This document shows positions 1 to 58,317 of a stretch of DNA of 58,317 bases, in pieces. The notes beneath the pieces were generated by a model, which saw nothing but the letters and a program-made list of their open reading frames with translations, searched no databases and was not told the origin of the DNA. Origin of the DNA: Pseudomonadota bacterium. Its GTDB lineage: Bacteria > CALINM01. How positions within the stretch are numbered: position 1 is the stretch's first letter; every line of letters starts with the position of its first letter. Position numbers and translations under genes: made by a program. The DNA is taken from contig JAOABK010000011.1 of the NCBI GenBank assembly GCA_026418415.1, positions 1 to 58,317 on the forward strand, written 5' to 3'.

Positions 1-2
1 TC

Positions 3-998
3 AATGCCCCTCCTGATTTTGTAGCACCTGATGTAATAATAAGAAGAAGATTATCAGTGGGCCTTAACATAGCATTACCAGCAGGTAGGGGACGACCTGC
101 TATAAATTTACCATTGGAAGTAATAGATAATCCAGATGGAGAAAGAACCTTTCCATCTGAAATAATAAGAGTTAGACAGGGACAAGTGGTTCATATTCAA
201 GTAACAGGTAGCAGTGGTTCCCATACCATACATTGGCACGGTTTAGAACCATCTCCAATAAATGATGGTGTTGGCAATACCTCCTTCGAATTAGGAAGGT
301 ATGTTTATCAATTACGTCCAAGTGAAGCAGGAACATTTATTTATCATTGCCATAAAAATACCCCCCTTCATTTTGAGATAGGAATGTATGGATTATTTAT
401 TGTTGATCCTCCAGAAGGTCCAGGAAGAGCTTTTCAAGGCGGTCCAGAATATGACGTTGAAGCATTTTGGGTAGTAGACGAGTTTGATCCAAGGTGGCAT
501 AATCTAAATCATTCTGCATTTATGGTTAGAGTTAATGATTTAAATGGTGATCCCAATGTGAGAGACTCAATATTTGAATATACTAACAATGGTATACTTA
601 ATGATTTTAGACCAGAATATTTCGTTATAACTGGTGTTCCCAGTGTTGATAACTATACCCCAATAACAGACCCTGCTGTGGCAATCAATGCCCAGATAGG
701 ACAAAAAATACTTATAAGGATTGTCAATGCAGGTTATACTTTACAAAAATTTACAATACCCTTGGATTTTAAGGTTATTGCCATGGATGGTATACCCTTA
801 GGCAAACCACCCTTTGGAAAATATTCAAGCCCAATTAATTTTAAGGCAAATTCAACCTTTGAATTAACCTCTGCAAGAAGATGGGATATATTAATTGAAG
901 CAAAAACTACTGGTGTATTCACTGCAAAGGTAGAACATTTTGATATAATAAGAAGAAGCTTTATTGCCCAGCAATTGACAAACATAACAATAATCTAA
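3..998 (+). CDS. Multicopper oxidase-type cupredoxin protein, 5'-partial
   Basis: The reading frame is open to the left edge of the window, so the true start lies outside; the first ATG-like or GTG codons inside are not convincing starts. The visible part covers a first cupredoxin domain with the copper motifs HWHGLEP and YHCHKNTPLHFEIGMYG, followed by a second, ligand-poor cupredoxin domain that ends at the stop. The Cys-x6-His-x4-Met spacing of the second motif looks like a type 1 copper site placed in the N-terminal domain, as in two-domain oxidases and NirK-like proteins. The classical C-terminal third domain with another HCH motif is absent. Probable role: periplasmic or outer-membrane copper or iron oxidation. 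Substrate and exact subfamily cannot be told from this fragment. Confidence 0.8.
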   Translation, partial: NAPPDFVAPDVIIRRRLSVGLNIALPAGRGRPAINLPLEVIDNPDGERTFPSEIIRVRQGQVVHIQVTGSSGSHTIHWHGLEPSPINDGVGNTSFELGRYVYQLRPSEAGTFIYHCHKNTPLHFEIGMYGLFIVDPPEGPGRAFQGGPEYDVEAFWVVDEFDPRWHNLNHSAFMVRVNDLNGDPNVRDSIFEYTNNGILNDFRPEYFVITGVPSVDNYTPITDPAVAINAQIGQKILIRIVNAGYTLQKFTIPLDFKVIAMDGIPLGKPPFGKYSSPINFKANSTFELTSARRWDILIEAKTTGVFTAKVEHFDIIRRSFIAQQLTNITII

Positions 999-1044
999 TT
1001 TTTTTATCTTTTTGAGTTTTTCTAAAACCTAATTATGATTTTAC

Positions 1045-1074
1045 TTGACATTTATCAATCAATTGTTGTATAAA
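1045..1074 (+). promoter_or_regulatory. Sigma-70-type promoter for the tRNA-Lys/Glu operon
   Basis: A perfect -35 TTGACA (1045-1050) is followed after 18 bases by TATAAA (1069-1074), ending 18 bases before the first base of tRNA-Lys. No other gene start lies between, so it most likely drives the two tRNAs. Confidence 0.75.
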
Positions 1075-1092
1075 TAATGTCCTAATTTAGGA

Positions 1093-1165
1093 GGGCCGCT
1101 AGCTCAGCAGGTAGAGCATCTCCCTTTTAAGGAGGTGGTCGATGGTTCGAATCCATCGCGGCTCA
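1093..1165 (+). tRNA. tRNA-Lys (anticodon TTT)
   Basis: A full cloverleaf can be folded by eye: acceptor GGGCCGC pairs with GCGGCTC (one G-U), the D arm is GCTC/GAGC, the anticodon loop is CTTTTAA, and the T arm is GATGG-TTCGAAT-CCATC. The discriminator is A and CCA is not encoded. Confidence 0.95.
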
Positions 1166-1182
1166 TTATGAAGGTTAATCAT

Positions 1183-1255
1183 GTCCCCATCGTCTAGAGG
1201 CCAAGGACACAGGCCTTTCACGCCTGTAACCGGGGTTCGAATCCCCGTGGGGACG
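1183..1255 (+). tRNA. tRNA-Glu (anticodon TTC)
   Basis: The acceptor GTCCCCA pairs with TGGGGAC. The anticodon stem-loop is CAGGC-CTTTCAC-GCCTG and the T arm CGGGG-TTCGAAT-CCCCG. It lies 17 bases after tRNA-Lys and is probably cotranscribed with it. No CCA is encoded. Confidence 0.95.
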
Positions 1256-1594
1256 TTAATTATATAAAATTTGATAAGATCAATTGCCTACTTAATTAAT
1301 TAGTCAAGTATCTATTAAAACTAAACCAAAGGGACATGTAGTTTTTCTATCAGCTAGTCTTTTCAAAGAAGATTATATTTTATATTAGGCACTCCTTTTT
1401 ACATTCCTAATTCTGACAAATAGATTTTGAAAATATTACATAATCGATTTTTTAGTTTATAGTCAAACATATATAAATTATTTTTTTTCTTCTCGTTCTT
1501 CAATATCTGTTTGGCAATTAGGTTTAAAAGTCTTGACAAAGATAAGCATTTTTTGGTATTGTTTTAAATCACAGTAAAAATCAGTTGTATGTAC
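1256..1594. other. Intergenic region between two tRNA clusters
   Basis: No coding region is visible in these 339 bases: short open frames have no ribosome binding site and no recognisable protein. The only element seen is a promoter at its right end. No convincing terminator hairpin follows tRNA-Glu. Confidence 0.6.
1533..1562 (+). promoter_or_regulatory. Promoter for the tRNA-Gly/Cys/Leu cluster
   Basis: TTGACA at 1533-1538 is followed after 18 bases by TATTGT (1557-1562), about 32 bases before tRNA-Gly. It may also serve ugd, which begins 27 bases after tRNA-Leu. Confidence 0.6.
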
Positions 1595-1666
1595 GCGGGA
1601 ATAGCTCAGTGGTAGAGCATCTGCTTGCCATGCAGAGGGTCGCGGGTTCAAATCCCGTTTCCCGCT
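1595..1666 (+). tRNA. tRNA-Gly (anticodon GCC)
   Basis: The acceptor GCGGGAA pairs with TTCCCGC. The anticodon stem-loop is TCTGC-TTGCCAT-GCAGA and the T arm GCGGG-TTCAAAT-CCCGT. No CCA is encoded. Confidence 0.95.
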
Positions 1667-1679
1667 CTTTTTTTTATAT

Positions 1680-1750
1680 GGCACCGTCGCCAAGTGGTAA
1701 GGCAGTGGTCTGCAAAATCACTATCACCGGTTCGAATCCGGTCGGTGCCT
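1680..1750 (+). tRNA. tRNA-Cys (anticodon GCA)
   Basis: The acceptor GGCACCG pairs with CGGTGCC. The anticodon loop is CTGCAAA between GTGGT and ATCAC, and the T arm is ACCGG-TTCGAAT-CCGGT. It starts 14 bases after tRNA-Gly. Confidence 0.94.
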
Positions 1751-1760
1751 CCACAAGGAT

Positions 1761-1845
1761 GCCTGGGTGGTGGAACTGGCAGACACAAGGGACTTAAAAT
1801 CCCTTGGAGCTTAGCTCCGTGCGGGTTCGAGTCCCGCCCTAGGCA
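1761..1845 (+). tRNA. tRNA-Leu (anticodon TAA)
   Basis: A class II tRNA with a long variable arm (GGAGCTTAGCTCC). The acceptor GCCTGGG pairs with CCTAGGC (one G-U), the anticodon loop is CTTAAAA and the T arm GCGGG-TTCGAGT-CCCGC. It is the last tRNA of the cluster, directly upstream of ugd. Confidence 0.94.
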
Positions 1846-1872
1846 TTTTGTTTGTAGGGGGAAAAATAAATA

Positions 1873-3171
1873 ATGAAAATATCAATATTTGGCACTGGGT
1901 ATGTAGGTCTGGTTACAGGTATATGTTTAGCGGAAAGTGGAAATGATGTAATAGGTTATGATGTAGATGAAGACAAAATTGCCTTACTTAAAAAAGGAAA
2001 ACTTCCTATATATGAACACGGATTAGATGAGCTTTTAGAAAGAAATCTTAAAGAGAAAAGAATCCAATTTACAACTGATCCCAAAAAAGCTGTTGAGAAC
2101 TCTCACATAATTTTTATCGCTGTTGGCACACCTTCCTCTGAAGATGGTTCAGCAAACCTCACTTACGTATTTGATTGCGTTGAAACAATAAAAAAATATG
2201 CAAATAGTGATAAAATTATTGTACTAAAAAGTACTGTTCCAGTAGGCACAGCAAGAAAAGCAAAAGAAATTGTTAAAAATTCTAAGTACAAACTATATAT
2301 TTGTTCCAATCCAGAATTCCTTAAAGAAGGTGTAGCTGTCGATGATTTTATGAAACCAGATAGAGTCGTTATTGGCGCTGATGATAATTATGTATTCGAA
2401 GTAATGAAAGAACTTTATGCACCTTTTGTCAGGAATGAAAGACCAATAATTTTAATGGATAATGCAAGCGCAGAGATGACTAAATACGCTGCAAATGCTC
2501 TGCTTGCTCTAAAAATATCCTTTATGAACGAGATTGCCCTTCTATGTGAAAGAGTAGGAGCTGATGTAGAAATGGTTAGAAAAGGTGTTGGGGCTGATCA
2601 GAGAATCAATTACGCCTTTCTTTTTCCAGGTGTTGGGTTCGGTGGCTCCTGTTTCCCCAAAGATGTTAGAGCTCTTGTGCATTTAGCAAAGGAATATAAT
2701 TTCGACTTAAAACTCCCCAAAGCAACTCTGGAAGTTAATGATAGACAAAAAAAGCATATTGTGGAAAGAATAAAAGAACATTTTAAAAATGATGTAAAGG
2801 GCAAAATCTTTGCTATATGGGGGCTGTCTTTTAAACCAAATACAGATGATATGAGAGAAGCAGCATCAATTACAATTATTAATGAACTGCTCAATTTAGG
2901 CGGAAAAATCAAAGCCTTTGATCCAAAGGCTATGGCTGAAGCAAAAAAGATTTTTGATAATAAAATTAATCTTTGTAAAGACCCTTATGATGCTCTTGAG
3001 AAGGCAGATGCACTTGTGCTTGTTACAGAATGGAATGAGTTTAGAAATCCCGATTTTGAAAAAATGAAATTAAAGATGAAGACCCCCATAATTTTTGATG
3101 GTAGAAACGTCTATAATCCTACAAAGATGCGATCTTTAGGATTTATATACTATGGTATTGGAAGGATTTAA
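1873..3171 (+). CDS. ugd: UDP-glucose 6-dehydrogenase
   Basis: Cytoplasmic enzyme oxidising UDP-glucose to UDP-glucuronate with two NAD+. The 432-residue length is normal for the family. An N-terminal Rossmann motif GTGYVGLV lies at residues 7-14, and the catalytic cysteine in GGSCFPKD falls at Cys260, the canonical position. A purine-rich GGGGG precedes the ATG at good distance. The stop TAA overlaps the next start by one base (TAATG), so the product is probably passed directly to the decarboxylase encoded next. Its role is supply of nucleotide sugars for lipopolysaccharide or other envelope glycans. Confidence 0.95.
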
Positions 3172-4115
3172 TGGAAAAACAGCGAGTTTTAATTACTGGT
3201 GGTGCTGGTTTTATCGGTTCCCATCTCTGTGATTATTTTTTAAATAAAGGCTTTAGTGTAATCTGTATTGATAACCTATTAACTGGCGAATTAAAAAACA
3301 TAGAGCATCTTTTTCAAAATCCAGATTTTCTTTTCATTAAATTAGATGTAACAAATTATATTCATGTACCAGGTCCAATCCATTACATACTCCATTTTGC
3401 TTCGCCTGCGAGTCCAATAGACTACCATAACTTACCTATTCAAACACTAAAGGTTGGAGCATTAGGAACCCATAAAACGCTTGGACTTGCAAAGGAAAAA
3501 AAGGCTAAATTTCTTTTAGCCTCAACATCAGAAGTTTACGGTGATCCACTTGTTCACCCCCAGAATGAAGACTACTGGGGAAATGTTAATCCTATCGGTC
3601 CTCGAGGAGTTTATGATGAGGCAAAGAGATTTGCCGAAGCAATGACGATGGCTTATCACAGAACCCATGGAATTGATACAAAAATAGTTAGGATTTTCAA
3701 TACCTATGGACCAAGAATGCGAATTCATGACGGTAGAGCAATTCCAGAATTCATAAATCAGGCTCTCAACAACGAAGATATAACAGTCTTTGGAGATGGC
3801 AGTCAAACAAGAAGCTTTTGTTACGTTTCTGATTTAGTTGAAGGAATTTATAGACTTCTTATGTCAGATTATAACTTACCAGTAAACTTGGGAAATCCCA
3901 CTGAAATGAGCATACTTGATTTAGCAAAAAAAATTATTGAAATGACAGGCACAAAAAGCAAAATAGTTTTCAAACCCCTGCCACAAGATGACCCTAAGGT
4001 TAGAAGACCTGATATAACAAGAGCAAAAACAATTCTTGGATGGGAACCAAAGGTTCCATTAGAGGAGGGACTTAAAAAAACCATTCAAGATTTTAAAGAA
4101 CGCCTTAACAAATGA
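3171..4115 (+). CDS. UDP-glucuronate decarboxylase (UDP-xylose synthase), SDR family
   Basis: Extended short-chain dehydrogenase converting UDP-glucuronate to UDP-xylose (or the 4-keto pentose). The NAD motif GGAGFIGSH is at residues 10-18 and the catalytic Tyr148-x3-Lys152 in YDEAK. The segment [14 protein letters not shown] and the [11 protein letters not shown] context are typical of the UXS family rather than of general 4-epimerases. It is translationally coupled to ugd (one-base overlap), and its last four bases (ATGA) contain the start of the following kinase. Another nucleotide-sugar epimerase is possible, but pairing with ugd makes UXS most likely. Confidence 0.88.
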
Positions 4116-5032
4116 AAAAACAAGTAATTGTTGGCATAGACATAGGTGGAACAAACTTAAAAATAGGAATCTTCTCATTAGAGGGAGATTTACTTAAGAC
4201 ATGGAAAACCTCTTCAAAACCACTTCAAAATCCTCAAAATATTCAAAATACACTATTAAATGAACTAAATAGATTCGAGGAGTTTACAAACATCAAAGCA
4301 ATAGGCATTGGAGTTCCCGGGCTTGTAAGAAGCGATGGTGTCGTTGTTGAATCTCCTAATTTTCCTGAGTGGCATGAAATTAACTTTAATGAAATTTTAA
4401 AAAATTCTCTAAATGTCCCTGTTTGCATTGAAAATGACGCTAATCTTTTCACGATTGGCGAAGGATTCATTGGTTCAGCAAAGGATTGTAAAAACTTTGT
4501 AGGTATAACCTTAGGGACAGGTGTTGGTGGAGGTATAGTTCTTAACGGTAAAATTTATCGTGGAAATAAGGGAATGGCGGGAGAGATAGGACATATTGTT
4601 ATTCATCCTTCTGGTCCTCAATGTAGTTGTGGAAAGAAAGGTTGCTTAGAGGCATACAGTTCTGCTACTGCTATTGAAAAGATGATGGAGCAACAAACCA
4701 AGTTAATACTTAATGCAGAAGACATTTCAGGACTTGCTTTAAAAGGTGATAAAATCGCTCAGAAAATATTTGAAAAGGCTGGCTATCATTTGGGAATTGG
4801 TATTGCAACTATCGTAAACCTTTTAGATATTGAAATGATAGTCATTGGTGGTGGCATAAGCAAGGCATGGCAGTTATTAGAAAGGGGCATTAGCAAAGGA
4901 TTCAGTGAACACACCTTTAAAACTCACTTAGAAAAAGTAGAGATAAAAAAATCCCTGCTCGAAGATAATGCAGGGATTTTCGGTGGTTTCTTTATTGCAA
5001 AAGAAGCTATTAGTAATTTTGAAGTTTCTTAA
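4112..5032 (+). CDS. ROK-family sugar kinase (glucokinase-like)
   Basis: 306 residues. The ATP phosphate-binding motif [10 protein letters not shown] is at residues 10-19, a second glycine-rich motif GTGVGGG lies near 137, and the ROK zinc site reads EIGHIVI followed by C-x-C-x4-C (CSCGKKGC). Such kinases phosphorylate glucose or N-acetylmannosamine/N-acetylglucosamine; no HTH domain is present, so this is an enzyme and not a repressor. The four-base overlap with the previous gene indicates one operon. The last 23 bases overlap the convergent phoU-like gene, and the coding tail contains that gene's terminator hairpin. Confidence 0.85.
4941..4980 (-). terminator. Rho-independent terminator of the alaC-hom-thrC-phoU operon, inside the ROK gene
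   Basis: Nine-base arms AATCCCTGC (4950-4958) and GCAGGGATT (4970-4978) enclose an 11-base loop. Read on the minus strand the hairpin is followed by a run of seven T. It lies about 30 bases past the phoU-like stop but within the coding region of the convergent kinase gene. Confidence 0.7.
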
Positions 5033-5615
5033 CTATTTCTTTTAGATGCCAAACTCCCATTCTAAGATTATCAAGCATGTCGAGATACATTGATGAATGC
5101 TTGGGATGACAAATTCCAGTTACAAGCCTCTCCTCGTGCTGGGTAGCAAATTCATCAGCCATTGTATTTACTTTATTGCCTAAATTTATTGAATGTTCCA
5201 TCAAAACTGGATTTAAAGTAATTACTATATCCTTCACGTTTCTTACCATATCTTTTGAAGCATTGAAAAGATAGTTTAGTTCTTGGACTGCTTTATCTGA
5301 AAAAAGAGTCCCCTCTGCTATCTTTGTATATACAACTCGTATAACATTTTCATAACAATCACCTATCCTCTCAATATGTCCTGCTATTGAAATTAAGAGT
5401 CGAACTGCTTCCTTGTCGCCCTCTTTAATAATTTCTTCAGTAAAATCTTTCTCAAACTGATGAATCTTTTTACCTAACTTCTCTGCTTCCTGAAGATAGC
5501 TTCTTTTGTGTTTAATAAAGCCGTCATAAATATAACCCAACATATTCAATAAATCTTCCATTGCATTTGACAACTTTTCTTGATAGTTATGCAGTGATTT
5601 TTCAATTGGTCTCAT
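5010..5615 (-). CDS. PhoU/DUF47-family phosphate-related protein
   Basis: A 201-residue all-helical protein. The motif ERIGDCYENV near residue 97 matches the E/D-x3-D-x3-N metal-binding signature of PhoU-like three-helix bundles, and a weaker repeat occurs near the C-terminus. Family members modulate phosphate transport (Pst with PhoR, or Pit carriers). No pst or pit gene is near; this is the last gene of an amino-acid operon, starting 9 bases after thrC with a GGGAGG ribosome site. It is a single-gene relative and could equally be a DUF47 Pit accessory protein. Confidence 0.75.
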   Translation of the reverse strand: MRPIEKSLHNYQEKLSNAMEDLLNMLGYIYDGFIKHKRSYLQEAEKLGKKIHQFEKDFTEEIIKEGDKEAVRLLISIAGHIERIGDCYENVIRVVYTKIAEGTLFSDKAVQELNYLFNASKDMVRNVKDIVITLNPVLMEHSINLGNKVNTMADEFATQHEERLVTGICHPKHSSMYLDMLDNLRMGVWHLKEIVKKLQNY

Positions 5616-5624
5616 AATCCCTCC

Positions 5625-6677
5625 CTATAAACCTATTATTGAAATTATTTCTTTTAATTCTGGCTTAACAGTAATTGGAGATGCTGACTGTTTTATAGCT
5701 AAATCAGGATCCTTTAAACCATGGCCAGTAAGTGTACATACAACTTCTTCGCCACCTTTAAAAAACCCCTGTTGTGATAATTTTAATATTCCTGCAACAG
5801 ATGCTGATGAAGCTGGTTCACAAAAAATGCCCTCTTTTGAAGCAAGAAGTCTATAAGCCTCTAAAATTTCATCATCTGTTACCATATCAATTAATCCACC
5901 AGATTCATCTCTTGCTTTTACTGCTTGTTCCCAACTTGCTGGATTACCAATTCTTATTGCAGTTGCAACGGTCTCTGGATTTCTTATTGGATGCCCAAGT
6001 ACTATAGGTGCTGAACCAGAGGCCTGAAAGCCTAACATTTTAGGTAGATTCTTAACCTTTCCGCAGGAGTGATATTCCTTGTATCCTTTCCAATAAGCTG
6101 TAATATTACCAGCATTTCCCACGGGTAAACAATGGTAATCTGGTGCATGTCCAAGAACATCACAGACTTCAAAGGCACCAGTTTTTTGACCCTCTATCCT
6201 GTGGGGGTTTAATGAGTTAACAAGTGTTATGGGGTATTTCTCAGATATCTCCCTTACAATATTTAACGCATCATCAAAATTACCAAGGATTTGTATTACA
6301 ACTGCCCCATGAATCATAGCCTGAGAGAGTTTTCCAAGAGCTATTTTCCCTTCAGGGATTAGAACAATACACTTAATCCCTGCCCTTGCAGAATATGCAG
6401 CAGCAGAGGCTGAGGTATTACCTGTAGAAGCACATATTACCGCTTTAGAACCATTCTCTACCGCTTTTGATATTGCATAAGTCATTCCCCTGTCTTTAAA
6501 TGAACCTGTTGGATTAAGCCCCTCATATTTAAAATATAATTTTATTGATGGACTAAGATTACTGCCTATGTATTTTGATGGAATTAGGGGTGTATTACCT
6601 TCATTCAGGGTAACTATGTATTGATCATTATCTATCTCAAAAAAATCTCTATACTCTCTAATAAGACCACGCCACAT
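5625..6677 (-). CDS. thrC: Threonine synthase
   Basis: PLP enzyme converting O-phosphohomoserine to threonine in the cytoplasm. The 350-residue length fits the short bacterial class. The PLP lysine is Lys61 in [11 protein letters not shown], and the phosphate-binding glycine loop is near PVGNAGN. It follows hom by eight bases, so the homoserine-to-threonine steps are encoded together; no homoserine kinase is present here. Confidence 0.93.
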
Positions 6678-6685
6678 AAAAACTC

Positions 6686-7996
6686 CTAAATATTATCTTC
6701 GATTCTTAAGATCAACGGTTTCCCAAGACAATAATCTGCACTCTCTATCTCTTTTAGTGCCTCTCTTAATTCCTTTTCTCGCGTTTCATGGGTGAATATT
6801 ACAAGTGGTACACCTTCACCATTTTCAGCTCTTCCCTTCTGAACAACAGACTCAATACTTATTCCCTTTTTACCCAAAATACCAGAAATAGAAGCGAGAA
6901 CCCCAGGCCTATCAACTACCATAAGTCTAATATAAAACTTACTAACTATTTCATTTATAAACCTAATTTGCTTGTCTTGCAAATTACTGTCTAAGTAACC
7001 TCTATTAGGAATTGCTCCAATAGAATTTGTAACAATATGCCTTGCACAATCAATTATATCTCCAAGTACAGCTGAAGCGGTTGGCATCATCCCTGCACCT
7101 TTTCCATAAAGTAGCATTGGACCACACCCTATACCCTTCACAAAAATCGCGTTGTATTCTAAGCGAACGCTTGAGAGAGGATGGTCTTTTGGTATCAAAG
7201 TTGGATGAACCTTGGCTTCAATACAATCGCCATTGTCTTTTGCTATCCCAAGAAGCTTAATTGTGTAGTCAAAATCTGCAGCAAAATCCATATCTAAATT
7301 TGTAATATCTCTGATTCCTTCATAATAAATATCTTTGAAGTTAACATTTGTACCAAAAGCTAATGAAGTAAGAATAGCAAGTTTATGTGCTGCATCAATC
7401 CCATCTATATCAAGTGTTGGATCAGCTTCAGCATAGCCCTTTTTCTGAGCATCTAACAGAGCCTCTTTAAAATCCTTTCTTTCTTCTACCATTTTAGTAA
7501 GAATATAATTACAGGTACCATTCATGATCCCATAAATGCTTTCAATTTTATCACCTGCTAAGCTTTCTTTTATTGTTCTAATAACTGGGATTACACCACC
7601 AACTGAAGCTTCAAACCCCAAAAAACAATTGGCTTTTGATGCCTCTATAAATATTTCATATCCAAATTCTGAAAGTAGAGCTTTATTAGCAGTAACTACA
7701 TGCTTTTTATTTTTAAAAGCATCAATTATAAAGTTCTTTGCGATTGTTTTACCCCCCACAAGCTCAACAACTATATCAATTTCTGGATCATTGATAATAT
7801 CATATGCATCGGGCGTAAGGATACTTTGTGGTACTTCAACACCCTCTTTGGATTTCATTATTGGATCTGCAATTTTTTTTAGGTTTAAATTAAAATTTAA
7901 CCTCTTTTGTATTTCCTTCTGGTTTTCTAAAAAAAGCTTTACAACTCCGCTTCCAACAGTACCAAATCCAATAACACCAAAATTAATCATTCTCAT
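6686..7996 (-). CDS. hom: Homoserine dehydrogenase with C-terminal ACT domain
   Basis: 436 residues. The N-terminal Rossmann motif GFGTVGSG is at about residues 9-16, the central catalytic domain includes [10 protein letters not shown], and a C-terminal ACT domain (about 355-430, starting [15 protein letters not shown]) points to feedback control by threonine. It reduces aspartate semialdehyde to homoserine. It is monofunctional (no aspartokinase part). The start overlaps the 3' end of the aminotransferase gene by 14 bases; the ATG two codons downstream is an alternative start. Confidence 0.95.
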
Positions 7997-9176
7997 TTTT
8001 ACAACCCTTATTAAAAGCCTTTTTAATCCCTTTTACAGCCTGTTTAATCCTATGTTCATTTTCAACAAGAGAAAACCTTATATATCCTTCTCCATATTCC
8101 CCAAAACCAATACCAGGTGAGACCGCTACTTTTGCTTCTTGCAATAGAAACTTGGAAAACTCAAGTGATCCCATGTGTCCAAATCTATCTGGTATTTTAG
8201 CCCAAACAAACATCGTACCTTTAGGTTTCTCAATCTTCCATCCAATCTTTTCCAATCCCTCTATTAATACATCTCTTCTTGATTTATATATGTTATTAAT
8301 TTCTTCAACGCATTCCTGAGGTCCATTTAGAGCGATAATTGAAGCAATCTGTATAGGTTGAAAAATACCATAATCAAAATAACTCTTTAATCTTGCAAGC
8401 GCATTTATAAGTTCAGCATTACCCACACAAAAGCCAACCCTCCATCCTGGCATACTGTAACCCTTTGAAAGAGTATAAAATTCAACACCTATCTCTTTTG
8501 CCCCCTTAACCTGAAGCATACTTGGAGCCTTGTAACCATCAAAACAAAGGTCTGCATAAGCAAAATCATGAACAAGTATAATATTATGCTCCTTAGCAAA
8601 ATCGACTACCCTTTCAAAAAAATTCAAATCTACAACCCTTGTCGTTGGGTTATGGGGGAAGCTAATTATAAGCATTTTGGGTTTTGGCCAAGTTCTTTTC
8701 ACTGCTTTTTCAATTTCCACAAAAAAATCCCTATCCTCTGTAAAGGGAATCGATTGCACATCAGCACCAGCAATAACTGCACAATAAGTATGGATAGGAT
8801 AAGTAGGGTTGGGAACCATAACCATATCCCCTCTTTCAAGTGTAGCAAGGGCAAAGTGTGATAACCCTTCTTTTGCCCCAATTGTTACAATTGCTTCACT
8901 TTCAGGATCAATTGTCACATCATAATTTCTTTTATACCAATCTGATATAGCTACTCTTAGCTTCGTTATCCCCTTAGATGCAGAATATCTATGATTACGG
9001 GGATTATAGGATGCTTCTACAAGTTTATCAACTATATGCTGAGGTGTGGGGATATCAGGATTTCCCATACCTAAATCTATAATGTCTTCACCTGCTCGCC
9101 TTGCCTTATTTTTCAAATCAACAACAATATTAAACACATAGGGTGGCAGTCTCTTAATTCTCTGAAACTCAAACAT
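7983..9176 (-). CDS. alaC: PLP aminotransferase, AlaC-type (alanine transaminase)
   Basis: 397-residue fold-type I aminotransferase. The PLP lysine lies in [15 protein letters not shown], the Asn of FPHNPTT and the Asp/Tyr of HDFAYADL are conserved, and Arg near RFSLVEN binds the substrate carboxylate. The N-terminus ([12 protein letters not shown]) and overall sequence resemble E. coli AlaC more than aspartate aminotransferase. It is the first gene of the operon, with a GGAGG ribosome site seven bases before ATG and a strong promoter upstream. The exact amino donor (alanine or another small amino acid) is inferred. Confidence 0.85.
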
Positions 9177-9201
9177 ACTAAAACCTCCAAAAAGATATTT
9201 A

Positions 9202-9230
9202 ATTCTACTTTAACCTTTAGTCTTTGTCAA
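9202..9230 (-). promoter_or_regulatory. Promoter of the alaC-hom-thrC-phoU operon
   Basis: On the minus strand a perfect TTGACA (9225-9230) is followed after 17 bases by TAGAAT (9202-9207, five of six matches). The start codon of alaC lies 26 bases further, with a ribosome site between. Confidence 0.8.
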
Positions 9231-9272
9231 AAAAAATAGCATTTTTACTGGCTTATTTATATAATTCTAATT

Positions 9273-10226
9273 GTGTTTAAAATAGAAAATTTAGAGATAT
9301 CCTTAATTAAAAAAAACAAGATTGATAAAGTACTTATAAAAAATATATCTTTGCGAATACCAAATGGATCAATAGTTTGTTTAGTAGGAGAATCTGGTTC
9401 CGGTAAAACACTAACTGGTTATTCATTAATGAGAATCCAGCCTTCACAAAATTTAAAAATAACAAAGGGTAAAATTTTTTTTGATAATATAAATCTTCTC
9501 GAACTACCAGAAGAAAAAATGAGAGACCTTCGAGGTAAAGAAATTTTTATGATACCCCAAGAACCATTGACTGCACTAAATCCAGTATTAACCATTGAAA
9601 CACAACTAACTGAAATTTTTGAATTCCATACAAATATGACAAAAAATGAAATAAAAAAAGAATGTTTAAGACTGCTTGAACTTGTAAAGATTGACAATCC
9701 ATCTACAAGATTAAAGTCCTATCCCCATCAGTTAAGTGGTGGACAAAGACAGAGAGTGCTTATTGCCATGGCTATTGCTTTAAAACCATCCCTAATAATA
9801 GCAGATGAGCCCACAACTGCCCTTGACGTAACAATACAAGGAGAAATTTTAGAACTTTTTTTAGAGTTAAGAGAAAGATTGAATTTAAGTATTCTGCTAA
9901 TAACCCATGATTTTGGGATTCTAAAGTCAATTTCCGATTATGTATACGTTATGTATGGTGGAAAAATAGTAGAAGAAGGTACAAAAGAAGAAATTTTTTC
10001 TAAACCAATCCATCCATATACAAAAGGTTTGATTGATGCGGTACCAACCATTGACAGCACACCAAAAACACCCTTAAAAACTATACCAGGATATGCCCAG
10101 ATATCTGATTTTTACTGTCCCTTTTATGAGAGATGTAATTCGGCGCAAAGTGATTGTAAAAGTGAATTCGATTATATATTTATAAATCAAAAACATGGGG
10201 TTTTATGCAGAAAGATAATGAAATAA
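9273..10226 (+). CDS. Oligopeptide/dipeptide-type ABC transporter ATPase (DppD/OppD-like)
   Basis: 317 residues. Walker A GESGSGKT lies near residue 38, the signature HQLSGGQRQR is followed by Walker B (LIIADEP), and the C-terminus has the oligo/dipeptide extension beginning HPYTKGLIDAVP with a CPFYERC-type cysteine pair. The annotated start is GTG. No Shine-Dalgarno is visible, but TATAAT lies at 9260-9265, so a leaderless transcript is likely. The permease and binding-protein genes are absent from the window, so the two ATPases here must serve components encoded elsewhere. Confidence 0.9.
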   Translation: MFKIENLEISLIKKNKIDKVLIKNISLRIPNGSIVCLVGESGSGKTLTGYSLMRIQPSQNLKITKGKIFFDNINLLELPEEKMRDLRGKEIFMIPQEPLTALNPVLTIETQLTEIFEFHTNMTKNEIKKECLRLLELVKIDNPSTRLKSYPHQLSGGQRQRVLIAMAIALKPSLIIADEPTTALDVTIQGEILELFLELRERLNLSILLITHDFGILKSISDYVYVMYGGKIVEEGTKEEIFSKPIHPYTKGLIDAVPTIDSTPKTPLKTIPGYAQISDFYCPFYERCNSAQSDCKSEFDYIFINQKHGVLCRKIMK

Positions 10227-11014
10227 TTTTACAATGTTTTAATATATCCAAAACTTATCAACTTAAAGAAGGCTTTTTTGGTAAAAAAATAACAATATCC
10301 GCTCTAAAAAATATAAATCTATCTATATTTAAAAATGAAATTTTAGGATTGGTTGGAGAATCTGGTTCAGGGAAATCTACACTTGGAAGAATCATTTTAA
10401 GGTTAATTGAACCTGATTCAGGACAGATAATTTTTGACAATCAAGATATTACAAAGCTAAGTTACAGCCAGATGAAACCCTTTAGACCGAAGATGCAAGC
10501 AATATTTCAGGATCCCCTATCATCTCTTAATCCAAGAATGAGGATTCTTGATTTATTAAGAGAACCATTACAAATTCATACAAAAAAAACCACAAAAGAG
10601 ATTGATGAAGAGATTTCATTTACGCTCAGTCAAGTAGGTATAAACTTTAATGATACCTTTAAATATCCCCATGAGTTTTCTGGTGGACAAAGACAAAGAA
10701 TTAACATAGCAAGGGCTCTTTTGTTAAAGCCAAAATTCATAATAGCAGACGAGCCGGTATCATCCCTTGACGTATCAATTCAGGCACAGATACTTAACCT
10801 CTTTATGGAACTTCAAAGGACATACGGATTTTCAATGCTTTTTATCTCTCATGACCTAAGAATTGTGAGGCATATCTCAGATAGAATTGCTGTTATATCA
10901 TCTGGAGAGATTGTAGAAACTGGGTTAACTAAAGAGATTTTTGACAATCCCAAACACTCTTATACCCAGAAACTAATTTACTCTTTACCAGAAAAACACT
11001 TTCTTAAATATTAA
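10205..11014 (+). CDS. Oligopeptide/dipeptide-type ABC transporter ATPase (DppF/OppF-like)
   Basis: 269 residues with Walker A GESGSGKST, the Q-loop IFQDPLSSLNPRM typical of DppF/OppF, signature EFSGGQRQRI, Walker B FIIADEP and H-loop SHDL. It overlaps the preceding ATPase by 22 bases. The two form the heterodimeric motor of a peptide (or nickel/glutathione-like) importer. The long oligo_HPY tail is shortened compared with its partner. Confidence 0.9.
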   Translation: MQKDNEIILQCFNISKTYQLKEGFFGKKITISALKNINLSIFKNEILGLVGESGSGKSTLGRIILRLIEPDSGQIIFDNQDITKLSYSQMKPFRPKMQAIFQDPLSSLNPRMRILDLLREPLQIHTKKTTKEIDEEISFTLSQVGINFNDTFKYPHEFSGGQRQRINIARALLLKPKFIIADEPVSSLDVSIQAQILNLFMELQRTYGFSMLFISHDLRIVRHISDRIAVISSGEIVETGLTKEIFDNPKHSYTQKLIYSLPEKHFLKY

Positions 11015-11097
11015 ATAATTACAACTTATAATTTAACTTTCAAAACCATAATATTATTTTTTTAAAAAAAAATTATGAATGATTTAAAAATTTTTAT

Positions 11098-11451
11098 TTA
11101 TTTTTTATATAATTTCACCACCATTTTACTTTTTTGCTTTTCTTTTACATTGTAAAAATTAAGATTTTCTCTACTTAAAATACAATTTATACAATTCTTC
11201 AAAGAGCAAACACCACTGGAATGGCAAAAGAATATGGGGATGTTTTTACTTTTCGCAGTTTTCACCGCTATATTTTTCGCCTTATGAGAAATTTTATCGG
11301 TAAAAACAATTACTCTATCAGCCCCAACAATCTTCTTATCCATATCCTTTGACAACTTTGTAATGACTTTTAATTTAATTCCCATATCTTTTGCAATATC
11401 CATATACTCAGCTACTAATCTATCAATTCCTCCAATTAAAACTATACTCAT
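11098..11451 (-). CDS. DUF2325 family protein
   Basis: A 117-residue cytosolic protein starting SIVLIGGIDRL, with the pattern ADRVIVFTDKISH and a small cysteine group near the C-terminus (CHSSGVCSLKNCINC), as in DUF2325. Function of the family is not established. A GGAG ribosome site precedes the ATG, and a 19-base inverted repeat (11466-11484), nearly identical to one in front of the cytochrome and Fur-type genes, sits directly upstream. Shared regulation with those genes is therefore likely. Confidence 0.75.
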   Translation of the reverse strand: MSIVLIGGIDRLVAEYMDIAKDMGIKLKVITKLSKDMDKKIVGADRVIVFTDKISHKAKNIAVKTAKSKNIPIFFCHSSGVCSLKNCINCILSRENLNFYNVKEKQKSKMVVKLYKK

Positions 11452-11465
11452 AATTTACTCCAGAA

Positions 11466-11484
11466 ATTGAAATTTAATCTCAAT
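11466..11484. promoter_or_regulatory. Putative Fur/PerR-type operator upstream of the DUF2325 gene
   Basis: The 19-mer attgaaatttaatctcaat is an interrupted palindrome, 17 of 19 bases identical to the repeat at 11975-11993. It lies 15 bases upstream of the DUF2325 start codon, where bound protein would block transcription. Confidence 0.55.
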
Positions 11485-11499
11485 AAAATTAGAAAAAAT

Positions 11500-11952
11500 T
11501 TAATATAAGACTTTAATAGAATTCATCTCTTCCTTAGTGATTTCATTCCATCTTTTCAATGTCCAATTACCAACCCACTTTTTAAAGATCTCTAAATTTT
11601 TTTGTCTTTCTTCTTCTGTAGATCCAAGATACTTATACATATTCCCTGGTTTACCATCCTTAGTATTTTTCCCATCATCAAGTCTTCTCATAAGAGAGCC
11701 TGTATCTGGCCATGCAGTATAAAAAATAAGATGGCTGTAAGTATCCATCCTCATCCCCTGTCCTTTAGCTAACCACTTTTCTTTCTCTTCTTTAAAAGCA
11801 TAATACTCTGGAGCAGAATCTTTTCCATGACAACCAATACACTTTTCATCAAAAATTGGTTTAACATGTCTTCTGTAAGTTACTTCTTCCGCAGAAGCCC
11901 CATAAATTCCAAAATTTACGAAACAAATTAAGAAAAACAAAGTTTTTACCAT
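11500..11952 (-). CDS. Monohaem c-type cytochrome, secreted
   Basis: 150 residues. A signal peptide (about residues 1-21, hydrophobic LFFLICFVNF, ending ASA) is followed by one haem-binding motif CIGCH at residues 38-42. The region is described by RRHVKPIFDEKC, a pattern common in cytochromes with N-terminal haem. The remainder is charged and has several Met residues that could provide the axial ligand. It is probably a periplasmic electron carrier. It has a strong AAGGAGG ribosome site, with a palindromic operator upstream shared with the divergent Fur-type gene. Confidence 0.8.
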   Translation of the reverse strand: MVKTLFFLICFVNFGIYGASAEEVTYRRHVKPIFDEKCIGCHGKDSAPEYYAFKEEKEKWLAKGQGMRMDTYSHLIFYTAWPDTGSLMRRLDDGKNTKDGKPGNMYKYLGSTEEERQKNLEIFKKWVGNWTLKRWNEITKEEMNSIKVLY

Positions 11953-11974
11953 ATAAATATCCTCCTTTTTGTTT

Positions 11975-11993
11975 ATTGAGATTTAGTCTCAAT
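11975..11993. promoter_or_regulatory. Putative Fur/PerR-type operator between cytochrome and Fur-family genes
   Basis: attgagatttagtctcaat has perfect seven-base inverted arms (ATTGAGA/TCTCAAT) around five bases. It lies in the divergent intergenic region, 22 bases upstream of the cytochrome gene and 71 bases upstream of the regulator gene. Confidence 0.6.
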
Positions 11994-12063
11994 TTTAATT
12001 TAATTTTTAAAATCTGTCAAGATTTTTCTATCAATCAAAAATTTTTTTTTATAAACTTATCTT

Positions 12064-12492
12064 ATGAGAGAAGAAGAAAAATTGAAGAAGTTCTTAAAGG
12101 CTAAAGGACTAAAATTTACTAAGGAAAGAGAAGATATTATAAGGGAAATAGAAAATACAGAAGGGCATTTTGATCCAGATGGCCTTTTTATTAAAATGAA
12201 AAATAGGGGATCTAAAGTTTCAAGAGCCTCTGTTTATAGAACAATTAATCTTTTATTAGAAAGCGGGATAATAGATGTTGTAGAAAATATTGACAGACAT
12301 AAACACTATGAAAAGGTAAAAGATAAAACACATCATGATCATATGATCTGTATTAAATGTGGTAAAGTAATAGAATTTTATTCCCCCACTTTAGAAATGT
12401 TACAGCAAGAATTGTGCGAAAAAGAAGGTTTTACACCTACAAAACACTCTTTAGAAATTTATGGCTATTGTAAACAGTGCTATAAAAAATAA
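12064..12492 (+). CDS. Fur-family metalloregulator (PerR/Zur/Fur type)
   Basis: 142-residue DNA-binding repressor. The winged helix is at about residues 1-85 (SRASVYRTINLLLESG is the recognition region). The metal-sensing part has HHDHMIC (residues 90-96), a first CxxC at 96/99 and a second at 136/139 that together hold structural zinc. Which metal or peroxide it senses cannot be read from the sequence; Asp/His placement is compatible with PerR. No Shine-Dalgarno precedes ATG, but TATAAA lies eight bases upstream. It probably acts at the two 19-base palindromes found next to it. Confidence 0.9.
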   Translation: MREEEKLKKFLKAKGLKFTKEREDIIREIENTEGHFDPDGLFIKMKNRGSKVSRASVYRTINLLLESGIIDVVENIDRHKHYEKVKDKTHHDHMICIKCGKVIEFYSPTLEMLQQELCEKEGFTPTKHSLEIYGYCKQCYKK

Positions 12493-12535
12493 ATTTTAGA
12501 TTTACTTTACTACCGGCATTTGTAAAATATTTTTT

Positions 12536-13018
12536 ATGAATAATTTAAAGACCCAAGAACTAATAAAAGCCCTCGATGATCCAATATCAATAATTAAAAC
12601 CTCTGCGATACAGGAATTGGGTAAAAGACGAGCTAAAGAAGCAATTCCAAAAATAGCTGAACTTCTTGAAAAGGATGAAAGTCCTATTGTAAGAGATAAC
12701 GCAGCATATGCATTAGGTGAAATAGGCGACAAAGTGGCAATTCCATTTCTAATAAAAGCATTAAAGGACAAAGATGAATGGGTTAGGAAATCAGCTGTAA
12801 AAGCCCTTGGGATCCTAAAAGCAAATGAAGCAATAGATACCTTAATAGAATTGATAAACGATGAATCTCAATCGGTTAGGAAGGCCCTTGCGAGAACTAT
12901 AGGACAAATAGGTGGTGATAAAGCAGAATCATATTTAAAAAAATTATTAAATGATGAATCTATAATAGTGAAAAAACAAGCTCAGGAAGCTTTAAAGAAA
13001 TTAACAGGTCAATTATAA
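12536..13018 (+). CDS. HEAT-repeat protein
   Basis: A 160-residue protein made of about five PBS-lyase-type HEAT repeats of about 31 residues, with recurring patterns such as IPKIAELLEKDESPIVRDNAAYALGEIGD written across the repeats. It is a protein-protein interaction scaffold in the cytoplasm with no catalytic residues. It overlaps the next gene by one base. No Shine-Dalgarno is present; TAAAAT lies seven bases before the ATG. Confidence 0.85.
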   Translation: MNNLKTQELIKALDDPISIIKTSAIQELGKRRAKEAIPKIAELLEKDESPIVRDNAAYALGEIGDKVAIPFLIKALKDKDEWVRKSAVKALGILKANEAIDTLIELINDESQSVRKALARTIGQIGGDKAESYLKKLLNDESIIVKKQAQEALKKLTGQL

Positions 13019-14079
13019 TGAAAGTAGCTATTATTGGAGCAGGTCCCGCAGGTTTATCAACAGCAATAGAATTAAGTAAAGCTAAGTATGAAGTCTTTGT
13101 TTTTGAACAGTTCTTGGTTGGAGAGAATATCGTCTGTGCAGAAGGTTTTTTTGATTATTTCGGTAAAATTGATGTTGATCTTCCAGAAAAAATTCAAATA
13201 AAAAAACTTATTGTTCAAGATAAAGAAACATATGAAATATCACTGCCAACGAGAGGGAGATTCTTTACCTTCGATAGAAAGAGATGGCAAAAAAATTTAG
13301 CAGATTGTGCATTAAGTAAGGGAGCCAAGATAGAAGAGAAATCAAAGATTGAGAAAAAAGATTTAGAACGATTAGTTAAAGAATTTGACTATGTAATAGA
13401 TGCAACTGGTGTAAGGGGCGTATCACACCATCAATTTCCACAAAATGAAATAAAAACTTATAGAAAAAATCTCATGCCCTCAATACAATACAAACTAAAA
13501 GGAGATTTCTCTAAATTCTACGAAACTATAAAAGTAATTCTTATAAATAATCCACCTGGATATTGTTGGATTTTTCCCAGAAAAGAAGGAGCTATAATAA
13601 ATAAAGCCAATATTGGACTTGGATTATTGGCTAAAAAAACAAAGAATCCTAATTTAAAAAATTTATTAAAAGAAATGATAAAAAATGAAGGTTTCAATAT
13701 CTCAGATGAAAAGAGTACTGCAAGTCCTATTCCAACCAGGAGAATTAAAACATACAAAGCGGGCAACATAATACTTTCCGGTGATTCGTTAGGACTTTGT
13801 TCCCCCCTACATGGTGGAGGAATAGACACTGCTTATCTTTCTGGTTATTATATTGCAAAATCAATAATTAACAATGACTTTTTTAACTATGAGAGCTTTT
13901 TAAAAAATATTGATAGGCGTTTTTTTATTGAAAGAGTTTTTTTAGTCCTTTGGGATAAACTTGGTTCTCACAAAATCTTGTGCCGTTTAAAAAATAAAGG
14001 ATTATTTTCTGAAAAAAATAATAATGTGCCCTTAACTAAAGAGTGGTTCTTAAAGGCTTTAATTAGGCTAGTCTTTTGA
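13018..14079 (+). CDS. FAD-dependent oxidoreductase, geranylgeranyl reductase-like
   Basis: 353 residues. The dinucleotide motif GAGPAGLST is at residues 7-15 and a second FAD motif at GNIILSGDSLGLCSPLHGGGI, which is characteristic of geranylgeranyl-reductase-type flavoproteins (related to menaquinone or archaeal lipid reductases). The motif YCWIFPRKEGAIINKANIG also fits this family. It is translationally coupled to the HEAT protein. The substrate is likely a polyprenyl chain (for example of menaquinone), but this is inferred only from family. Confidence 0.75.
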   Translation: MKVAIIGAGPAGLSTAIELSKAKYEVFVFEQFLVGENIVCAEGFFDYFGKIDVDLPEKIQIKKLIVQDKETYEISLPTRGRFFTFDRKRWQKNLADCALSKGAKIEEKSKIEKKDLERLVKEFDYVIDATGVRGVSHHQFPQNEIKTYRKNLMPSIQYKLKGDFSKFYETIKVILINNPPGYCWIFPRKEGAIINKANIGLGLLAKKTKNPNLKNLLKEMIKNEGFNISDEKSTASPIPTRRIKTYKAGNIILSGDSLGLCSPLHGGGIDTAYLSGYYIAKSIINNDFFNYESFLKNIDRRFFIERVFLVLWDKLGSHKILCRLKNKGLFSEKNNNVPLTKEWFLKALIRLVF

Positions 14080-14089
14080 TTTGTTCTAA

Positions 14090-15631
14090 TTAATGTAAAC
14101 TTATATCTTTTCCCTTAGGAGTTTTTTTCAGAAGAATAGCAAAACCTATAAGAAGTGATAGATATATAAAAAGATGGAAATTATCGAGAAAGGCTTTTAA
14201 GTAAGCCTCTTTCATAATCTGTAATTCTATAAGCTTTAGAGAAAGTAAATTTTCATACCCATGAAGATTTGTAATTTTATAAGAAAGTAGATTAGATATA
14301 TATTCCTGTGTTTTGTTTAAATTAAAATTTATCTGATGGAGATTGTCAACTAACATGGTTTGATGAAATTGAGCACGTCTATTTAAAAGGGTCATTACCA
14401 TCGCTATACCAATACTACCACCTATGTTTCTCATCAAATTGTATATTCCCGTTGCACTTCCAATCTTTTCTTTAGGAAGATAAGCAACTGAAGCTACTGA
14501 TATTGGAATAAAAAGCATGCCTAAGGATAGTCCTTGAATGAACCTCGGCACACAATATTGGAAAAAGCTTGCTTCTAAATTTAATGAAGACATTAAAAAC
14601 ATAGATAGAGTGTGTAATCCAACACCACAAAGAATTAAATATTTTCCGTCAATTCTTGTAATTAGCCTTGCAGTTATGAACATGCTAATAAAACCACCAA
14701 TACCACCAGTACCAAGCACTAATCCAGCCTTAAACGCATCGTAACCTGCTAAATTTTGTAGCATTATTGGAACAAGTGTTATGCTCCCATATAAGACTAT
14801 TCCTAATATAGTAATGAAAATAACTGAAAGGGAAAAATTCCAGTTTCTAAGTAAGGAAAGATCAACAACTGGTTCTATCTCCTTTCTTTCCCAAAAGAAA
14901 AAGAACACACCAGCAACAACGCATATTATACTAAAATAAATAATTAAATCAGAATTAAACCAATCTTCTCTCTCGCCTTTGTCCAAGATAAACTGAAGTG
15001 TACCAAGAAAAAGCGCTAACAACAAAAGACCAATATAATCAAAGGAAGACTTAATTCTTTTTAAGTATGGTGGATCTTCTATAAAAAGATAAATTAGCAC
15101 AAACGACAGTAATCCAATAGGAAGATTAATAAAAAAAGACCATCTCCAGCTATAGTTATCTGTTATCCATCCGCCTATAATAGGGCCCAAAACCGGTGCT
15201 ATGACCACAACAAGTCCATAAAATGCCATTGCGAGCCCTCTTTTTTCTGGTGGATAGGCTTCTAAAAGTATTGCCTGTTCAATAGGTTGAAGTCCTCCCC
15301 CGCCTAAACCTTGAAGTATTCTTGCAATGATGAGGGTCTCAATATTAGGAGCAATGCCACATAGAAAAGAACTGCCCGTAAAGGTGAGAACGCATAACAT
15401 AAATAGCCTTTTTCTTCCTATTATTCCAGCAAGCCAAGGAGTAATGGGTAGTACTATAGCATTTGCTACGAGATAGGAAGTTATAACCCATGTTGATTCA
15501 TCTGTACTAACTGAGAGATTCCCAGCTATGTGGGGAATTGCCACATTTGTAATTGTAGTATCAAGCACCTCCATAAAGGTGCCAAGCATGGCTGCAAGAG
15601 TTATAAAAGCTAATTTTAGCCACCCTTTCAT
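14090..15631 (-). CDS. emrB: DHA2-family MFS drug exporter (EmrB-like)
   Basis: 513 residues with 14 predicted membrane helices. The family motif LDTTITNVAIPHIAGNL is in helix 1, motif A GRKRLF follows helix 2, and motif C GLVVVIAPVLGPIIGG is in helix 5. This proton-driven inner-membrane pump extrudes hydrophobic compounds. It overlaps the emrA start region by four bases and is the last gene of the tetR-tolC-emrA-emrB operon. Confidence 0.92.
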   Translation of the reverse strand: MKGWLKLAFITLAAMLGTFMEVLDTTITNVAIPHIAGNLSVSTDESTWVITSYLVANAIVLPITPWLAGIIGRKRLFMLCVLTFTGSSFLCGIAPNIETLIIARILQGLGGGGLQPIEQAILLEAYPPEKRGLAMAFYGLVVVIAPVLGPIIGGWITDNYSWRWSFFINLPIGLLSFVLIYLFIEDPPYLKRIKSSFDYIGLLLLALFLGTLQFILDKGEREDWFNSDLIIYFSIICVVAGVFFFFWERKEIEPVVDLSLLRNWNFSLSVIFITILGIVLYGSITLVPIMLQNLAGYDAFKAGLVLGTGGIGGFISMFITARLITRIDGKYLILCGVGLHTLSMFLMSSLNLEASFFQYCVPRFIQGLSLGMLFIPISVASVAYLPKEKIGSATGIYNLMRNIGGSIGIAMVMTLLNRRAQFHQTMLVDNLHQINFNLNKTQEYISNLLSYKITNLHGYENLLSLKLIELQIMKEAYLKAFLDNFHLFIYLSLLIGFAILLKKTPKGKDISLH

Positions 15632-16635
15632 TTAACCTTTACTTTAACCTCACAGGAAAGCCCAAGTCTTAACTGATGGTCTGTAGGTAAATTATTTATT
15701 TTAATTCTAACTGGTATTCTTTGAACGACTTTAATCCAATTTCCAGTTGCATTTTCTGGTGGCAAAAGAGAAAAAACCACACCTGTTCCTGGTGATATAC
15801 TTTCTACTTCTCCTTCTAACTTTAAGTCAGGATATATATCAATTTTAATTTCTGCTTTATTTCCAGGTCTAATCTTACCCACTTCTGTCTCTTTAAAGTT
15901 AGCCTCGATATAAAAGTTTTTCATTGGAACTAAGGCCATTAGTGGCTGACCCGGAGTAATAAAATTTCCAACTTCTACATTTTTTCGAGCAACATATCCA
16001 TCTTGAGGAGCATAAATTTTTGAATATCCAAGATATATTGATACCTCCTTTAGAATTTTTTCATTTCTTTTAATAACCGCTTCTTCTCCCTCTATCTTCT
16101 TTCCAATTCCTGCTAATATTGTTTCTTTTTGTTTCTCTGCATTATCCAAATTTCCTTTTGCAATCCTAAGTTGGGTCTCTGCTCTTTCTAATTGGTCTTT
16201 TGGTATAAGATTTTTATCATAAAGTCTTTTTGCCCTATTATAATCCGTCTCCGCTTTTGAATATTCTGCTTTTCTTATTTCAATTAAAGCATCAACTTCT
16301 TTTGTCTTTGTTTTAAGTTCTTCAATTCTATTTCTTGCTTCTACTACTGCTATTTTAGCCTGTTCTACCTTTACTTCATAATCTTTTGGATCAATCTCCA
16401 ATAGTAAATCCCCTTTTTTAACATAATCATTATCCTTAACATATACAGCAACTACCGATCCGCCGATTTTAGATGAAACGATCGTAAAATCTTCTTTTAC
16501 ATAAGCATTGTCTGTTTTTACGTAGCTCTTTGTTTGTTGATAAACATAGTAACCAGTTATAAAAATAATCAAAGTAATGAAAAATATACTTATAAAAATG
16601 ATTTTTTGTTTCTTTGTTGTTTTTTGCTCACTCAT
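15628..16635 (-). CDS. emrA: HlyD/EmrA-type membrane fusion protein
   Basis: 335 residues: a short cytoplasmic tail, one N-terminal membrane helix (about residues 12-32), a biotinyl-lipoyl half motif (SKIGGSVVAVYVKDNDYVKKGD), a long alpha-helical hairpin (about 85-190), the second lipoyl half (IYAPQDGYVARKNVEVG) and a beta-barrel domain. It bridges the MFS pump and the TolC-type channel. It overlaps the tolC-like gene by eight bases. Confidence 0.92.
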   Translation of the reverse strand: MSEQKTTKKQKIIFISIFFITLIIFITGYYVYQQTKSYVKTDNAYVKEDFTIVSSKIGGSVVAVYVKDNDYVKKGDLLLEIDPKDYEVKVEQAKIAVVEARNRIEELKTKTKEVDALIEIRKAEYSKAETDYNRAKRLYDKNLIPKDQLERAETQLRIAKGNLDNAEKQKETILAGIGKKIEGEEAVIKRNEKILKEVSIYLGYSKIYAPQDGYVARKNVEVGNFITPGQPLMALVPMKNFYIEANFKETEVGKIRPGNKAEIKIDIYPDLKLEGEVESISPGTGVVFSLLPPENATGNWIKVVQRIPVRIKINNLPTDHQLRLGLSCEVKVKVK

Positions 16636-17905
16636 GAATTCCTCCCAAATCTACCATTTTTCCCTTTGCCCATAGCACTTTGAGATAGGCTATCTTATTA
16701 TCATAAATTGAAAGTATGTGATTAAGATTTGCTCTTGTTAAAAGAAGGGTTGCATCTATAAGATCTGTTATTGGAATTAGGTGTTCTTCATACTTTCCCT
16801 GCTGTATTTTCAGATTTTCTTCTGCCTGTTTAATACCTTCCTTAGTAACCTCAATATTGGATTTTGAAGTTCCATAATCATTTAAAGCATTTGAAAATTC
16901 TGTATTAACAATATCTATTGCAAAATTATGTCGTTCTATCATTTCAGATATTTCTTTCATTAATGCTAACTTTTCATTTTTTGTGCTGTTTCCAGAAAAA
17001 AGATTAATTTTAACACCAAAGGTCAAAAAATAATTATAATCATCAACTCTATATTTATTTTCCTCATAATTTATACCAGTACTTGCATAAAGTTTAGGAT
17101 AAAATTCACTTTCCACAGATTTTAATTGCTCTTCTTTTATTTTTATCATCATTCTTGTGATTTTAACTTCCGGTCTGTCATCTGGCAAAAGCGGTGTTAA
17201 AACATAATTTTCATTTATAGTTATTGAATCAATTGGTTTTATCTTATCTTCTGAACCAATAAGCATCCTTAATGTTTTTTCTAAGTTATCTATCTCATTT
17301 TCAGTCTTTAAAATCTTTTGATTGGTATTGCTTATTTCTAACTGAATCTGAAGCACTTCATTTTTAGTTATCAGGCCTTCTTCATAAAATCCATCTACCC
17401 TTTTTTTATGCTCCAATAAATTTTTTAATTCATCTTCATAAACTTCTTTTATTTTCTTAAGGCTTATTATTTGATAGAAGATTTTACCAATATTAAAAAG
17501 CTGATCATTAATTTCCTTTTGTAAATATAGATCTGTAATATTTTTGTCAATAGTTGCTTGATTAACAATACTCTCTCTTTTTCCAAAGTCATATATTATA
17601 TATGACAATATTAGTTGTCCCTTTAAAAATTTTTCTTGGCTAGCGGGAAAGCTCCCCTGTGGAGTCTTGAATTTAGGTTCATCATTAAAAAAATTGTAAT
17701 TTAAATCTAAATCTAATGATGGGGCTTTTAATCCTTCGGCTTTTTTAATCAAAAACTCTTTAGCACTGCTTTGCTCTTTAAGTGCTTTAACTATTTTATT
17801 GTTTTGCAAATAATGGTTTACAACATCTTTAAATGTATATTCTCCAGCAATAAGATTGTGATGTAATAAAAAGATTAATACAAAAATTATAGGTAGTTTT
17901 TTCAT
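16628..17905 (-). CDS. TolC-family outer membrane efflux protein
   Basis: 425 residues from the preferred start. A signal peptide MKKLPIIFVLIFLLHHNLIAG is followed by two outer-membrane efflux protein repeats rich in long helices, with beta segments such as SPTGINYEEN-like strands near 290-340. A longer reading frame begins at 18049, but the added 48 residues overlap tetR and precede the signal peptide. The ATG at 17905 has a GGAG site and gives a normal exported protein. It starts 18 bases after the tetR stop and is in the same operon as emrA and emrB. Confidence 0.88.
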   Translation of the reverse strand: MKKLPIIFVLIFLLHHNLIAGEYTFKDVVNHYLQNNKIVKALKEQSSAKEFLIKKAEGLKAPSLDLDLNYNFFNDEPKFKTPQGSFPASQEKFLKGQLILSYIIYDFGKRESIVNQATIDKNITDLYLQKEINDQLFNIGKIFYQIISLKKIKEVYEDELKNLLEHKKRVDGFYEEGLITKNEVLQIQLEISNTNQKILKTENEIDNLEKTLRMLIGSEDKIKPIDSITINENYVLTPLLPDDRPEVKITRMMIKIKEEQLKSVESEFYPKLYASTGINYEENKYRVDDYNYFLTFGVKINLFSGNSTKNEKLALMKEISEMIERHNFAIDIVNTEFSNALNDYGTSKSNIEVTKEGIKQAEENLKIQQGKYEEHLIPITDLIDATLLLTRANLNHILSIYDNKIAYLKVLWAKGKMVDLGGIHE

Positions 17906-17922
17906 AAAAAATTTCTCCATAA

Positions 17923-18468
17923 CTAAGACTGCCATCCAAGAACTTTTTTGATATATTCCCATGCTTTCCTTTGAACTATCATTAATGGCTCCGAAGTTCT
18001 CAAATGATAAATTATTGAACTTCTTAAAATCCCCATAACAATATAGCAAACGATATCTTCTTTTGTTCTCAATATATCTTTCAAAAGCTCAAAAATTTTA
18101 TTCTGGTAATCAAGGAAATCACTATCTTCACCTGCTGTAATCTTTACTAATTCTTTATGAATGATGAAAAAGAGATTTTTATCATTTTTAAAGGACAAGA
18201 AAATTGCTCTTACAAAAGCATATAGTTTATCTTCTGGAAACTCTAAGTTTTTTGAATTGTCGTTGTAAAGGTTGATTAGATTTTCAAAGGCATAGGCAAG
18301 TATTGACCTATAGAACTCATCTTTACTTTTGAAGTAGTAGTAAAATGCTCCCTTACTTATCCCAGCAGACTCAACTATACTATCAACAGATACATCTGCA
18401 TAGGCATTTTTAGCAAAAAGTTTAATTCCAGCATGTAGAATTAATTCTTTTGTTAAATTTTTCTCCAT
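17923..18468 (-). CDS. TetR-family transcriptional repressor of the efflux operon
   Basis: About 181 residues. The N-terminal helix-turn-helix reads VDSIVESAGISKGAFYYYF, as in AcrR/TetR proteins. The C-terminal ligand-binding helices are divergent, so the inducer is unknown. The second ATG (18468) is preferred because GGGAAG lies seven bases upstream, whereas the first (18483) has none. It is the first gene of the efflux operon and very likely represses itself and the operon through the operator lying inside the promoter. Confidence 0.88.
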   Translation of the reverse strand: MEKNLTKELILHAGIKLFAKNAYADVSVDSIVESAGISKGAFYYYFKSKDEFYRSILAYAFENLINLYNDNSKNLEFPEDKLYAFVRAIFLSFKNDKNLFFIIHKELVKITAGEDSDFLDYQNKIFELLKDILRTKEDIVCYIVMGILRSSIIYHLRTSEPLMIVQRKAWEYIKKVLGWQS

Positions 18469-18492
18469 AAATATACTTCCCATTTTTTTATC

Positions 18493-18523
18493 ATTATATA
18501 CTGACCAGTCGGTATGTTGTCAA
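18493..18523 (-). promoter_or_regulatory. Promoter of the tetR-tolC-emrAB operon
   Basis: Minus strand: perfect TTGACA (18518-18523), then either TATATA after 17 bases (18495-18500) or TATAAT after 19 (18493-18498). The spacer is occupied by a palindromic operator. Confidence 0.75.
18499..18514. promoter_or_regulatory. TetR-type operator
   Basis: tactgaccagtcggta is a 16-base inverted repeat (TACTGAC/GTCGGTA, one mismatch between arms) lying between the -35 and -10 elements of the operon. This is a typical position for a TetR autorepressor. Confidence 0.7.
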
Positions 18524-18649
18524 GAATAAAAAAATTAGTTTATAAGTAAACAGCTTAAATCATAACCTAACACTTAAAAAATTTAGACTTATTTTGAGCC
18601 CCTATTCTTCTCTAATTTCTTATCTACAATAACCAGTTAACATCATTTG

Positions 18650-19516
18650 TTATTTTTTTAATATCAAATCCTCATTTATGATAACCTTCTTGTTTTTAAA
18701 TAGTTCCTCCATATATCTTAGCACTGCTTGTTTTTGCTTCTCTTCAGTTGCCTTTTTTATAACCTGTTCTCTAATTTTTTCAAAAGGCTTATATTTAGCC
18801 TCTTTCTTTTCTTCCACCTTTATTATATGTATCCCAAAATTTGTCTGAATGGGGCTACTTATCTCTCCAACTTTAAGTGAAAAAGCTGTGTCTTCAAAGG
18901 GCTTTACCATCCTTCCTCTACTAAAAAAACCAAGATCTCCTCCTTTGGCTTTACTTCCAGGATCATCTGAATGTATTTTTGCTAACTCTCCAAAATCTGC
19001 TCCCTCTTTTAACAATTTTATTATACTCTCTGCCCTTTCTAACACCTTCTTTCTCTCTTCTTCATTTGCGTTTTGTGGAAGCCTAAAAAGTATGTGCCTT
19101 GCCCTTACCTGTTCTGGCACCTCTACAAAATCGTTTATATTTATTTGGTAGTAATTTTTTGCTTCATCCTCATTCACTGTAATATTTTTTATCACCTCAT
19201 CCTTTAAAAATGCAGAAGTTACAAAGTGTTCCATTACTAATTTTAACTGTTCTTTTATCTCTGGTCTTTCTAAAAATTTTTTTTCTTCTGCAATTTTGTA
19301 AACTAAAGTATTTGCAACAATCTGTTTTAATACTGCCAGCTTCATCTCTGGGTTTTCTTGTATTTGGCGTTTTCTATCGGGTTCATAATATTCAATTATT
19401 CTATTTAAATCCTCATCAGTAATTACAATATCTCCTGCTACTGCCAATATTTTTTTTTCATTAGCATAACTAAGAGAAGTAAATAGCAAAACAAGTATAA
19501 GGATAAACTTTTTCAT
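18650..19516 (-). CDS. Periplasmic SurA/PpiC-type peptidyl-prolyl isomerase
   Basis: 288 residues. A signal peptide (MKKFILILVLLFTSLSYA) precedes an N-terminal SurA-like helical chaperone domain (about 20-120). A single parvulin domain (about 130-225) has the hallmark RARHILFRL, DPGSKAKGGDLGFFSRG and FGIHIIKVEEK. It assists folding of exported proteins. One rotamase domain rather than two makes it closer to PrsA/short SurA. A GGAG site precedes the ATG. Confidence 0.9.
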   Translation of the reverse strand: MKKFILILVLLFTSLSYANEKKILAVAGDIVITDEDLNRIIEYYEPDRKRQIQENPEMKLAVLKQIVANTLVYKIAEEKKFLERPEIKEQLKLVMEHFVTSAFLKDEVIKNITVNEDEAKNYYQININDFVEVPEQVRARHILFRLPQNANEEERKKVLERAESIIKLLKEGADFGELAKIHSDDPGSKAKGGDLGFFSRGRMVKPFEDTAFSLKVGEISSPIQTNFGIHIIKVEEKKEAKYKPFEKIREQVIKKATEEKQKQAVLRYMEELFKNKKVIINEDLILKK

Positions 19517-19586
19517 AATTTGCTCCTTTTTTAACTTATTAATAAATAAGATATTAAATTTTTATTAAATTTTCCAGCCAGAAATA

Positions 19587-19615
19587 TTGAATATTATTAA
19601 AAAAATTTGTATAAT
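19587..19615 (+). promoter_or_regulatory. Promoter of the carboxynorspermidine synthase-archease-rtcB operon
   Basis: TTGAAT (19587-19592) and a perfect TATAAT (19610-19615) are separated by 17 bases, 46 bases before the ATG, which has an AAGGAGGG ribosome site. Confidence 0.7.
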
Positions 19616-19660
19616 TGTTTTGCTTTTCTAAATTTTTAATCTAAAAGGAGGGTAGACAAT

Positions 19661-20878
19661 ATGGGAAGAGCATTAGTTATTGGAGCAGGTGGAGTAGGAA
19701 ACGTAACAGTAAAAAAAATGGCTCAAGTACCAGAAGTATTCACCGACATATGTCTTGCCAGCCGAACATTATCAAAATGTGAAAAAATACAAAAGGATAT
19801 TGAAAAACAATATAAAAGAAAGATTAAAATAGCTCAGGTAGACGCAGATAAAGTAGATGAACTTGTAAAACTAATAAAATCATTTAAACCCGATATAGTG
19901 GTAAATTTAGCACTTCCCTATCAGGATTTAACTATCATGGACGCCTGTGTCGAAACGGGCGTACACTACTTAGATACAGCAAACTATGAACCACCAGATA
20001 AACCTATTTTTGAATACAAATGGCAATGGGCTTATGATGATAAATTTAAAAAGAAGAAAATTACTGCAATATTAGGATGTGGCTTTGATCCTGGAGTTAC
20101 AAATGTATTCTGCGCCTATGCACAAAAACATCTTTACGATGAAATAAAAACAATAGATATTTTAGACTGCAATGCGGGAAGCCATGGTTATCCATTTGCT
20201 ACAAACTTTAATCCCGAAATAAATATTAGAGAAGTAACTCAGAAAGTAAAGCACTGGAAAAAGGGCAAGTGGATAGAATCCCCTCCTATTTTAGATCCAA
20301 AAAGTATTCATTTTACCTTTAACTTTCCTGTAGTTGGCAAAAGAGAATGCTATATGTTATTTCATGAAGAATTAGAATCACTCGTGAAAAATATTAAAGG
20401 ACTTGAACGTATTAGATTCTGGATGACCTTTTCTGATAATTATCTAACCCATTTAAGAGTCTTGCATAACTTGGGATTGACAAGACATGAGGAAATTGAG
20501 GTGGAAGGGCAAAGGGTTGTGCCTCTTAAGGTTCTAAAGGCTTTATTACCTGATCCTGCATCACTTGGTAAAAATTACAAAGGCAAGACAGTAATTGGTT
20601 GTATTTTCGATGGTATTAAAAATGGTAAAAGAAAAAAAGTTTATATTTATAATGTATGTGATCATGAAGAGGCATATAAGGAAGTACAATCACAAGCAAT
20701 TTCATATACTACTGGTGTGCCAGCTATGATAGGGGCAATGATGGTTCTTAAAGGCATATGGAACAAGCCTGGTGTCTGGAACATTGAACAATTAGATCCT
20801 GATCCATTTATGGAAGCTTTACCAAAATATGGATTACCATGGCAAAAGGTACCATTCAGGGGCAAACTACCTGATTAA
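19661..20878 (+). CDS. Carboxynorspermidine synthase / saccharopine dehydrogenase family
   Basis: 405 residues. The N-terminal NAD(P) motif GAGGVGNVT (residues 8-16) and the long family core (LGCGFDPGVTNVFCAYA, NPEINIREVTQ) match carboxynorspermidine dehydrogenase more than lysine-pathway saccharopine reductases. The reaction is reductive condensation of diaminopropane or putrescine with aspartate semialdehyde to carboxy(nor)spermidine, a step of the alternative spermidine route. The decarboxylase partner is not in the window. It leads the archease-rtcB operon, with a 20-base gap to the next gene. Confidence 0.85.
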   Translation: MGRALVIGAGGVGNVTVKKMAQVPEVFTDICLASRTLSKCEKIQKDIEKQYKRKIKIAQVDADKVDELVKLIKSFKPDIVVNLALPYQDLTIMDACVETGVHYLDTANYEPPDKPIFEYKWQWAYDDKFKKKKITAILGCGFDPGVTNVFCAYAQKHLYDEIKTIDILDCNAGSHGYPFATNFNPEINIREVTQKVKHWKKGKWIESPPILDPKSIHFTFNFPVVGKRECYMLFHEELESLVKNIKGLERIRFWMTFSDNYLTHLRVLHNLGLTRHEEIEVEGQRVVPLKVLKALLPDPASLGKNYKGKTVIGCIFDGIKNGKRKKVYIYNVCDHEEAYKEVQSQAISYTTGVPAMIGAMMVLKGIWNKPGVWNIEQLDPDPFMEALPKYGLPWQKVPFRGKLPD

Positions 20879-20898
20879 ATTATTAAACGGAGTATTTT

Positions 20899-21318
20899 AT
20901 GAAACCCCACTTTCAAGTTTTTGATACAACCGGTGATGTGGGGATTAATGTTTTTGGAAATAATCTAAAAGAAATTTTCGAACAGGCTGCAATAGGCCTG
21001 TTTTCTTTTTTTACAGATTTGGAATCAATAGAAGAAAATATTATTAAAACAGTAAGTATTGATGCAGAAAGCTATGAAAATTTACTTATTAAATGGCTTA
21101 ATGAACTAATATTTCTATTTGATGTTGAGGGCTTTATAGGAAAAAGGGTAAAAATAAACAATTTGAACGAGAAAAGCCTTACAGCAAAAATAATGGGTGA
21201 TCTATTTGACGAAAAAAAACATTCTCAGGGGATCTTGATAAAGGCAGCAACTTACCATAAACTTAAATTAGAGAAAAAAAACAAAGTATGGTCAGCGAGC
21301 ATACTTTTTGATATATAA
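20899..21318 (+). CDS. Archease
   Basis: 139 residues, matching the archease fold. The N-terminal DTTGDVGINVFG carries the metal-binding Asp region, NELIFLFDVEG is in the middle, and the near-invariant KAATYHKL and C-terminal FDI close it. Archease activates the RNA ligase RtcB by promoting guanylylation and widening NTP use. The next gene, nine bases away, is rtcB, which supports the assignment. Confidence 0.92.
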   Translation: MKPHFQVFDTTGDVGINVFGNNLKEIFEQAAIGLFSFFTDLESIEENIIKTVSIDAESYENLLIKWLNELIFLFDVEGFIGKRVKINNLNEKSLTAKIMGDLFDEKKHSQGILIKAATYHKLKLEKKNKVWSASILFDI

Positions 21319-21327
21319 AGGTTAAGT

Positions 21328-22764
21328 ATGAATATACGAAGATTAGATAAATACCGCATAGAAATTCCTATTGGTTATGTAGAAGGCATGAGAGTGCCTG
21401 GAATAATTTATATTGATGAAGTCTTAGAGAAGTATTTAGAGGAAGACGCTATAAGACAGGTAGCAAATGTGGCAACTTTACCTGGTATCGTTAAAGCATC
21501 CTATGCTATGCCGGATATACATACAGGTTATGGCTTTGCTATAGGTGGCGTTGCTGCATTCGCTCTTGATCAAGGAGTAGTATCTCCAGGTGGAGTTGGA
21601 TATGATATAAACTGTGGGGTCAGACTTGTTAGAACGAACCTTGTTAAAGATGAAGTTATCCCTAAAATAAGGACATTAGTTGAAGTCCTATCCTTTGAAA
21701 TCCCCTCAGGAGTTGGTTCTAAGGGAAAACTTAAACTCTCAAAAGAAGATGAAAGACAACTGATGATTAAAGGCGCCAAATGGGCAGTTGAAAATGGTTA
21801 TGGTGAAGTTGATGACTTAATGCATACAGAATCAGGTGGTTGTTTAGAAGGTGCTGACCCTTCTTTAATTAGTGAAAAGGCCTATGAAAGGGGAAGGGCA
21901 CAACAAGGAACCCTTGGCTCTGGTAATCACTTCCTCGAGATACAGTATGTAGAAGAGGTCTATGATAAAAAATCTGCAGATGCACTGGGGCTTTTTCCAG
22001 AGCAAATCACTGTTATGATCCATACTGGTTCAAGGGGCTTTGGACACCAGATATGCACAGATTTTATTGAGATCATGGCAAAGGCTGTTAAAAAATATGA
22101 TATATTTCTTCCAGACAGAGAGCTTGTTTGTGCCCCCATAAACAGTGAAGAAGCAAGACAATACATATCTGCAATGAAAGCTGCTGCTAATTATGCCTGG
22201 GCAAATAGACAATGTATAATGCACTGGACAAGAGAAGCCTTTATGAAAGTTTTTGAAATTAGTCCAAGAGATTTAGGAATGAGACTCATTTATGATGTTG
22301 CTCATAACATTGCAAAGGTTGAAGAACATGTCGTTGATGGCAAAAAAATGAAACTTATGGTTCATAGGAAAGGAGCAACAAGGGCTTTCCCACCCGGCCA
22401 TCCTGAACTTCCTGAAATATATAAGAACATCGGTCAACCAGTATTAATACCCGGTGATATGGGAAGGGCTTCATATGTACTTTTAGGCACTAAAGAAGGT
22501 ATGGAAGAGTCCTTTGGTTCAACCTGTCATGGTGCTGGAAGAGTGCTTTCAAGGCATCAAGCAATTAAAAAGGCAAAAGGTAGATCTATTAGAAAAGAAA
22601 TGGAGGAGATCGGAATTATTGTTAAAAGTGCAGGAAGAGAAACCCTTGCAGAAGAAATGTCAGAGGCTTATAAGGACATAAATAATGTGGTCGAAGTAGT
22701 GGCAAATGCAAAAATCTCTAAAAAGGTCGCAAAATTAAGGCCCATTGGTGTTGTTAAGGGTTAA
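21328..22764 (+). CDS. rtcB: RtcB-type RNA-splicing ligase
   Basis: 478-residue Mn/GTP-dependent ligase joining 2',3'-cyclic phosphate and 5'-OH RNA ends, used in tRNA or rRNA repair. Metal ligands are visible in MPDIHTGYGFAIG, GGVGYDINCGVR and GSGNHFLEIQ. The guanylylated histidine is in HRKGATRAFPPG. The C-terminal GTP pocket has STCHGAGR. Full length. The stop codon abuts the stop of the convergent gltX with no spacer. Confidence 0.95.
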   Translation: MNIRRLDKYRIEIPIGYVEGMRVPGIIYIDEVLEKYLEEDAIRQVANVATLPGIVKASYAMPDIHTGYGFAIGGVAAFALDQGVVSPGGVGYDINCGVRLVRTNLVKDEVIPKIRTLVEVLSFEIPSGVGSKGKLKLSKEDERQLMIKGAKWAVENGYGEVDDLMHTESGGCLEGADPSLISEKAYERGRAQQGTLGSGNHFLEIQYVEEVYDKKSADALGLFPEQITVMIHTGSRGFGHQICTDFIEIMAKAVKKYDIFLPDRELVCAPINSEEARQYISAMKAAANYAWANRQCIMHWTREAFMKVFEISPRDLGMRLIYDVAHNIAKVEEHVVDGKKMKLMVHRKGATRAFPPGHPELPEIYKNIGQPVLIPGDMGRASYVLLGTKEGMEESFGSTCHGAGRVLSRHQAIKKAKGRSIRKEMEEIGIIVKSAGRETLAEEMSEAYKDINNVVEVVANAKISKKVAKLRPIGVVKG

Positions 22765-24162
22765 TTACGTTTTTTCCATATAATCTATTGCTTTTTGGAT
22801 CCTCCTTATTGTTTCTTCAACTCCAATAACTTCAATTATTTCATACAAACCTGGACTTACAGTCTTGCCAGTAATAGCAAGTCTTAATGATTGAGCGACA
22901 AGAGAGACCTTTATATTCAGATCTTCGGCAGTTTTTCTAACGATTACCTCGAACTCTGATTCTGATAGTTCTTTGCTATTTGAAAGCTTTTCTCTAATCA
23001 CTTTTAATGCTCTCAAAGAATCTGTATTAAATAATTTTTTAACACCCTGTTCTTCATACTGAAAATCAGAGGTGAAATAAAAATCTGCCATTTCTACTAT
23101 TTCAACAAGGGTTCTTCCCCGTTGCCTCAAAGAACAAAGCATTTTTTGGAACTTTGATTCTTCTGGCACCACATACCCCATTTTCTCAAAAAACTCTCTC
23201 GCTAAATCAGAAAGGTCTTTTGGATCCATTTCCCTTATGTAATGGGCATTTAACCAAAGAAGTTTTTCGGGATTGAACACTGCAGGAGATTTGCCAATAT
23301 TTTCTAAATTAAATTTCTCTATCATTTCTTCTCTTGTAAAAATCTCCTGATCCCCATAAGACCAGCCAAGCCTTACAAGATAATTTACAAGGGCATCACT
23401 AATATAACCCATTTCTTTATAAGCCATAACTGACGTTGCTCCATGCCTTTTAGAAAGCCTTGTTTTATCACTTCCTAAAATCATAGGGACATGGGCAAAA
23501 ACAGGTATTGGAAAATCTAATGCTTTATAAATCTGAATCTGTCTTGGTGTGTTATTTAGATGATCATCTCCTCTAATAACATGAGTAATATTCATATCCA
23601 CATCATCAATCACGACTGCAAAATTATAAGTAGGGAAACCATCAGAACGTATAATTATCAAGTCATCTAACTCTTCATTCTTAAAAATTACTCTACCTTT
23701 AACAATATCGTCAACAATTGTTTCCCCTTCTAAGGGTGCTTTAAATCTAATAACTGGTTTTCTGTCATTAATTGGTCCTTTTAAATCTCTACATCTTCTG
23801 TCGTATGTGGGCTTTTTGCCCTCTTTAAGAGCCTGTTCCCTTCTTTCTTGTAACTCCTCGGGCTTACAATAACAATAGTATGCTTTCCCTTCTTTTAATA
23901 GTTTTTCTGCAAAGTATGTATACCTATCCATCCTTTTACTCTGAAAGAATGGTCCTTCATCCCAATCAAGATTCAACCATTTCATACCATCGAGTATTGC
24001 TTGAACCGATTCTTCTGTAGAACGCTCTACGTCTGTATCTTCAATTCTCAAAATAAACTTTCCCCCTTGATTTCTCGCATACAGCCAGTTGAAAAGAGCT
24101 GTTCTTGCACCACCAATATGAAGATAACCCGTTGGGCTTGGTGCAAATCTTGTTCTGACCAT
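22765..24162 (-). CDS. gltX: Glutamate--tRNA ligase
   Basis: 465 residues from the preferred ATG; an in-frame ATG 12 bases upstream is part of the purine-rich ribosome site GGAGGG and is unlikely to be used. Class I synthetase: the HIGH-type motif is FAPSPTGYLHIGGART near the N-terminus, and the KMSKS-type motif is DKTRLSKRHGATS. A zinc-site remnant appears as CYCKPEE and RRCR. It could be discriminating or not; the C-terminal domain is complete. It charges the tRNA-Glu encoded at 1183-1255. Confidence 0.95.
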   Translation of the reverse strand: MVRTRFAPSPTGYLHIGGARTALFNWLYARNQGGKFILRIEDTDVERSTEESVQAILDGMKWLNLDWDEGPFFQSKRMDRYTYFAEKLLKEGKAYYCYCKPEELQERREQALKEGKKPTYDRRCRDLKGPINDRKPVIRFKAPLEGETIVDDIVKGRVIFKNEELDDLIIIRSDGFPTYNFAVVIDDVDMNITHVIRGDDHLNNTPRQIQIYKALDFPIPVFAHVPMILGSDKTRLSKRHGATSVMAYKEMGYISDALVNYLVRLGWSYGDQEIFTREEMIEKFNLENIGKSPAVFNPEKLLWLNAHYIREMDPKDLSDLAREFFEKMGYVVPEESKFQKMLCSLRQRGRTLVEIVEMADFYFTSDFQYEEQGVKKLFNTDSLRALKVIREKLSNSKELSESEFEVIVRKTAEDLNIKVSLVAQSLRLAITGKTVSPGLYEIIEVIGVEETIRRIQKAIDYMEKT

Positions 24163-24226
24163 TATTCCCTCCATAATAGTTTTAGGGTTATAAATGATAC
24201 CACAAAAATTTTATAAAATCTAACTA

Positions 24227-25300
24227 CTAATCCTGATGGGTGATATAAATATCATTGAAAACATCTGATAGTTTCTCAAAAATCAATAAAATTTCTGGAT
24301 CGAAGTGATAGGGCATTGTTCTACCATCACCTTTCAAAATAATCTCACAGGCTTCTTTGTGATTAAAAGCCTTTTTATAAGGCCTCTCACTCCTTAGTGC
24401 ATCGTATTGATCGCAGAGTATCATAATCCTGCCTTCAATTGGAATTTCTTCCCCCTTTAGGCCTTTTGGATATCCAGAACCATCAAATCTTTCATGGTGG
24501 TGAAGGGCTATAGATTCAGCAAGCATTATTTGAGGAAATGTAGATCCAGAGAGAATATTCGCTCCTATCGTCGTATGACTCTTCATTATTTCAAATTCCT
24601 CTGGAGTAAGTCTACCAGGTTTAAGAAGAATTGCATCAGGAATGCCTACTTTTCCTATGTCGTGCATTGGCGCAGCAACTTCAATATTTTCAACGAACCT
24701 ATTGTCCATACCCAATTCTTTGGCAATAAGACTCGCATAAAGCCCCATTCTTTTTATATGCATACCAGTATCATCATCCCTGTACTCTGCTGCATAGGTT
24801 AGTCTATTTATCATTTCAGAACTTGCATGCTTAAGCATATCAAGGGCTTCTTTAAGTTCTTTCGTTCTTTGATAAACTGTTTTTTCAAGAATTTCTTTAT
24901 AATTCCTTTCCATTAATAGTAGATGTCTATACTTTCCTGCCTTTTTTAGAGTATATATTAATTGTTCTGGCTTGTAGGGTTTAATTATAAAATCGTAAGC
25001 ACCTTTTCTTATTGCTTCAACTGCAACATCAATTTCAGCGTATGCGGTCATAAGAATAACGGGAATATCAGGTTCTAAATGATGAATTCTACTTAGAAGT
25101 TCGATCCCATCGACTTTTGGCATTCTTATATCGGTTAATACTATATCGAATTTGTCCTTTGAAAATCTGTTATAGGCCTCTTCTCCATTAGAACAGCTTG
25201 TTACATTAAAACCATTAGCAATGAGTAAAGATGAAGCTGCTTCTAAAGAATATAGATCATCATCTACAACCAGAACCCTTAAATCACTTGTCTCTATCAT
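24227..25300 (-). CDS. Response regulator with HD-GYP phosphodiesterase domain
   Basis: 357 residues. A receiver domain (about 8-125) has phospho-acceptor Asp in VLTDIRMPK, the acid pair VDDD and Lys in IIKPYK. A short coiled linker leads to an HD-GYP domain (about 165-345) with [10 protein letters not shown], the [17 protein letters not shown] motif and [14 protein letters not shown]. It probably hydrolyses cyclic di-GMP on phosphorylation by an unlinked histidine kinase. It starts five bases after the stop of a small putative selenoprotein gene and is probably translated from the same mRNA. Confidence 0.92.
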
Positions 25301-25305
25301 AATTA

Positions 25306-25461
25306 TTATTTCTTTTCATCTTTTTCTGTTTTCTTATTATCACATCGAGACCCGATGTCTGGATCGTACCCTCAACCCCTTATACCCAAACGGGGAAAAA
25401 CTACTTTAACAATTACTACCCAGAGAATAAAAAAAACCAATAAAAATATTATACCTCTCAT
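25306..25461 (-). CDS. Putative selenoprotein: 51-codon membrane protein with in-frame UGA
   Basis: Minus-strand ATG at 25461 has a GGAGAG ribosome site and a promoter with TATAAT upstream. The frame runs 29 codons (one hydrophobic helix [18 protein letters not shown], then basic residues), meets TGA at 25372-25374, and continues in the same frame for 21 codons ([14 protein letters not shown] and a charged tail) to TAA. Nineteen bases after the TGA lies a 17-nt hairpin with loop GGUCU, as in the E. coli fdhF SECIS. I therefore read the TGA as selenocysteine (residue 30), with a Cys ten residues later (40). Alternatives are a 29-residue peptide or a gene broken by a nonsense mutation. No homologue is recognised. 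Its position ahead of the HD-GYP gene suggests a link to envelope or redox signalling, but this is inference. Confidence 0.65.
25342..25358 (-). promoter_or_regulatory. Candidate bacterial SECIS element
   Basis: Minus-strand ACATCGGGTCTCGATGT forms six perfect base pairs around the five-base loop GGTCT. The loop starts 20 nt after the in-frame TGA. Loop guanines at the first two positions and this spacing match known SelB-binding hairpins (fdhF: GGUC loop at +19). Confidence 0.65.
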
Positions 25462-25485
25462 GATCTCTCCAGTCTTTTTACTGTA

Positions 25486-25513
25486 ATTATAACAGAATTT
25501 TCTGGATAATCAA
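25486..25513 (-). promoter_or_regulatory. Promoter of the putative selenoprotein / HD-GYP operon
   Basis: Minus strand: TTGATT (25508-25513), 16 bases, TATAAT (25486-25491) preceded by an extended -10 TG. The selenoprotein ATG follows 25 bases further. Confidence 0.65.
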
Positions 25514-25517
25514 AAAA

Positions 25518-25970
25518 CTAAAAGTTTTCTACTTGTCTCATTGCTTCGTAGGCAACAATGGCAACAGAATTTGATAAATTTAAACATCTAACAGGTCCAA
25601 ACATCGGTATTGTGTATATTCTTTCTGAAAATTTATCAAATATAATTTCTGGAAAACCTGATGTTTCAGAGCCAAAGATCAACCAATCATCCTTACTAAA
25701 TTTTATCGAAGTATAAGGCTTTTTCCCCTTAGAAGAAAAAAAATAAAAATCACCCTTTAACTGTTTTAAAAAGTCATCTAAAGATTCATGTAAAACAAGG
25801 TTTAAATAATGCCAGTAATCAAGTCCAGCCCTTTTTAAATATTTATCATGAATAGAAAAACCTAAGGGTTTTACAAGGTGCAACTCACAATTTATTGCAA
25901 CGCAAAGCCTTGCAATATTTCCCGTGTTTGGCGGTATCTCAGGATGAATTAACACTATTCTTAAAGGCAT
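25518..25970 (-). CDS. trmL: tRNA (cytidine/uridine-34-2'-O)-methyltransferase
   Basis: 150-residue SPOUT methyltransferase. The trefoil-knot SAM site reads LIFGSETSGFP, IPMFGPVRCLNLSNSVAIVAYE, and the N-terminal IPPNTGNIARLC is typical of TrmL/YibK. It methylates the wobble base of tRNA-Leu isoacceptors, including the TAA type encoded at 1761. Standard length. A separate transcription unit from the downstream operon is suggested by the promoter in the following 56-base gap. Confidence 0.92.
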   Translation of the reverse strand: MPLRIVLIHPEIPPNTGNIARLCVAINCELHLVKPLGFSIHDKYLKRAGLDYWHYLNLVLHESLDDFLKQLKGDFYFFSSKGKKPYTSIKFSKDDWLIFGSETSGFPEIIFDKFSERIYTIPMFGPVRCLNLSNSVAIVAYEAMRQVENF

Positions 25971-26013
25971 ATGTAAAAATTTTCCTATCTTTTATGAAAA
26001 AAAACAAGGGGGT

Positions 26014-27102
26014 TTAGAATAGTCTTCTTTTTAATTTTATTGCGTTAAAATCACACAATTCCTGACAACAAAAGCACCTAATACAAACTTTTTTGTTTAT
26101 CTTTGTCTTTTTGCCGATAGTTATTGCACCAACTGGACAATGCTTTTTACAAACGCCACAGCTTCTGCATAAATTAGAAACCTCAGGATAGGAAAGAAAA
26201 AAATTATTTATAAAATCATTGATAAAACTTGGCAAAGTAAAATTAGTAGAATAGTTTGGAGGAAATTTAATCATTGGCTTTATTTCTATATCTTTGATTC
26301 CTATTGTTTTTATATTATCTAAATTTACTTCCTCCAATCCCAAACTATTTGCAACCTTTAGATATGGAACTTGTTCGATTGGTACATTTAAAATTTTACA
26401 TAAAATAGTATCCAATGAAAGTGCATCAGTGCCTATTGCCATAAACCCAAAGTTTCTTGGTTCTCCAGAAGAAGGTCCATTTCCTTCCATCCCTATTATT
26501 CCATCAAGAATATTAATTTTTGGTTTCAGGGCATTATAAATATCGAGAAGAAGTGTTGCGAATACTTCATATTTTCTTCCAGCAGTTAAATGATAGCTCA
26601 CTTTTTTCAAACCATAAATACAGCCATATAGATTCTTTACTGCCATTGTTAAAAACATCATCTGATGGGTTTTTAATTTCGCTATATTACATAAATAGTC
26701 TGATTCTAATACATCTATTGGTATATCAAGCTCTTTAAACAAATATCCTTTGATTTTTACACTTTTTGTGTTCGAAAAATCAGATACCCTAACTTCATAT
26801 CTTTTTAAAAAATCACTTAATTCTGCTTTCTCAATAACCTTATAAATACTCCCAAAGCCTGGACTATCACCTATTATAATTTTTGCACCTAATTCTTTGA
26901 ACAAGACAATTGTTGATTTAATAACCTCAGGATGGGTTATAATTGCTCTCTCAGGAACAGAGGGTTTTAGAAAATTTGGCTTTATAAGGACCTTCTCACC
27001 CCTTAGATTTTCTAATCCCTGAAAACTTATAAAATGAGATAAAAAATCAGTGATCAGCTTTTTTTCATATTTTTCTATTCTCTTCAAAAAGACATGGTGC
27101 AT
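26014..27102 (-). CDS. DUF362 protein with two C-terminal 4Fe-4S clusters
   Basis: 362 residues. The DUF362 core (about 1-290) has LIKPNFLKP, IIIGDSPGFGS and CNIAKLKTHQMMFLTMAVKNLYGC. A dicluster ferredoxin tail follows, with CRSCGVCKKHCPVGA and CIRCFCCQELCDFNA. Members are widespread in anaerobes; no biochemical role is settled. It ends 20 bases before the Spy-like gene's end and probably forms a unit with its upstream neighbours. Confidence 0.88.
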   Translation of the reverse strand: MHHVFLKRIEKYEKKLITDFLSHFISFQGLENLRGEKVLIKPNFLKPSVPERAIITHPEVIKSTIVLFKELGAKIIIGDSPGFGSIYKVIEKAELSDFLKRYEVRVSDFSNTKSVKIKGYLFKELDIPIDVLESDYLCNIAKLKTHQMMFLTMAVKNLYGCIYGLKKVSYHLTAGRKYEVFATLLLDIYNALKPKINILDGIIGMEGNGPSSGEPRNFGFMAIGTDALSLDTILCKILNVPIEQVPYLKVANSLGLEEVNLDNIKTIGIKDIEIKPMIKFPPNYSTNFTLPSFINDFINNFFLSYPEVSNLCRSCGVCKKHCPVGAITIGKKTKINKKVCIRCFCCQELCDFNAIKLKRRLF

Positions 27103-27123
27103 AATAAATAAACGTTTTAAAAG

Positions 27124-27651
27124 CTATTTCTTCTCCTTCTTTGGCATCATTTTTTTAGTTTTATCTTTCATCATACTCTTTTTGCTCATCATAATGTCTC
27201 TCATCTTTTTGTATTGTTCATCAGTTAAAATTGTTCTGACCTTTTTCATAGCCTTTAGCATCTCTATATGATGGGATGATCTAATATCAGAAATTTTCTT
27301 TGTTGCAAGTATTGCTTTATCTAAGTCAAAATCTTTTGGTTCCATTACCTCCATAAGTTCAATCTCAGCAATCTTTATATCTGCTTTAAAACGGGCATTG
27401 AGTTTCATCATTTCTCTGTGAATAGGAATAATCTTGGACTTCTGTTCTTCTGTTAGCCCAATCTTTTCTGCGTTTTCCAAACACATGCCTATATTGTCAT
27501 CCATCATATCCATATTCATTCCCCTCATACCATCTTTCATCATCATATCTCCATGCTGATGACCCATCATCTGGTCTTTTTTCATATCCATCATTTGAGC
27601 ATTACCAATGCTTACTAATAACATGCAAATCAAAATAATTACCCTTTTCAT
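27124..27651 (-). CDS. Spy/CpxP-like Met- and His-rich periplasmic protein
   Basis: 175 residues. A signal peptide (first about 18 residues) is followed by a segment of about 35 residues very rich in Met with His and Asp (MMGHQHGDMMMKDGMRG). The helical LTxxQ domain follows with the motifs GLTEEQKSKI and ILTDEQYKKM characteristic of Spy, CpxP and ZraP, ending in a Lys-rich tail. Probable role: periplasmic chaperone or metal-responsive protein; Met/His clusters suggest copper or silver binding. Its stop codon region overlaps nothing; the start overlaps the thioesterase stop by four bases. Confidence 0.82.
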   Translation of the reverse strand: MKRVIILICMLLVSIGNAQMMDMKKDQMMGHQHGDMMMKDGMRGMNMDMMDDNIGMCLENAEKIGLTEEQKSKIIPIHREMMKLNARFKADIKIAEIELMEVMEPKDFDLDKAILATKKISDIRSSHHIEMLKAMKKVRTILTDEQYKKMRDIMMSKKSMMKDKTKKMMPKKEKK

Positions 27652-28082
27652 TTTTTTACCCCCCTGTTTTCTCTTTCTGCTGGGAAGGGTAATGCAGTTG
27701 CAGTCCCCTTCGCAAGCAGTTTACCTGAATTCTCACTTTCTGCTTTAACTTCTACTACTAAACTCCTTTTGCCTTTATGTATAACCTTCGATTCAGCAAC
27801 AATTGTATCACCCAATCCAGTAGACCTAAAAATATTAAAACTAAACTGTACCCCTACAGCATCTTCTATAGAGTTAACAGAAATCGCAAAGGCAACATCA
27901 AGAAGGGCAAATATCATTGCACCATGGGCAATTTTATGGGCGTTTAGAAATTCTTCTTCAACCTTTGCTTTAACTATAGCATATCCTTCACTTGCATTAA
28001 CCAACTCCATTTTAAAAAGATGAAATAATCTATCTCCTTGAATAATTCTGTTTATCCTTTCTTTTGGCATTATTTGATGCAA
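27648..28082 (-). CDS. PaaI-type hotdog-fold thioesterase
   Basis: 144 residues. The hotdog motif NAHKIAHGAMIFALLDVAFAIS has the catalytic Asp in LLDVAFA and His/Gly in AHGA. It hydrolyses acyl- or aryl-CoA thioesters. It overlaps the downstream Spy-like gene by four bases and the upstream ATPase gene by 13, so all three are translated from one transcript. The substrate is unknown. Confidence 0.85.
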   Translation of the reverse strand: MHQIMPKERINRIIQGDRLFHLFKMELVNASEGYAIVKAKVEEEFLNAHKIAHGAMIFALLDVAFAISVNSIEDAVGVQFSFNIFRSTGLGDTIVAESKVIHKGKRSLVVEVKAESENSGKLLAKGTATALPFPAERENRGVKK

Positions 28083-30370
28083 ACCCTCCTCACTTCTTTA
28101 ATATCAGTAAGCCCCTGAAACACTTTTAAAATACCATCTTGCTTTAATGTTGTCATTCCATCTGATATTGCTTGTCTTCTGATTATATCGATATCAGATT
28201 TTTTCTTAATTAGGCTCTTCATATCATCGGTACATTCAAGAAGTTCATGTAACCCCAATCTTCCCTTATACCCCGAGTTATTACAATTTTTACATCCCCT
28301 TGGGCGTGAAAGCTTAATATCTGCTGGGTTTATCCCTATTTTCTTGAAATAATCAATCCCATATTCCTCTATAATTTCTGCAAGTTCCCTTCTTTCTGGT
28401 ACGTATACCTCTTTGCATTCAGAACAAAGCTTTCTTGCTAATCTTTGAGCAAGAATACACAGAAGGGCATCAGAAAAGCTAAAGGGATCCATCCCCATAT
28501 CAAGTAATCTTGTGACTGTTTCAGGTGCTGAATTGGTATGTAAAGTAGAAAAAACAAGATGGCCTGTTAGTGATGCCTCTATGGCAATCGAAGCAGTTTC
28601 CTCATCCCTCATCTCACCTACCATAATAACATCTGGATCTGCTCTTAGAAAGGACCTTAAAACAGAAGCAAAGGTAAGTCCTATTTTTGGGTTCACCTGT
28701 ACCTGACGAAGCCCTTTTTGAGTAATTTCAACCGGATCTTCAGCAGTCCATATCTTTGTCTCAAGCTTATTAATCAGAGCTACTGCCGAGTGTAATGTAG
28801 TAGTTTTGCCAGATCCAGTGGGACCAACAACAAGTATCATCCCATAGGGCTTTTCTATGCACTCTTTGAAAACTTTAGCATTTCTCTCTGTAAGCCCTAA
28901 TCTATCAAAGGGTAAAGGCTCTCCTGATGATAAAATCCTCAATACTACATCCTCTAACTGTCCAACTGTAGGAACTGTTGCAACACGAAGCTCAATATCA
29001 GCAGGACCATACTTTTTAAAATCAATTTTCCCATCCTGAGGCTTTCTTTTTTCAGCAATATCAAGCCCTGCCATTATTTTTATCCTCGATACTATTGCAT
29101 ACTTATACTTGTAAGGTATCTTCTGATATAATTGACATCTCCCATCAATCCTTAATCTTATGATAACATCATTTTTGCCTGGATAGGGCTCAATATGAAT
29201 ATCAGAAGCCTTCTTTATGTAAGCATCATAAATTATTTTATTAACAAGTTGAACAATTGCACTGTCTTGTTCAGATACCTTTTGTACCTCCTGTTCCACA
29301 TCAGGTTCTTCAGCCTTTTCAAGCTTGCTTAATATCTCTGTTAGTTCACCTCCACCTTCACTATATTTTCCAAGTTTATAGAAATAATCAATAAAATCTT
29401 CAATGTCATCTCTAAAAGAGGCAACAAAATTAATTTTTTTGTATTCAGGGAAAAGGAATTTTATTAGATCCTGTTTTTCTAAGTCAGTAGGATCTTCCAT
29501 TGCGACATAGAGAACACCATTTTCTATTTTTATGGGAACCCATTTTTCATTTTTAAGCTTTTCTGGTTTTACTTTTTTTAATACTTCTTCTAAAGGAGGA
29601 ATGTTTGGATCAAACATAATAAACTCTGTACCATAATAGAGGCTCAATGATTTTGCCATTTCATTTCTTGGTACACCAAAATCTTTTATTAATACCTGAT
29701 CTATGCCAATTTTACCTGCTTCAGGATGGGTAGTTGCCTTTTCAATTGTTGCTTCATCAATAATATTTTTACCAAGAAGATAATAATATCGGTGTTTTTG
29801 ACGAGAAATTTTTGTTGCCTGAGCAAGTCTATGGAGATTAAAAATTGCAATTGATAGGGCTGAAGCAATTTCCCCAGCATATTGTATATCAGTATCGTTA
29901 AATTTTTCTTCATTTTTTTTATTTAAAATTTGTATGACGCCAATTAATATATTTTGAAATGTCATAGGCACACATAGAATCTGCTTTGAACGAAATCCTG
30001 TTTTTTGATCCCAGCTTTTATCAAATTTAAGATCTGTGTGTATCATCTTTAACTCATGCTCATCATAGGCATTTTTAATATTTATTACATTTTTTGATAG
30101 GGCACAGTAGCCAGCAATACTAGTAGTATTTATAGGAACTATAATGTCTTTTACCTCTTCTCCTGATTTCACCCTTGAAAAAAGGAGATTCTTTTTTACA
30201 TCTGCCAAATAAATAGTAATTCTCTGAGCATCAAATAGATCAGCAATACTATCTTTTAATTCAATCAATAAACTGTTTAGTGAACTGGCTGAATGAATTT
30301 CATTGATTTTTTCCATTAACCTTTTTCGGCGCTCCAATTGGACCTTCAGGAAGGTTAATTCATCGCTCAT
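28070..30370 (-). CDS. GAF domain-PilB/GspE-type secretion ATPase
   Basis: 766 residues. An N-terminal GAF domain (about 20-165) with a RYRVTIYLAD-like beta start is fused to a T2SSE N-domain (about 205-335) and the hexameric ATPase (about 365-760). The ATPase shows Walker A GPTGSGKTTTLHS, the Asp box TAEDPVEI, Walker B MVGEMRDEETA, His box STLHTN, and a tetracysteine zinc site (CSEC and CKNCNNSG). It probably powers pilus or type II secretion assembly; no other pilus gene is nearby. The GAF domain suggests a ligand or redox signal is read directly. The start lacks a Shine-Dalgarno and may be leaderless. Confidence 0.9.
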   Translation of the reverse strand: MSDELTFLKVQLERRKRLMEKINEIHSASSLNSLLIELKDSIADLFDAQRITIYLADVKKNLLFSRVKSGEEVKDIIVPINTTSIAGYCALSKNVINIKNAYDEHELKMIHTDLKFDKSWDQKTGFRSKQILCVPMTFQNILIGVIQILNKKNEEKFNDTDIQYAGEIASALSIAIFNLHRLAQATKISRQKHRYYYLLGKNIIDEATIEKATTHPEAGKIGIDQVLIKDFGVPRNEMAKSLSLYYGTEFIMFDPNIPPLEEVLKKVKPEKLKNEKWVPIKIENGVLYVAMEDPTDLEKQDLIKFLFPEYKKINFVASFRDDIEDFIDYFYKLGKYSEGGGELTEILSKLEKAEEPDVEQEVQKVSEQDSAIVQLVNKIIYDAYIKKASDIHIEPYPGKNDVIIRLRIDGRCQLYQKIPYKYKYAIVSRIKIMAGLDIAEKRKPQDGKIDFKKYGPADIELRVATVPTVGQLEDVVLRILSSGEPLPFDRLGLTERNAKVFKECIEKPYGMILVVGPTGSGKTTTLHSAVALINKLETKIWTAEDPVEITQKGLRQVQVNPKIGLTFASVLRSFLRADPDVIMVGEMRDEETASIAIEASLTGHLVFSTLHTNSAPETVTRLLDMGMDPFSFSDALLCILAQRLARKLCSECKEVYVPERRELAEIIEEYGIDYFKKIGINPADIKLSRPRGCKNCNNSGYKGRLGLHELLECTDDMKSLIKKKSDIDIIRRQAISDGMTTLKQDGILKVFQGLTDIKEVRRVCIK

Positions 30371-30376
30371 GCTATA

Positions 30377-30404
30377 AGCATACCAGAGTTTAAAGTTATG
30401 ACAA
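30377..30404 (-). promoter_or_regulatory. Promoter directly in front of the GAF-PilB gene
   Basis: Minus strand: TTGTCA (30399-30404), 16 bases, TATGCT (30377-30382), six bases before the ATG. Transcription would begin at or next to the start codon. Confidence 0.5.
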
Positions 30405-30433
30405 GTACTTTTAAAAATTTTTGTTGGAGATAA

Positions 30434-31858
30434 TTATTCTTTCTTTGAAATATCCTTTGCTTGCCAATGGGGAAAATACTTTCTGATAAGCCTATTTAGC
30501 TCTATTTCAAATTGTGAATATTCAATTTCTTCCTTTCTTTGCAATTTTTGAGCAACACTCGCCTTTCCATAAATCATACCCGCACCAACTGTATTATTGG
30601 TCAATCTATCTATGAAAATAAAAGAACCTGTTGCTGGTAAAAACTTATAAACATCAAAGGGTATAGATTCTGTTAGGTAAAGCCTGCAAAAGGCTATCTC
30701 ATTTAAATTAAGACAATCTGAGTCTCTGTGTTCTAACGTATTTACATCTATTACATAGTGTATTTTATCTATATAACCAGAACGGATTGAAGCAATCGTT
30801 TTAATTTCATAGGTTTTACCAATCTCCATCTTGTCCTCTGACATCCAGACAACCATTACGTCAAGGGCATCGCTCATCTCAGGTAGATTGTTAGAATGAA
30901 CGATTAAATCACCTCTACTGATGTCTAATTCGTCTGTGAGTGTTAAGGTTACAGCCATTGGAGCAAAGGCTTCTTTTAATTCTCCATCATAGGTAACAAT
31001 TGATTTTATTTTACTTCTTTTGCGAGAAGGTAGTACACATATCTCATCACCAACCCTTATAATTCCAGAAGTGATCGTCCCACAATATCCCCTGAAATCT
31101 GCATTTGGTCTATTCACATACTGAACAGGAAATCTAAAATTTTTAAGGTCAATATCAGAAGTAATCTCTATAGTCTCTAAAAGCTCCATTAAGGGTTTGC
31201 CTTTATACCACTTCATATTTTGGCTTCTATGTACTACATTGTCCCCCTTGAGTGCTGAAATAGGAACAAAATGAATATCCTTTACATCTAAATTTTTTGC
31301 AAAGTCTAAATAATCAAGCCTTATTTTTTCAAAGACTTCTTTTTTGTATCCCACTAAATCCATTTTATTGATGGCAACGATTATATGCTTTATACCCAAT
31401 AAATCAACTATAAAGCTATGTCTTTTAGTTTGTGTGAGCACACCATTTCTTGCATCTATAAGTATTATTGCTAAATTTGCTGTTGACGCTCCTGTTGCCA
31501 TGTTTCTCGTATACTGTTCATGCCCCGGTGTATCTGCTATTATGAATTTCCTCTTATCAGTAGAAAAATATCTATAAGCAACATCAATTGTTATCCCTTG
31601 CTCTCTTTCAGCTTGAAGCCCATCAACAAGAAGCGCTAAATCAGGTTCATCACCTGTAGTGCCTACCTTTTTACTTTCCCTTTTTACTGCAGCTAACTGA
31701 TCTTCATAGATAAGTTTTGAATCATGAAGCAGTCTTCCGATAAGAGTGCTTTTGCCATCATCTACACTGCCGCAGGTAATAAATCTAAGTAATTCCTTTT
31801 GCTCATGCTTCTTTAGATATTCTTGTATGTCTATAATTTTATCTGCCTTACCTTTCAT
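30434..31858 (-). CDS. cysN: Sulfate adenylyltransferase, GTPase subunit
   Basis: 474 residues, elongation-factor-like. P-loop [13 protein letters not shown] lies near residue 31, switch motif [13 protein letters not shown] is near 110, and NKMD and SALKG follow. Beta-barrel domains 2 and 3 run to the C-terminus without a fused APS kinase. It couples GTP hydrolysis to APS formation with CysD. It starts 13 bases after the cysD stop. Confidence 0.94.
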
Positions 31859-31871
31859 AATATACTATCCT

Positions 31872-32786
31872 CTAAAAATATCCCTCTTTCTTTTTCTGCT
31901 CCATAGAACCAACGACATCAAAATCTATTAATCTTCCCTGTCTTTCTGAAGTTTTGGTTAAAAACATTTCTCTAATAATCTCTGGAAGAGTAGTAGCATT
32001 AGATGGTGTTGCTGCGGTCAAAGGATAACATCCCAATGTCCTGAACCTCACCATCTTTAATTTGGGTTTTTCACCGGGGAGAAGTGGCATCCTATCATCA
32101 TCTACCATTATTAACTGTCCATCTCTCTCTACAACTGGTCTTTTTTTGGCAAAATAAAGAGGCACTATGGGGATATTCTCTAAGTAAATATAAAGCCAAA
32201 CATCAAGTTCAGTCCAGTTTGATAACGGAAAAACCCTTATACTCTCTCCTTTGTTGATTCTTGTATTGTAAATGTTCCAAAGCTCCGGTCTTTGATTTTT
32301 AGGATCCCATCTATGGTTTTTATCTCTAAAAGAAAAAACTCTTTCCTTCGCTCTTGACCTTTCCTCATCTCTTCTTGCTCCGCCAAAAATAGCATCAAAC
32401 CTATACTTATTCAAAGCCTGTTTTAATGCTTCTGTTTTCATAATATCAGTATATTTTTTACTGCCATGGGTAAAGGGATTAATATTATTTTTTAAACCTT
32501 CCTGATTTGTATAGACTAACAACTCAAGACCCAATTCTTTTGCCCTTCTATCTCTAAACTCTATCATTTCTTTAAATTTCCAGGTTGTATCGATATGAAG
32601 CAGGGGAAAGGGTGGTTTGCCCGGGTAGAAAGCCTTCATTGCCAAATGAAGCATTACAGTAGAATCTTTTCCTATTGAATAAAGCATAACTGGATTTTCA
32701 AACTCTGCTACCACCTCTCGCATTATATGAATACTCTCTGCTTCTAACCTTTTTAAATGGTTCAGTTTATATTTATTTAACATCAT
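31872..32786 (-). CDS. cysD: Sulfate adenylyltransferase, catalytic subunit
   Basis: 304 residues. The PP-loop motif [15 protein letters not shown] is near residue 37; the region [21 protein letters not shown] is diagnostic of CysD. It forms APS from sulfate and ATP with CysN. The first or second ATG of ATGATG may be used; a GGGG tract lies just upstream. APS kinase or reductase genes are not in the window, so assimilation continues elsewhere. Confidence 0.95.
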
Positions 32787-32804
32787 TTCCCCTTTTCTTT
32801 ATCT

Positions 32805-32833
32805 ATTATAGTAAAGAATAAATCAATTGTCTA
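32805..32833 (-). promoter_or_regulatory. Promoter of cysDN
   Basis: Minus strand: TAGACA (32828-32833, five of six), 17 bases, perfect TATAAT (32805-32810), with ATG 19-21 bases downstream. Confidence 0.78.
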
Positions 32834-32858
32834 TTTTTTTTATAAAGTTATATTAAAC

Positions 32859-34118
32859 TTAACTTGGTAAAAATACAAGAGGAATTTTAACAACCGTATC
32901 TCCATAATCTGATTCCGAAAAGTGTATTGATTTTACCAAAAAAATTATCTTTTGTATAAATTCTTTGTTTTTAATATCTGTATCAAGCACCTCAATATTG
33001 TTAATGTCTCCTTTTGACGTGATTTCAATTTTAACTACTAACCTGCCCTGAAGTGTTGGATCTTTTTTTCTCTCTTCGATATAAAGAAATTCAAAACCCT
33101 TTTTATGTTTACTAATTACTGAAATAATTTCCCCTTCAGGTCTTTTACCCTTTAAGACTTGAACATTCTTTGTATATAAATCGGTTCTAATTTTTTCTGG
33201 TCTATCCAACTCTATTGCTTTAGTTTCAACATTCTTTACAAGATTTCCCCCTCTAATTTCATCAATCTTTGCGGTGTCAAATCTCCTCGGTGTATCAAAA
33301 ACCTGTCCTGTAACATTAGTTAGCTCTTGATAACCTTTAACTGGTTTAGTCTTTATGCTTTCATCTATCTTTGCAAAAAGACTCCTTTCTTTTTCTATAA
33401 GTACATTTTTAGTACCTTCTTCAACCGCTAAAACGCCTTTAGAAACTACCGCTTCTCCCTCAAAGTAACCTCCCCCTTTACCGCTTTTACCAGCCGCCTT
33501 AACTGAAGTTTTTTCTTCTCTTTTTCCAGAGCTTTCATCACTTCTTTTAATTTGTGCTTTATCTTTATTTTGTGTTTCTACTCTTTTATAACTCATATCA
33601 AATACTTTTGACTCATCTTTAAATTCAACAAATGCCAAATCAGGGGTAATTCTGATTATATTACTTACACCAAAAAAGGCAAGAAAGGTTATAGCCATAA
33701 CTAAGCTTAAAAAACCCACATTTTCTTTTGTGATAACATCCTCATGAAAATTCTTTGGAACATATACAATATGTTTCTCTTCTATTGGAACAACTTTTAA
33801 GTAAAACTCATACTCACCTATTAAAACAAAAACCTCAATATCTTTCTTCAATTGAATAAATTCTTTTACTTCTACGAATCCCAGTAAATCATTTAAATCC
33901 TTTCTTTCTCCATTTCTTACCAACTCAATTTTAAAATTTCTATTCCAGTAAAGCTTTAAAATATCTTTCTCTAACTCCAAAAGTTTGAACGTATCAAAAT
34001 CTACATTAATTGGAATATTATTTGTATACGCATTTCCAATACTAATTTCTCTATCTTCTATAGTAAATACTCTATACCAATTGCCTTTTTTAAGATTTAC
34101 TTCGAATCCATATCTCAT
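32859..34118 (-). CDS. AgmX/PglI (GltG)-like bitopic protein with TonB-like C-terminus
   Basis: 419 residues: an N-terminal cytoplasmic domain (about 1-130) of mainly beta character, one membrane helix (about 138-155, VGFLSLVMAITFLAFFGV), a low-complexity charged periplasmic linker, and a C-terminal domain LQGRLVVKIEITSKGDINNI...IPLVFL typical of TonB/AgmX-PglI proteins. It would carry energy from the neighbouring TolQ-TolR channel across the periplasm. It overlaps the exbD-like gene by four bases. Confidence 0.75.
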   Translation of the reverse strand: MRYGFEVNLKKGNWYRVFTIEDREISIGNAYTNNIPINVDFDTFKLLELEKDILKLYWNRNFKIELVRNGERKDLNDLLGFVEVKEFIQLKKDIEVFVLIGEYEFYLKVVPIEEKHIVYVPKNFHEDVITKENVGFLSLVMAITFLAFFGVSNIIRITPDLAFVEFKDESKVFDMSYKRVETQNKDKAQIKRSDESSGKREEKTSVKAAGKSGKGGGYFEGEAVVSKGVLAVEEGTKNVLIEKERSLFAKIDESIKTKPVKGYQELTNVTGQVFDTPRRFDTAKIDEIRGGNLVKNVETKAIELDRPEKIRTDLYTKNVQVLKGKRPEGEIISVISKHKKGFEFLYIEERKKDPTLQGRLVVKIEITSKGDINNIEVLDTDIKNKEFIQKIIFLVKSIHFSESDYGDTVVKIPLVFLPS

Positions 34119-34531
34119 CTTGGTACCACCGCTAAAAAGGGTTTGGGAAAGCCAGCCTGTACCGCTAACCTTATATAGTTTCTAATTCTGTAAAATTGGA
34201 GGTCCCTATCTGCTTGAATTACTATATAATTTACCCCTTTACTTTTTATTTCTTTTAAATGTTTTAATATCTCAACATCATCTTTTCCAGTAATACTATA
34301 GCTTATGTTTTCAATCGTAATTTTATCTTTCCCAATGGCTATATAAGATCTCTCGGAAATGGGTATCCTACTCTTTGAATAGGGCAAGTCAATTCCTTCT
34401 TCAATCCTCATAAAGACCCCTTCAAAACTATAGGATGTGAGAAAGAAAAATAGAAGTATTGTAAACATATCCATGAGACTGGTAAGATTTAATTCCATAT
34501 TTAAATCTTTTCTTTTGTAAAGCTTCTTCAT
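34115..34531 (-). CDS. ExbD/TolR-family protein (first copy upstream of the AgmX-like gene)
   Basis: 138 residues: a short cytoplasmic tail, one membrane helix with the essential Asp (NLTSLMDMFTILLFFFLTS), and a periplasmic domain ending IRLAVQAGFPKPFLAVV. It is part of a proton-driven motor with the TolQ/MotA-type protein and the second ExbD copy. It is coupled to both neighbours by one- to four-base overlaps. Confidence 0.88.
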   Translation of the reverse strand: MKKLYKRKDLNMELNLTSLMDMFTILLFFFLTSYSFEGVFMRIEEGIDLPYSKSRIPISERSYIAIGKDKITIENISYSITGKDDVEILKHLKEIKSKGVNYIVIQADRDLQFYRIRNYIRLAVQAGFPKPFLAVVPR

Positions 34532-34983
34532 TAATTAACCTCATCAATATATACTATCTCTTCAAAGCCTACATTGCTTCTTTTACAAATATCAATTACA
34601 TCTATTAAAAATTGATAGGTAACATTATTATCCACTTTCAGTTGAATGCTCTTTATTTCAGGATTGCTATTTCTTATCTTTATTAATTCATTTTCTAATT
34701 TTTTATTGAATTGATCATCAAGATTAATTCTCCATGAATTGTTTTCATAGTCAATCATAACATAATCTTTCATAACGCTTAAAACTACATCTTTCTTTAC
34801 ATTTGCCGAGGTTGAAGATGACGATTTTAATGATGGCAAGGTTATTTCATGGGTTGTTAATTGTTGAAGTAAAGAAGTTTCTAAAACAAAGGGTAAGAGA
34901 ACAAGAAATAGGTTCATTACAGGAATAAGTATGGGAAGTAAAATTGTACTTTTTTTATTTTTACTAAATCTTTTGTATAGCAT
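34531..34983 (-). CDS. ExbD/TolR-family protein (second copy)
   Basis: 150 residues. The helix ILIPVMNLFLVLLPFVLETSLL follows a basic start (SKNKKS). The usual membrane Asp is replaced by Asn or lies outside the helix (PVMNLF), unlike the other copy; the periplasmic part has the TolR-like IQLKVDNNVTYQFLIDVIDICK. Two ExbD paralogues per ExbB is the pattern of Agl motors (AglQ and AglS). Confidence 0.82.
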   Translation of the reverse strand: MLYKRFSKNKKSTILLPILIPVMNLFLVLLPFVLETSLLQQLTTHEITLPSLKSSSSTSANVKKDVVLSVMKDYVMIDYENNSWRINLDDQFNKKLENELIKIRNSNPEIKSIQLKVDNNVTYQFLIDVIDICKRSNVGFEEIVYIDEVN

Positions 34984-34984
34984 C

Positions 34985-35662
34985 CTAATATCTCATAGTT
35001 ACAAAGTTTATAAATTTCAAAACATAATATTCTGTCATATCCTTTAATCGCTCTGCCCTATTGTTAAGAATGGCGTACATAAACAGCACGAAAACAGCTA
35101 CAAACAATCCATAAGCTGTTGTATTCATGGCAACAGAAATTCCTTTAGCAAGCACCTGAGCCCTCTGTGCTGGATCAAGCCCAGATACTGCAGTAAATGA
35201 TTTTATCAGTCCCTGCAAGGTACCAAGCAAACCTAATAGTGTTGCAAGATTTGCAATAGTTGGTAATAGATTTAATCTTCTATCGATTTTTGGGAATTCT
35301 AAAGAAGAAATCTCTTCTATGTTTTTTTCAAATAATACTGCAAATCTTCTCTCTCCTTTAATAATTTTATTTTCCTGCTCAATACTAAGTTTATCAACTT
35401 TTTTTAGCATCTCTAATCCAAAGCGAACAATATTTGACAATGGCACGTCTGGAGAACCTTTAATAGCTGCATCTAACTCTTTAGCAAGAAGCTTCTGTTC
35501 AACAAAGTTGTAATATTTTGAACCATCTAAATTAAACTTTTTAAACAAAACATAAAATCTCTCAATGACCACTGCAATCCCAAATGCCAAAAGAAAGGTT
35601 ATGGGATACATAAAAAAACCACCATCTTTAAAAAACCTACCTAAGAATTCCAAAAAGTCCAT
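34985..35662 (-). CDS. TolQ/ExbB/MotA-family proton channel protein
   Basis: 225 residues from ATG 35662, chosen because GGAGG lies six bases upstream (a GTG four codons earlier is part of that region). Three membrane helices: about 12-33, 135-158 (PTIANLATLLGLLGTLQGLIKSF, the family signature) and 175-200. With the two ExbD proteins it forms the ion-driven motor of the following envelope complex. Confidence 0.9.
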   Translation of the reverse strand: MDFLEFLGRFFKDGGFFMYPITFLLAFGIAVVIERFYVLFKKFNLDGSKYYNFVEQKLLAKELDAAIKGSPDVPLSNIVRFGLEMLKKVDKLSIEQENKIIKGERRFAVLFEKNIEEISSLEFPKIDRRLNLLPTIANLATLLGLLGTLQGLIKSFTAVSGLDPAQRAQVLAKGISVAMNTTAYGLFVAVFVLFMYAILNNRAERLKDMTEYYVLKFINFVTMRY

Positions 35663-35692
35663 ATATTCCTCCACATTCTGTATATACCTAAT

Positions 35693-35929
35693 TTATTGCT
35701 TATTTATTAAATCTCTTTCCAATATCTTTTCAAGTTCAATTAAATTCCCCTTGTCTGTTTTAAATGCTCTAAATTCTATATTATATTCGGGTAAAACAAA
35801 AATAATCCTCGGTTTTTCTTCTGCACCGAAGATTTCTAAGCTTTTTTCAATATTCACATCAAACTGGTCCTTTTCTTTTGCAAAAGATGGGATAGCAAAT
35901 AGTAAAAAAATTATAATAAGTTTCTTCAT
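35693..35929 (-). CDS. Small secreted protein, unknown
   Basis: 78 residues with a clear signal peptide (MKKLIIIFLLFAIPSFAK), then a charged mature part of about 60 residues including IIFVLPEYNIEFRAF. It is not recognised as a family. It sits between the TPR lipoprotein and the motor genes of the same operon, so it is probably a small periplasmic part of that machine. Confidence 0.65.
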   Translation of the reverse strand: MKKLIIIFLLFAIPSFAKEKDQFDVNIEKSLEIFGAEEKPRIIFVLPEYNIEFRAFKTDKGNLIELEKILERDLINKQ

Positions 35930-35965
35930 TAATCTATCTCTAAACTAAAATATGGCTTCATACAA

Positions 35966-36823
35966 TTACCTTTTCTTCTCAGCCAAATATAAATTATAAA
36001 TAATGCCTAAATTTTGATTAACTATCTCATTTAATCTTTCATCCCCATCAACTTTCAAGCTTTCTAAAATCTCGATTCCTTTCTTAACATAGCCCCTTTC
36101 AACCAATAGGATAGCTTTTATAAGATTTGAATGAAAATCTTTTTCTAAATGTAAATCATTTATAATTTTTTCAGCTCTATCCAAATCTCCTAACATGAAA
36201 TAACAATAAGCCTTATAAAGTTGCACCCTTTCACTATAAATCTTAATTTTCTCAAATAATTGCAATGCTCTTTGCCAATTTTTCATTTCCATTTGAATTA
36301 ATCCTTGTGTCAGTTCCCTTTTACCTTCAGGTAAACTTGATGTAATAATAAGCGCATTTGAGTATTGGCTTTTTTTAAGATAGATTAATGAAAGATATAG
36401 AATAATATCCTCGTCATAAGAATTATTTTTAGCTACTTCAAAAAATCTTTGTGCTTGCTCATAATTACCTATTTTATAATATGAAATTCCTATTAATTTT
36501 GAAATTTTATCAATATGTCCTAAGCCCTTTTTAAAAAAATCTTGTTTATTTTCTAATACTTTAATAACATCTTCATACCTGTTTTTATTAAAAAAAGCAT
36601 TTATCACATATAACAACATTTCTGAATTTCTAAAATCCTCTTGTCTTTGTTGATAAAGTTCTATTATCGCATCTAAATTGCCTTCTCTTTCTAATCTCTT
36701 CAATATAACATCAAGATTTTCTACCATACTAACTTGTTCTTTTTCTCTAATTTCTTTTTGCATCCCCTTTCCCGCACACCCAATCAAAATAAATATAAAT
36801 ACAAATATCGAAAGCCCTTTCAT
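35966..36823 (-). CDS. TPR-repeat lipoprotein (GltE-like)
   Basis: 285 residues. The signal ends in a lipobox IGC (Cys16), giving a lipid anchor. The mature part consists of tetratricopeptide repeats (for example NLDAIIELYQQRQED, IGISYYKIGNYEQAQRFFEVAKN, CYFMLGDLDRAEKII). It is an outer-membrane-anchored scaffold, and position and size fit the TPR lipoprotein of Agl-Glt-type complexes. It overlaps the giant TPR gene by four bases. Confidence 0.75.
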   Translation of the reverse strand: MKGLSIFVFIFILIGCAGKGMQKEIREKEQVSMVENLDVILKRLEREGNLDAIIELYQQRQEDFRNSEMLLYVINAFFNKNRYEDVIKVLENKQDFFKKGLGHIDKISKLIGISYYKIGNYEQAQRFFEVAKNNSYDEDIILYLSLIYLKKSQYSNALIITSSLPEGKRELTQGLIQMEMKNWQRALQLFEKIKIYSERVQLYKAYCYFMLGDLDRAEKIINDLHLEKDFHSNLIKAILLVERGYVKKGIEILESLKVDGDERLNEIVNQNLGIIYNLYLAEKKR

Positions 36824-39800
36824 CTTAATTCACCAAATAAAAAAATTTCTTTTTCTATTTCAATGGGGGGCAAAAAGAATTTTTTTGTTTTAAATTCTGG
36901 CATTATTTCCTTAATCTTACTAATAATTTTTTTTGTGCTTTCAATTTCCTCATTTTCAATAGATTGCTTTAAAGCAGTTTTTAAAACCTCAATACCCTTA
37001 TTAAAAGCATATTCTTTGTCTATAAAGAAGATATTGTAATCAACAAGAATACTCCCCAGGATATATTGATATTCTAAACTGCCAGTTTCCTGATATTTCG
37101 CGCTACAAAGATCTATAAAACCTTCTAAAAACTCCTTTGCTCTATCATCGGAAAAAGTAAAAATTGCCCTTTTTGTTAACTCATTTAATAAGAATACCTC
37201 TTCTAAACCAAAGTTTCCAAATTTTTTACTAACCAAAAGTTCTATAAAAATCTGTCCTGATTTTTTTATATCATTAATCTTATAAAAATAAATCCCCTCA
37301 TAAATTGAGACTTTTTCTTTCTCTGAATTATTCAATGTCCTATTTTTAAGTAAATATATAACACGCCTTGCATCATCCAATCTACCAACCTTTAAATAAA
37401 ACCAAACAGATTTTAATAACAAATCATTCCTATTATCTCTAATACCTAATTTTTCTGCTGATTCACCGGCAAAATCAAAGTTGCCAGTTTCTAAACCTAT
37501 AGAATACATAAAATCCAATGCCTTCTTTTTGAGTTCCTCTTCACTTACTTCTTTCATAATTTCAAGAGCCCTTTTTTTATCTCCTAAATAACTTTCAAGT
37601 ATAGCTTGGTTATACAATGAGGGTTGTTTAAATTTAGTATTGAATTTATCATTTGTTATGAGTCTATAAATATCTCTTGCTAATTCAAATCTTTTTTCTT
37701 GTTCTAATTTTTGAGCATAAACAAATAGAGAGAAATGCTTCATTTCTAAATATTTTTTTTGCCCTGTTTTTAAATAAACTTTTTCAAATATTTTAGAAAG
37801 CTCTATTTTGTCTTGCAGTTTATCAAATCTGCCTTGAATAAAGACCGCAAAATCCTCAACATATGCTGAATTTGTCTTCTCTAAGAACTCATTTATAGTA
37901 TTTAAGGCATCCCTTTCAAATCCATTTTTTATATATAAATCAGCAAGCAATAAACTTATTTTTATTGTTTTATTTGAGTTGGGGAAGATCTCAATAAATT
38001 TCTTTATTTCTTTGATAATATGCTCATTTTGGACTTCACCCCTTTCCCATAAAAAATAAAGGCTGTTTAAATAACCATAAAAACTTTCTTCTTCTTTGAA
38101 TTTAGCAATATAGGCCTTTTTATAATACTCTGAGGCTTTAAAAAAATCTTTATTTTCAAAATATAATTGTCCTAAAAGAAAATTTACCTCGCCTGATTTT
38201 TTAGAATCACCTAAACTATTAAGATAATCAAGTAAAAGATTTGTTGAGATGTTATATGCATCTTTATCTTCAGTTCTCTCGTATTTATTGCTATAGTAAT
38301 AACCTGCACTAAGTATAATCTCTTCATATTCTTTTGGTATTTCATGAAATTTCTCATAATAAAGACTGCCCTTCTTATATAAATCATTAAACCTCAATTT
38401 CTCATTATAGGCTTCCCTTTCTTTACCTAAAAATGTTAATAATTCAATCTTTGAAATTAATAGAGAAGGAGAGTTGTAATTTAAATAATAAAGCTTAAGC
38501 CCTCTTTCATATACCTCTATAGCATTTTCATATTCTGCAAGTGAAACATATAAATCTCCCAAAGATTTAAAAACCTTTTCCGGATAAGGGAAAATAGTAT
38601 TTCTCGCAAGGTAATTCTCTGCTCTTTTGCCATCACCCTTTTTATAAAATGTTTTGGCTATTAAATCTATAACTTCATTTAATAACATTTCAGATATACC
38701 ACCTTTAGTATAGATTTCACTACCAAGTAGTGTATCCAAGACCATTTTATAATTTTCTTCCACATAGTAGGTCCAAGCAATCTTGTATGTTGAAACAACC
38801 TCATATACACCACCATATGCTTTTGCCTTTAAATAATTTCTTCTGGCAGAATCATACATTTTCTTATCAAAAAGCAAGTCACCAATTTTTATATAAATGT
38901 TTGGCTGGATATCTGTTTTTTTATTTTTGTGAACAAATCTCTGGAAGTTTTCGAGCGCCTGCTCTGTATTTCCATAATGATCATTTGCTTCAGCAAGTAT
39001 TAAATAAACATCGGGATAGGATTTTAAAATTTCTTCATTATTTTCTATGAATACTATGATATTTTTTAATTCCTCAGTTCTTTTTTTATAATCACTTACT
39101 TTTTGGGTAAGATATCTATTCCATAACAAATATATCTTGTTGTAAATGCCTTTTTGGGCGTAGGAAACATTTTTATTCCTTCCCTTTAACATTAATTCAT
39201 CTAATCTGACTATTAATTTATCTATGTCAGTTAAGTTAAAGCTCTTTACGTTTGATATCTCTTCTTCAAGAATTCTAAATTCCAATTCGAGTTTCAATCT
39301 TTCTTCTTCTTCAGATAAAAAACTTAAGAAAGTAAGGTAACCTTTAATTAATTTGTTCTTTGCATCTTTATACGCTCTTTGCATTTCATTATAAATATCC
39401 TTAGTGTCCTTGATTGAAAATCTTATAACTTCAACTCTATCTATATTCTCCATTAGATTATCAAGATCATTAATTTTTTTTCTCATTATATCTGAAGATG
39501 AGCTACTTATTCTCCCTATATCACTTAAATACCTCTTTCTAAGAACATTATATTCATCTTTTATATCTTTTAACTTTAATTTGAACAATTCTATATCTTG
39601 TCTGTAACTCTCTAAAAAACTAATATACGATAAAAGTTTCCATCTAACATAATAAGTTTGAAATAGGGGGTAGATCTTTTCGTGAAACAATTTTTTTTTA
39701 CTAAAAAATAATCTTATTATTGTAAAATCATCATCCTCTAACTTTAAAGGCAGATCTTCGCTTAATTTAGGTACTACATAATTTATACCTTTTTTTAAAC

Positions 39801-40500
39801 TACAGTCCATTTTCATTAGTTCAAAGGCATAGTTGTAAGTTTCGTTGAAGTAATTTAAGACATTATCACAATCTTCACTTAAATAATCTACCAATAGAAC
39901 TAATTCTTTATCTTTAATTCCAAGCTTCTTTATATACTCTTTTGCTTTACCTGTTTCATTAAGCAATAGTAAAAAGCAAATATATGTATGAGGAAAGTAT
40001 GTCTTATGGGGATCTAAAATCTTTAAAGCTTCCTGTAAGTTTCCTTTCTCATAGTTTTCATAACTCTTTAAAAAATCTCTGTAAATAACATTTTCAAAAG
40101 ATACCTGATAATCCATGCTGTTTATTGCATATAACAACTTTATCTCTTCGCTAAACTGAAATTCATCTAAAATCTTTTTAAATTCACTTTTTTTATTCTT
40201 TTTTTGAAGTGTTCTAAAAGATTCTAATCCTAACTCATCAAGAGCTTTTTTATTTTTGACATAACCTAATATTTTTTTTAGCTCTTCAATGCTAACCTCA
40301 TCTTTCCAACCTTTGAAATACAAGTATGACAGAGTATCAACGTCTTCAAGAATAAATAAATTCTCAAACTCTCCCGCGAAAGTAAAATCTTTTATCATAA
40401 AATTAGATAGATCTTTAATTCCAACATTGCTTATCTTTATCTCCTGGGAATAAGTTGCTGAACACAATAATAGTAAAATTAGAATTATTCTACAAACCAT
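36820..40500 (-). CDS. Very large periplasmic TPR protein (GltD-like)
   Basis: 1226 residues, secreted (signal peptide to about residue 18, SATYSQ). There is a coiled-coil region at about 300-470 rich in Glu/Lys, then tandem tetratricopeptide repeats from about 500 to 1150 (for example AEANDHYGNTEQALENFQRF, LGDLYVSLAEYENAIEVYERGL, NFLLGQLYFENKDFFKASEYY). No enzyme domain is seen. Length and architecture resemble GltD of the Myxococcus motility complex, which is also about 1200 residues. It overlaps the preceding small gene by 16 bases. Confidence 0.75.
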   Translation of the reverse strand: MVCRIILILLLLCSATYSQEIKISNVGIKDLSNFMIKDFTFAGEFENLFILEDVDTLSYLYFKGWKDEVSIEELKKILGYVKNKKALDELGLESFRTLQKKNKKSEFKKILDEFQFSEEIKLLYAINSMDYQVSFENVIYRDFLKSYENYEKGNLQEALKILDPHKTYFPHTYICFLLLLNETGKAKEYIKKLGIKDKELVLLVDYLSEDCDNVLNYFNETYNYAFELMKMDCSLKKGINYVVPKLSEDLPLKLEDDDFTIIRLFFSKKKLFHEKIYPLFQTYYVRWKLLSYISFLESYRQDIELFKLKLKDIKDEYNVLRKRYLSDIGRISSSSSDIMRKKINDLDNLMENIDRVEVIRFSIKDTKDIYNEMQRAYKDAKNKLIKGYLTFLSFLSEEEERLKLELEFRILEEEISNVKSFNLTDIDKLIVRLDELMLKGRNKNVSYAQKGIYNKIYLLWNRYLTQKVSDYKKRTEELKNIIVFIENNEEILKSYPDVYLILAEANDHYGNTEQALENFQRFVHKNKKTDIQPNIYIKIGDLLFDKKMYDSARRNYLKAKAYGGVYEVVSTYKIAWTYYVEENYKMVLDTLLGSEIYTKGGISEMLLNEVIDLIAKTFYKKGDGKRAENYLARNTIFPYPEKVFKSLGDLYVSLAEYENAIEVYERGLKLYYLNYNSPSLLISKIELLTFLGKEREAYNEKLRFNDLYKKGSLYYEKFHEIPKEYEEIILSAGYYYSNKYERTEDKDAYNISTNLLLDYLNSLGDSKKSGEVNFLLGQLYFENKDFFKASEYYKKAYIAKFKEEESFYGYLNSLYFLWERGEVQNEHIIKEIKKFIEIFPNSNKTIKISLLLADLYIKNGFERDALNTINEFLEKTNSAYVEDFAVFIQGRFDKLQDKIELSKIFEKVYLKTGQKKYLEMKHFSLFVYAQKLEQEKRFELARDIYRLITNDKFNTKFKQPSLYNQAILESYLGDKKRALEIMKEVSEEELKKKALDFMYSIGLETGNFDFAGESAEKLGIRDNRNDLLLKSVWFYLKVGRLDDARRVIYLLKNRTLNNSEKEKVSIYEGIYFYKINDIKKSGQIFIELLVSKKFGNFGLEEVFLLNELTKRAIFTFSDDRAKEFLEGFIDLCSAKYQETGSLEYQYILGSILVDYNIFFIDKEYAFNKGIEVLKTALKQSIENEEIESTKKIISKIKEIMPEFKTKKFFLPPIEIEKEIFLFGELR

Positions 40501-40940
40501 GCTCTTGGACTAATCCTTACCTTTGGAATTTCTCCAGAAAATAAAAAATCCATCGATATCCTTCTAAATTCAGGCACCTCTATTTCAAATTTTTTTATAA
40601 TCTCTGAATTGTCTTTGAATAACCTCAAAGAAATTACATTCTTGCCCGTTCTAACAGGAAAATCTCCCAAATAAACACCCATACCTTTATGAACCTTCCT
40701 TATATCAAAGATATTAGCAAGAATTAAATTGTCATTTAAATACACCCCATAGAATGTCCCATTTAAACTACTATCCTCAAAACTAAAAAAAATTGATATT
40801 TTGCTTTTTGTAAAGAACGGCACCTTTTTTTCAAATTCTCCAATTTCTCTCCATAGACTAAATATGTTGTCTTGAAAAGAATCGGCATGACATTTTATTG
40901 TTGCTAAAAGACAGAAACACAAAATTAGAATTTTCTTCAT
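40485..40940 (-). CDS. Secreted protein of unknown function, first gene of the envelope-machine operon
   Basis: 151 residues with a signal peptide (MKKILILCFCLLATIKCHA). The mature part is beta-rich: KSKISIFFSFEDSSLNG, NLILANIFDIRKVHKG, GKNVISLRLF, suggesting a compact Ig-like or jelly-roll domain. No family recognised; it is possibly a GltF-like periplasmic piece because of its place in the operon. No ribosome site is present and the -10 element is seven bases before ATG. Confidence 0.65.
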   Translation of the reverse strand: MKKILILCFCLLATIKCHADSFQDNIFSLWREIGEFEKKVPFFTKSKISIFFSFEDSSLNGTFYGVYLNDNLILANIFDIRKVHKGMGVYLGDFPVRTGKNVISLRLFKDNSEIIKKFEIEVPEFRRISMDFLFSGEIPKVRISPRAWFVE

Positions 40941-40947
40941 AAATAAA

Positions 40948-40976
40948 ATTATAATTTTTTTAATTTTTTTTTACAA
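40948..40976 (-). promoter_or_regulatory. Promoter of the TolQR/AgmX/TPR operon
   Basis: Minus strand: TTGTAA (40971-40976), 17 bases, perfect TATAAT (40948-40953), only seven bases before the start codon at 40940. A leaderless mRNA is predicted. Confidence 0.55.
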
Positions 40977-41018
40977 TCATCAACTTGTCATTCCAAGGAA
41001 ACTTGAAAAAATGTTAAA

Positions 41019-41887
41019 ATGGCCACTATGAAAAGCTGGCCATTGATAATAATAGGCATGCATCGATCTGGCACTACCATGCTTTCAAAGATTCTCGAAA
41101 ACTTAGGCATTTTTATGGGAGCCAAAAAAGAAATCAATAATGAAGCGACTTTCTTTATAAAAATCAACGATTGGATATTGAGACAGTTCAACGCTTCATG
41201 GGATCAACCCTATAATATGAATTTTGTTGATGATGAAATTATTAAACATTTATCAAAAGTTCTATTACGTCCCATAAGAGATTTTAGAGCTATAGAATTT
41301 TTAGGAATAAAATATTTTTTAAAATATAGAGATTTAAGAAAATTAAATATACCTTGGGGGTGGAAAGATCCAAGAACGACTTTTACAATAGATATCTGGA
41401 AAGATATTTTTAAAAATGCAAAGATATTACACATTTATAGAAATCCTTTAGATGTCGCAGAAAGTTTAAGAAAAAGAGAAGAAAAACTTAGTGCTAATTT
41501 TAAAATGACCCTCTCAAAGCATATAAAAGAAATAATAATGAAGGGCAAAATCGGCTATGCAAGCTCTTTTAGGTTAAGAAATATAAAAGAGGGAATCCTA
41601 TTATGGAAACAATATATAGAAAAAGCCTTCTCGCTTAACAATAATACGAAGAATATTTTACATATAAAATACGAAGATCTATTAACAGAACCAGAAAAAT
41701 ATTTAGATAAAATTTTTAGTTCAAACAACTTCCTTATAAACAGGACGATATTAATCAAGCAATAAAGAACATAAAAACTGATAAAAGTTATGCTTTCACA
41801 AAAAATTATGAATTAATAAAAATTTATAAAGAGATTAAAGACTGGGAAATATTGAAAAAATTAGGTTATGATAATATAGACTGTTAA
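41019..41887 (+). pseudogene. Sulfotransferase-like gene interrupted by a -1 frameshift near 41732
   Basis: The first frame (41019 to stop 41763-41765) begins with a PAPS-binding P-loop GMHRSGTTMLSKILENLG and has the later motifs WGWKDPRTTFTIDIW and HIYRNPLDVAESL typical of sulfotransferase-family proteins. After residue about 238 it stops. A frame shifted by one base at about 41732 continues (PYKQDDINQAIKNIKTDKSY to a tail ending LGYDNIDC) to 41887 with the same composition, so a base appears lost. A sequencing error and true decay cannot be told apart here. The intact protein would be about 289 residues, possibly modifying envelope sugars. Confidence 0.7.
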
Positions 41888-41908
41888 AAACATTTAATTA
41901 TAAAGAAA

Positions 41909-41937
41909 TTGACATGATTTTAAAAATTCTTTAACCT
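41909..41937 (+). promoter_or_regulatory. Possible promoter of the OB-fold/ABC operon
   Basis: TTGACA at 41909-41914 is perfect; the -10 candidate 17 bases on (TAACCT) is poor. It ends six bases before the ATG, so the transcript would have almost no leader. Confidence 0.4.
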
Positions 41938-41943
41938 AAAAAC

Positions 41944-42294
41944 ATGAAAAAAATAATTTATTTAATCCTATTTATAGCCCTTTTTGCATGTGGTAGCGAG
42001 CAATATGGCTCCATACCACCTAACGCTAATAAAATTAAAGTTAAAGATGCTATGTTAAATGTTGAACATTTAAATAAAGAAGTAATATTAGAGGGTAAAA
42101 TTGTAACTCAATGCGCAGCAAATGGTTGCTGGTTTTTTTTAAGAGACGACACAGGACAGATACTCGTTGATTTAAAACCACTAAATTTAGGGCTTCCACA
42201 AAGGACTGGAAAAACTGCGGTTGTATCGGGAGTCTTAATAAAAGAGCCCTCGGGACAAATTATTATCTCTGCAAAGGGCTTATTGATTAAATAA
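41944..42294 (+). CDS. OB-fold lipoprotein (DUF4920-like)
   Basis: 116 residues. The signal peptide ends in a lipobox (ALFACG, Cys17). The mature part is one OB-fold domain with NKEVILEGKIVTQCAANGCWFFLRDDTGQILVDL; the C-x4-C-W pattern (CAANGCW) is notable and conserved in related exported OB proteins. It is followed one base later by the ABC permease gene, so it may be the periplasmic accessory of that transporter. Confidence 0.75.
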   Translation: MKKIIYLILFIALFACGSEQYGSIPPNANKIKVKDAMLNVEHLNKEVILEGKIVTQCAANGCWFFLRDDTGQILVDLKPLNLGLPQRTGKTAVVSGVLIKEPSGQIIISAKGLLIK

Positions 42295-42295
42295 A

Positions 42296-43459
42296 ATGAC
42301 CTTTCGAGAAATTGCCTTTAAGAATCTTTTTAGACACAAAGTAAGAAATTTTCTTACCCTTTTAGGTATCATTACTTCAGTTACTGTTCTTTATTCTATC
42401 CTATCATTTAATAAAAGCTTTATTAACAATTTAAACGAAGAGCTTAATAAAACTGGTGTTCATTTTATGGTAGTTCCTGCAGGATGCCCTCACGAAGTCG
42501 CATCTCTTGTATTGCATGGTGCTGTAATACCTAAGTTTTTGCAAACAGATATTGAAGATAAACTAAAAGAGAAACTGGACAAACAATATGATGTGCTATC
42601 ACCTATTCTCGTTTTTCAGTTACCCAATCAGGAAAAACAAAGAATAGATTTAATCTACGGATTAGAAATGGATAATGTAAAAAATCTAAAACCCTGGTGG
42701 AAGGTTATTGGAAAAACACCCCAGAAGGAAAATGAGATACTTATAGGTTTTGAAATAGCAGATCATGATAAGATTAAAATTGGAGATAAATATAAATTAA
42801 ACAACAAAGAATATGAAGTTTCTGGCATCATTGAAAAAACAACATCTAAAGATGATGCCTTTATTTATATCCCTTTAAAAGAAGCACAAACAATCTTGGC
42901 ACAAAAAGATGGTATCACTGCAATAGGGGTTAAATTAAAAAATGCTGAAGCTCTAAATGACACCATCGACAGGTTATCAAGAGAAATCCCGGGGATTCAA
43001 ATTGTTACAATTAACCAGATATTAACTTCCATATCCACATTAGCAGCAGGAGCAAGGGTACTTAGCCTTTCTGTTGTAGCTATAGCAATTTTAATAAGTA
43101 CGATAGGGATTCTTAATGTGATACTTATGACTGTTTTTGAAAGAACTCAAGAAATTGGGATGATGAGAGCAATCGGTGCATCAAGAGCTCATATATTCAG
43201 GATAATTATTGAAGAATCGGTAATTTTGAGCACTTTAGGTGGTTTGATAGGTATTTTGTTAGCCCTTCTTTTATCAAAGGGTATTGAAAAATTTGTAAAA
43301 AGTTTTATGCCCTATGTGCCACAGGGCGATCTGGTTGTTTTTGACCTTAAATTAGGTATTCTTTGTTTCTTTTTTACCGTTTTCTTAGGCTTAATTGCAG
43401 GACTTTATCCAGCCTTTAGAGCCACAAAAATTAGCCCTATAGAAGCTATAAAGGGATAG
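42296..43459 (+). CDS. MacB/FtsX-family ABC transporter permease
   Basis: 387 residues. N-terminal helix (about 16-36), a MacB-type periplasmic domain (about 40-255), and three C-terminal membrane helices in an FtsX domain with the signature FERTQEIGMMRAIGASR. It acts with the ATPase encoded four bases downstream. Likely a lipoprotein, metal or drug mechanotransducer, not an importer; the substrate is unknown. Confidence 0.9.
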   Translation: MTFREIAFKNLFRHKVRNFLTLLGIITSVTVLYSILSFNKSFINNLNEELNKTGVHFMVVPAGCPHEVASLVLHGAVIPKFLQTDIEDKLKEKLDKQYDVLSPILVFQLPNQEKQRIDLIYGLEMDNVKNLKPWWKVIGKTPQKENEILIGFEIADHDKIKIGDKYKLNNKEYEVSGIIEKTTSKDDAFIYIPLKEAQTILAQKDGITAIGVKLKNAEALNDTIDRLSREIPGIQIVTINQILTSISTLAAGARVLSLSVVAIAILISTIGILNVILMTVFERTQEIGMMRAIGASRAHIFRIIIEESVILSTLGGLIGILLALLLSKGIEKFVKSFMPYVPQGDLVVFDLKLGILCFFFTVFLGLIAGLYPAFRATKISPIEAIKG

Positions 43460-43463
43460 TCAA

Positions 43464-44135
43464 ATGACATTACTAAAAATAGAAAATCTTACAAAAATAT
43501 ATATAAGAGGTGCTGAGACAGTAAAAGCATTAGATAGTGTATCATTTTCGGTGAATAATGGAGAATTTGTTGCAATTACCGGACCATCTGGATCAGGTAA
43601 AACAACCCTTTTACATATTCTCGGTTGTTTAGATAGGCCAACTTCTGGTGAGGTTTACATAGATGACAAAGCAGTAGGAAAGATGAATGATAAGGAACTG
43701 GATAATATTAGAAGATTAAAGATTGGCTTTATATTTCAACAGTTTTATTTACTTCCTGAACTAAATGTAATTGAAAATATAAAACTCCCACTTCTTTTCA
43801 GTGGTAACCCTAAAAAAATAGGAGAAGAATACCTAAATGAAATATTAGATACCCTTGGGATTTTAAAAAGAAAAAATCATAAACCAAAGGAACTAAGTGG
43901 TGGTGAGATGCAAAGGGTCGCAATAGCAAGAGCCCTTGTTAATAAACCAGAATTTATCCTTGCAGATGAACCTACCGCTAACTTAGATTCAGAAAATAGT
44001 ATTAAAATATTTGAACTATTAAAAAGGCTTGTAGAAAAAGGTATTACTGTAATAGTAGTCACCCATAATAATGAGTTAGCAAGTCTTGCTGAAAGAAGAA
44101 TTAAGTTGAAAGATGGCAGGATAATTTCAACTTAG
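43464..44135 (+). CDS. MacB/LolD-type ABC transporter ATPase
   Basis: 223 residues with Walker A GPSGSGKTTLLH, Q-loop FIFQQFYLLPELN, signature ELSGGEMQRVAIARAL, Walker B FILADEPTANLDS and H-loop THN. Typical length for the FtsX-permease partner. It terminates the three-gene operon; a 114-base AT-rich gap separates it from the convergent cbiO. Confidence 0.93.
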   Translation: MTLLKIENLTKIYIRGAETVKALDSVSFSVNNGEFVAITGPSGSGKTTLLHILGCLDRPTSGEVYIDDKAVGKMNDKELDNIRRLKIGFIFQQFYLLPELNVIENIKLPLLFSGNPKKIGEEYLNEILDTLGILKRKNHKPKELSGGEMQRVAIARALVNKPEFILADEPTANLDSENSIKIFELLKRLVEKGITVIVVTHNNELASLAERRIKLKDGRIIST

Positions 44136-44249
44136 AAAATTAAAAGAGAAAACACAGTAACAAATTTAATTGTTTGATACTTTATAGTAAAATCCAATAA
44201 AATTTACTACCCTTTTATATAACAATCCCTCTAACCTATTCCCAGTGGG

Positions 44250-45095
44250 CTAACTCTGAATCTTCTTCAATATCTCCTTTTTAGCTTCTCCTACCGTTAG
44301 GGGAAGTTTGTTGTATTCTAATGCTCCCTCAGATTTTAGTTGTTCCATAAGCTTAGCTACATAGGGAAGTCTAAGTTTAGCATTTTTAAGTTCTTCGCTC
44401 CCGCTAAAGACGTTTGCTGGCTCACCAAGTCTTGTAATCTTACCCTTTGATAGAATAGCAACTCTATCAACATAAAGAGGTATCAGATCGACTTCATGAG
44501 TAGCCATAACTATAGTCAATCCCTTTTCCTTATTTAATTTTTTCAGTAGCATTGCAATCTCTCTAACTCCCATTGGATCTAAGCCAGACAATGGTTCATC
44601 CATAAGTATTATTTTTGGTTGCATAGCAAGCACCCCCGCTATGCATAGTCTCTTTTTCTGTCCATAGGATAATGTTTTAATTGGCCTATTCTCAAACCCC
44701 TGAAGCCCAACAGCTTCAAGCGATGACATAACCCTTTCTTTAACCTCTTTATCTAAAAGCCCCATATTTCTTGGACCAAAAGATATATCCTCATAAACTG
44801 TCAAGGCAAAAAGCTGATCGTTGGGATCCTGAAAAACTGTACAAACAATTGTGAATAACTGATCCCTTTTTATTTTTCTAATATCTTCTCCAAATATTTT
44901 AATAGTTCCTTCGTACTCTTTGAGTAATCCATTCATAAGCTTGAGCAAGGTACTCTTTCCAGCACCATTAGAACCAAGAAGGGCAAAAAATTCTCCCCTA
45001 TTAATATTAAGGGAAATATTGCTTAGAATTTCTTTGCCCTTTTCATAGGAAAAATTTAGCTTTTCGATGCCTATGGCTATTTCATGCACGGACAT
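44250..45095 (-). CDS. cbiO: Cobalt ECF/CbiMNQO transporter ATPase
   Basis: 281 residues. Walker A GSNGAGKSTLLK, Q-loop CTVFQDPNDQLFAL (the DPxDQ pattern is typical of CbiO/EcfA), signature TLSYGQKKRLCIAG, Walker B IILMDEPLSGLDP. Last gene of the cobalamin operon. It powers cobalt uptake with CbiM, CbiN and CbiQ and overlaps cbiQ by 14 bases. Confidence 0.95.
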   Translation of the reverse strand: MSVHEIAIGIEKLNFSYEKGKEILSNISLNINRGEFFALLGSNGAGKSTLLKLMNGLLKEYEGTIKIFGEDIRKIKRDQLFTIVCTVFQDPNDQLFALTVYEDISFGPRNMGLLDKEVKERVMSSLEAVGLQGFENRPIKTLSYGQKKRLCIAGVLAMQPKIILMDEPLSGLDPMGVREIAMLLKKLNKEKGLTIVMATHEVDLIPLYVDRVAILSKGKITRLGEPANVFSGSEELKNAKLRLPYVAKLMEQLKSEGALEYNKLPLTVGEAKKEILKKIQS

Positions 45096-45840
45096 ATAAA
45101 CCCAAAAGTAAGGGTAATATTCCTAAAAAAAGAAGCAACATGTATTCATAAAACTTTGGTTTTGTTATATCTGAAGGATAAAAAAACTTTCCCTTATAAC
45201 CTCTTAAAAATAGTGCATCAGACATGTTATTACATCTGCTTATTCCCCTTAATATGACCATTCCTATCAAATTACCAAAAGATTCAAGGGACCTTCGAAA
45301 ACCATTGTAACCAAGTCTAACCATCTGGGCATTCCTCATCCTCACACTCTCGTCATTAAGTACAAATATATACTTAAAAATAATCATAAAAATATCTATA
45401 AATGTATCGGGGGCTTTAATTTTTTTGAATACAGACATCATTTCTTGAATTGTGGTGGTGGAAATAAATATTATAATTAATAAAACACCAGTAAATATTT
45501 TCAAACCAATAATAATTGCTAAAAACAGACTTTCTGGATAGAAGTCAATTATAAGTATTATAGGATTACCCTTTTTTAAGAAATGTAGCTTTGCAAGGCT
45601 TATAACAATACTTGTAATTAAGGCAATAAAGATTGGTCTTTTTGTATACCTAAAGGGAATATTACTAATAAAATACATCAAAAAAACAAAAATAATAAAA
45701 ATAAAATAAAAATGACTTGTAATTAAAAGATTAAGAATTAGATATACAAAGGTTAAAAAGACCTTCGTATAGGGACTTAATTTTCTAAGAAAGCTATTAT
45801 TACTCAATGCAATATGTTCAAACTCTGGCGCAAATATCAC
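45082..45840 (-). CDS. cbiQ: Cobalt transporter transmembrane subunit
   Basis: About 252 residues from GTG 45840, preferred because AAGGAG lies seven bases upstream; the longer frame (to 45903) would overlap cbiN by 86 bases and add an unlikely N-terminus. Five or so helices, with the coupling region carrying MRNAQMVRLGYNG (the ARS/ARG-like motif) and a second motif SDALFLRGYKG in the cytoplasmic loops. Confidence 0.88.
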   Translation of the reverse strand: MIFAPEFEHIALSNNSFLRKLSPYTKVFLTFVYLILNLLITSHFYFIFIIFVFLMYFISNIPFRYTKRPIFIALITSIVISLAKLHFLKKGNPIILIIDFYPESLFLAIIIGLKIFTGVLLIIIFISTTTIQEMMSVFKKIKAPDTFIDIFMIIFKYIFVLNDESVRMRNAQMVRLGYNGFRRSLESFGNLIGMVILRGISRCNNMSDALFLRGYKGKFFYPSDITKPKFYEYMLLLFLGILPLLLGLYVRA

Positions 45841-46105
45841 CCTTTTTCTCCTTAAATAGTCTTCTATAGTTATAACCTGCAACAAAACCACCAATAGCAC
45901 CAAACAATGTAAAAATAAAAAGTAATAAATCTCCTTGGTCTGTATTAATTATTGGTTCCTTTGGTTCCCTTCCATACATCTTTGCATATTTTTCAACAAC
46001 CTTGGCATCTACACCTTCCCATTTACTCTCGTTTGCAAAAATATCTGATGAAATAAAAATTAAAAAACAAATTAGTGTCAAAATAGACAATTTTATTTTT
46101 TTCAT
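45818..46105 (-). CDS. cbiN: CbiN-like cobalt transport subunit
   Basis: 95 residues: signal-like hydrophobic N-terminus, a short periplasmic stretch with KYAKMYGREPKEP, and a C-terminal helix (LLLFIFTLFGAIGGFVAGY). Two-helix layout and place between cbiM and cbiQ identify it by context. Sequence similarity to classical CbiN (GDDAxA... ) is weak, so it may be a functional analogue. Confidence 0.75.
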   Translation of the reverse strand: MKKIKLSILTLICFLIFISSDIFANESKWEGVDAKVVEKYAKMYGREPKEPIINTDQGDLLLFIFTLFGAIGGFVAGYNYRRLFKEKKGDICARV

Positions 46106-46117
46106 TCTCCTACCTCC

Positions 46118-46864
46118 TTATAAATTATTTAAGGAAAACTTTTTAATAAAAATCCTGCCAAAGTCCATCAATTCTGGCTTATGAATATAAATGTACCTAA
46201 CAGAATACCCAGTAATAACACCTTCAAGAATGCCAAGGGGAATCTGTGTAGGAACAAAGGCGAGGGAGATTTCCTTAAAGGCTGGTATAAACTCAGGTGA
46301 GAGAGACAATGCAAGAATAACCGCAGTTGCACCATATGTCGCTATATCTGCAATAAACCCAGCTACAAAACCAGAAAGGAAAATATTTAATCCAAGCTTC
46401 CTACAAATTCTATAACTAAAGTAGCCTAAAAAAGACCCAAATACCCCCATAGTTAGAGTATTTGCTCCCAGAGTAGTAATTCCTCCATGGGCCATAAAAA
46501 GAGCTTGAATCAAAAGAGAAACGCATGCTACAACGGTGCTTACGAAGGGACCTAAGATTATAGCACCAAGACCAGTACCTGCAGGATGGGAACATGTTCC
46601 AGCAATTGGAACTGGTATGGGAAAAGCTGAAATAACAAATATACCAGCACCGATTAATCCAAGAAGAGGCATAAACAGTGGATTTTCTTTCTTTAATCTA
46701 TATATGTTGTACAAGCCAACGATGACAAAGGGTAAAGAAAAAAGAAATGAAATGATTGCTTCTTTTGCTGGTAAGATACCTTCTGAGATATGCATTGCAA
46801 AAGAGTCTTTTACAAAAATTGCTAATAATGCTAATAGAACAATAAAAAAATTTTTCACCTTCAT
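46118..46864 (-). CDS. cbiM: Cobalt transporter substrate-binding membrane subunit
   Basis: 248 residues. A signal sequence (MKVKNFFIVLLALLAIFVKDSFA) precedes the functional N-terminus MHISEGILP, whose Met-His forms the cobalt site after cleavage; this explains the extra 23 residues. Further motifs are GTCSHPAGTGLGAIILGPF and AHGGITTLGAN. It is coupled to cbiC by a four-base overlap. Confidence 0.95.
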   Translation of the reverse strand: MKVKNFFIVLLALLAIFVKDSFAMHISEGILPAKEAIISFLFSLPFVIVGLYNIYRLKKENPLFMPLLGLIGAGIFVISAFPIPVPIAGTCSHPAGTGLGAIILGPFVSTVVACVSLLIQALFMAHGGITTLGANTLTMGVFGSFLGYFSYRICRKLGLNIFLSGFVAGFIADIATYGATAVILALSLSPEFIPAFKEISLAFVPTQIPLGILEGVITGYSVRYIYIHKPELMDFGRIFIKKFSLNNL

Positions 46865-47496
46865 CTTTCTCCTCCTTTTAATAAGTAAAAAAGACCATTT
46901 AAAATTGTTGCAGCAATTGGACTTCCACCTCTTCGGCCCTTAAGTACAATAGAGTTTAGTCCAGTTCTTATAAGTAGCTCCTTTGCCTCTTTAGCTCCCA
47001 CAAAACCAACACATGCACCTATTACTAAAACATCATCATTGATTTTACCTTCCTTAGTTAACTTTAGTATTTCAAAAAGGGCAGTTGGAGCATTTCCCAC
47101 TGTAAAAATACCAATATTATTACTTTTTTCTAAAGCAACCCTAACAGAAGCAGATGCCCTTGTAATACCCAATTGATTTGAAATTTCAAAAGTACTTTGA
47201 TCTCTGATTGTACAAATCACTTTTCCTCTATAATTTTCAAGATATTGAGGCGAAATACCAGAATATACCATCATTACATCTGCATAAATATCACAACCCT
47301 TTTTAAGGTTTTCTAAACCTATTTCTATAGCCCTCTCTGAAAAATAAATATTTTTTCTAATAGAAAAATCAGCGGTAGTATGAATTATCTTTCTCACAAT
47401 AATTCTTTGTCTCTCATCGTAAACTCCATCAGGTATATGCTTATCAATGATTTCAAAGCTTTTTTTCTCTATCTCTTCTCCCTTTAGTTTAATCAT
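46861..47496 (-). CDS. cbiC: Precorrin-8X/cobalt-precorrin-8 methylmutase
   Basis: 211 residues. The catalytic His is in RKIIHTTADFSI, and the other hallmarks GNAPTALFEIL, GACVGFVGAKEAKE and GRRGGSPIAATILNGL are all present. It rearranges the methyl group from C-11 to C-12 of the corrin. It overlaps cbiX by four bases; a GGAGG-like site precedes the gene. Confidence 0.95.
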   Translation of the reverse strand: MIKLKGEEIEKKSFEIIDKHIPDGVYDERQRIIVRKIIHTTADFSIRKNIYFSERAIEIGLENLKKGCDIYADVMMVYSGISPQYLENYRGKVICTIRDQSTFEISNQLGITRASASVRVALEKSNNIGIFTVGNAPTALFEILKLTKEGKINDDVLVIGACVGFVGAKEAKELLIRTGLNSIVLKGRRGGSPIAATILNGLFYLLKGGER

Positions 47497-47855
47497 AAAA
47501 AGCTCCTGATTTGCTCTTCCACTATCTTTGAAATCATGGGATGGTTTCCCGTAATCTCAGTTACTATAAAATTTATTTCTCCAAATCTTTCCTTTAATTT
47601 TTCAAGATATTCTGGAATATCAAACATAACGTGGTTACCATTATGTAAGAAAAAGGGATGAATGATGAAATTTCTAATACCTCTGTTATACTCTTCTTCT
47701 ATTACTTCATCTAAATAGGGAGGACTCAATTGTAGATTAGCAATTAAAGTTTTAATTCCCGTATTTTTTTCGATCTCCCTTGCAACCTTCAAGGGAAGTT
47801 TATTACTATTTTCGTTCTTGCTACCATGACTTAAAATTATTATCTCTTTCATCAC
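47493..47855 (-). CDS. cbiX: Short sirohydrochlorin cobaltochelatase
   Basis: 120 residues, the small CbiX(S) form that dimerises. Active-site His in LSHGSKN and in PFFLHNGNHVMFDIPE. It inserts cobalt into sirohydrochlorin at the start of the anaerobic corrin pathway. Here it is placed in the middle of the operon next to cbiA and cbiC. Confidence 0.92.
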   Translation of the reverse strand: MMKEIIILSHGSKNENSNKLPLKVAREIEKNTGIKTLIANLQLSPPYLDEVIEEEYNRGIRNFIIHPFFLHNGNHVMFDIPEYLEKLKERFGEINFIVTEITGNHPMISKIVEEQIRSFL

Positions 47856-47861
47856 AAACTC

Positions 47862-49235
47862 CTATATAAACTCTTTTAATCCCTTTGCTCTTTCTTTGAT
47901 AGTGATTAATCTATCGAGCATTCTTACAAATCCCCTAATATTTGAACCAAAATGCAGATGAACATAACTGGCAAGAGTATTTTTTATTGTAAACCCCTCT
48001 TCCCATTCTCTATCCTTTCGCTTTAATAGATAGGTCTTTTGCACACTCCCAAACATATCCTCATCTATACTACTGTAATGAAATCTATGCCCTTTAAACA
48101 CATCATCTTCCTCAAAAAGGGGATTACCCTTTTTTACAGTCAAACTGACATATCCAAGGGCTTTAAGGCTTCCTTCCATTTTCACCGTAAAGGGAAAAAT
48201 TCCAGCCATTTTGTAATTTTTATCCCCATAGACTATTGAATTACTCAAATATATAAGTCCACCACACTCACCAAATATGTGTATCCCTCTTTTAGATAGT
48301 TCCTGTAAATTCTCAATAAATGACTCATTAATACTTAACTCTTGTGAATATAGCTCTGGATAACCACCGGGTATATAGAATAAATCTGGCAATCCTACTT
48401 CTTTATCTTCAATTGGAGAAACAAAGTGAAGCCTAGTACCATAATAATTAAATATATCAATGTGTTCTTGATAAATGAATGAAAATGCTTTGTCCTTTGC
48501 AATATAAATATCCAGAGGATAGTCTCTTTCCTTTGGCAAGTTTATCTCCTCAATCTTTGTTCCTGAATTCTCTATAAGTGAAAATATTTTCTGAAAATCT
48601 AAATATTTCTGAACAATTTTCAGTCCTTCATCAAGTTTTTCATTCCTTTCAAAACCCATTTTAAGTCCTAAGTGTCTCTCTCCTATTGACAACTCTTTAA
48701 TGTTTGGTAAATATCCCAAACATTTTATTCCCATATTCTCAATCTTGCCTTTAAGGGTATTATAATGTTCAGAAGAGTTTACTCTATTAAGTATTACACC
48801 ATGAAGCTTTAAATCCTTATCCCAATTAATAAAACCATATATCAATGGCAATATGGACTGACTTGAGCCCTTCGCATCAATAACAAGAACTACTGGAAGG
48901 TTAAGTTTTTTAGCTACCTCTGCAGTACTACCCCTGCCTTCATCTCCAAAGCCATCAAAAAGCCCCATTACACCTTCAACGATCATACAATCTCTGTTTT
49001 TTAATCCCCTCTTAACATTCCAGAGTAAGAAATTATCTTCCATCATATAACTATCAAGATTTCTACCGCTAACACCACAAACATAGTTATAATGGGAAGT
49101 ATCTATAAAATCAGGGCCTATCTTAAATGGGGCTACCCTAATCCCTTTATCTGTTAACATCCTCATTATTGCAAGGGTTGCAATAGTTTTACCTGTACCA
49201 CTCTTGGGTGCTGTAATTATTAGCCCCTTTACCAT
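47862..49235 (-). CDS. cbiA: Cobyrinate a,c-diamide synthase
   Basis: 457 residues. N-terminal synthetase with P-loop APKSGTGKTI (residues 9-18), the VEGVMGLFDG motif and a C-terminal class I glutamine amidotransferase with catalytic Cys in FGECGGL and His/Glu in HFGS. It amidates the a and c side chains with ATP and glutamine. It overlaps the cbiB stop by seven bases. Confidence 0.95.
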   Translation of the reverse strand: MVKGLIITAPKSGTGKTIATLAIMRMLTDKGIRVAPFKIGPDFIDTSHYNYVCGVSGRNLDSYMMEDNFLLWNVKRGLKNRDCMIVEGVMGLFDGFGDEGRGSTAEVAKKLNLPVVLVIDAKGSSQSILPLIYGFINWDKDLKLHGVILNRVNSSEHYNTLKGKIENMGIKCLGYLPNIKELSIGERHLGLKMGFERNEKLDEGLKIVQKYLDFQKIFSLIENSGTKIEEINLPKERDYPLDIYIAKDKAFSFIYQEHIDIFNYYGTRLHFVSPIEDKEVGLPDLFYIPGGYPELYSQELSINESFIENLQELSKRGIHIFGECGGLIYLSNSIVYGDKNYKMAGIFPFTVKMEGSLKALGYVSLTVKKGNPLFEEDDVFKGHRFHYSSIDEDMFGSVQKTYLLKRKDREWEEGFTIKNTLASYVHLHFGSNIRGFVRMLDRLITIKERAKGLKEFI

Positions 49236-50203
49236 ATCCTAAAAATTACCTCTGCAATAGACATCGTAAATAATCCAAAAAATGCTGTTCCAGTCGCTAA
49301 ATTCAATGCCCTATCAAAGACTTTTATATCTACGGTAGTACCAACATCTCCTATAATAGGCTTATCATAATCAATACCAAAATATTTTACCTTGCCACCG
49401 AACCAGACTCCTATTGCACCAGCAAATGCAGATTCTGGATGCCCGCTGTTTGGGCTTTCCGTTTTATTTCTATCCCTCTCCCAGATATAGATGGACTTTC
49501 TCCAATCGTAGCCTAAGATTGTAGCAGAAAAAATAATGAAAAAAGCTGTAATTCTTGCAGGAATCCATGTAGCGATATCTTCAAGCCTTGCTGATGCCCA
49601 CCCAAAATATCTGTATTTCTCATTCTTGTAACCAACCATAGAATCGAGAGTTGATAACATTTTATAGGCCATAGCCAATGGTATCCCACCTAAAAACAAA
49701 TAAAAAAGAGGCGCTATAACACCATCACAGAGATTCTCCGATAATGTTTCTATTGTAGTCCTTATGATCTCTTCTTCATTCATTTCCTTTGTATCCCTTG
49801 TTACAAGCATTGACAACTGATTTCTCGCTGATTCTATGTCATTCACCCTCAAATATCTGATAACTTTACTGCACTCATTTATAAGCGAACCAGTAGCAAT
49901 TATTGTCATTGTAAAAAATACATTAATTATCCACCCAATAATCCCTCTTCCAAAAAGAATATTAATAATTCCAAAAAAAGCATAGACAAATATAACAAGC
50001 AGAATTGCTATTATTATCCCTCTTCTCTTCAGTATTTTTGGATCATTACTATTACCATAAAACAACCACTCAAAGAGAGAAACAAGTTTTCCCATAAAAA
50101 CTACAGGATGGGGAAATTTGTTAGGATAACCAATAAAAAACTCTATTAAAAATCCAAGAATTATAAAATGAAAATTTGCATCAACTAAAGCTTGAAGTTT
50201 CAT
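49229..50203 (-). CDS. cbiB: Adenosylcobinamide-phosphate synthase
   Basis: 324-residue integral membrane protein with about six helices. Diagnostic patterns: YPNKFPHPVVFMGKLV near the N-terminus, ETLSENLCDGVIAPLFYLFLGG, STLDSMVGYKN and ESAFAGAIGVWFGG. It attaches aminopropanol phosphate to adenosylcobyric acid. It is coupled to cobD (four-base overlap), which supplies that phosphate. Confidence 0.95.
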   Translation of the reverse strand: MKLQALVDANFHFIILGFLIEFFIGYPNKFPHPVVFMGKLVSLFEWLFYGNSNDPKILKRRGIIIAILLVIFVYAFFGIINILFGRGIIGWIINVFFTMTIIATGSLINECSKVIRYLRVNDIESARNQLSMLVTRDTKEMNEEEIIRTTIETLSENLCDGVIAPLFYLFLGGIPLAMAYKMLSTLDSMVGYKNEKYRYFGWASARLEDIATWIPARITAFFIIFSATILGYDWRKSIYIWERDRNKTESPNSGHPESAFAGAIGVWFGGKVKYFGIDYDKPIIGDVGTTVDIKVFDRALNLATGTAFFGLFTMSIAEVIFRIW

Positions 50204-51231
50204 AATTGATTACACCCACTTAAAAAAAATTCGTTAATCATTTTTATCAAAAGTTCGTTTTCCCTTCTTTTTTTTACTGCAAAACGAAAATAGTTTTTGT
50301 TTAACCCACAAAAACCTTTATTTTCTCTAACTGTTATATCTTTTTTGGATAAATAACTTATCAGATCTTGTGTGTTATTACTTTTCGCAAGAAAAAAATT
50401 TGCATAACTATCAAATATCTTAATATATTTATTGCTTTCAAAACTTTTTAAAATATACTCTTTCTCCCTCTTTAAAAGTTTTTTTGTCATTAAAATTATA
50501 TCATCATTTAACAGGAACTCCTTAGCAACTGAAAGTGCAATACCATTCACATTCCAAAGAGGCATAACTTTATTCAAATTTTCGATAACCCTCTTTGAAG
50601 CTACACAAAAGCCTATTCTTAATCCTGCAATTGAGTATATTTTAGTTAAAGATTTAACGACTATTAGATTTTTGTATTTAATAACCTCTTGTAATAAAGA
50701 CTCATTTCTTTCGGAAAAATCCATAAAGGCTTCATCGACAACTACAAAGGCACCTGTTCTAAGAATTTTTAAAATATCACTTTTCGAAAAGATATTCCCC
50801 GTAGGATTATTGGGATTACAAACAAAAAGCAGGCTTTTATTGTTAAGTTTTCTTAAAAGATCATCAAAATCCCATTCAAATTCAGATAATGGTTTTACTG
50901 GAAAATATTTGCATTTGTTTATTTTTGCCACATATCTATATTCGGAAAAAGTAGGTTCTAAAGTATAAACGCTATGAACAGGTAGAACCCTTGGTAAATT
51001 ATAAAAAAACTCAATAGAACCATTGCCAAGAATTATGTTATCTACAGGTATATTAAACTTATCTGAGATTAACTCAACTAATGAATTCCCCCTTTGTTGG
51101 GGGTATCTGATTGCCTTCAAATAATTTTTAATAACAAACTCCTTTATCATCTTCTCTTCAATAAAGGGATTTAGATTTACACTGAAATCGATGGTATTTT
51201 CTTTTAAACCACCATGAAATCTCTCAATCAT
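50200..51231 (-). CDS. cobD: Threonine-phosphate decarboxylase
   Basis: 343 residues. Fold-type I PLP enzyme of the CobD/HisC group: CNPNNPTGN, VVDEAFMDFS, PLP lysine in SLTKIYSIAGLRIGF and the RFAV arginine near the C-terminus. Its place next to cbiB makes CobD rather than histidinol-phosphate aminotransferase the right call. It overlaps the preceding small ORF by eight bases. Confidence 0.9.
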   Translation of the reverse strand: MIERFHGGLKENTIDFSVNLNPFIEEKMIKEFVIKNYLKAIRYPQQRGNSLVELISDKFNIPVDNIILGNGSIEFFYNLPRVLPVHSVYTLEPTFSEYRYVAKINKCKYFPVKPLSEFEWDFDDLLRKLNNKSLLFVCNPNNPTGNIFSKSDILKILRTGAFVVVDEAFMDFSERNESLLQEVIKYKNLIVVKSLTKIYSIAGLRIGFCVASKRVIENLNKVMPLWNVNGIALSVAKEFLLNDDIILMTKKLLKREKEYILKSFESNKYIKIFDSYANFFLAKSNNTQDLISYLSKKDITVRENKGFCGLNKNYFRFAVKKRRENELLIKMINEFFLSGCNQL

Positions 51232-51466
51232 TTTCTAATTTAAGCCTCAAAATTAATCGTTTTATAAAATTTATTTCCTGTTCTTTGCTAAGTTTTCTGA
51301 AATTCTCATTTTCTTTAAAATTACTTTTTTCAATACATCTTATCCTTTCTTCCATTAAATTTATGAGATGCTCTTTTTCCTTCAAAATATTATGAGTGAT
51401 TATCTCACCTATATGTTTATCAGAAATCCCACCAGCTAAAAAATCAATTATTTTAATAACTTTCAT
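51224..51466 (-). CDS. Small unknown protein, first gene after the cobalamin riboswitch
   Basis: 80 residues, charged and mostly helical, without signal peptide: starts MKVIKIIDFLAGGISDKHIG, ends with a Lys/Arg-rich helix (KEQEINFIKRLILRLKLEN). Not recognised as a family. A GGAGAT ribosome site and the overlap with cobD make it a real coding gene. Being first behind the riboswitch, it is likely tied to cobalamin or cobalt metabolism. Confidence 0.65.
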   Translation of the reverse strand: MKVIKIIDFLAGGISDKHIGEIITHNILKEKEHLINLMEERIRCIEKSNFKENENFRKLSKEQEINFIKRLILRLKLEND

Positions 51467-51474
51467 TTTATCTC

Positions 51475-51517
51475 CAAAACAAAAAACCCGACTTTCTCTA
51501 TCAGAGAAGTCGGGTTT
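51475..51517 (-). terminator. Riboswitch-controlled intrinsic terminator
   Basis: On the minus strand AAACCCGACTTCTC pairs with GAGAAAGTCGGGTTT around a short loop (one bulge), followed by a T tract. It lies between the cobalamin aptamer and the ribosome site of the operon's first gene. Confidence 0.82.
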
Positions 51518-51565
51518 AGTTATCCATAAACTTTAACCTTCCCCTCTTTCTCCCTCGAGAAAGTT

Positions 51566-51742
51566 ATGGGCATCAGTCGATGGGGCAGGTCTTCTGGCTT
51601 GTGCTTCATCCTACTTGCTCCGCCTTCCCATTCCTTTTTATTCGGAACAGTGGCTAATTTAATGGAGCGTTCGTCTGCACTCACAGCGGCGGGGCCGCTC
51701 CCGATTTGCTCTAAAGCTTCACGGGATTCCCTAACTCCCCAT
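51566..51742 (-). promoter_or_regulatory. Cobalamin (AdoCbl-type) riboswitch
   Basis: Contains on the minus strand the B12 box AGCCAGAAGACCTGCC (51584-51599), the conserved GCCACTG (51648-51654), GGGAGCGGCCCCGCCGCTGTGA-like paired region near 51680-51705 and the AGGGAATC...GTGAA motif near the 5' end. A short closing stem ATGGG/CCCAT joins the ends. It precedes the cobalamin biosynthesis and cobalt transport operon, with an intrinsic terminator behind it. Confidence 0.95.
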
Positions 51743-51759
51743 GACAAACACTTTGAGAT

Positions 51760-51789
51760 AGGTTACAACATAAAATTGTGCTTTGTCAA
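51760..51789 (-). promoter_or_regulatory. Promoter of the cobalamin operon
   Basis: Minus strand: perfect TTGACA (51784-51789), 18 bases, TAACCT (51760-51765) with an upstream TG. Transcription would start a few bases before the aptamer. Confidence 0.6.
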
Positions 51790-51811
51790 GCTCTAAAAAA
51801 TACTTGATTTT

Positions 51812-52285
51812 TCAAATATTTACTGACAGAATTTTGTTTGAGAGTTTCATAACCTCATCTAAATATATATCCATTCTTGATTTTAGAGTCTCGCTTATTT
51901 CACCAATTCCAGTAAAATCCTCAGGTACTATTCCAACTACATAACATTTAGCCTTTGAACCTAAAAATTTAGCTTTAATATAAGCATCTTCAATACCTAT
52001 ATCATGAAAAGAGACTGGTATAATTCTTTTAAAGACAGCCTCATCAAATGGTATCGTATATATAGTTCCTGGCAAATCATCTAATCTCAGGATATCAAGA
52101 AAAATTATATTTTCATACTCGAAAAAAAGGGGGATGAGGGAAAGGCCAGATGTGCCCCCCTCAATAAGTGTGCCTAAATCGAACTTTATTTCTTCTAATT
52201 TTTTAAGAGCAAATATTCCAAAACCATCATCTTTACAGAGTTCATTACCGATTCCTACTATAGCAAGCTTATTTCGCTTCTTCAT
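51812..52285 (-). CDS. hyaD: NiFe hydrogenase maturation protease
   Basis: 157 residues of the HyaD/HybD peptidase family: IVGIGNELCKDDGFG (nickel-ligating Glu), DILRLDDLPG (Asp) and SFHDIGIEDA (His). It cuts the C-terminal extension of the large subunit after nickel insertion. It overlaps the cytochrome b gene by 17 bases and is the last gene of the hydrogenase operon. Confidence 0.93.
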   Translation of the reverse strand: MKKRNKLAIVGIGNELCKDDGFGIFALKKLEEIKFDLGTLIEGGTSGLSLIPLFFEYENIIFLDILRLDDLPGTIYTIPFDEAVFKRIIPVSFHDIGIEDAYIKAKFLGSKAKCYVVGIVPEDFTGIGEISETLKSRMDIYLDEVMKLSNKILSVNI

Positions 52286-52865
52286 ATCCTGTAATCATTC
52301 CAATGTAATAGTCAAATATAGTAGCACCAGTTGTTCCAAGATAAAGATGAGCCATAAGAGATATTGAATAAAATATAGTTAAAATAAAATGCCAGAACCT
52401 CACATACCCAAGACCTGAAAACCAATCCACAACAACTGAAAACATCTCAGGCTCATATAAAGCAAAACCCGTTAAAAACTGAGGGACAAACACAATTGGC
52501 CAGATAGAATAGGCTAATTTCTGACCAGGGTTATATTTACCAAACTTTGGTTTTGGTGCATGTGTAAAAATACCATAGAGATAGTACTTCATTAGTGTGA
52601 GGAAACCTGGAATATCTCCAATTCTAAAAATAATATCTCTGTATTTCTTTGAAACAAAGAAATAGTAATAACCTCTTGCTGCGTAGCACCAAATAATTAG
52701 CCAGGCAAATATAAAATGCATATACCTTGCCATTGAGATACTTCCAAACATTGGAATCCATTCTGGCCAATGAATATGTAGACCAGTAAGTATAAGCATT
52801 ATCATGCAAAAGGCATGTAGCCAGTGTGTTAATCTTGGGAAAAGAGGATGTCTATATTCTTTCAT
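52269..52865 (-). CDS. hyaC: Ni/Fe-hydrogenase cytochrome b subunit
   Basis: 198 residues, four membrane helices with haem-ligating histidines (RLTHWLHAFCMIMLILTGLHIHWPEW, YMHFIFAWLIIW, RFWHFILTIFYSISLMAHLYLG). It anchors the hydrogenase to the inner membrane and passes electrons to the quinone pool. Ten bases downstream of hyaB. Confidence 0.92.
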   Translation of the reverse strand: MKEYRHPLFPRLTHWLHAFCMIMLILTGLHIHWPEWIPMFGSISMARYMHFIFAWLIIWCYAARGYYYFFVSKKYRDIIFRIGDIPGFLTLMKYYLYGIFTHAPKPKFGKYNPGQKLAYSIWPIVFVPQFLTGFALYEPEMFSVVVDWFSGLGYVRFWHFILTIFYSISLMAHLYLGTTGATIFDYYIGMITGYEEAK

Positions 52866-52874
52866 ATTTCCTCC

Positions 52875-54434
52875 CTATGCAACTCTAAAAGTTTTAACTT
52901 CATTACTCTCAGGTGTTATAACATGTATTGCACAGGCAAGACAGGGATCAAAGGATCTAACAACCCTAACTGCTTCTATTGGGTTTTCTGGATCTGCTAT
53001 TGGTGTACCAATCAATGCCTCTTCAATTACTCCTCTAACACCCTTATCGTCCCTTGGTCCACAATTCCATGTGGATGGAACTACACACTGATACCTTTCA
53101 ATTTTATGGTCTTTAATCTTAATCCAGTGACCCAATGCACCCCTTTGTGCCTCTGTAAGACCAAATCCCTCACTTTCCTTTGGTACCTCATAATGATTAT
53201 TAACAGGTTGACCAGGTTTAAGTTCTAACAACCATTTTTCTGTCTGTTCAGCTACGATTTTTAACTCTAAAGCTCTACAGGCATGTCTTCCAAGAACAGA
53301 AAATAGTGCTGAAACATCGGCATTCAAAGATTTTAATGTATTTGTAACAAGGTTTGACACTTCTGGTCTCTTTCCTGAAAGATGGGTTATTGCCATTCTC
53401 GCTAATGGTCCTACCTCCATAGGTTTTGTATTATACCTTGCCGCTTTAACCCATGTATAAGCGTTCGGTTTTTTTGGATCAGGAGTTGTCTCTCCTTCAA
53501 AGGGATGTAATCCTGTGGGTGAAGAATACTTAGCATAAAATACTTCTTCTTTTATATTCTTCTGGTCAAGGGTTTCTAATTTGCCTTCAATAAATGCACC
53601 TGGGATATGATAAGTTTCAGTGCCTTCATTATTTAATTCAAATATACCATAGGCAAGCAAGTTTTTATAACCAGCGCCTATCTTAAACCATTGGGGGTAT
53701 GCTTTTGCAACCGCAATAACATCGGGGATATAACAGGCATCAATAAACTCTTTTATTTTTCTTAGTCTATATAAATAAGATGCTATCCTCTCTGCTGTTA
53801 CAGTTTCTGCTACTCCACCTGGGACAATACCAGTTACATGGGGCATTTTTCCACCCCAGATTGCTATCATTTCCTGAGCAGTTCTTGCAATTTCAAAGGC
53901 CTTCACATAATGATTGATGGCAGTTAGATTTAGTTCTTTGTCTTTTATATAATCGCCTTTATATCTTGGTAAAAATGGTGCACCAGCAGTTTTACTACCC
54001 GTACTAACCTCTTTTTTTACCCATTCTTTAATATTATTCATTGTGGGATCATTGCCCTTATATTCAAGTATTGCGGTAATGTCAACAAAATCAAGAGCAA
54101 CTAGATGATAAAAGTGAAGTATATGAGAATGAAGAAGATTTCCTGCAGCCATTAAATTTCTTATAATTCTCCCATTATCAGGTGGTGTCACTTTAAATGC
54201 AGAATCTAAAGCCTTAACAGAAGCCATTGCATGAGCAACAGGACAAACACCACAAATTCTTTGAGTTACATTTACCGCATCCTGAGGATCTCTACCCTTC
54301 AGTATAATTTCCCATCCTCTAAACATATCACCTCTTGCCCAGGCATCTTTAATTCTTCCACCTTCTACTTCTATTTCTATAGAATAATGTCCTTCGATTC
54401 GTGTAATTGGATCTATAACAACCTTCTTAGCCAT
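52875..54434 (-). CDS. hyaB: [NiFe] hydrogenase large subunit, membrane-bound uptake type
   Basis: 519 residues. The Ni-Fe ligands are both Cys pairs: RICGVC (Cys61, Cys64) and DPCLACAIH (Cys498, Cys501). Processing would occur after His504, releasing the 15-residue tail VITPESNEVKTFRVA. No selenocysteine variant. The Glu and Arg residues around the active site (RIEGH near the start) are normal. It pairs with the small subunit encoded three bases upstream and the HyaD protease downstream. Confidence 0.95.
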   Translation of the reverse strand: MAKKVVIDPITRIEGHYSIEIEVEGGRIKDAWARGDMFRGWEIILKGRDPQDAVNVTQRICGVCPVAHAMASVKALDSAFKVTPPDNGRIIRNLMAAGNLLHSHILHFYHLVALDFVDITAILEYKGNDPTMNNIKEWVKKEVSTGSKTAGAPFLPRYKGDYIKDKELNLTAINHYVKAFEIARTAQEMIAIWGGKMPHVTGIVPGGVAETVTAERIASYLYRLRKIKEFIDACYIPDVIAVAKAYPQWFKIGAGYKNLLAYGIFELNNEGTETYHIPGAFIEGKLETLDQKNIKEEVFYAKYSSPTGLHPFEGETTPDPKKPNAYTWVKAARYNTKPMEVGPLARMAITHLSGKRPEVSNLVTNTLKSLNADVSALFSVLGRHACRALELKIVAEQTEKWLLELKPGQPVNNHYEVPKESEGFGLTEAQRGALGHWIKIKDHKIERYQCVVPSTWNCGPRDDKGVRGVIEEALIGTPIADPENPIEAVRVVRSFDPCLACAIHVITPESNEVKTFRVA

Positions 54435-54437
54435 TAT

Positions 54438-55502
54438 TTATTCCCCCTTTGATTCTTTATTTTCTTCTTTTTTCTTCTTTGATGATAAAGCTCTACCCAC
54501 TGCGTGAGCTATTATTCCACCCACAGTAGCTGCTCCAACAACTGTACCAAACTTATCTGCTTTCACCTTTAATCCAGGAATCCCTGGTACTTTTGCTTCT
54601 GGTAGTCTCATATAAATTCCATTACCTGTTGAACCAATGAAACTCTCTGCTGCACATCCAATACAAGGAGAACCTCCCCTAATGGGCCAGTTAAGACCAG
54701 AGTTCCATTGATAATTCGGGCAATCATTATATGTAATAGGACCTTTACATCCTAAAAGATACATACATTTTTTTTCTGCAAATGTCTTTGCAAAATCACC
54801 CTTCTCAAAAAATGGTCTCATCTCACAGTTATCATGAATAAGCCTTGCAAAGAAAACCATAGGCCTTCTTTTACTATCAAGTTCTGGCATACCAAAGAGT
54901 TTCAAATGAGCCAACAAACCTACTAAATGGTGAGGTCTTGCTGGACAGCCTGGAAGGTTTACAACTTTTTTGGGATCTATTATTGCTGTAACTGGTTTAG
55001 CACCTGTTGGATTAGGTTCTGCTGCTGGAATTCCACCCCATGTTGCGCAGGTGCCAAGGGCAACAACGTACATTGCTTTCTCACCCAAGTCCTTAACCCA
55101 CTTAAGAAATGTAATTGGCTTCCCTGTATCATCTTCTCCAATGGTGCAATAAATACCATCATCTTTAACAGGAACTGCCCCTTCAACCACAAGAATAAAT
55201 TTTTCATTACTTTTTAATGCTTCATGAAGAACATCAATACATTGATGACCTGATGCAGCCATTACTGTTTGATGAAACTTAAGAGAGATAATATCAGTTA
55301 CAATATCAACTACAGTGGGCTGAACTGTATTAAGAATTGATTCCGAACATCCTGCATCAGTTTGCCCTTGTATCCAAATTACTGGAATATTTTTGTTCCC
55401 CTTTTCTAATGCTTCAGCAACTTTTGTAAGAAAAGGAGACGTAAGCATCGCAGCACCTAACCCACCTGCTGCTTTCAGAAAATCCCTTCTCGTTAATCTC
55501 AT
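54438..55502 (-). CDS. hyaA: [NiFe] hydrogenase small subunit with Tat signal and Asp in the proximal-cluster motif
   Basis: 354 residues. Tat signal RRDFLKAAGG at residues 5-14. Proximal-cluster motif GQTDAGCSES has Asp49 where the usual motif CTGC has its first Cys; Cys52 is kept. Later ligands are present: GTCATWGG, GCPARPHHL, DNCEMRP, CMYLLGCKGP, NDCPNYQWN and PCIGC (a 3Fe-4S-type medial site). A short hydrophobic C-terminus (VVGAATVGGIIAHAVG) could anchor the protein. Exported folded with HyaB. A sigma-54 promoter lies upstream. Confidence 0.94.
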   Translation of the reverse strand: MRLTRRDFLKAAGGLGAAMLTSPFLTKVAEALEKGNKNIPVIWIQGQTDAGCSESILNTVQPTVVDIVTDIISLKFHQTVMAASGHQCIDVLHEALKSNEKFILVVEGAVPVKDDGIYCTIGEDDTGKPITFLKWVKDLGEKAMYVVALGTCATWGGIPAAEPNPTGAKPVTAIIDPKKVVNLPGCPARPHHLVGLLAHLKLFGMPELDSKRRPMVFFARLIHDNCEMRPFFEKGDFAKTFAEKKCMYLLGCKGPITYNDCPNYQWNSGLNWPIRGGSPCIGCAAESFIGSTGNGIYMRLPEAKVPGIPGLKVKADKFGTVVGAATVGGIIAHAVGRALSSKKKKEENKESKGE

Positions 55503-55543
55503 GTGGTCATACCTCCCTTTGATAAACTTTAGACGTTTGGCAT

Positions 55544-55559
55544 ATCAAAGGTTGTGCCA
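55544..55559 (-). promoter_or_regulatory. Sigma-54 (-24/-12) promoter of the hydrogenase operon
   Basis: Minus strand TGGCACAACCTTTGAT: the -24 TGGCAC is perfect and the conserved GG and -12 G are ten bases apart as required. The only mismatch to TTGCW is A for C. A GGGAGG ribosome site and the hyaA ATG follow about 40 bases further. Confidence 0.75.
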
Positions 55560-55610
55560 CACGAAAAATCAACAATTACAATAACTTACTGATTTAAGGC
55601 TTAAACTTAA

Positions 55611-55648
55611 TGTAATATTACAATGACAGTGTAAAGATTTGATTACAC
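55611..55648. promoter_or_regulatory. Candidate enhancer (UAS) for the sigma-54 activator
   Basis: Two inverted repeats of the same half-site: the perfect 12-base palindrome tgtaatattaca (55611-55622), and gtgtaa-8-ttacac (55629-55648). A further attaca half-site is at 55575. They lie about 50-90 bases upstream of the -24 element, typical for enhancer-binding proteins. Confidence 0.55.
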
Positions 55649-55659
55649 AAAATTAAAAA

Positions 55660-57927
55660 TTAGTGCCTGAATATGTCTTCTCTTTTTATATTATGTTTTT
55701 TCATTAAATTATGGAAGGTTGGCCTCGGTATGCCTGCAAGCTCTGCAGCCTTTTTTACATTTCCCATAGACTGTTTTAGAAATCTTTTTATCAAATTTCT
55801 TTCAAATTGCTGAAGGTGTTCTTCTCTTAAATCCCATAAATTTTTATTAACCGGTAAGCTTTCCAGCTCAGGAGAAGTATTCTGTATATATATAGGAAAA
55901 TCCTTTAGCTTTAACTCCTCTCCCTGTGCAAGAATTACAGCTCTTTCCACTACATTTGCTAATTCTCTTATGTTGCCTGGCCAATGATAGGCTTTGAGAT
56001 ACCTAATTACTTCCTTCTCTACACTTTTTATTTTCTTTCCTATCTTTTTAGATGCACTATCTATAAGATGATGCAAAAAGTATGGAATATCGTCTTTTCT
56101 TTCTCTTAGGGGTGGCAATGTAATTGTAAAAACATTGAGTCTGTAATATAAATCTTCTCTAAATTTTCCTTCTTTTATTAACTCTTCTAAATTTCTATTT
56201 GTTGCTGCTATTACTCGAACATCAACCTTTTTCACTTCAGTACTTCCAATTGCTCTTATTTCACCATTTTGTAAAACTCTAAGAAGCTTTGTCTGCAAAT
56301 TTATAGGCATATCCCCTATTTCATCGAGAAATATAGTACCATTATTTGCCGCTTCAAATAGCCCCTTCTTATTTTCAGTTGCGCCAGTAAAAGAGCCTTT
56401 TACATGACCAAAAAGTTCGCTTTCTAATAGGTTCTCATTTAAAGTAGTACAATTTACTGTAATCATTGGTTTGTTTTTTCTGTTAGACTTTTGGTGAATA
56501 AGTATCGCTAACATCTCTTTGCCTGTTCCACTCTCTCCCCTTAGTAAAACAGTTGTGCTTGTTGGTGCAACCTTTTCAATCTGATCCCAAATCTCTCTCA
56601 TTTTATGTGTTTTTCCTAATATAAATCCAAAATCCTTATCCTTATACAATTCATTTTGTATAACCTGATAATCCTGTAACAATGTGAGATTGTTTATTGA
56701 CATTTTATTTAGAAGGTAGGGCAAACACATCTCTATTTCGGCGAGACCTATAACAACAGCTTTTGCCTTCTCATAACAGTTTTCATATCCACAGGCACCA
56801 CAATTTAAATTTTCTCCACCATTGTATACCTTCATCTCGTCAAGTACCCTTTTTATATCCTCTTCCTTTGGTTCTATGAAAATTAGTCTATCTTTTTTTG
56901 AAAACTCCCTTAAAAGACCTTTGTCTGGAAATGGATACTCTTCTCCAGCCGACTGGAAATAATAGTTTTTAACATAATTAACTACCCTTTCAACCCTTTC
57001 ATGGAGGCTACCTTTATTTTGCATTACCGGTCCATCAATACAGCCTTTACAAAATAGCATATCAACAAACTTGGGTTTTATTCTTCCGCTCTTTAGAGCC
57101 TCAAAAAAACTTAAAACTTCATCCTTACCATCCACAACAATTATATCTGTCTCTAAAATGTCAGTACCAATAGAAGCTGTTTTTAAAAGTCCTCCAGATA
57201 AAGCAAATGCTCTACCTATTCTTGGAAAATATCCATCAAAATCGGAAAAGTTTTTTCTTTTTGGATCTATATTAAACTCACTAAAAAAGCAATCTAACTC
57301 TTTAAAAGTCCAAACATTATCAATACACACATTTTCAAAATTATCATGTATCTCAGATTTTTTTGCTACACAGGGCCCAATGAAAGTAATGTGTGCATCC
57401 TTAAAACGCTCTTTCAAAAACCGCCCCATTGCAATCATCGGCGAAACAATATTAACTAAATTTGGAATAAACTCTGGATAATACTTACATACAAGATTAA
57501 CAATTGCGGGACATGGAGAAGATATAAAAGTATTTTCATTTTTTTCACTAATCGCCTTGTTTAGAAAACCTCTATAACTCTCCGCAACCAGCTCTGCACC
57601 ATAAGCGGTTTCATAAACATAATCAAAACCTAACTTTCTTAATGCTGCAACAAGTTGGAGGGGATGGGAGTCATTATAATATGACACAAAGGAAGGTGCT
57701 AAAAGAGCAATCTTTGTTTTACCGCTCTGAAGCAACTCGTGTATGGACATACCCATTTCCACTGCCTTTGCATCCTGAGAACATAACTTTATACAATTAC
57801 CACAGGATATACAATTTTCTTTCAATACAAATGCCTGATCATTTTGAACTTTGATAGCTTTAACTGGACAACCCCTTATGCAGGAATAACATTTTTTACA
57901 TAATCCTTCCTTTGTTTGAATAATCAT
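55660..57927 (-). CDS. [FeFe]-hydrogenase-like sensor fused to a sigma-54 activator
   Basis: 755 residues. Order: two 4Fe-4S ferredoxin motifs (Cys10-20, 39-49); an [FeFe]-hydrogenase-like domain (about 70-330) with SSPCPA (Cys139), GPCVAKKSE (Cys186) and FCKGC (Cys293, Cys296), which match H-cluster ligands; an ARC 4Fe-4S motif (Cys376, 379, 384, 401); an AAA+ domain with Walker A GESGTGK (464-470), GSFTGA (511-516, variant of GAFTGA) and Walker B IFLDEIGD; and a Fis-type helix-turn-helix at the C-terminus. The usual TSCCP is SSPCP, so the proton-transfer Cys is Pro. It probably senses hydrogen or redox state and activates the adjacent hydrogenase operon. It could alternatively be a redox regulator without an H-cluster. 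Confidence 0.85.
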   Translation of the reverse strand: MIIQTKEGLCKKCYSCIRGCPVKAIKVQNDQAFVLKENCISCGNCIKLCSQDAKAVEMGMSIHELLQSGKTKIALLAPSFVSYYNDSHPLQLVAALRKLGFDYVYETAYGAELVAESYRGFLNKAISEKNENTFISSPCPAIVNLVCKYYPEFIPNLVNIVSPMIAMGRFLKERFKDAHITFIGPCVAKKSEIHDNFENVCIDNVWTFKELDCFFSEFNIDPKRKNFSDFDGYFPRIGRAFALSGGLLKTASIGTDILETDIIVVDGKDEVLSFFEALKSGRIKPKFVDMLFCKGCIDGPVMQNKGSLHERVERVVNYVKNYYFQSAGEEYPFPDKGLLREFSKKDRLIFIEPKEEDIKRVLDEMKVYNGGENLNCGACGYENCYEKAKAVVIGLAEIEMCLPYLLNKMSINNLTLLQDYQVIQNELYKDKDFGFILGKTHKMREIWDQIEKVAPTSTTVLLRGESGTGKEMLAILIHQKSNRKNKPMITVNCTTLNENLLESELFGHVKGSFTGATENKKGLFEAANNGTIFLDEIGDMPINLQTKLLRVLQNGEIRAIGSTEVKKVDVRVIAATNRNLEELIKEGKFREDLYYRLNVFTITLPPLRERKDDIPYFLHHLIDSASKKIGKKIKSVEKEVIRYLKAYHWPGNIRELANVVERAVILAQGEELKLKDFPIYIQNTSPELESLPVNKNLWDLREEHLQQFERNLIKRFLKQSMGNVKKAAELAGIPRPTFHNLMKKHNIKREDIFRH

Positions 57928-57935
57928 AAGATCCC

Positions 57936-58317
57936 CTATCTTAGAAATTCAGTAAACTTATCTAATAGACCATTATATTTTGCTATAAAAACACCATAAT
58001 TGGTTAGAGGTATATTTTTACTGGTAAAATATTCTTGTCTTTTTTTCATATCCCTTTCAGATAACATACATCCACCACAGTGTAATGCAAACCTTACACT
58101 TTCTAATTCTTGAAAATTTTGATGTATTCCTGAGAAGAAAACAAAATTAAGTTTCTTTCCTGTTGTCTTTTCTAATAGTTTTGGAAGAACCTCTCTTCCC
58201 ATATCCCCCTCTAATCTATGGTGAGTACAGGCTTCTATGATCGCAACTTTATCCCCTTCTTTAAGGCTATCAATTAAATAACAGGAATCGAGCAGGGATT
58301 TAAAATTACCTTTATAT
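57936..58317 (-). CDS. hydF: [FeFe]-hydrogenase maturation GTPase HydF, 3' part only
   Basis: The frame is open to the right edge, so the N-terminal GTPase domain lies outside. The visible 127 residues contain EACTHH, followed exactly 46 residues after CTH by HCGGC: the HydF cluster signature CxH-x46-53-HCxxC. NYGVFIA near the end also fits. HydF carries the di-iron precursor of the H-cluster. Its presence beside an [FeFe]-hydrogenase-like regulator implies the cofactor is made in this organism. The gap to the regulator gene is eight bases. Confidence 0.92.
   Translation of the reverse strand, partial: YKGNFKSLLDSCYLIDSLKEGDKVAIIEACTHHRLEGDMGREVLPKLLEKTTGKKLNFVFFSGIHQNFQELESVRFALHCGGCMLSERDMKKRQEYFTSKNIPLTNYGVFIAKYNGLLDKFTEFLR

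Follow-up and report, generated by a model that had tools for sequence, protein, structure and literature searches.

In E. coli fdhF, the gene for formate dehydrogenase H, the SECIS hairpin follows shortly after the UGA codon and has a short stem with the loop GGUCU. Among eukaryotic proteins, SELENOK and SELENOS are small and span the membrane once, their selenocysteine (Sec) lying in a C-terminal region that is disordered and probably cytosolic. Published selenoprotein searches lean on homologues with cysteine (Cys) or on annotated open reading frames (ORFs), and a family of ~50 residues that nearly always carries Sec falls through searches of either kind. The catalogued bacterial selenoprotein families have in common an in-frame UGA, a SECIS inside the coding region, and dependence on selB and selC. 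A review from 2026 tabulates 119 prokaryotic families and subfamilies, including TsoA/B/C/X/Y and the KCU-star family, and also lists the hypothetical proteins GOS_B/C, DG, DW, and DF (PMC13188914).

The gene described here lies in a stretch of 58,317 nucleotides of bacterial DNA, which we call the window. It is like the catalogued families in the three features just named, and like fdhF in its short stem and GGUCU loop near the UGA, but the latter likeness is limited to the decoding signal: formate dehydrogenase is not related to the protein encoded here. With SELENOK and SELENOS it shares a single membrane helix and Sec in a disordered tail. This is an analogy only, which says nothing on common descent; the Sec here adjoins the membrane behind a conserved motif, some 20 or more residues from the C-terminus, and a profile search of the chains present in the PDB gave no match. 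A further comparison is with the DsbD/CcdA and thioredoxin systems, whose genes adjoin some members of the family and whose cysteine redox chemistry at the inner membrane the protein may share, although it has no thioredoxin fold, only one helix, and no homology to them. We propose the working name LPxLG-TU membrane selenoprotein. The decoding mechanism is already known; what is new is the family itself and the fact that it relies almost exclusively on Sec.

The candidate gene in the window

Translated with TGA as Sec (U), the gene comprises 51 codons on the minus strand (25461-25306). It runs from an ATG at 25461 through an in-frame TGA at residue 30 (25374-25372), at which homologues also have TGA, to a TAA stop (25308-25306) that follows 21 codons after the TGA and is adjoined by a second TAA. 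The first-pass annotation of this DNA had described just such an ORF with a 21-codon continuation, and the translation bears it out. It had also placed a promoter and a ribosome site ahead of the gene. The ribosome site is a Shine-Dalgarno sequence, GGAGAG (25465-25470, minus strand), with its GGAG 5 nt before the ATG. The promoter-like TTGATT-16-TATAAT (25513-25486, minus strand) is present as well, but constitutes weak evidence, with two such sites found in this AT-rich stretch against 2.5 expected by chance. The single membrane helix that had been proposed is recovered by AlphaFold2 on the window protein, which gives a helix over residues 2-24 (25390-25458, minus strand; pLDDT about 90 over residues 1-20) and then a disordered tail; the hydropathy of the members likewise indicates an N-terminal transmembrane helix.

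On the downstream side, an HD-GYP response regulator taken from the ORF list (24227-25300, minus strand) starts 5 nt past the selenoprotein stop, exactly as the annotation had it. An HD-GYP regulator also lies 3′ of the gene in a genome of the same genus (G001), where the counterpart (L183:5496-6569) has response regulator and HD domains. The upstream gene in the ORF list (25518-25970, minus strand) is one that we take, from its sequence, to encode a SPOUT-type tRNA methyltransferase.

Taken alone, the window locus makes an only suggestive case for Sec. When the 2019 TGA triplets of the window were filtered for an upstream ORF of at least 25 codons, an extension of at least 15, and a SECIS-like stem of at least 6 bp, two passed; the one other than residue 30 (54820, minus strand) was set aside, as it has neither a membrane helix nor the family motif. 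The first-pass annotation had judged the combination of open continuation, ribosome site, promoter, stem, and loop to be unlikely by chance. Neither promoter nor hairpin is significant on its own, and it is the set of homologues that lifts the locus above chance.

Homologues, novelty, and the Sec machinery

Searching 60 genomes with the recoded protein gave G001 (64% identity) and a member of the same taxonomic family (G002, 46%), which both have TGA at this codon, together with distant matches, several of which had one TGA. A six-member profile run over 386 genomes brought in dozens more members, nearly all with a single TGA, and a 64-member profile matched 45 of those genomes at E up to 0.001, two of which (G143 and G320) look like chance. 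The family is present in about 43 of 386 whole genomes across the bacterial domain, nearly always with TGA at the same codon. Cultured bacteria that have the gene include Citrifermentans bremense R1 (L175:3446-3595, plus strand; MNELLMLVGFFVFWVVLQRYILPRLGVQTUMSPSCAPGDRGEKEKKEQEK) and Geomobilimonas luticola JCM 17780 (L074:257-409, plus strand). One member, in G248 (L250 / L208:3078-3197), has the Arg codon CGA where others have the Sec TGA. Its genome has SelB, and either the Sec codon was lost naturally or the assembly is wrong there. Among plasmids, tblastn turned up no annotated copy.

We then left the Sec codon open, as TGN, in a DNA pattern of the conserved core and ran it over about 85,000 species genomes (GTDB). 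At least 118 contigs matched. Among the matches listed, 113 had TGA, 108 of these being scored with an upstream membrane helix, and two had TGC with a helix and are genuine Cys homologues. One of these, from Verrucomicrobiota (L108:7736-7924, plus strand), reads TCMSCCCK; the other, from Deltaproteobacteria (L181:4501-4683, plus strand), precedes a DsbD-thioredoxin fusion. One TGG and two TGT among the matches listed have no helix and are at chance level. As the pattern demanded Met after the codon, the Sec:Cys ratio of 113:2 among the matches listed holds for that major form; it sets the family apart from those catalogued, in which the motif is absent. The matches listed include Deltaproteobacteria, Desulfobacterales, Geobacter relatives, Acidobacteria, Planctomycetes, Verrucomicrobia, Armatimonadetes, and Spirochaetes, as well as KSB1, KSB3, Zixibacteria, Margulisbacteria, Myxococcota, Anaerolineales, and Cyanobacteria-labelled MAGs.

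The annotation had stated that no known family fits, and this holds against Pfam, NCBIfam 20.0, the PDB, and the table of the 2026 review. No model in Pfam or NCBIfam 20.0 credibly matches the window protein or any of 64 members, the weak matches to Arabinose_trans (E 0.015) and DUF5337 (E 0.0011) not being credible. The family search used here did recognise the recent selenoprotein model NF049953, so recent selenoprotein families are covered by it. With the family profile A4, no PDB chain was found at E up to 1. The motif [LF]P[RK][LF]G[VI]xTU has no counterpart in the 119-family table (PMC13188914), and the 2025 deep-Sep list is without a corresponding motif. Full-text literature, taken as that beyond subscription journals, bioRxiv, and GenBank annotations, yielded nothing relevant on the motif or on small membrane selenoproteins; an unpublished or annotation-only notice of the family is possible.

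The source genome is able to insert selenocysteine. It has selA (497.8 bits), selB (360.6 bits), the tRNA-Sec gene selC (72.6 bits against a cut-off of 47), and selD (309.7 bits; G000:C95:51038-51943, L252). The selD gene has one in-frame TGA and is probably itself a selenoprotein gene, so that the genome supplies its own control for UGA as a Sec codon. In some candidate phyla UGA stands for Gly or Trp, and a changed genetic code of the lineage, by which the codon would be read as another amino acid, was considered on that account. Given that selA-D, tRNA-Sec, and a SECIS-type stem are all present, and that unrelated lineages retain this TGA, whose occurrence follows that of SelB, we regard a changed code as improbable to the point of being negligible.

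The link with SelB is seen at two scales. SelB is above the cut-off in 170 of the 386 panel genomes, and a SelB match at E <1e-80 was present in all 41 family-positive panel genomes checked by hand, the bulk of other translation-factor matches lying at E of about 1e-53 to 1e-62. Co-occurrence of family and SelB in the panel has a hypergeometric probability of 1.2e-16, which treats genomes as independent when they are not fully so. In the class of G310, to which Geobacter relatives belong and which we infer to be Desulfuromonadia, the gene is found in 165 of 195 genomes and SelB in 176 (both, 160; SelB only, 16; gene only, 5; neither, 14; Fisher 1.3e-9). The five genomes with the gene but no SelB match are all drafts of 110 to 340 contigs.

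Coding constraint and the SECIS hairpin

The family motif follows a hydrophobic helix, often with W, and in its fuller form reads [VIL][LF]P[RK][LF]G[VI]xT-U, mostly then MSxxC. In 139 members, Sec is mostly preceded by 29 codons, and the tail, which is charged and disordered, mostly has 17-38 residues. Cys stands at U+5 in 108 of the 139, whilst the window protein has it at U+10 instead. Seven of the 139 have no Cys after Sec at all, so that a Sec-Cys pair cannot be essential.

The region after the UGA is under coding constraint, judging from its pattern of substitutions. Across 226 close pairs, differences after the UGA number 484, 314, and 814 at codon positions 1, 2, and 3, respectively (pairs share sequences, and the counts are descriptive), and single-codon changes in these pairs are synonymous in 54% of cases in frame versus 19-21% in the other frames. 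Between the source genome and G001, one 10-residue stretch holds three differences, all of them synonymous.

The window hairpin, ACATCG-GGTCT-CGATGT (25358-25342, minus strand), was identified by folding and has 6 bp and the 5-nt loop GGUCU. It begins 13 nt after the TGA, with its loop 19 nt after the UGA. Position and loop are as the first-pass annotation had them. The 60 nt that follow the UGA fold with a minimum free energy (MFE) of −8.5 kcal/mol, which by itself is no better than that of shuffles (z −0.43). The bSECIS model calls for an apical loop of 3-9 nt, an upper stem of 4-16 bp, a G within the first two loop positions, a spacing of 16-37 nt, and an MFE of at most −7.5 kcal/mol (PMC13188914, Fig. 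2), and the window hairpin lies within all of these limits. Its stem is identical in G001 and compensated in G002 (ACGCTG/CAGTGT vs ACATCG/CGATGT in the source genome).

Of 137 distinct Sec members, 83% have an uninterrupted stem of 6 bp or more at SECIS distance, versus 17% of shuffles, and 96% versus 46% have a G within the first two loop positions. RNAalifold on a mixed set of members gave no consensus because the hairpin register varies among subgroups, and fixed registers were tested per subgroup instead. In the main subgroup, for which the register was fixed on four pairs, the next outward pairs are paired in 34 of 36 and 35 of 36 sequences, with several pair types; these outward pairs represent covariation that is independent of the choice of register.

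The simplest objection to Sec is that the UGA is an ordinary stop, with the product a 29-residue membrane peptide and the frame beyond it open by chance. A good start and a helix before the UGA in the members would suit such a peptide, as would a window hairpin that is unremarkable against shuffles. An ordinary stop should, however, appear as TAA or TAG in many members, yet the codon is nearly always TGA, with Cys in two. The conserved C at U+5, the coding-type substitutions, and the compensated SECIS-type stems past the UGA speak against it too, as does an occurrence that tracks SelB. We consider an ordinary stop very improbable.

The first-pass annotation had proposed a new selenoprotein, to be checked by looking for homologues with Cys or TGA at residue 30, for conservation after the TGA, and for selA, selB, selC, and selD in the same genome. 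With TGA in dozens of genomes and two Cys homologues, coding constraint together with a compensated hairpin, and all four genes in the genome, sequence comparison supports that reading, and the family is far larger than the single locus showed. UGA 30 is, we are strongly confident, decoded as Sec, and the gene a member of a new selenoprotein family; this confidence applies to Sec decoding and the new family and does not extend to the redox step discussed below. The decoding factors would be SelB and tRNA-Sec, guided by the hairpin that closely follows the codon.

Membrane topology, genomic neighbours, and possible role

The product is predicted to be a single-pass membrane protein with its Sec at the membrane surface, right after [LF]P[RK][LF]G[VI]xT. 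Averaged over the 139 members, net charge is −0.5 across the eight N-terminal residues and +1.5 beyond the helix, and by the positive-inside rule this distribution would put the N-terminus outside and the Sec and charged tail in the cytoplasm.

Our preferred, though tentative, view of function, to which we give somewhat less than even weight, is that the LPxLG-TU protein is a membrane-anchored selenol redox protein. The selenol would react with an oxidant or disulfide at the inner membrane face, Sec would form a selenenylsulfide with a downstream Cys (usually that at U+5, and U+10 in the window protein), and the selenenylsulfide would be reset by thioredoxin-type reductants. Support is indirect, and comes from thioredoxin, DsbD/CcdA, DUF302, and YgaP-type membrane domain neighbours and from the Cys homologue that stands before the DsbD-thioredoxin fusion. 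The close neighbours of some members are genes for thioredoxin, DsbD/CcdA, DUF302, a YgaP-type membrane domain, and metallo-beta-lactamase/rhodanese proteins, in small counts and without a formal background. In one class, CcdA-like and thioredoxin-like genes occur at nine to ten of 39 loci, encoded on the other strand and no further than about 1.3 kb away.

Neither a set of 141 loci from many phyla nor one of 40 loci from a single class showed a conserved operon partner. Neighbours vary, often lie on the other strand, and are lineage-specific; most members stand alone, also in the sampled class. An ECF sigma gene is directly downstream in nine Desulfobacterales-type loci (L071, L076, L096, L106, L112, L131, L150, L154, and L157), with anti-sigma-like genes next in some, and ArsR and efflux genes also adjoin some members. 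Both the ECF sigma neighbours of the Desulfobacterales type and the HD-GYP neighbours of the window's genus are lineage-specific.

Given Sec, these neighbours bear on two further roles. In the first, the protein would belong to a larger complex as a small membrane subunit, or would regulate one, and its Sec would sense redox state for a partner, for example a sigma factor or a sensor kinase. The ECF sigma and anti-sigma genes would fit such a role, as would the HD-GYP response regulator that follows the gene in both genomes of the window's genus, and the small size and one conserved helix are in keeping with it; with such neighbours confined to their lineages and most members standing alone, we think it unlikely. 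In the second, Sec would be a metal or Fe-S ligand, or the protein a small one that handles selenium or metals, and not a partner in thiol-disulfide redox exchange. Bitopic proteins of small size often act as regulators or chaperones. The TCMSCCCK of the Verrucomicrobiota homologue and the DUF302, ArsR, efflux, and ECF sigma/anti-sigma genes beside some members would agree with metal or selenium handling. Near-invariance is limited to Sec, however, the other Cys being variable or absent, which implies few fixed ligands, and no neighbour is fixed. We rate this role as just as unlikely as that of subunit or sensor.

As to the family at large, we lean, by a little, towards reading it as a near-obligate-Sec membrane microprotein family, found in most of one class and here and there in many phyla, whose selenium chemistry at the inner membrane does without a thioredoxin fold and is rarely replaceable by Cys. 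The family may help many lineages to keep the Sec decoding trait. On the same reading, gene callers, which stop at UGA, and homology methods, which depend on Cys relatives, would have missed it. Given its presence in about 43 of the 386 genomes and 165 of the 195 of one class, the selenoproteomes of well-studied anaerobes are probably incomplete. The question raised is what selenium has to do, and sulfur seldom does, in a membrane protein of 50 residues.

Three other features of the window are recorded here. A predicted secreted protein rich in Met and His (MMDMKKDQMMGHQHGDMMM...; 27124-27651, minus strand) is perhaps metal-related. A cluster of five tRNA genes lies at 1093-1845 on the plus strand, and a cobalamin riboswitch (Rfam RF00174, 90.7 bits) at 51567-51785 on the minus strand.

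Follow-up and report, generated by a model that had tools for sequence, protein, structure and literature searches.

HoxA, the activator at the end of the HoxBC-HoxJ-HoxA chain of Ralstonia/Cupriavidus, belongs to the NtrC/sigma-54 type. In this chain of [NiFe] sensor, kinase and activator, a hydrogenase-derived sensor controls hydrogenase genes through a DNA-binding activator, as set out in the part of the account that was available (PMC6978683). For the sensory groups C and D of the [FeFe] hydrogenases, the accessible portion of PMC8163306 gives loss of Cys299, a change at Met353 and a Cx2Cx4Cx16C cluster as features. The sensory role of group C is called putative, for lack of physiological evidence, in the accessible text of a review (PMC8924675), and the available sections of PMC11406978 state that H-cluster motifs are hardly found in some C1 proteins, whose H-clusters are doubted. 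Closest in domain content are the Clostridiales sigma-54 activators of Nie et al. 2019 (PMC6615313), among whose regulatory domains Fer4, Fe_hyd_lg_C and FeS are listed; in the part of that paper available to us, Table 1 gives 39 regulons with no hydrogenase operon among them, and neither H2 sensing nor maturases enter the account.

The locus described here lies in a stretch of 58,317 nucleotides (the window) and encodes a regulator with the same domains as those activators. Because this domain architecture is listed in Nie et al., without target or function as far as the accessible text goes, it is not new to print. A literature search that left subscription papers mostly outside its reach returned no H2-sensing sigma-54 fusion with a hydrogenase target, and no description of the target, of binding sites or of maturases serving such a regulator alone. 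Our main point, absent from the preliminary description of this DNA, is that the activator gene beside the [NiFe] hydrogenase genes appears to encode a sensory [FeFe]-hydrogenase fusion, and does so together with the maturase genes hydG-hydE-hydF. Unlike the HoxBC-HoxJ-HoxA chain, the sensor is of the [FeFe] type, a single polypeptide takes the place of three, and there is no phosphorylation domain.

A sensory-type [FeFe]-hydrogenase domain in a sigma-54 activator

The regulator and its domains are placed as follows.

55660..57927, minus strand: regulator, 755 aa, comprising 2[4Fe-4S], an [FeFe]-hydrogenase H-domain, FeS, a sigma-54 AAA+ domain and a Fis-type helix-turn-helix (Pfam)
57028..57711, minus strand: H-domain, residues 73-300, with ligand cysteines C139, C186, C293 and C296 (Pfam, alignments)
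56719..56811, minus strand: C-terminal Cx2Cx4Cx16C cluster domain, residues 373-403 (Pfam; motif read)
56122..56622, minus strand: sigma-54 AAA+ domain, residues 436-602, with a GSFTGA loop (Pfam, fold match)
55696..55815, minus strand: Fis-type DNA-binding domain, residues 705-744 (Pfam)

The output half rests on domain matches, with the AAA+ domain (PF00158, 245.3 bits), its lid (PF25601) and the Fis-type helix-turn-helix (PF02954) all scoring over their cut-offs. The GAFTGA-type loop reads GSFTGA here and GAFTGA in a congener (G001), the former being listed as a working variant in the available part of Nie et al. 2019 (PMC6615313). On the sensor side, the Fe_hyd_lg_C match (PF02906) reaches 156.6 bits, and the four ligand cysteines are invariant in both sets of aligned sequences (8/8 and 25/25). 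Like TmHydS of group C (M2f) and TamHydS of group D (M2e), the regulator has two N-terminal [4Fe-4S] motifs (C10/13/16/20 and C39/42/45/49) and all ligand cysteines. As in the sensory groups, Cys299 of the catalytic proton path is lost (Pro138 in the window's protein, Ala in the congener), and the C-terminal cluster, C376-x2-C379-x4-C384-x16-C401, fits Cx2Cx4Cx16C exactly; the Met353 position is occupied by Gly, as in TmHydS. Lys189 and Pro78 are retained; we take K189 to correspond to Lys358 of CpI, and A77-P78-S79 presumably corresponds to the CpI residues near a cyanide ligand.

Two features separate the regulator from group C and D sensors. Its P3 loop is divergent, being CKGC (CxxC) and not CxxxC, and in place of PAS, kinase or phosphatase domains its output is the sigma-54 AAA+/HTH module. 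No PAS domain was matched by Pfam after the C-terminal cluster at E<=1e-3, and because of this absence we call the protein group-C-like and do not file it as group C. A helix spanning residues 398-429 is predicted to lead into the AAA+ domain (model mean pLDDT 83.7, falling to 51-65 near that junction). The sensor modelled alone is poor (mean pLDDT 64.7), and its match to [FeFe] hydrogenases is weak support; better support comes from the sequence match to solved [FeFe] hydrogenases (best E 2.6e-21). As far as sequence can tell, then, the regulator joins a group-C-like sensory [FeFe] hydrogenase, without any intermediary protein, to a sigma-54 AAA+/Fis activator, its H-cluster and its response to H2 being inferred. 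A two-component counterpart exists in a Dehalococcoidales MAG (L085:5995-9289), where a kinase-fused sensor of the same family is followed by an NtrC-type response regulator; the window's regulator is, by contrast, one-component.

Maturases and the case for an H-cluster

Intact sensor motifs do not prove that an H-cluster is present, and the genes around the regulator bear on this question. The cluster in the window comprises, beside the regulator, the following genes.

57936..58316, minus strand: hydF, C-terminal part, cut by the contig end (Pfam; order intact in the congener)
54438..55502, minus strand: hyaA, [NiFe] hydrogenase small subunit with Tat signal
52875..54434, minus strand: hyaB, [NiFe] hydrogenase large subunit
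52269..52865, minus strand: hyaC, cytochrome b subunit
51812..52285, minus strand: hyaD, hydrogenase maturation protease

The window's genome (G000; 2.03 Mb, 161 contigs, 92% complete) has hydG and hydE, with the N-terminal part of hydF, on another contig (C118; L007), and in the congener a single contig bears hydG-hydE-hydF-regulator-hyaABCD in unbroken order. The only other genome of the family among the 60 searched, G002, has no hya gene 3' of the regulator. A PF02906 search found the regulator as the only [FeFe] domain in both G000 and G002, each of which has hydG. The congener has a second [FeFe] hydrogenase, of catalytic type, with a further hydG on the same contig (C182; L188, L211), not found in the other two. 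The H-cluster pathway thus appears to lack any other detected client in two of the three family members (genomes 84-92% complete), with the reservation that, at 92% completeness, a second [FeFe] protein could be missing from the window's assembly. A second HydG-like protein of that genome (contig C70) was not counted as HydG: it was taken as ThiH-like, lying beside what we assume, from their appearance, to be thiamine genes.

An alternative that we regard as unlikely is that the regulator does activate hyaA through the repeats and sigma-54 while its sensor, holding iron-sulfur clusters only, reads redox state or another gas instead of H2. The divergent CKGC loop fits it, and so do five Desulfuromonad/delta sigma-54 fusions (L077, L082, L084, L093, L101), each the sole PF02906 protein of a genome with no HydG over the cut-off, so that the architecture can exist without an H-cluster. 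These five have lost the Lys and the Pro near the diiron site and carry altered motifs such as SSCIAAKFE and LGCSF; they are perhaps H-cluster-free redox regulators, their target being unknown. Kinase-type sensors that keep intact motifs where the genome has no detected HydG point the same way. We tabulated the two residues against HydG in 62 genomes, 12 from the PF02906/HydG survey and 50 of 74 loci. Both were kept in all 38 genomes with HydG and in 18 of the 24 without detected HydG; the Pro was lost in six genomes, five of which had also lost the Lys, and all six lack HydG (Fisher 0.002, uncorrected for kinship). The table is blurred by draft gaps, since the genome of L062 counts as HydG-negative despite its catalytic-type [FeFe] proteins. 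Retention of Lys and Pro cannot be used as a sign of an H-cluster, given that 18 HydG-negative genomes keep both; the association holds in one direction only. What stands against an iron-sulfur-only sensor here is that hydG-hydE-hydF are encoded with the regulator, that the search of G000 and G002 turned up no further [FeFe] protein, and that Lys189 and Pro78 are kept as in all genomes with HydG. The fusion may therefore exist in versions with and without an H-cluster, and by these tests the window's belongs with the former.

Six Ignavibacteria-type genomes (L065, L066, L068, L069, L075, L076) have complete sensor motifs and no HydG over the cut-off, which reflects either draft gaps or a real lack of the H-cluster.

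The region between the regulator gene and hyaA

The two genes are both on the minus strand, and 157 bp separate the regulator stop (55660) from the hyaA start (55502). Three elements are assigned to this gap.

55544..55559, minus strand: sigma-54-type promoter of hyaA, TGGCAC-N5-TTGAT (sequence; 14/16 identical in the congener)
55611..55628, no strand: inverted repeat unit 2, TGTAA-N8-TTACA with one mismatch, TGTCATTGTAATATTACA (exact in the congener)
55629..55648, no strand: inverted repeat unit 1, GTGTAA-N8-TTACAC, GTGTAATCAAATCTTTACAC, exact, one of three copies in the genome; proposed regulator-binding site, without binding data

The promoter boxes, TGGCAC at 55559-55554 and TTGAT at 55548-55544 on the minus strand, are separated by five bases and keep the GG-N10-G spacing, as the preliminary description had read from the same 157-base gap. 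The base 3' of the -12 G is A where the consensus has C, and this GG-N10-GA is kept in the congener; transcription is predicted, and only predicted, to start near 55532-55534. By itself the match is weak evidence. It is the sole exact TGGCACN5TTGMW in the window, and an exact match on a given strand arose in 1/4000 simulations of a random 157-bp stretch. A loose scan of the whole window, set aside as uninformative, yielded two matches with <=1 mismatch against 2.93 expected from shuffles, which is no enrichment. RpoN is encoded in the genome.

The two repeat units follow one another in tandem at a distance of 19 bp and occupy the stretch 52-89 bp upstream of the -24 box. The core of unit 1 (55630-55647) is exact in the window and has one mismatch in the congener, where its arms are identical at 11/12 positions and its spacer at 2/8. 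Over the whole gap, identity with the congener is 14/16 in the promoter, 20/22 in the repeat arms, 5/16 in the spacers and 54/102 in the rest; this selective conservation of arms and promoter is the decisive evidence that both are real. The conserved unit, judged by this comparison, is TGTAA-N8-TTACA, present twice. Both TGTAAT/ATTACA inverted repeats of the preliminary description are present at this distance, and the second, the perfect 12-bp palindrome TGTAATATTACA (55611-55622), overlaps unit 2; it is not conserved in the congener, and we rejected it as the binding unit. Counts within the window with <=1 mismatch were 2 found against 0.36 expected for TGTAATATTACA, and 9 against 4.3 for TGTAA-N8-TTACA, with 3/100 shuffles as high. 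Of the relatives, the congener has the same repeats in its hyaA gap, and the CEB3-type loci treated below have a different repeat there.

The repeat in the rest of the genome and at hydG

Only three exact copies of GTGTAA-N8-TTACAC occur in the window's genome: at hyaA, inside hydF and directly before hydG (contig C118). The copy inside hydF is the following.

58080..58099, no strand: GTGTAA-N8-TTACAC, exact, within hydF; a tentative site upstream of the regulator gene (identical in the congener)

We call it tentative because identity with the congener is also seen in 9/362 twenty-base windows across the same part of hydF. The exact core, TGTAA-N8-TTACA, is found seven times, four of them within 9.5 kb of the cluster (binomial 1.7e-8); in the congener 4/12 exact sites, and in G002 2/4, fall inside the cluster. 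A core site within hyaA (54732-54749) was taken as chance, since it is missing from the exact sites of the congener. A wider regulon in the window's genome found no support, the three remaining exact core sites all being inside unrelated coding frames. No exact core repeat was found on the contig (C161) that bears a second [NiFe] hydrogenase cluster (L172:3638-7627), and that hydrogenase is therefore apparently outside the circuit.

A sigma-54-type promoter, TGGCAT-N5-TTGCT with GG-N10-GC, stands upstream of hydG in each of the three family members. Close to the hydG start each of them also has two repeat units, of which one precedes the ATG and the other falls within the coding sequence; a mismatch is present in one of the two in the window's genome. 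These units are positioned downstream of the hydG promoter, where enhancers do not usually lie and where repression is conceivable as well, so that feedback here could be positive (downstream enhancer) or negative (roadblock).

The hydG leader also contains, just 3' of the sigma-54-type promoter, a C-rich stretch of 64 bases (L007:3419-3482 in the window's genome, L024:5195-5258 in the congener) that is 100% identical between the two genomes, unique in each and folds into a G/C hairpin. An Rfam search of the leader matched no family; the stretch is possibly an attenuator.

The same layout in Peptococcaceae-type loci

The best 80 of at least 410 related loci of named genomes were examined for the wider distribution of such sensors, and contained 98 sensor-like ORFs: 52 kinase fusions, 9 sigma-54 fusions and 37 others. 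In Peptococcaceae bacterium CEB3, a sigma-54 fusion lies between hydF-hydG and hyaABCD. Around CEB3, 12 of 80 genomes (CEB3 included) have the fusion at E<=1e-150, and two of these loci, cut by contig ends, are outside the counts for loci with sequence on both sides. In all ten of the latter, the fusion is followed by hyaA, hyaB and hyaC (hyaD matched in seven), and hydF-hydG were seen directly upstream of the fusion in four loci. In each of the ten gaps before hyaA, the repeat TGTCTA-N5-TAGACA occurs once or more with <=1 mismatch, together with a sigma-54-type promoter at <=2 mismatches; seven of the promoters match TGGCAY-N5-TTGCW strictly. In 10 of the 12 loci, a further copy of the repeat (<=2 mismatches) precedes the first gene, which is the regulator gene or hydF, by no more than ~100 bp, and no copy with <=1 mismatch was found inside the matched genes. 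The fusion-plus-hya layout thus recurs in distantly related bacteria. Whether the sigma-54 fusion arose once is not decided, a quick tree requiring two changes.

The recognition helix and the repeat both differ between the window's lineage and the CEB3-type lineage. The layout has been kept through a change of both the motif and the DNA-binding domain, which favours the regulator as the protein that itself binds the repeats, although binding data are lacking. For the same want of data, it could be supposed that the repeats are occupied by some other transcription factor, such as one responding to redox state or nutrients, and that the fused activator acts at another place or by way of different sites. 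Palindromes this long would fit many families of factors, and the position of the hydG repeats downstream of their promoter would not be out of place for such a factor. We nevertheless find this supposition quite improbable: the motif is almost confined to this cluster, and the Firmicute regulator gene is again flanked by repeats, of another sequence and matched with another recognition helix.

The copy beside hydG folds into a ten-pair hairpin just before the hydG start, and this palindrome might act as an RNA hairpin in the leader, controlling translation or termination, and not as a DNA site. This we judge very unlikely, as the hyaA copy lies upstream of its promoter and would not be transcribed from it, and G001 and G002 each have another copy within hydG itself. 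That the promoter and the repeats merely reflect chance in AT-rich DNA, an idea to which the lack of enrichment of the one-mismatch promoter pattern in the window lends something, is scarcely credible given the selectively conserved arms and promoter, the confinement of the motif to the cluster and the same design in ten other loci.

A proposed one-component circuit

Taken as sites for the regulator, the repeats lead to a model that we consider likely as a whole: a one-component, H2-responsive switch that governs the uptake [NiFe] hydrogenase as well as the machinery that makes its own cofactor, in which the H2 signal, its sign and the DNA binding are inferred. HydGEF would load an H-cluster into the sensor of the regulator, where H2, or the H-cluster redox state set by H2, would be the signal. 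This would be relayed through the C-terminal cluster and the helix to the AAA+ ring, and the regulator bound at the tandem repeats would loop to RNA polymerase-sigma-54 at 55544-55559 and turn on hyaABCD, the uptake hydrogenase. Through the sites at hydG, the regulator may also control its own cofactor factory and itself, as feedback on a hydGEF-regulator operon. Activation by H2 is most likely, repression less so, and this has not been shown.

The preliminary description had proposed a sigma-54 promoter with enhancer-like repeats beside the activator gene, and conservation in the congener, recurrence of the motif at hydG, the presence of RpoN and the layout of the ten loci bear this out. Its suggestion of a local hydrogen-response circuit gains in likelihood because the sensor of the activator is an [FeFe]-hydrogenase domain encoded with H-cluster maturases, the response to H2 itself remaining an inference. 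More tentatively, and with slightly more doubt than confidence, we suggest that the H-cluster is made here solely as a signalling ligand: a complete HydGEF set would serve one sensor, fused to its own sigma-54 activator and acting on the maturase operon and the uptake hydrogenase, to give a closed, autoregulated H2 switch, and the Desulfuromonad/delta branch would have lost the H-cluster to become a plain redox regulator.

If the model holds, one protein would replace hydrogenase, kinase and response regulator in an H2 signalling chain, and the hyaA region would be a candidate H2-inducible promoter system. With the sensor and its output domain, the likely binding sites, the promoter and the cofactor genes all found together, the question whether an H-cluster senses H2 can be put directly to an in vitro test; only a single protein has to be purified and a single promoter assayed, which makes a simple test system for "sensory hydrogenases."

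Two further features of the window were recorded. A cobalamin riboswitch (RF00174, 90.7 bits) lies 3' of the hydrogenase protease gene at 51567-51785 on the minus strand and is also present in the congener; the genes 3' of it we take, from their appearance, to be cobalamin and cobalt-transport genes. Five clustered tRNA genes lie on the plus strand at 1093-1845.

Follow-up and report, generated by a model that had tools for sequence, protein, structure and literature searches.

A single open reading frame in the window, the 58,317-nucleotide stretch of DNA analysed here, joins an [FeFe]-hydrogenase-type domain to a sigma-54 transcription activator. The fusion is probably a one-component, H2-responsive sigma-54 enhancer-binding protein that acts on a [NiFe] hydrogenase operon and on its own hydG-hydE-hydF-sensor operon. 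We infer that an H-cluster occupies the H-domain, that H2 is the signal, that H2 activates, and that the signal reaches the output half by an allosteric route. The gene and its parts are arranged as follows.

55660..57927, minus strand: sensor (fusion) gene, 755 amino acids from an ATG, with ferredoxin clusters, an [FeFe]-hydrogenase-type H-domain, an FeS domain, a sigma-54 AAA+ module and a Fis helix-turn-helix
57781..57912, minus strand: two ferredoxin-type [4Fe-4S] motifs, residues 6-49 (Cys 10, 13, 16, 20, 39, 42, 45 and 49; Pfam Fer4_10)
57028..57711, minus strand: H-domain Fe_hyd_lg_C, residues 73-300 (Cys139, Cys186, Lys189, Glu192, Cys293, Cys296)
56719..56811, minus strand: C-terminal FeS (PF04060/ARC) domain, residues 373-403 (Cx2Cx4Cx16C, formed by Cys376, 379, 384 and 401)
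56122..56622, minus strand: sigma-54 interaction AAA+ domain, residues 436-602 (Walker A GESGTGKE, L1 loop GSFTGA, Walker B IFLDE, arginine-finger region REDLYYRL)
55867..56106, minus strand: AAA+ lid, AAA_lid_14, residues 608-687 (Pfam)
55696..55815, minus strand: Fis-family helix-turn-helix HTH_8, residues 705-744 (Pfam)

The original prediction placed all of these modules on one polypeptide, and Pfam confirms the reading frame, the strand, the coordinates and every domain. Fe_hyd_lg_C scores 156.6 bits against a cut-off of 22.1, Sigma54_activat 245.3 bits, and HTH_8 29.8 bits against a cut-off of 22. No Pfam match to a PAS domain occurs anywhere in the protein. The output half has the features of a sigma-54 enhancer-binding protein: an AAA+ domain with Walker A and B motifs, a GAFTGA-type loop, a lid, an arginine-finger region and a Fis-type helix-turn-helix. 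All catalytic motifs checked in the AAA+ module are kept. The L1-loop motif reads GSFTGA in the window protein and GAFTGA in a genome of the same genus (G001). Such GSFTGA variants are reported to retain the ability to activate (PMC6615313).

Aligned with its relatives and with HydA sequences, the H-domain shows the motifs SSPCP (L1), GPCVAKKSE (L2) and CKGC (L3). The four cysteines proposed earlier as candidate ligands (139, 186, 293 and 296) are all there and fall at the H-cluster ligand positions. Lys189 and Glu192 correspond to the conserved lysine and glutamate of L2, which we take to be K358 and E361 of CpI. The C299 position is Pro138 and the M353 position is Gly184. The proline predicted in place of the proton-transfer cysteine of TSCCP is thus present, but it is not conserved, since the same-genus homologue has alanine there. 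Among sensory enzymes, the C299 position is reported to be Cys in 17%, Ala in about 43% and Pro in about 10%, and the M353 position to be mainly Gly, Ser or Thr (PMC10055695). Both residues of the window protein lie within this published range, which supports a sensory role.

The last motif had been described as a shortened CxxC, and L3 does lack one residue relative to the characterised enzymes. In a motif table limited to mapped loci whose alignment covers 200 residues or more, drawn from 96 reading frames, 18 genomes contribute 19 sequences with a CxxC L3. All of them are histidine-kinase or sigma-54 fusions and none is a HydA, where architecture labels (here and in the tree below) come from regular expressions and length, and HydA rows cut by a locus end are labelled “PAS/other” or “short”. 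Together with the published range of the C299 and M353 residues (PMC10055695), this supports the suggestion that the motif changes suit a sensor rather than a catalyst. The predicted “ARC iron-sulfur motif” was likewise found, its exact form being Cx2Cx4Cx16C, a motif published for the sensory hydrogenases of groups C and D (PMC8163306).

The protein therefore has most features of the sensory [FeFe]-hydrogenases of groups C and D: the H-domain, the four cysteines, Cx2Cx4Cx16C, altered C299 and M353 positions, and HydE, HydF and HydG in the genome. It may depart from them in the spacing of the last motif, which is CxxC and not CxxxC. The motifs of a prototypical group A HydA (TSCCP, MPC and CxxxC) are absent, with SSPCP, GPC and CxxC instead. 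HydDB describes C1 as “histidine kinase-linked (putative)”, and the linkages it lists for group C are to kinases, chemotaxis and phosphatases, not to direct transcription activation (PMC5037454). The fusion shares with C1 the ferredoxin part, the H-domain, Cx2Cx4Cx16C and the altered C299/M353 positions, but its output lies in the same chain and is not a kinase (PMC5037454). Since this output is sigma-54 AAA+/Fis, and not the kinase, chemotaxis receptor or phosphatase of C1, C2 and C3, the fusion is not filed under any of the three.

Among the closest described proteins are TmHydS and TamHydS, which have the same N-to-C layout of clusters and a replaced proton-transfer cysteine (PMC8163306, PMC13104023). 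The glycine at the M353 position is also found in TmHydS. The fusion lacks the PAS domain after the FeS domain that marks group C M2f (TmHydS type). TmHydS has such a domain and TamHydS has none; neither is described with a DNA-binding output in what these papers give on them (PMC8163306, PMC13104023), and the L3 CxxC is a further difference of the protein described here. An AlphaFold2 model of the N-terminal 425 residues, run on the single sequence without an alignment, has a mean pLDDT of 35.2 and a pTM of 0.23, values too low for the model to be of use.

The fusion is present in all three genomes examined from the family of the window organism: the window genome (G000), the same-genus genome G001 and G002. 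The homologous reading frames lie at 8803-11070 of locus L110 (G001) and at 108-2363 of locus L111 (G002), with 85% and 69% identity, respectively, over the N-terminal 425 residues. An assembly chimera is ruled out by the occurrence of the same single reading frame in three genomes. In a survey of 386 genomes, 72 match the N-terminal profile at 1e-40. Whole reading frames were read for 30 loci and 20 larger regions, so that fusions among the remaining matches would be missed. Among the frames read, sigma-54 fusions occur in five genomes, the three above and G310 and G110. A full-length homology search of genome contigs returned 80 loci (L010-L089) that match the AAA+ module, none with a relative of the N-terminus, and none of 74 pattern matches in viral contigs encodes a relative of the fusion.

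The closest H-domains are kinase-linked CxxC sequences, with 39% identity to a kinase fusion in genome G027. On the tree, the sigma-54-fusion label needs three changes, and well-supported branches force only one of them; the tree was made by a quick method, has several long branches and places G110 and G274 uncertainly. The sigma-54 fusions may have arisen once or more than once.

How the protein is to be read depends on the genes that surround it. The window contains the following neighbours.

57936..58316, minus strand: 3' part of hydF (C-terminus of the H-cluster maturation GTPase), truncated at the contig edge and separated from the sensor gene by 8 bases
54438..55502, minus strand: [NiFe] hydrogenase small subunit with a Tat signal, gene 1 of the predicted target operon
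52875..54434, minus strand: [NiFe] hydrogenase large subunit
52269..52865, minus strand: hydrogenase b-type cytochrome
51812..52285, minus strand: hydrogenase maturation protease

The hydG-hydE-hydF-sensor operon ends with the sensor gene, and the [NiFe] hydrogenase operon follows it. In G001 (locus L110), hydG, hydE, hydF, the sensor, the [NiFe] small and large subunits, the cytochrome b and the protease are consecutive on one strand. In the window genome, two contig ends interrupt this order. Contig C118 stops within hydF, after hydG, hydE and the first half of that gene, and the minus strand of the window starts with the final third of it. The sensor of G002 is preceded by 36 codons, the end of an open frame, that resemble the HydF C-terminus when compared by eye with the G000 and G001 sequences. 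That genome has HydG and part of HydE on another contig, and a third contig carries a [NiFe] large subunit, a cytochrome and a protease. NCBIfam models score above their cut-offs for HydG and HydE of G000, HydF of G001 and HydG of G002.

A single PF02906 domain per genome occurs in G000, G002 and G027, and in the first two it is the sensor. No second [FeFe]-hydrogenase domain was found in the G000 genome, which is 92% complete, so that a second hydrogenase could be missing. As the sensor is the sole such domain seen there, that genome shows no further client for the H-cluster maturases. Likewise, the CxxC kinase fusion of G027 (100% complete) is clustered with the genes hydE, hydG and hydF. 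In G001, a 5.1-kb contig additionally encodes a HydA together with a second HydG. A second HydG-like match in G000 (contig C70) was rejected as a maturase; it lies within a thiamin cluster (L007) and was judged ThiH-like from its neighbours.

Another reading of the protein is that of a redox or Fe-S-status sensor. Here the H-domain would carry nothing but a [4Fe-4S] cluster, or would lack a [2Fe] subsite, and the protein would report reduction state and not H2. This is unlikely, and it is the alternative that survives best. The altered spacing of L3 is consistent with it, as are the sigma-54 fusions of G310 and G110, which have altered or degraded H-domain motifs (SSCIAAKFE; no L3 pair) and whose genomes show no HydF and no HydG above its cut-off. 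CxxC-type sensors also occur in G148, G285, G060 and G200, where HydF and HydG were not found. In G148 and G285 the L2 motif is apparently usable, so CxxC alone is no proof of an H-cluster, and the H-domain of the window protein may signal without one. Against this reading stand the operon that the sensor shares with hydG, hydE and hydF in G000 and G001, the failure to find another maturase client in G000 or G002, and the retention of Lys189 and Glu192 in L2, which most HydF-less sensors have lost.

Across the survey, HydF follows the PF02906 domain. HydF was found in 88 of the 386 genomes, and 86 of these 88 have PF02906. By grade of the best PF02906 match, HydF occurs in 2/257 genomes with no match, 81/99 with a HydA-grade domain, 5/12 with a middle-grade one and 0/18 with a weak one (a best match weaker than 1e-30), with G002 counted as HydF-negative. 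Whether HydF is found is an imperfect guide, as no match to it turned up in 18 of the 99 genomes whose domain is HydA-grade. Of nine genomes with neither HydF nor HydG and without a HydA-grade domain, seven have lost the L2 lysine. Among genomes without a HydA-grade domain it is kept in 3/3 with maturases and 2/9 without (Fisher p 0.045), a small and phylogenetically non-independent comparison that serves as a lead only.

An H2-responsive activator also needs sites on the DNA, and candidates for these precede both operons. Those in the window are listed here.

55629..55648, minus strand: predicted operator 1 (UAS), GTGTAATCAAATCTTTACAC, a palindrome before the [NiFe] operon
55611..55628, minus strand: predicted operator 2, TGTCATTGTAATATTACA, adjoining operator 1; the tandem also occurs in locus L110 (G001)
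55544..55559, minus strand: sigma-54-like -24/-12 element, TGGCACAACCTTTGAT, before the [NiFe] operon, a conserved block in L110, with GA and not GC at -12

The 157 bp before the [NiFe] operon contain one perfect 6-bp dyad, GTGTAA-N8-TTACAC, and an identical dyad stands before hydG. The motif was first spotted by eye; any shared dyad arises in 5 of 5000 pairs of shuffled regions. The pattern GTGTWAT-N6-WTTACAC has four strand-matches in the window against 0.06 expected. Genome-wide, perfect matches occur in G000 (2.03 Mb) and G001 only at hydG and the [NiFe] operon, and in G002 inside hydG. As the pattern was built from these sites, this tests their exclusivity and not their presence. Sites with one mismatch elsewhere are mostly within genes. 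A similar operator is known from TyrR, a regulator with a Fis-type helix-turn-helix that is reported to bind TGTAAA-N6-TTTACA with G-N14-C (PMC4374768). The layout here, TGTAAW-N6-WTTACA with G-N14-C in tandem sites, is alike. TyrR senses aromatic amino acids, and the likeness is limited to the DNA site (PMC4374768).

Both targets are thus predicted to have a UAS and a -24/-12 promoter. Before the [NiFe] operon, the block GGCACAnCCTTTGATAT is conserved in G000 and G001, its -12 part being the imperfect GA. In the two species, the -12 G is 92.5 and 93.5 bases away from the centre of operator 1. A sigma-54 consensus scan of the window gives 28 matches against 18.1 expected, which is weak alone. 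All three family genomes conserve a full consensus, TGGCAT-N5-TTGCT, ahead of hydG. The earlier proposal of a one-component sensor gains support from this setting: hydGEF upstream, no other [FeFe] domain found, and downstream a [NiFe] operon whose promoter region holds a sigma-54-like element and two copies of the palindrome.

The sign of the regulation could also be reversed. The protein might be an H2 or redox sensor that represses, or that acts chiefly at hydG in autoregulation of the maturases, the [NiFe] operon being mainly under other control. At hydG, the palindrome is located downstream of the sigma-54 element and abuts the start codon, three bases from the ATG in G000. This is a typical place for a repressor and would equally suit a repressor site; the activator reading does not fully explain it. 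The imperfect -12 element of the [NiFe] promoter points the same way. Such a role is nevertheless quite unlikely, given the intact catalytic motifs of the AAA+ module and the tandem operators at about -93 from the conserved -24/-12 block in two species. The Tat-exported, cytochrome-linked [NiFe] enzyme suggests H2 uptake, which makes activation by H2 more likely than repression. CO and O2 also act on H-clusters, the first by binding and the second by reaction, and both inhibit the cluster. A sensor of such a ligand is very improbable, the predicted target being a hydrogenase and not a CO or O2 system.

An H2-responsive activator of this kind would work in several steps. The N-terminal 300 residues would form a low-activity sensory [FeFe]-hydrogenase unit with two [4Fe-4S] clusters and an H-cluster, the latter built by the co-encoded HydG, HydE and HydF. 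Reaction of H2 at the H-cluster would cause a conformational change that passes through the Cx2Cx4Cx16C FeS domain and a short linker to the AAA+ ring. The freed ring would then remodel sigma-54 RNA polymerase. Meanwhile, the Fis-type helix-turn-helix would anchor the protein at TGTAAT-N6-WTTACA operators before the Tat-exported [NiFe] operon downstream and its own hydG-E-F-sensor operon.

Published work offers a basis for this proposal. In enhancer-binding proteins, the N-terminal domain is reported usually to hold back the AAA+ ring, and the proteins bind upstream sites as dimers (PMC7175178). In TamHydS, H2 is described as altering the secondary structure, and the C-terminal cluster as not reduced by H2 (PMC13104023). 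Taken together, these accounts (PMC7175178, PMC13104023) lead to the proposal that H2 alters the fold around the FeS domain and so frees the ring.

A known system with a similar task is the RH-HoxJ-HoxA cascade of Cupriavidus necator, which senses H2 and is reported to need sigma-54 (PMC10073562). The proposed function is alike, namely to sense H2 and activate sigma-54-dependent promoters of [NiFe] hydrogenases. That cascade consists of a [NiFe] sensor with a separate kinase and response regulator, whereas the fusion is one [FeFe]-type polypeptide; it resembles the cascade in its working and is not a member of it (PMC10073562).

The domain combination is not unprecedented, since Fer4, Fe_hyd_lg_C and FeS were listed in 2019 among the regulatory domains of Clostridiales enhancer-binding proteins (PMC6615313). 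The domain vocabulary is the same, and section 5 of that paper gives it without a function, an operon, a target or a statement of which domains share one protein. No functional study of such a fusion was found in the literature searched, mostly without subscription papers. What is new is a maturase-linked member with a predicted operator and target.

A sensory role for [FeFe]-hydrogenases of groups C and D continues to be termed putative (PMC8924675, PMC10055695, PMC13104023), one reason being that their output partner is not clear. The locus described here unites the output module with a predicted operator and target, which opens H2 sensing by an H-cluster to a direct in vitro transcription test. 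The balance leans slightly towards a transcription factor with an H-cluster of its own, for which, rather than for an energy enzyme, HydE, HydF and HydG are kept, and which senses H2, binds its operators and fires sigma-54 polymerase at the [NiFe] operon and its own. If true, this would be a single-chain [FeFe] counterpart to the RH-HoxJ-HoxA cascade and a compact H2-responsive switch for synthetic biology. It would also mean that H-cluster biosynthesis has been retained only for signalling.

Ahead of hydG, the gene for an H-cluster maturase, lies a leader region found in the window's genome (G000), a second genome of its genus (G001) and a third of the family (G002).

L116 3395-3480, leader before hydG in G000
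L110 5171-5256, leader before hydG in G001
L203 about 2375-2441, minus strand, leader before hydG in G002

From 5' to 3', the leader comprises a sigma-54 consensus, a C-rich stretch (CUUUCUCCCUCCC) that differs little between G000 and G001, a GC hairpin and six T residues. Folding of three regions gave z-scores of -1.4, -2.0 and -4.5. An Rfam scan of the leader returned no match, and scanning the G000 region for terminators gave no hit. The leader may be a sigma-54-dependent short RNA or an attenuator.

Palindromes resembling the predicted operator also occur inside genes; the one in hydF recurs in G001, within conserved coding sequence.

Window 58080-58099, inside hydF
Window 54732-54749, inside the [NiFe] small-subunit gene
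L203 2063-2082, inside hydG of G002

A cobalamin riboswitch is placed 3' of the G001 hydrogenase operon, ahead of cobalamin-type genes (L110 14940-15126; 96.4 bits). Gene order past the hydrogenase operon in the window matches that of L110.

In the motif alignment table, TSCS replaces TSCC in the L1 motif of eight HydA-type sequences, with Ser occupying the cubane-ligand position. Seven of the eight adjoin sensor kinases with the shortened CxxC motif, and in seven genomes a HydA gene directly adjoins such a kinase.

L127, L129, L130, L131, L134, L139, L140, L199, HydA sequences with TSCS
L152-L155, L158, L162, L163, same strand, kinase-HydA pairs (genomes G146, G346, G330, G304, G121, G326, G316)

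Searches found neither HydF nor HydG in four genomes with HydA-grade domains (G080, G081, G146, G301), which possibly reflects either missing contigs or another maturation route. HydF was likewise not found, and no HydG exceeded its cut-off, in G310 and G110, whose sigma-54 fusions carry altered or degraded H-domains.

L166 7121-9394, minus strand, G310 fusion
L171 6758-9037, minus strand, G110 fusion

Beside one of the two lies cheD-cheB-cheR. Both fusions may be redox sensors derived from hydrogenases.
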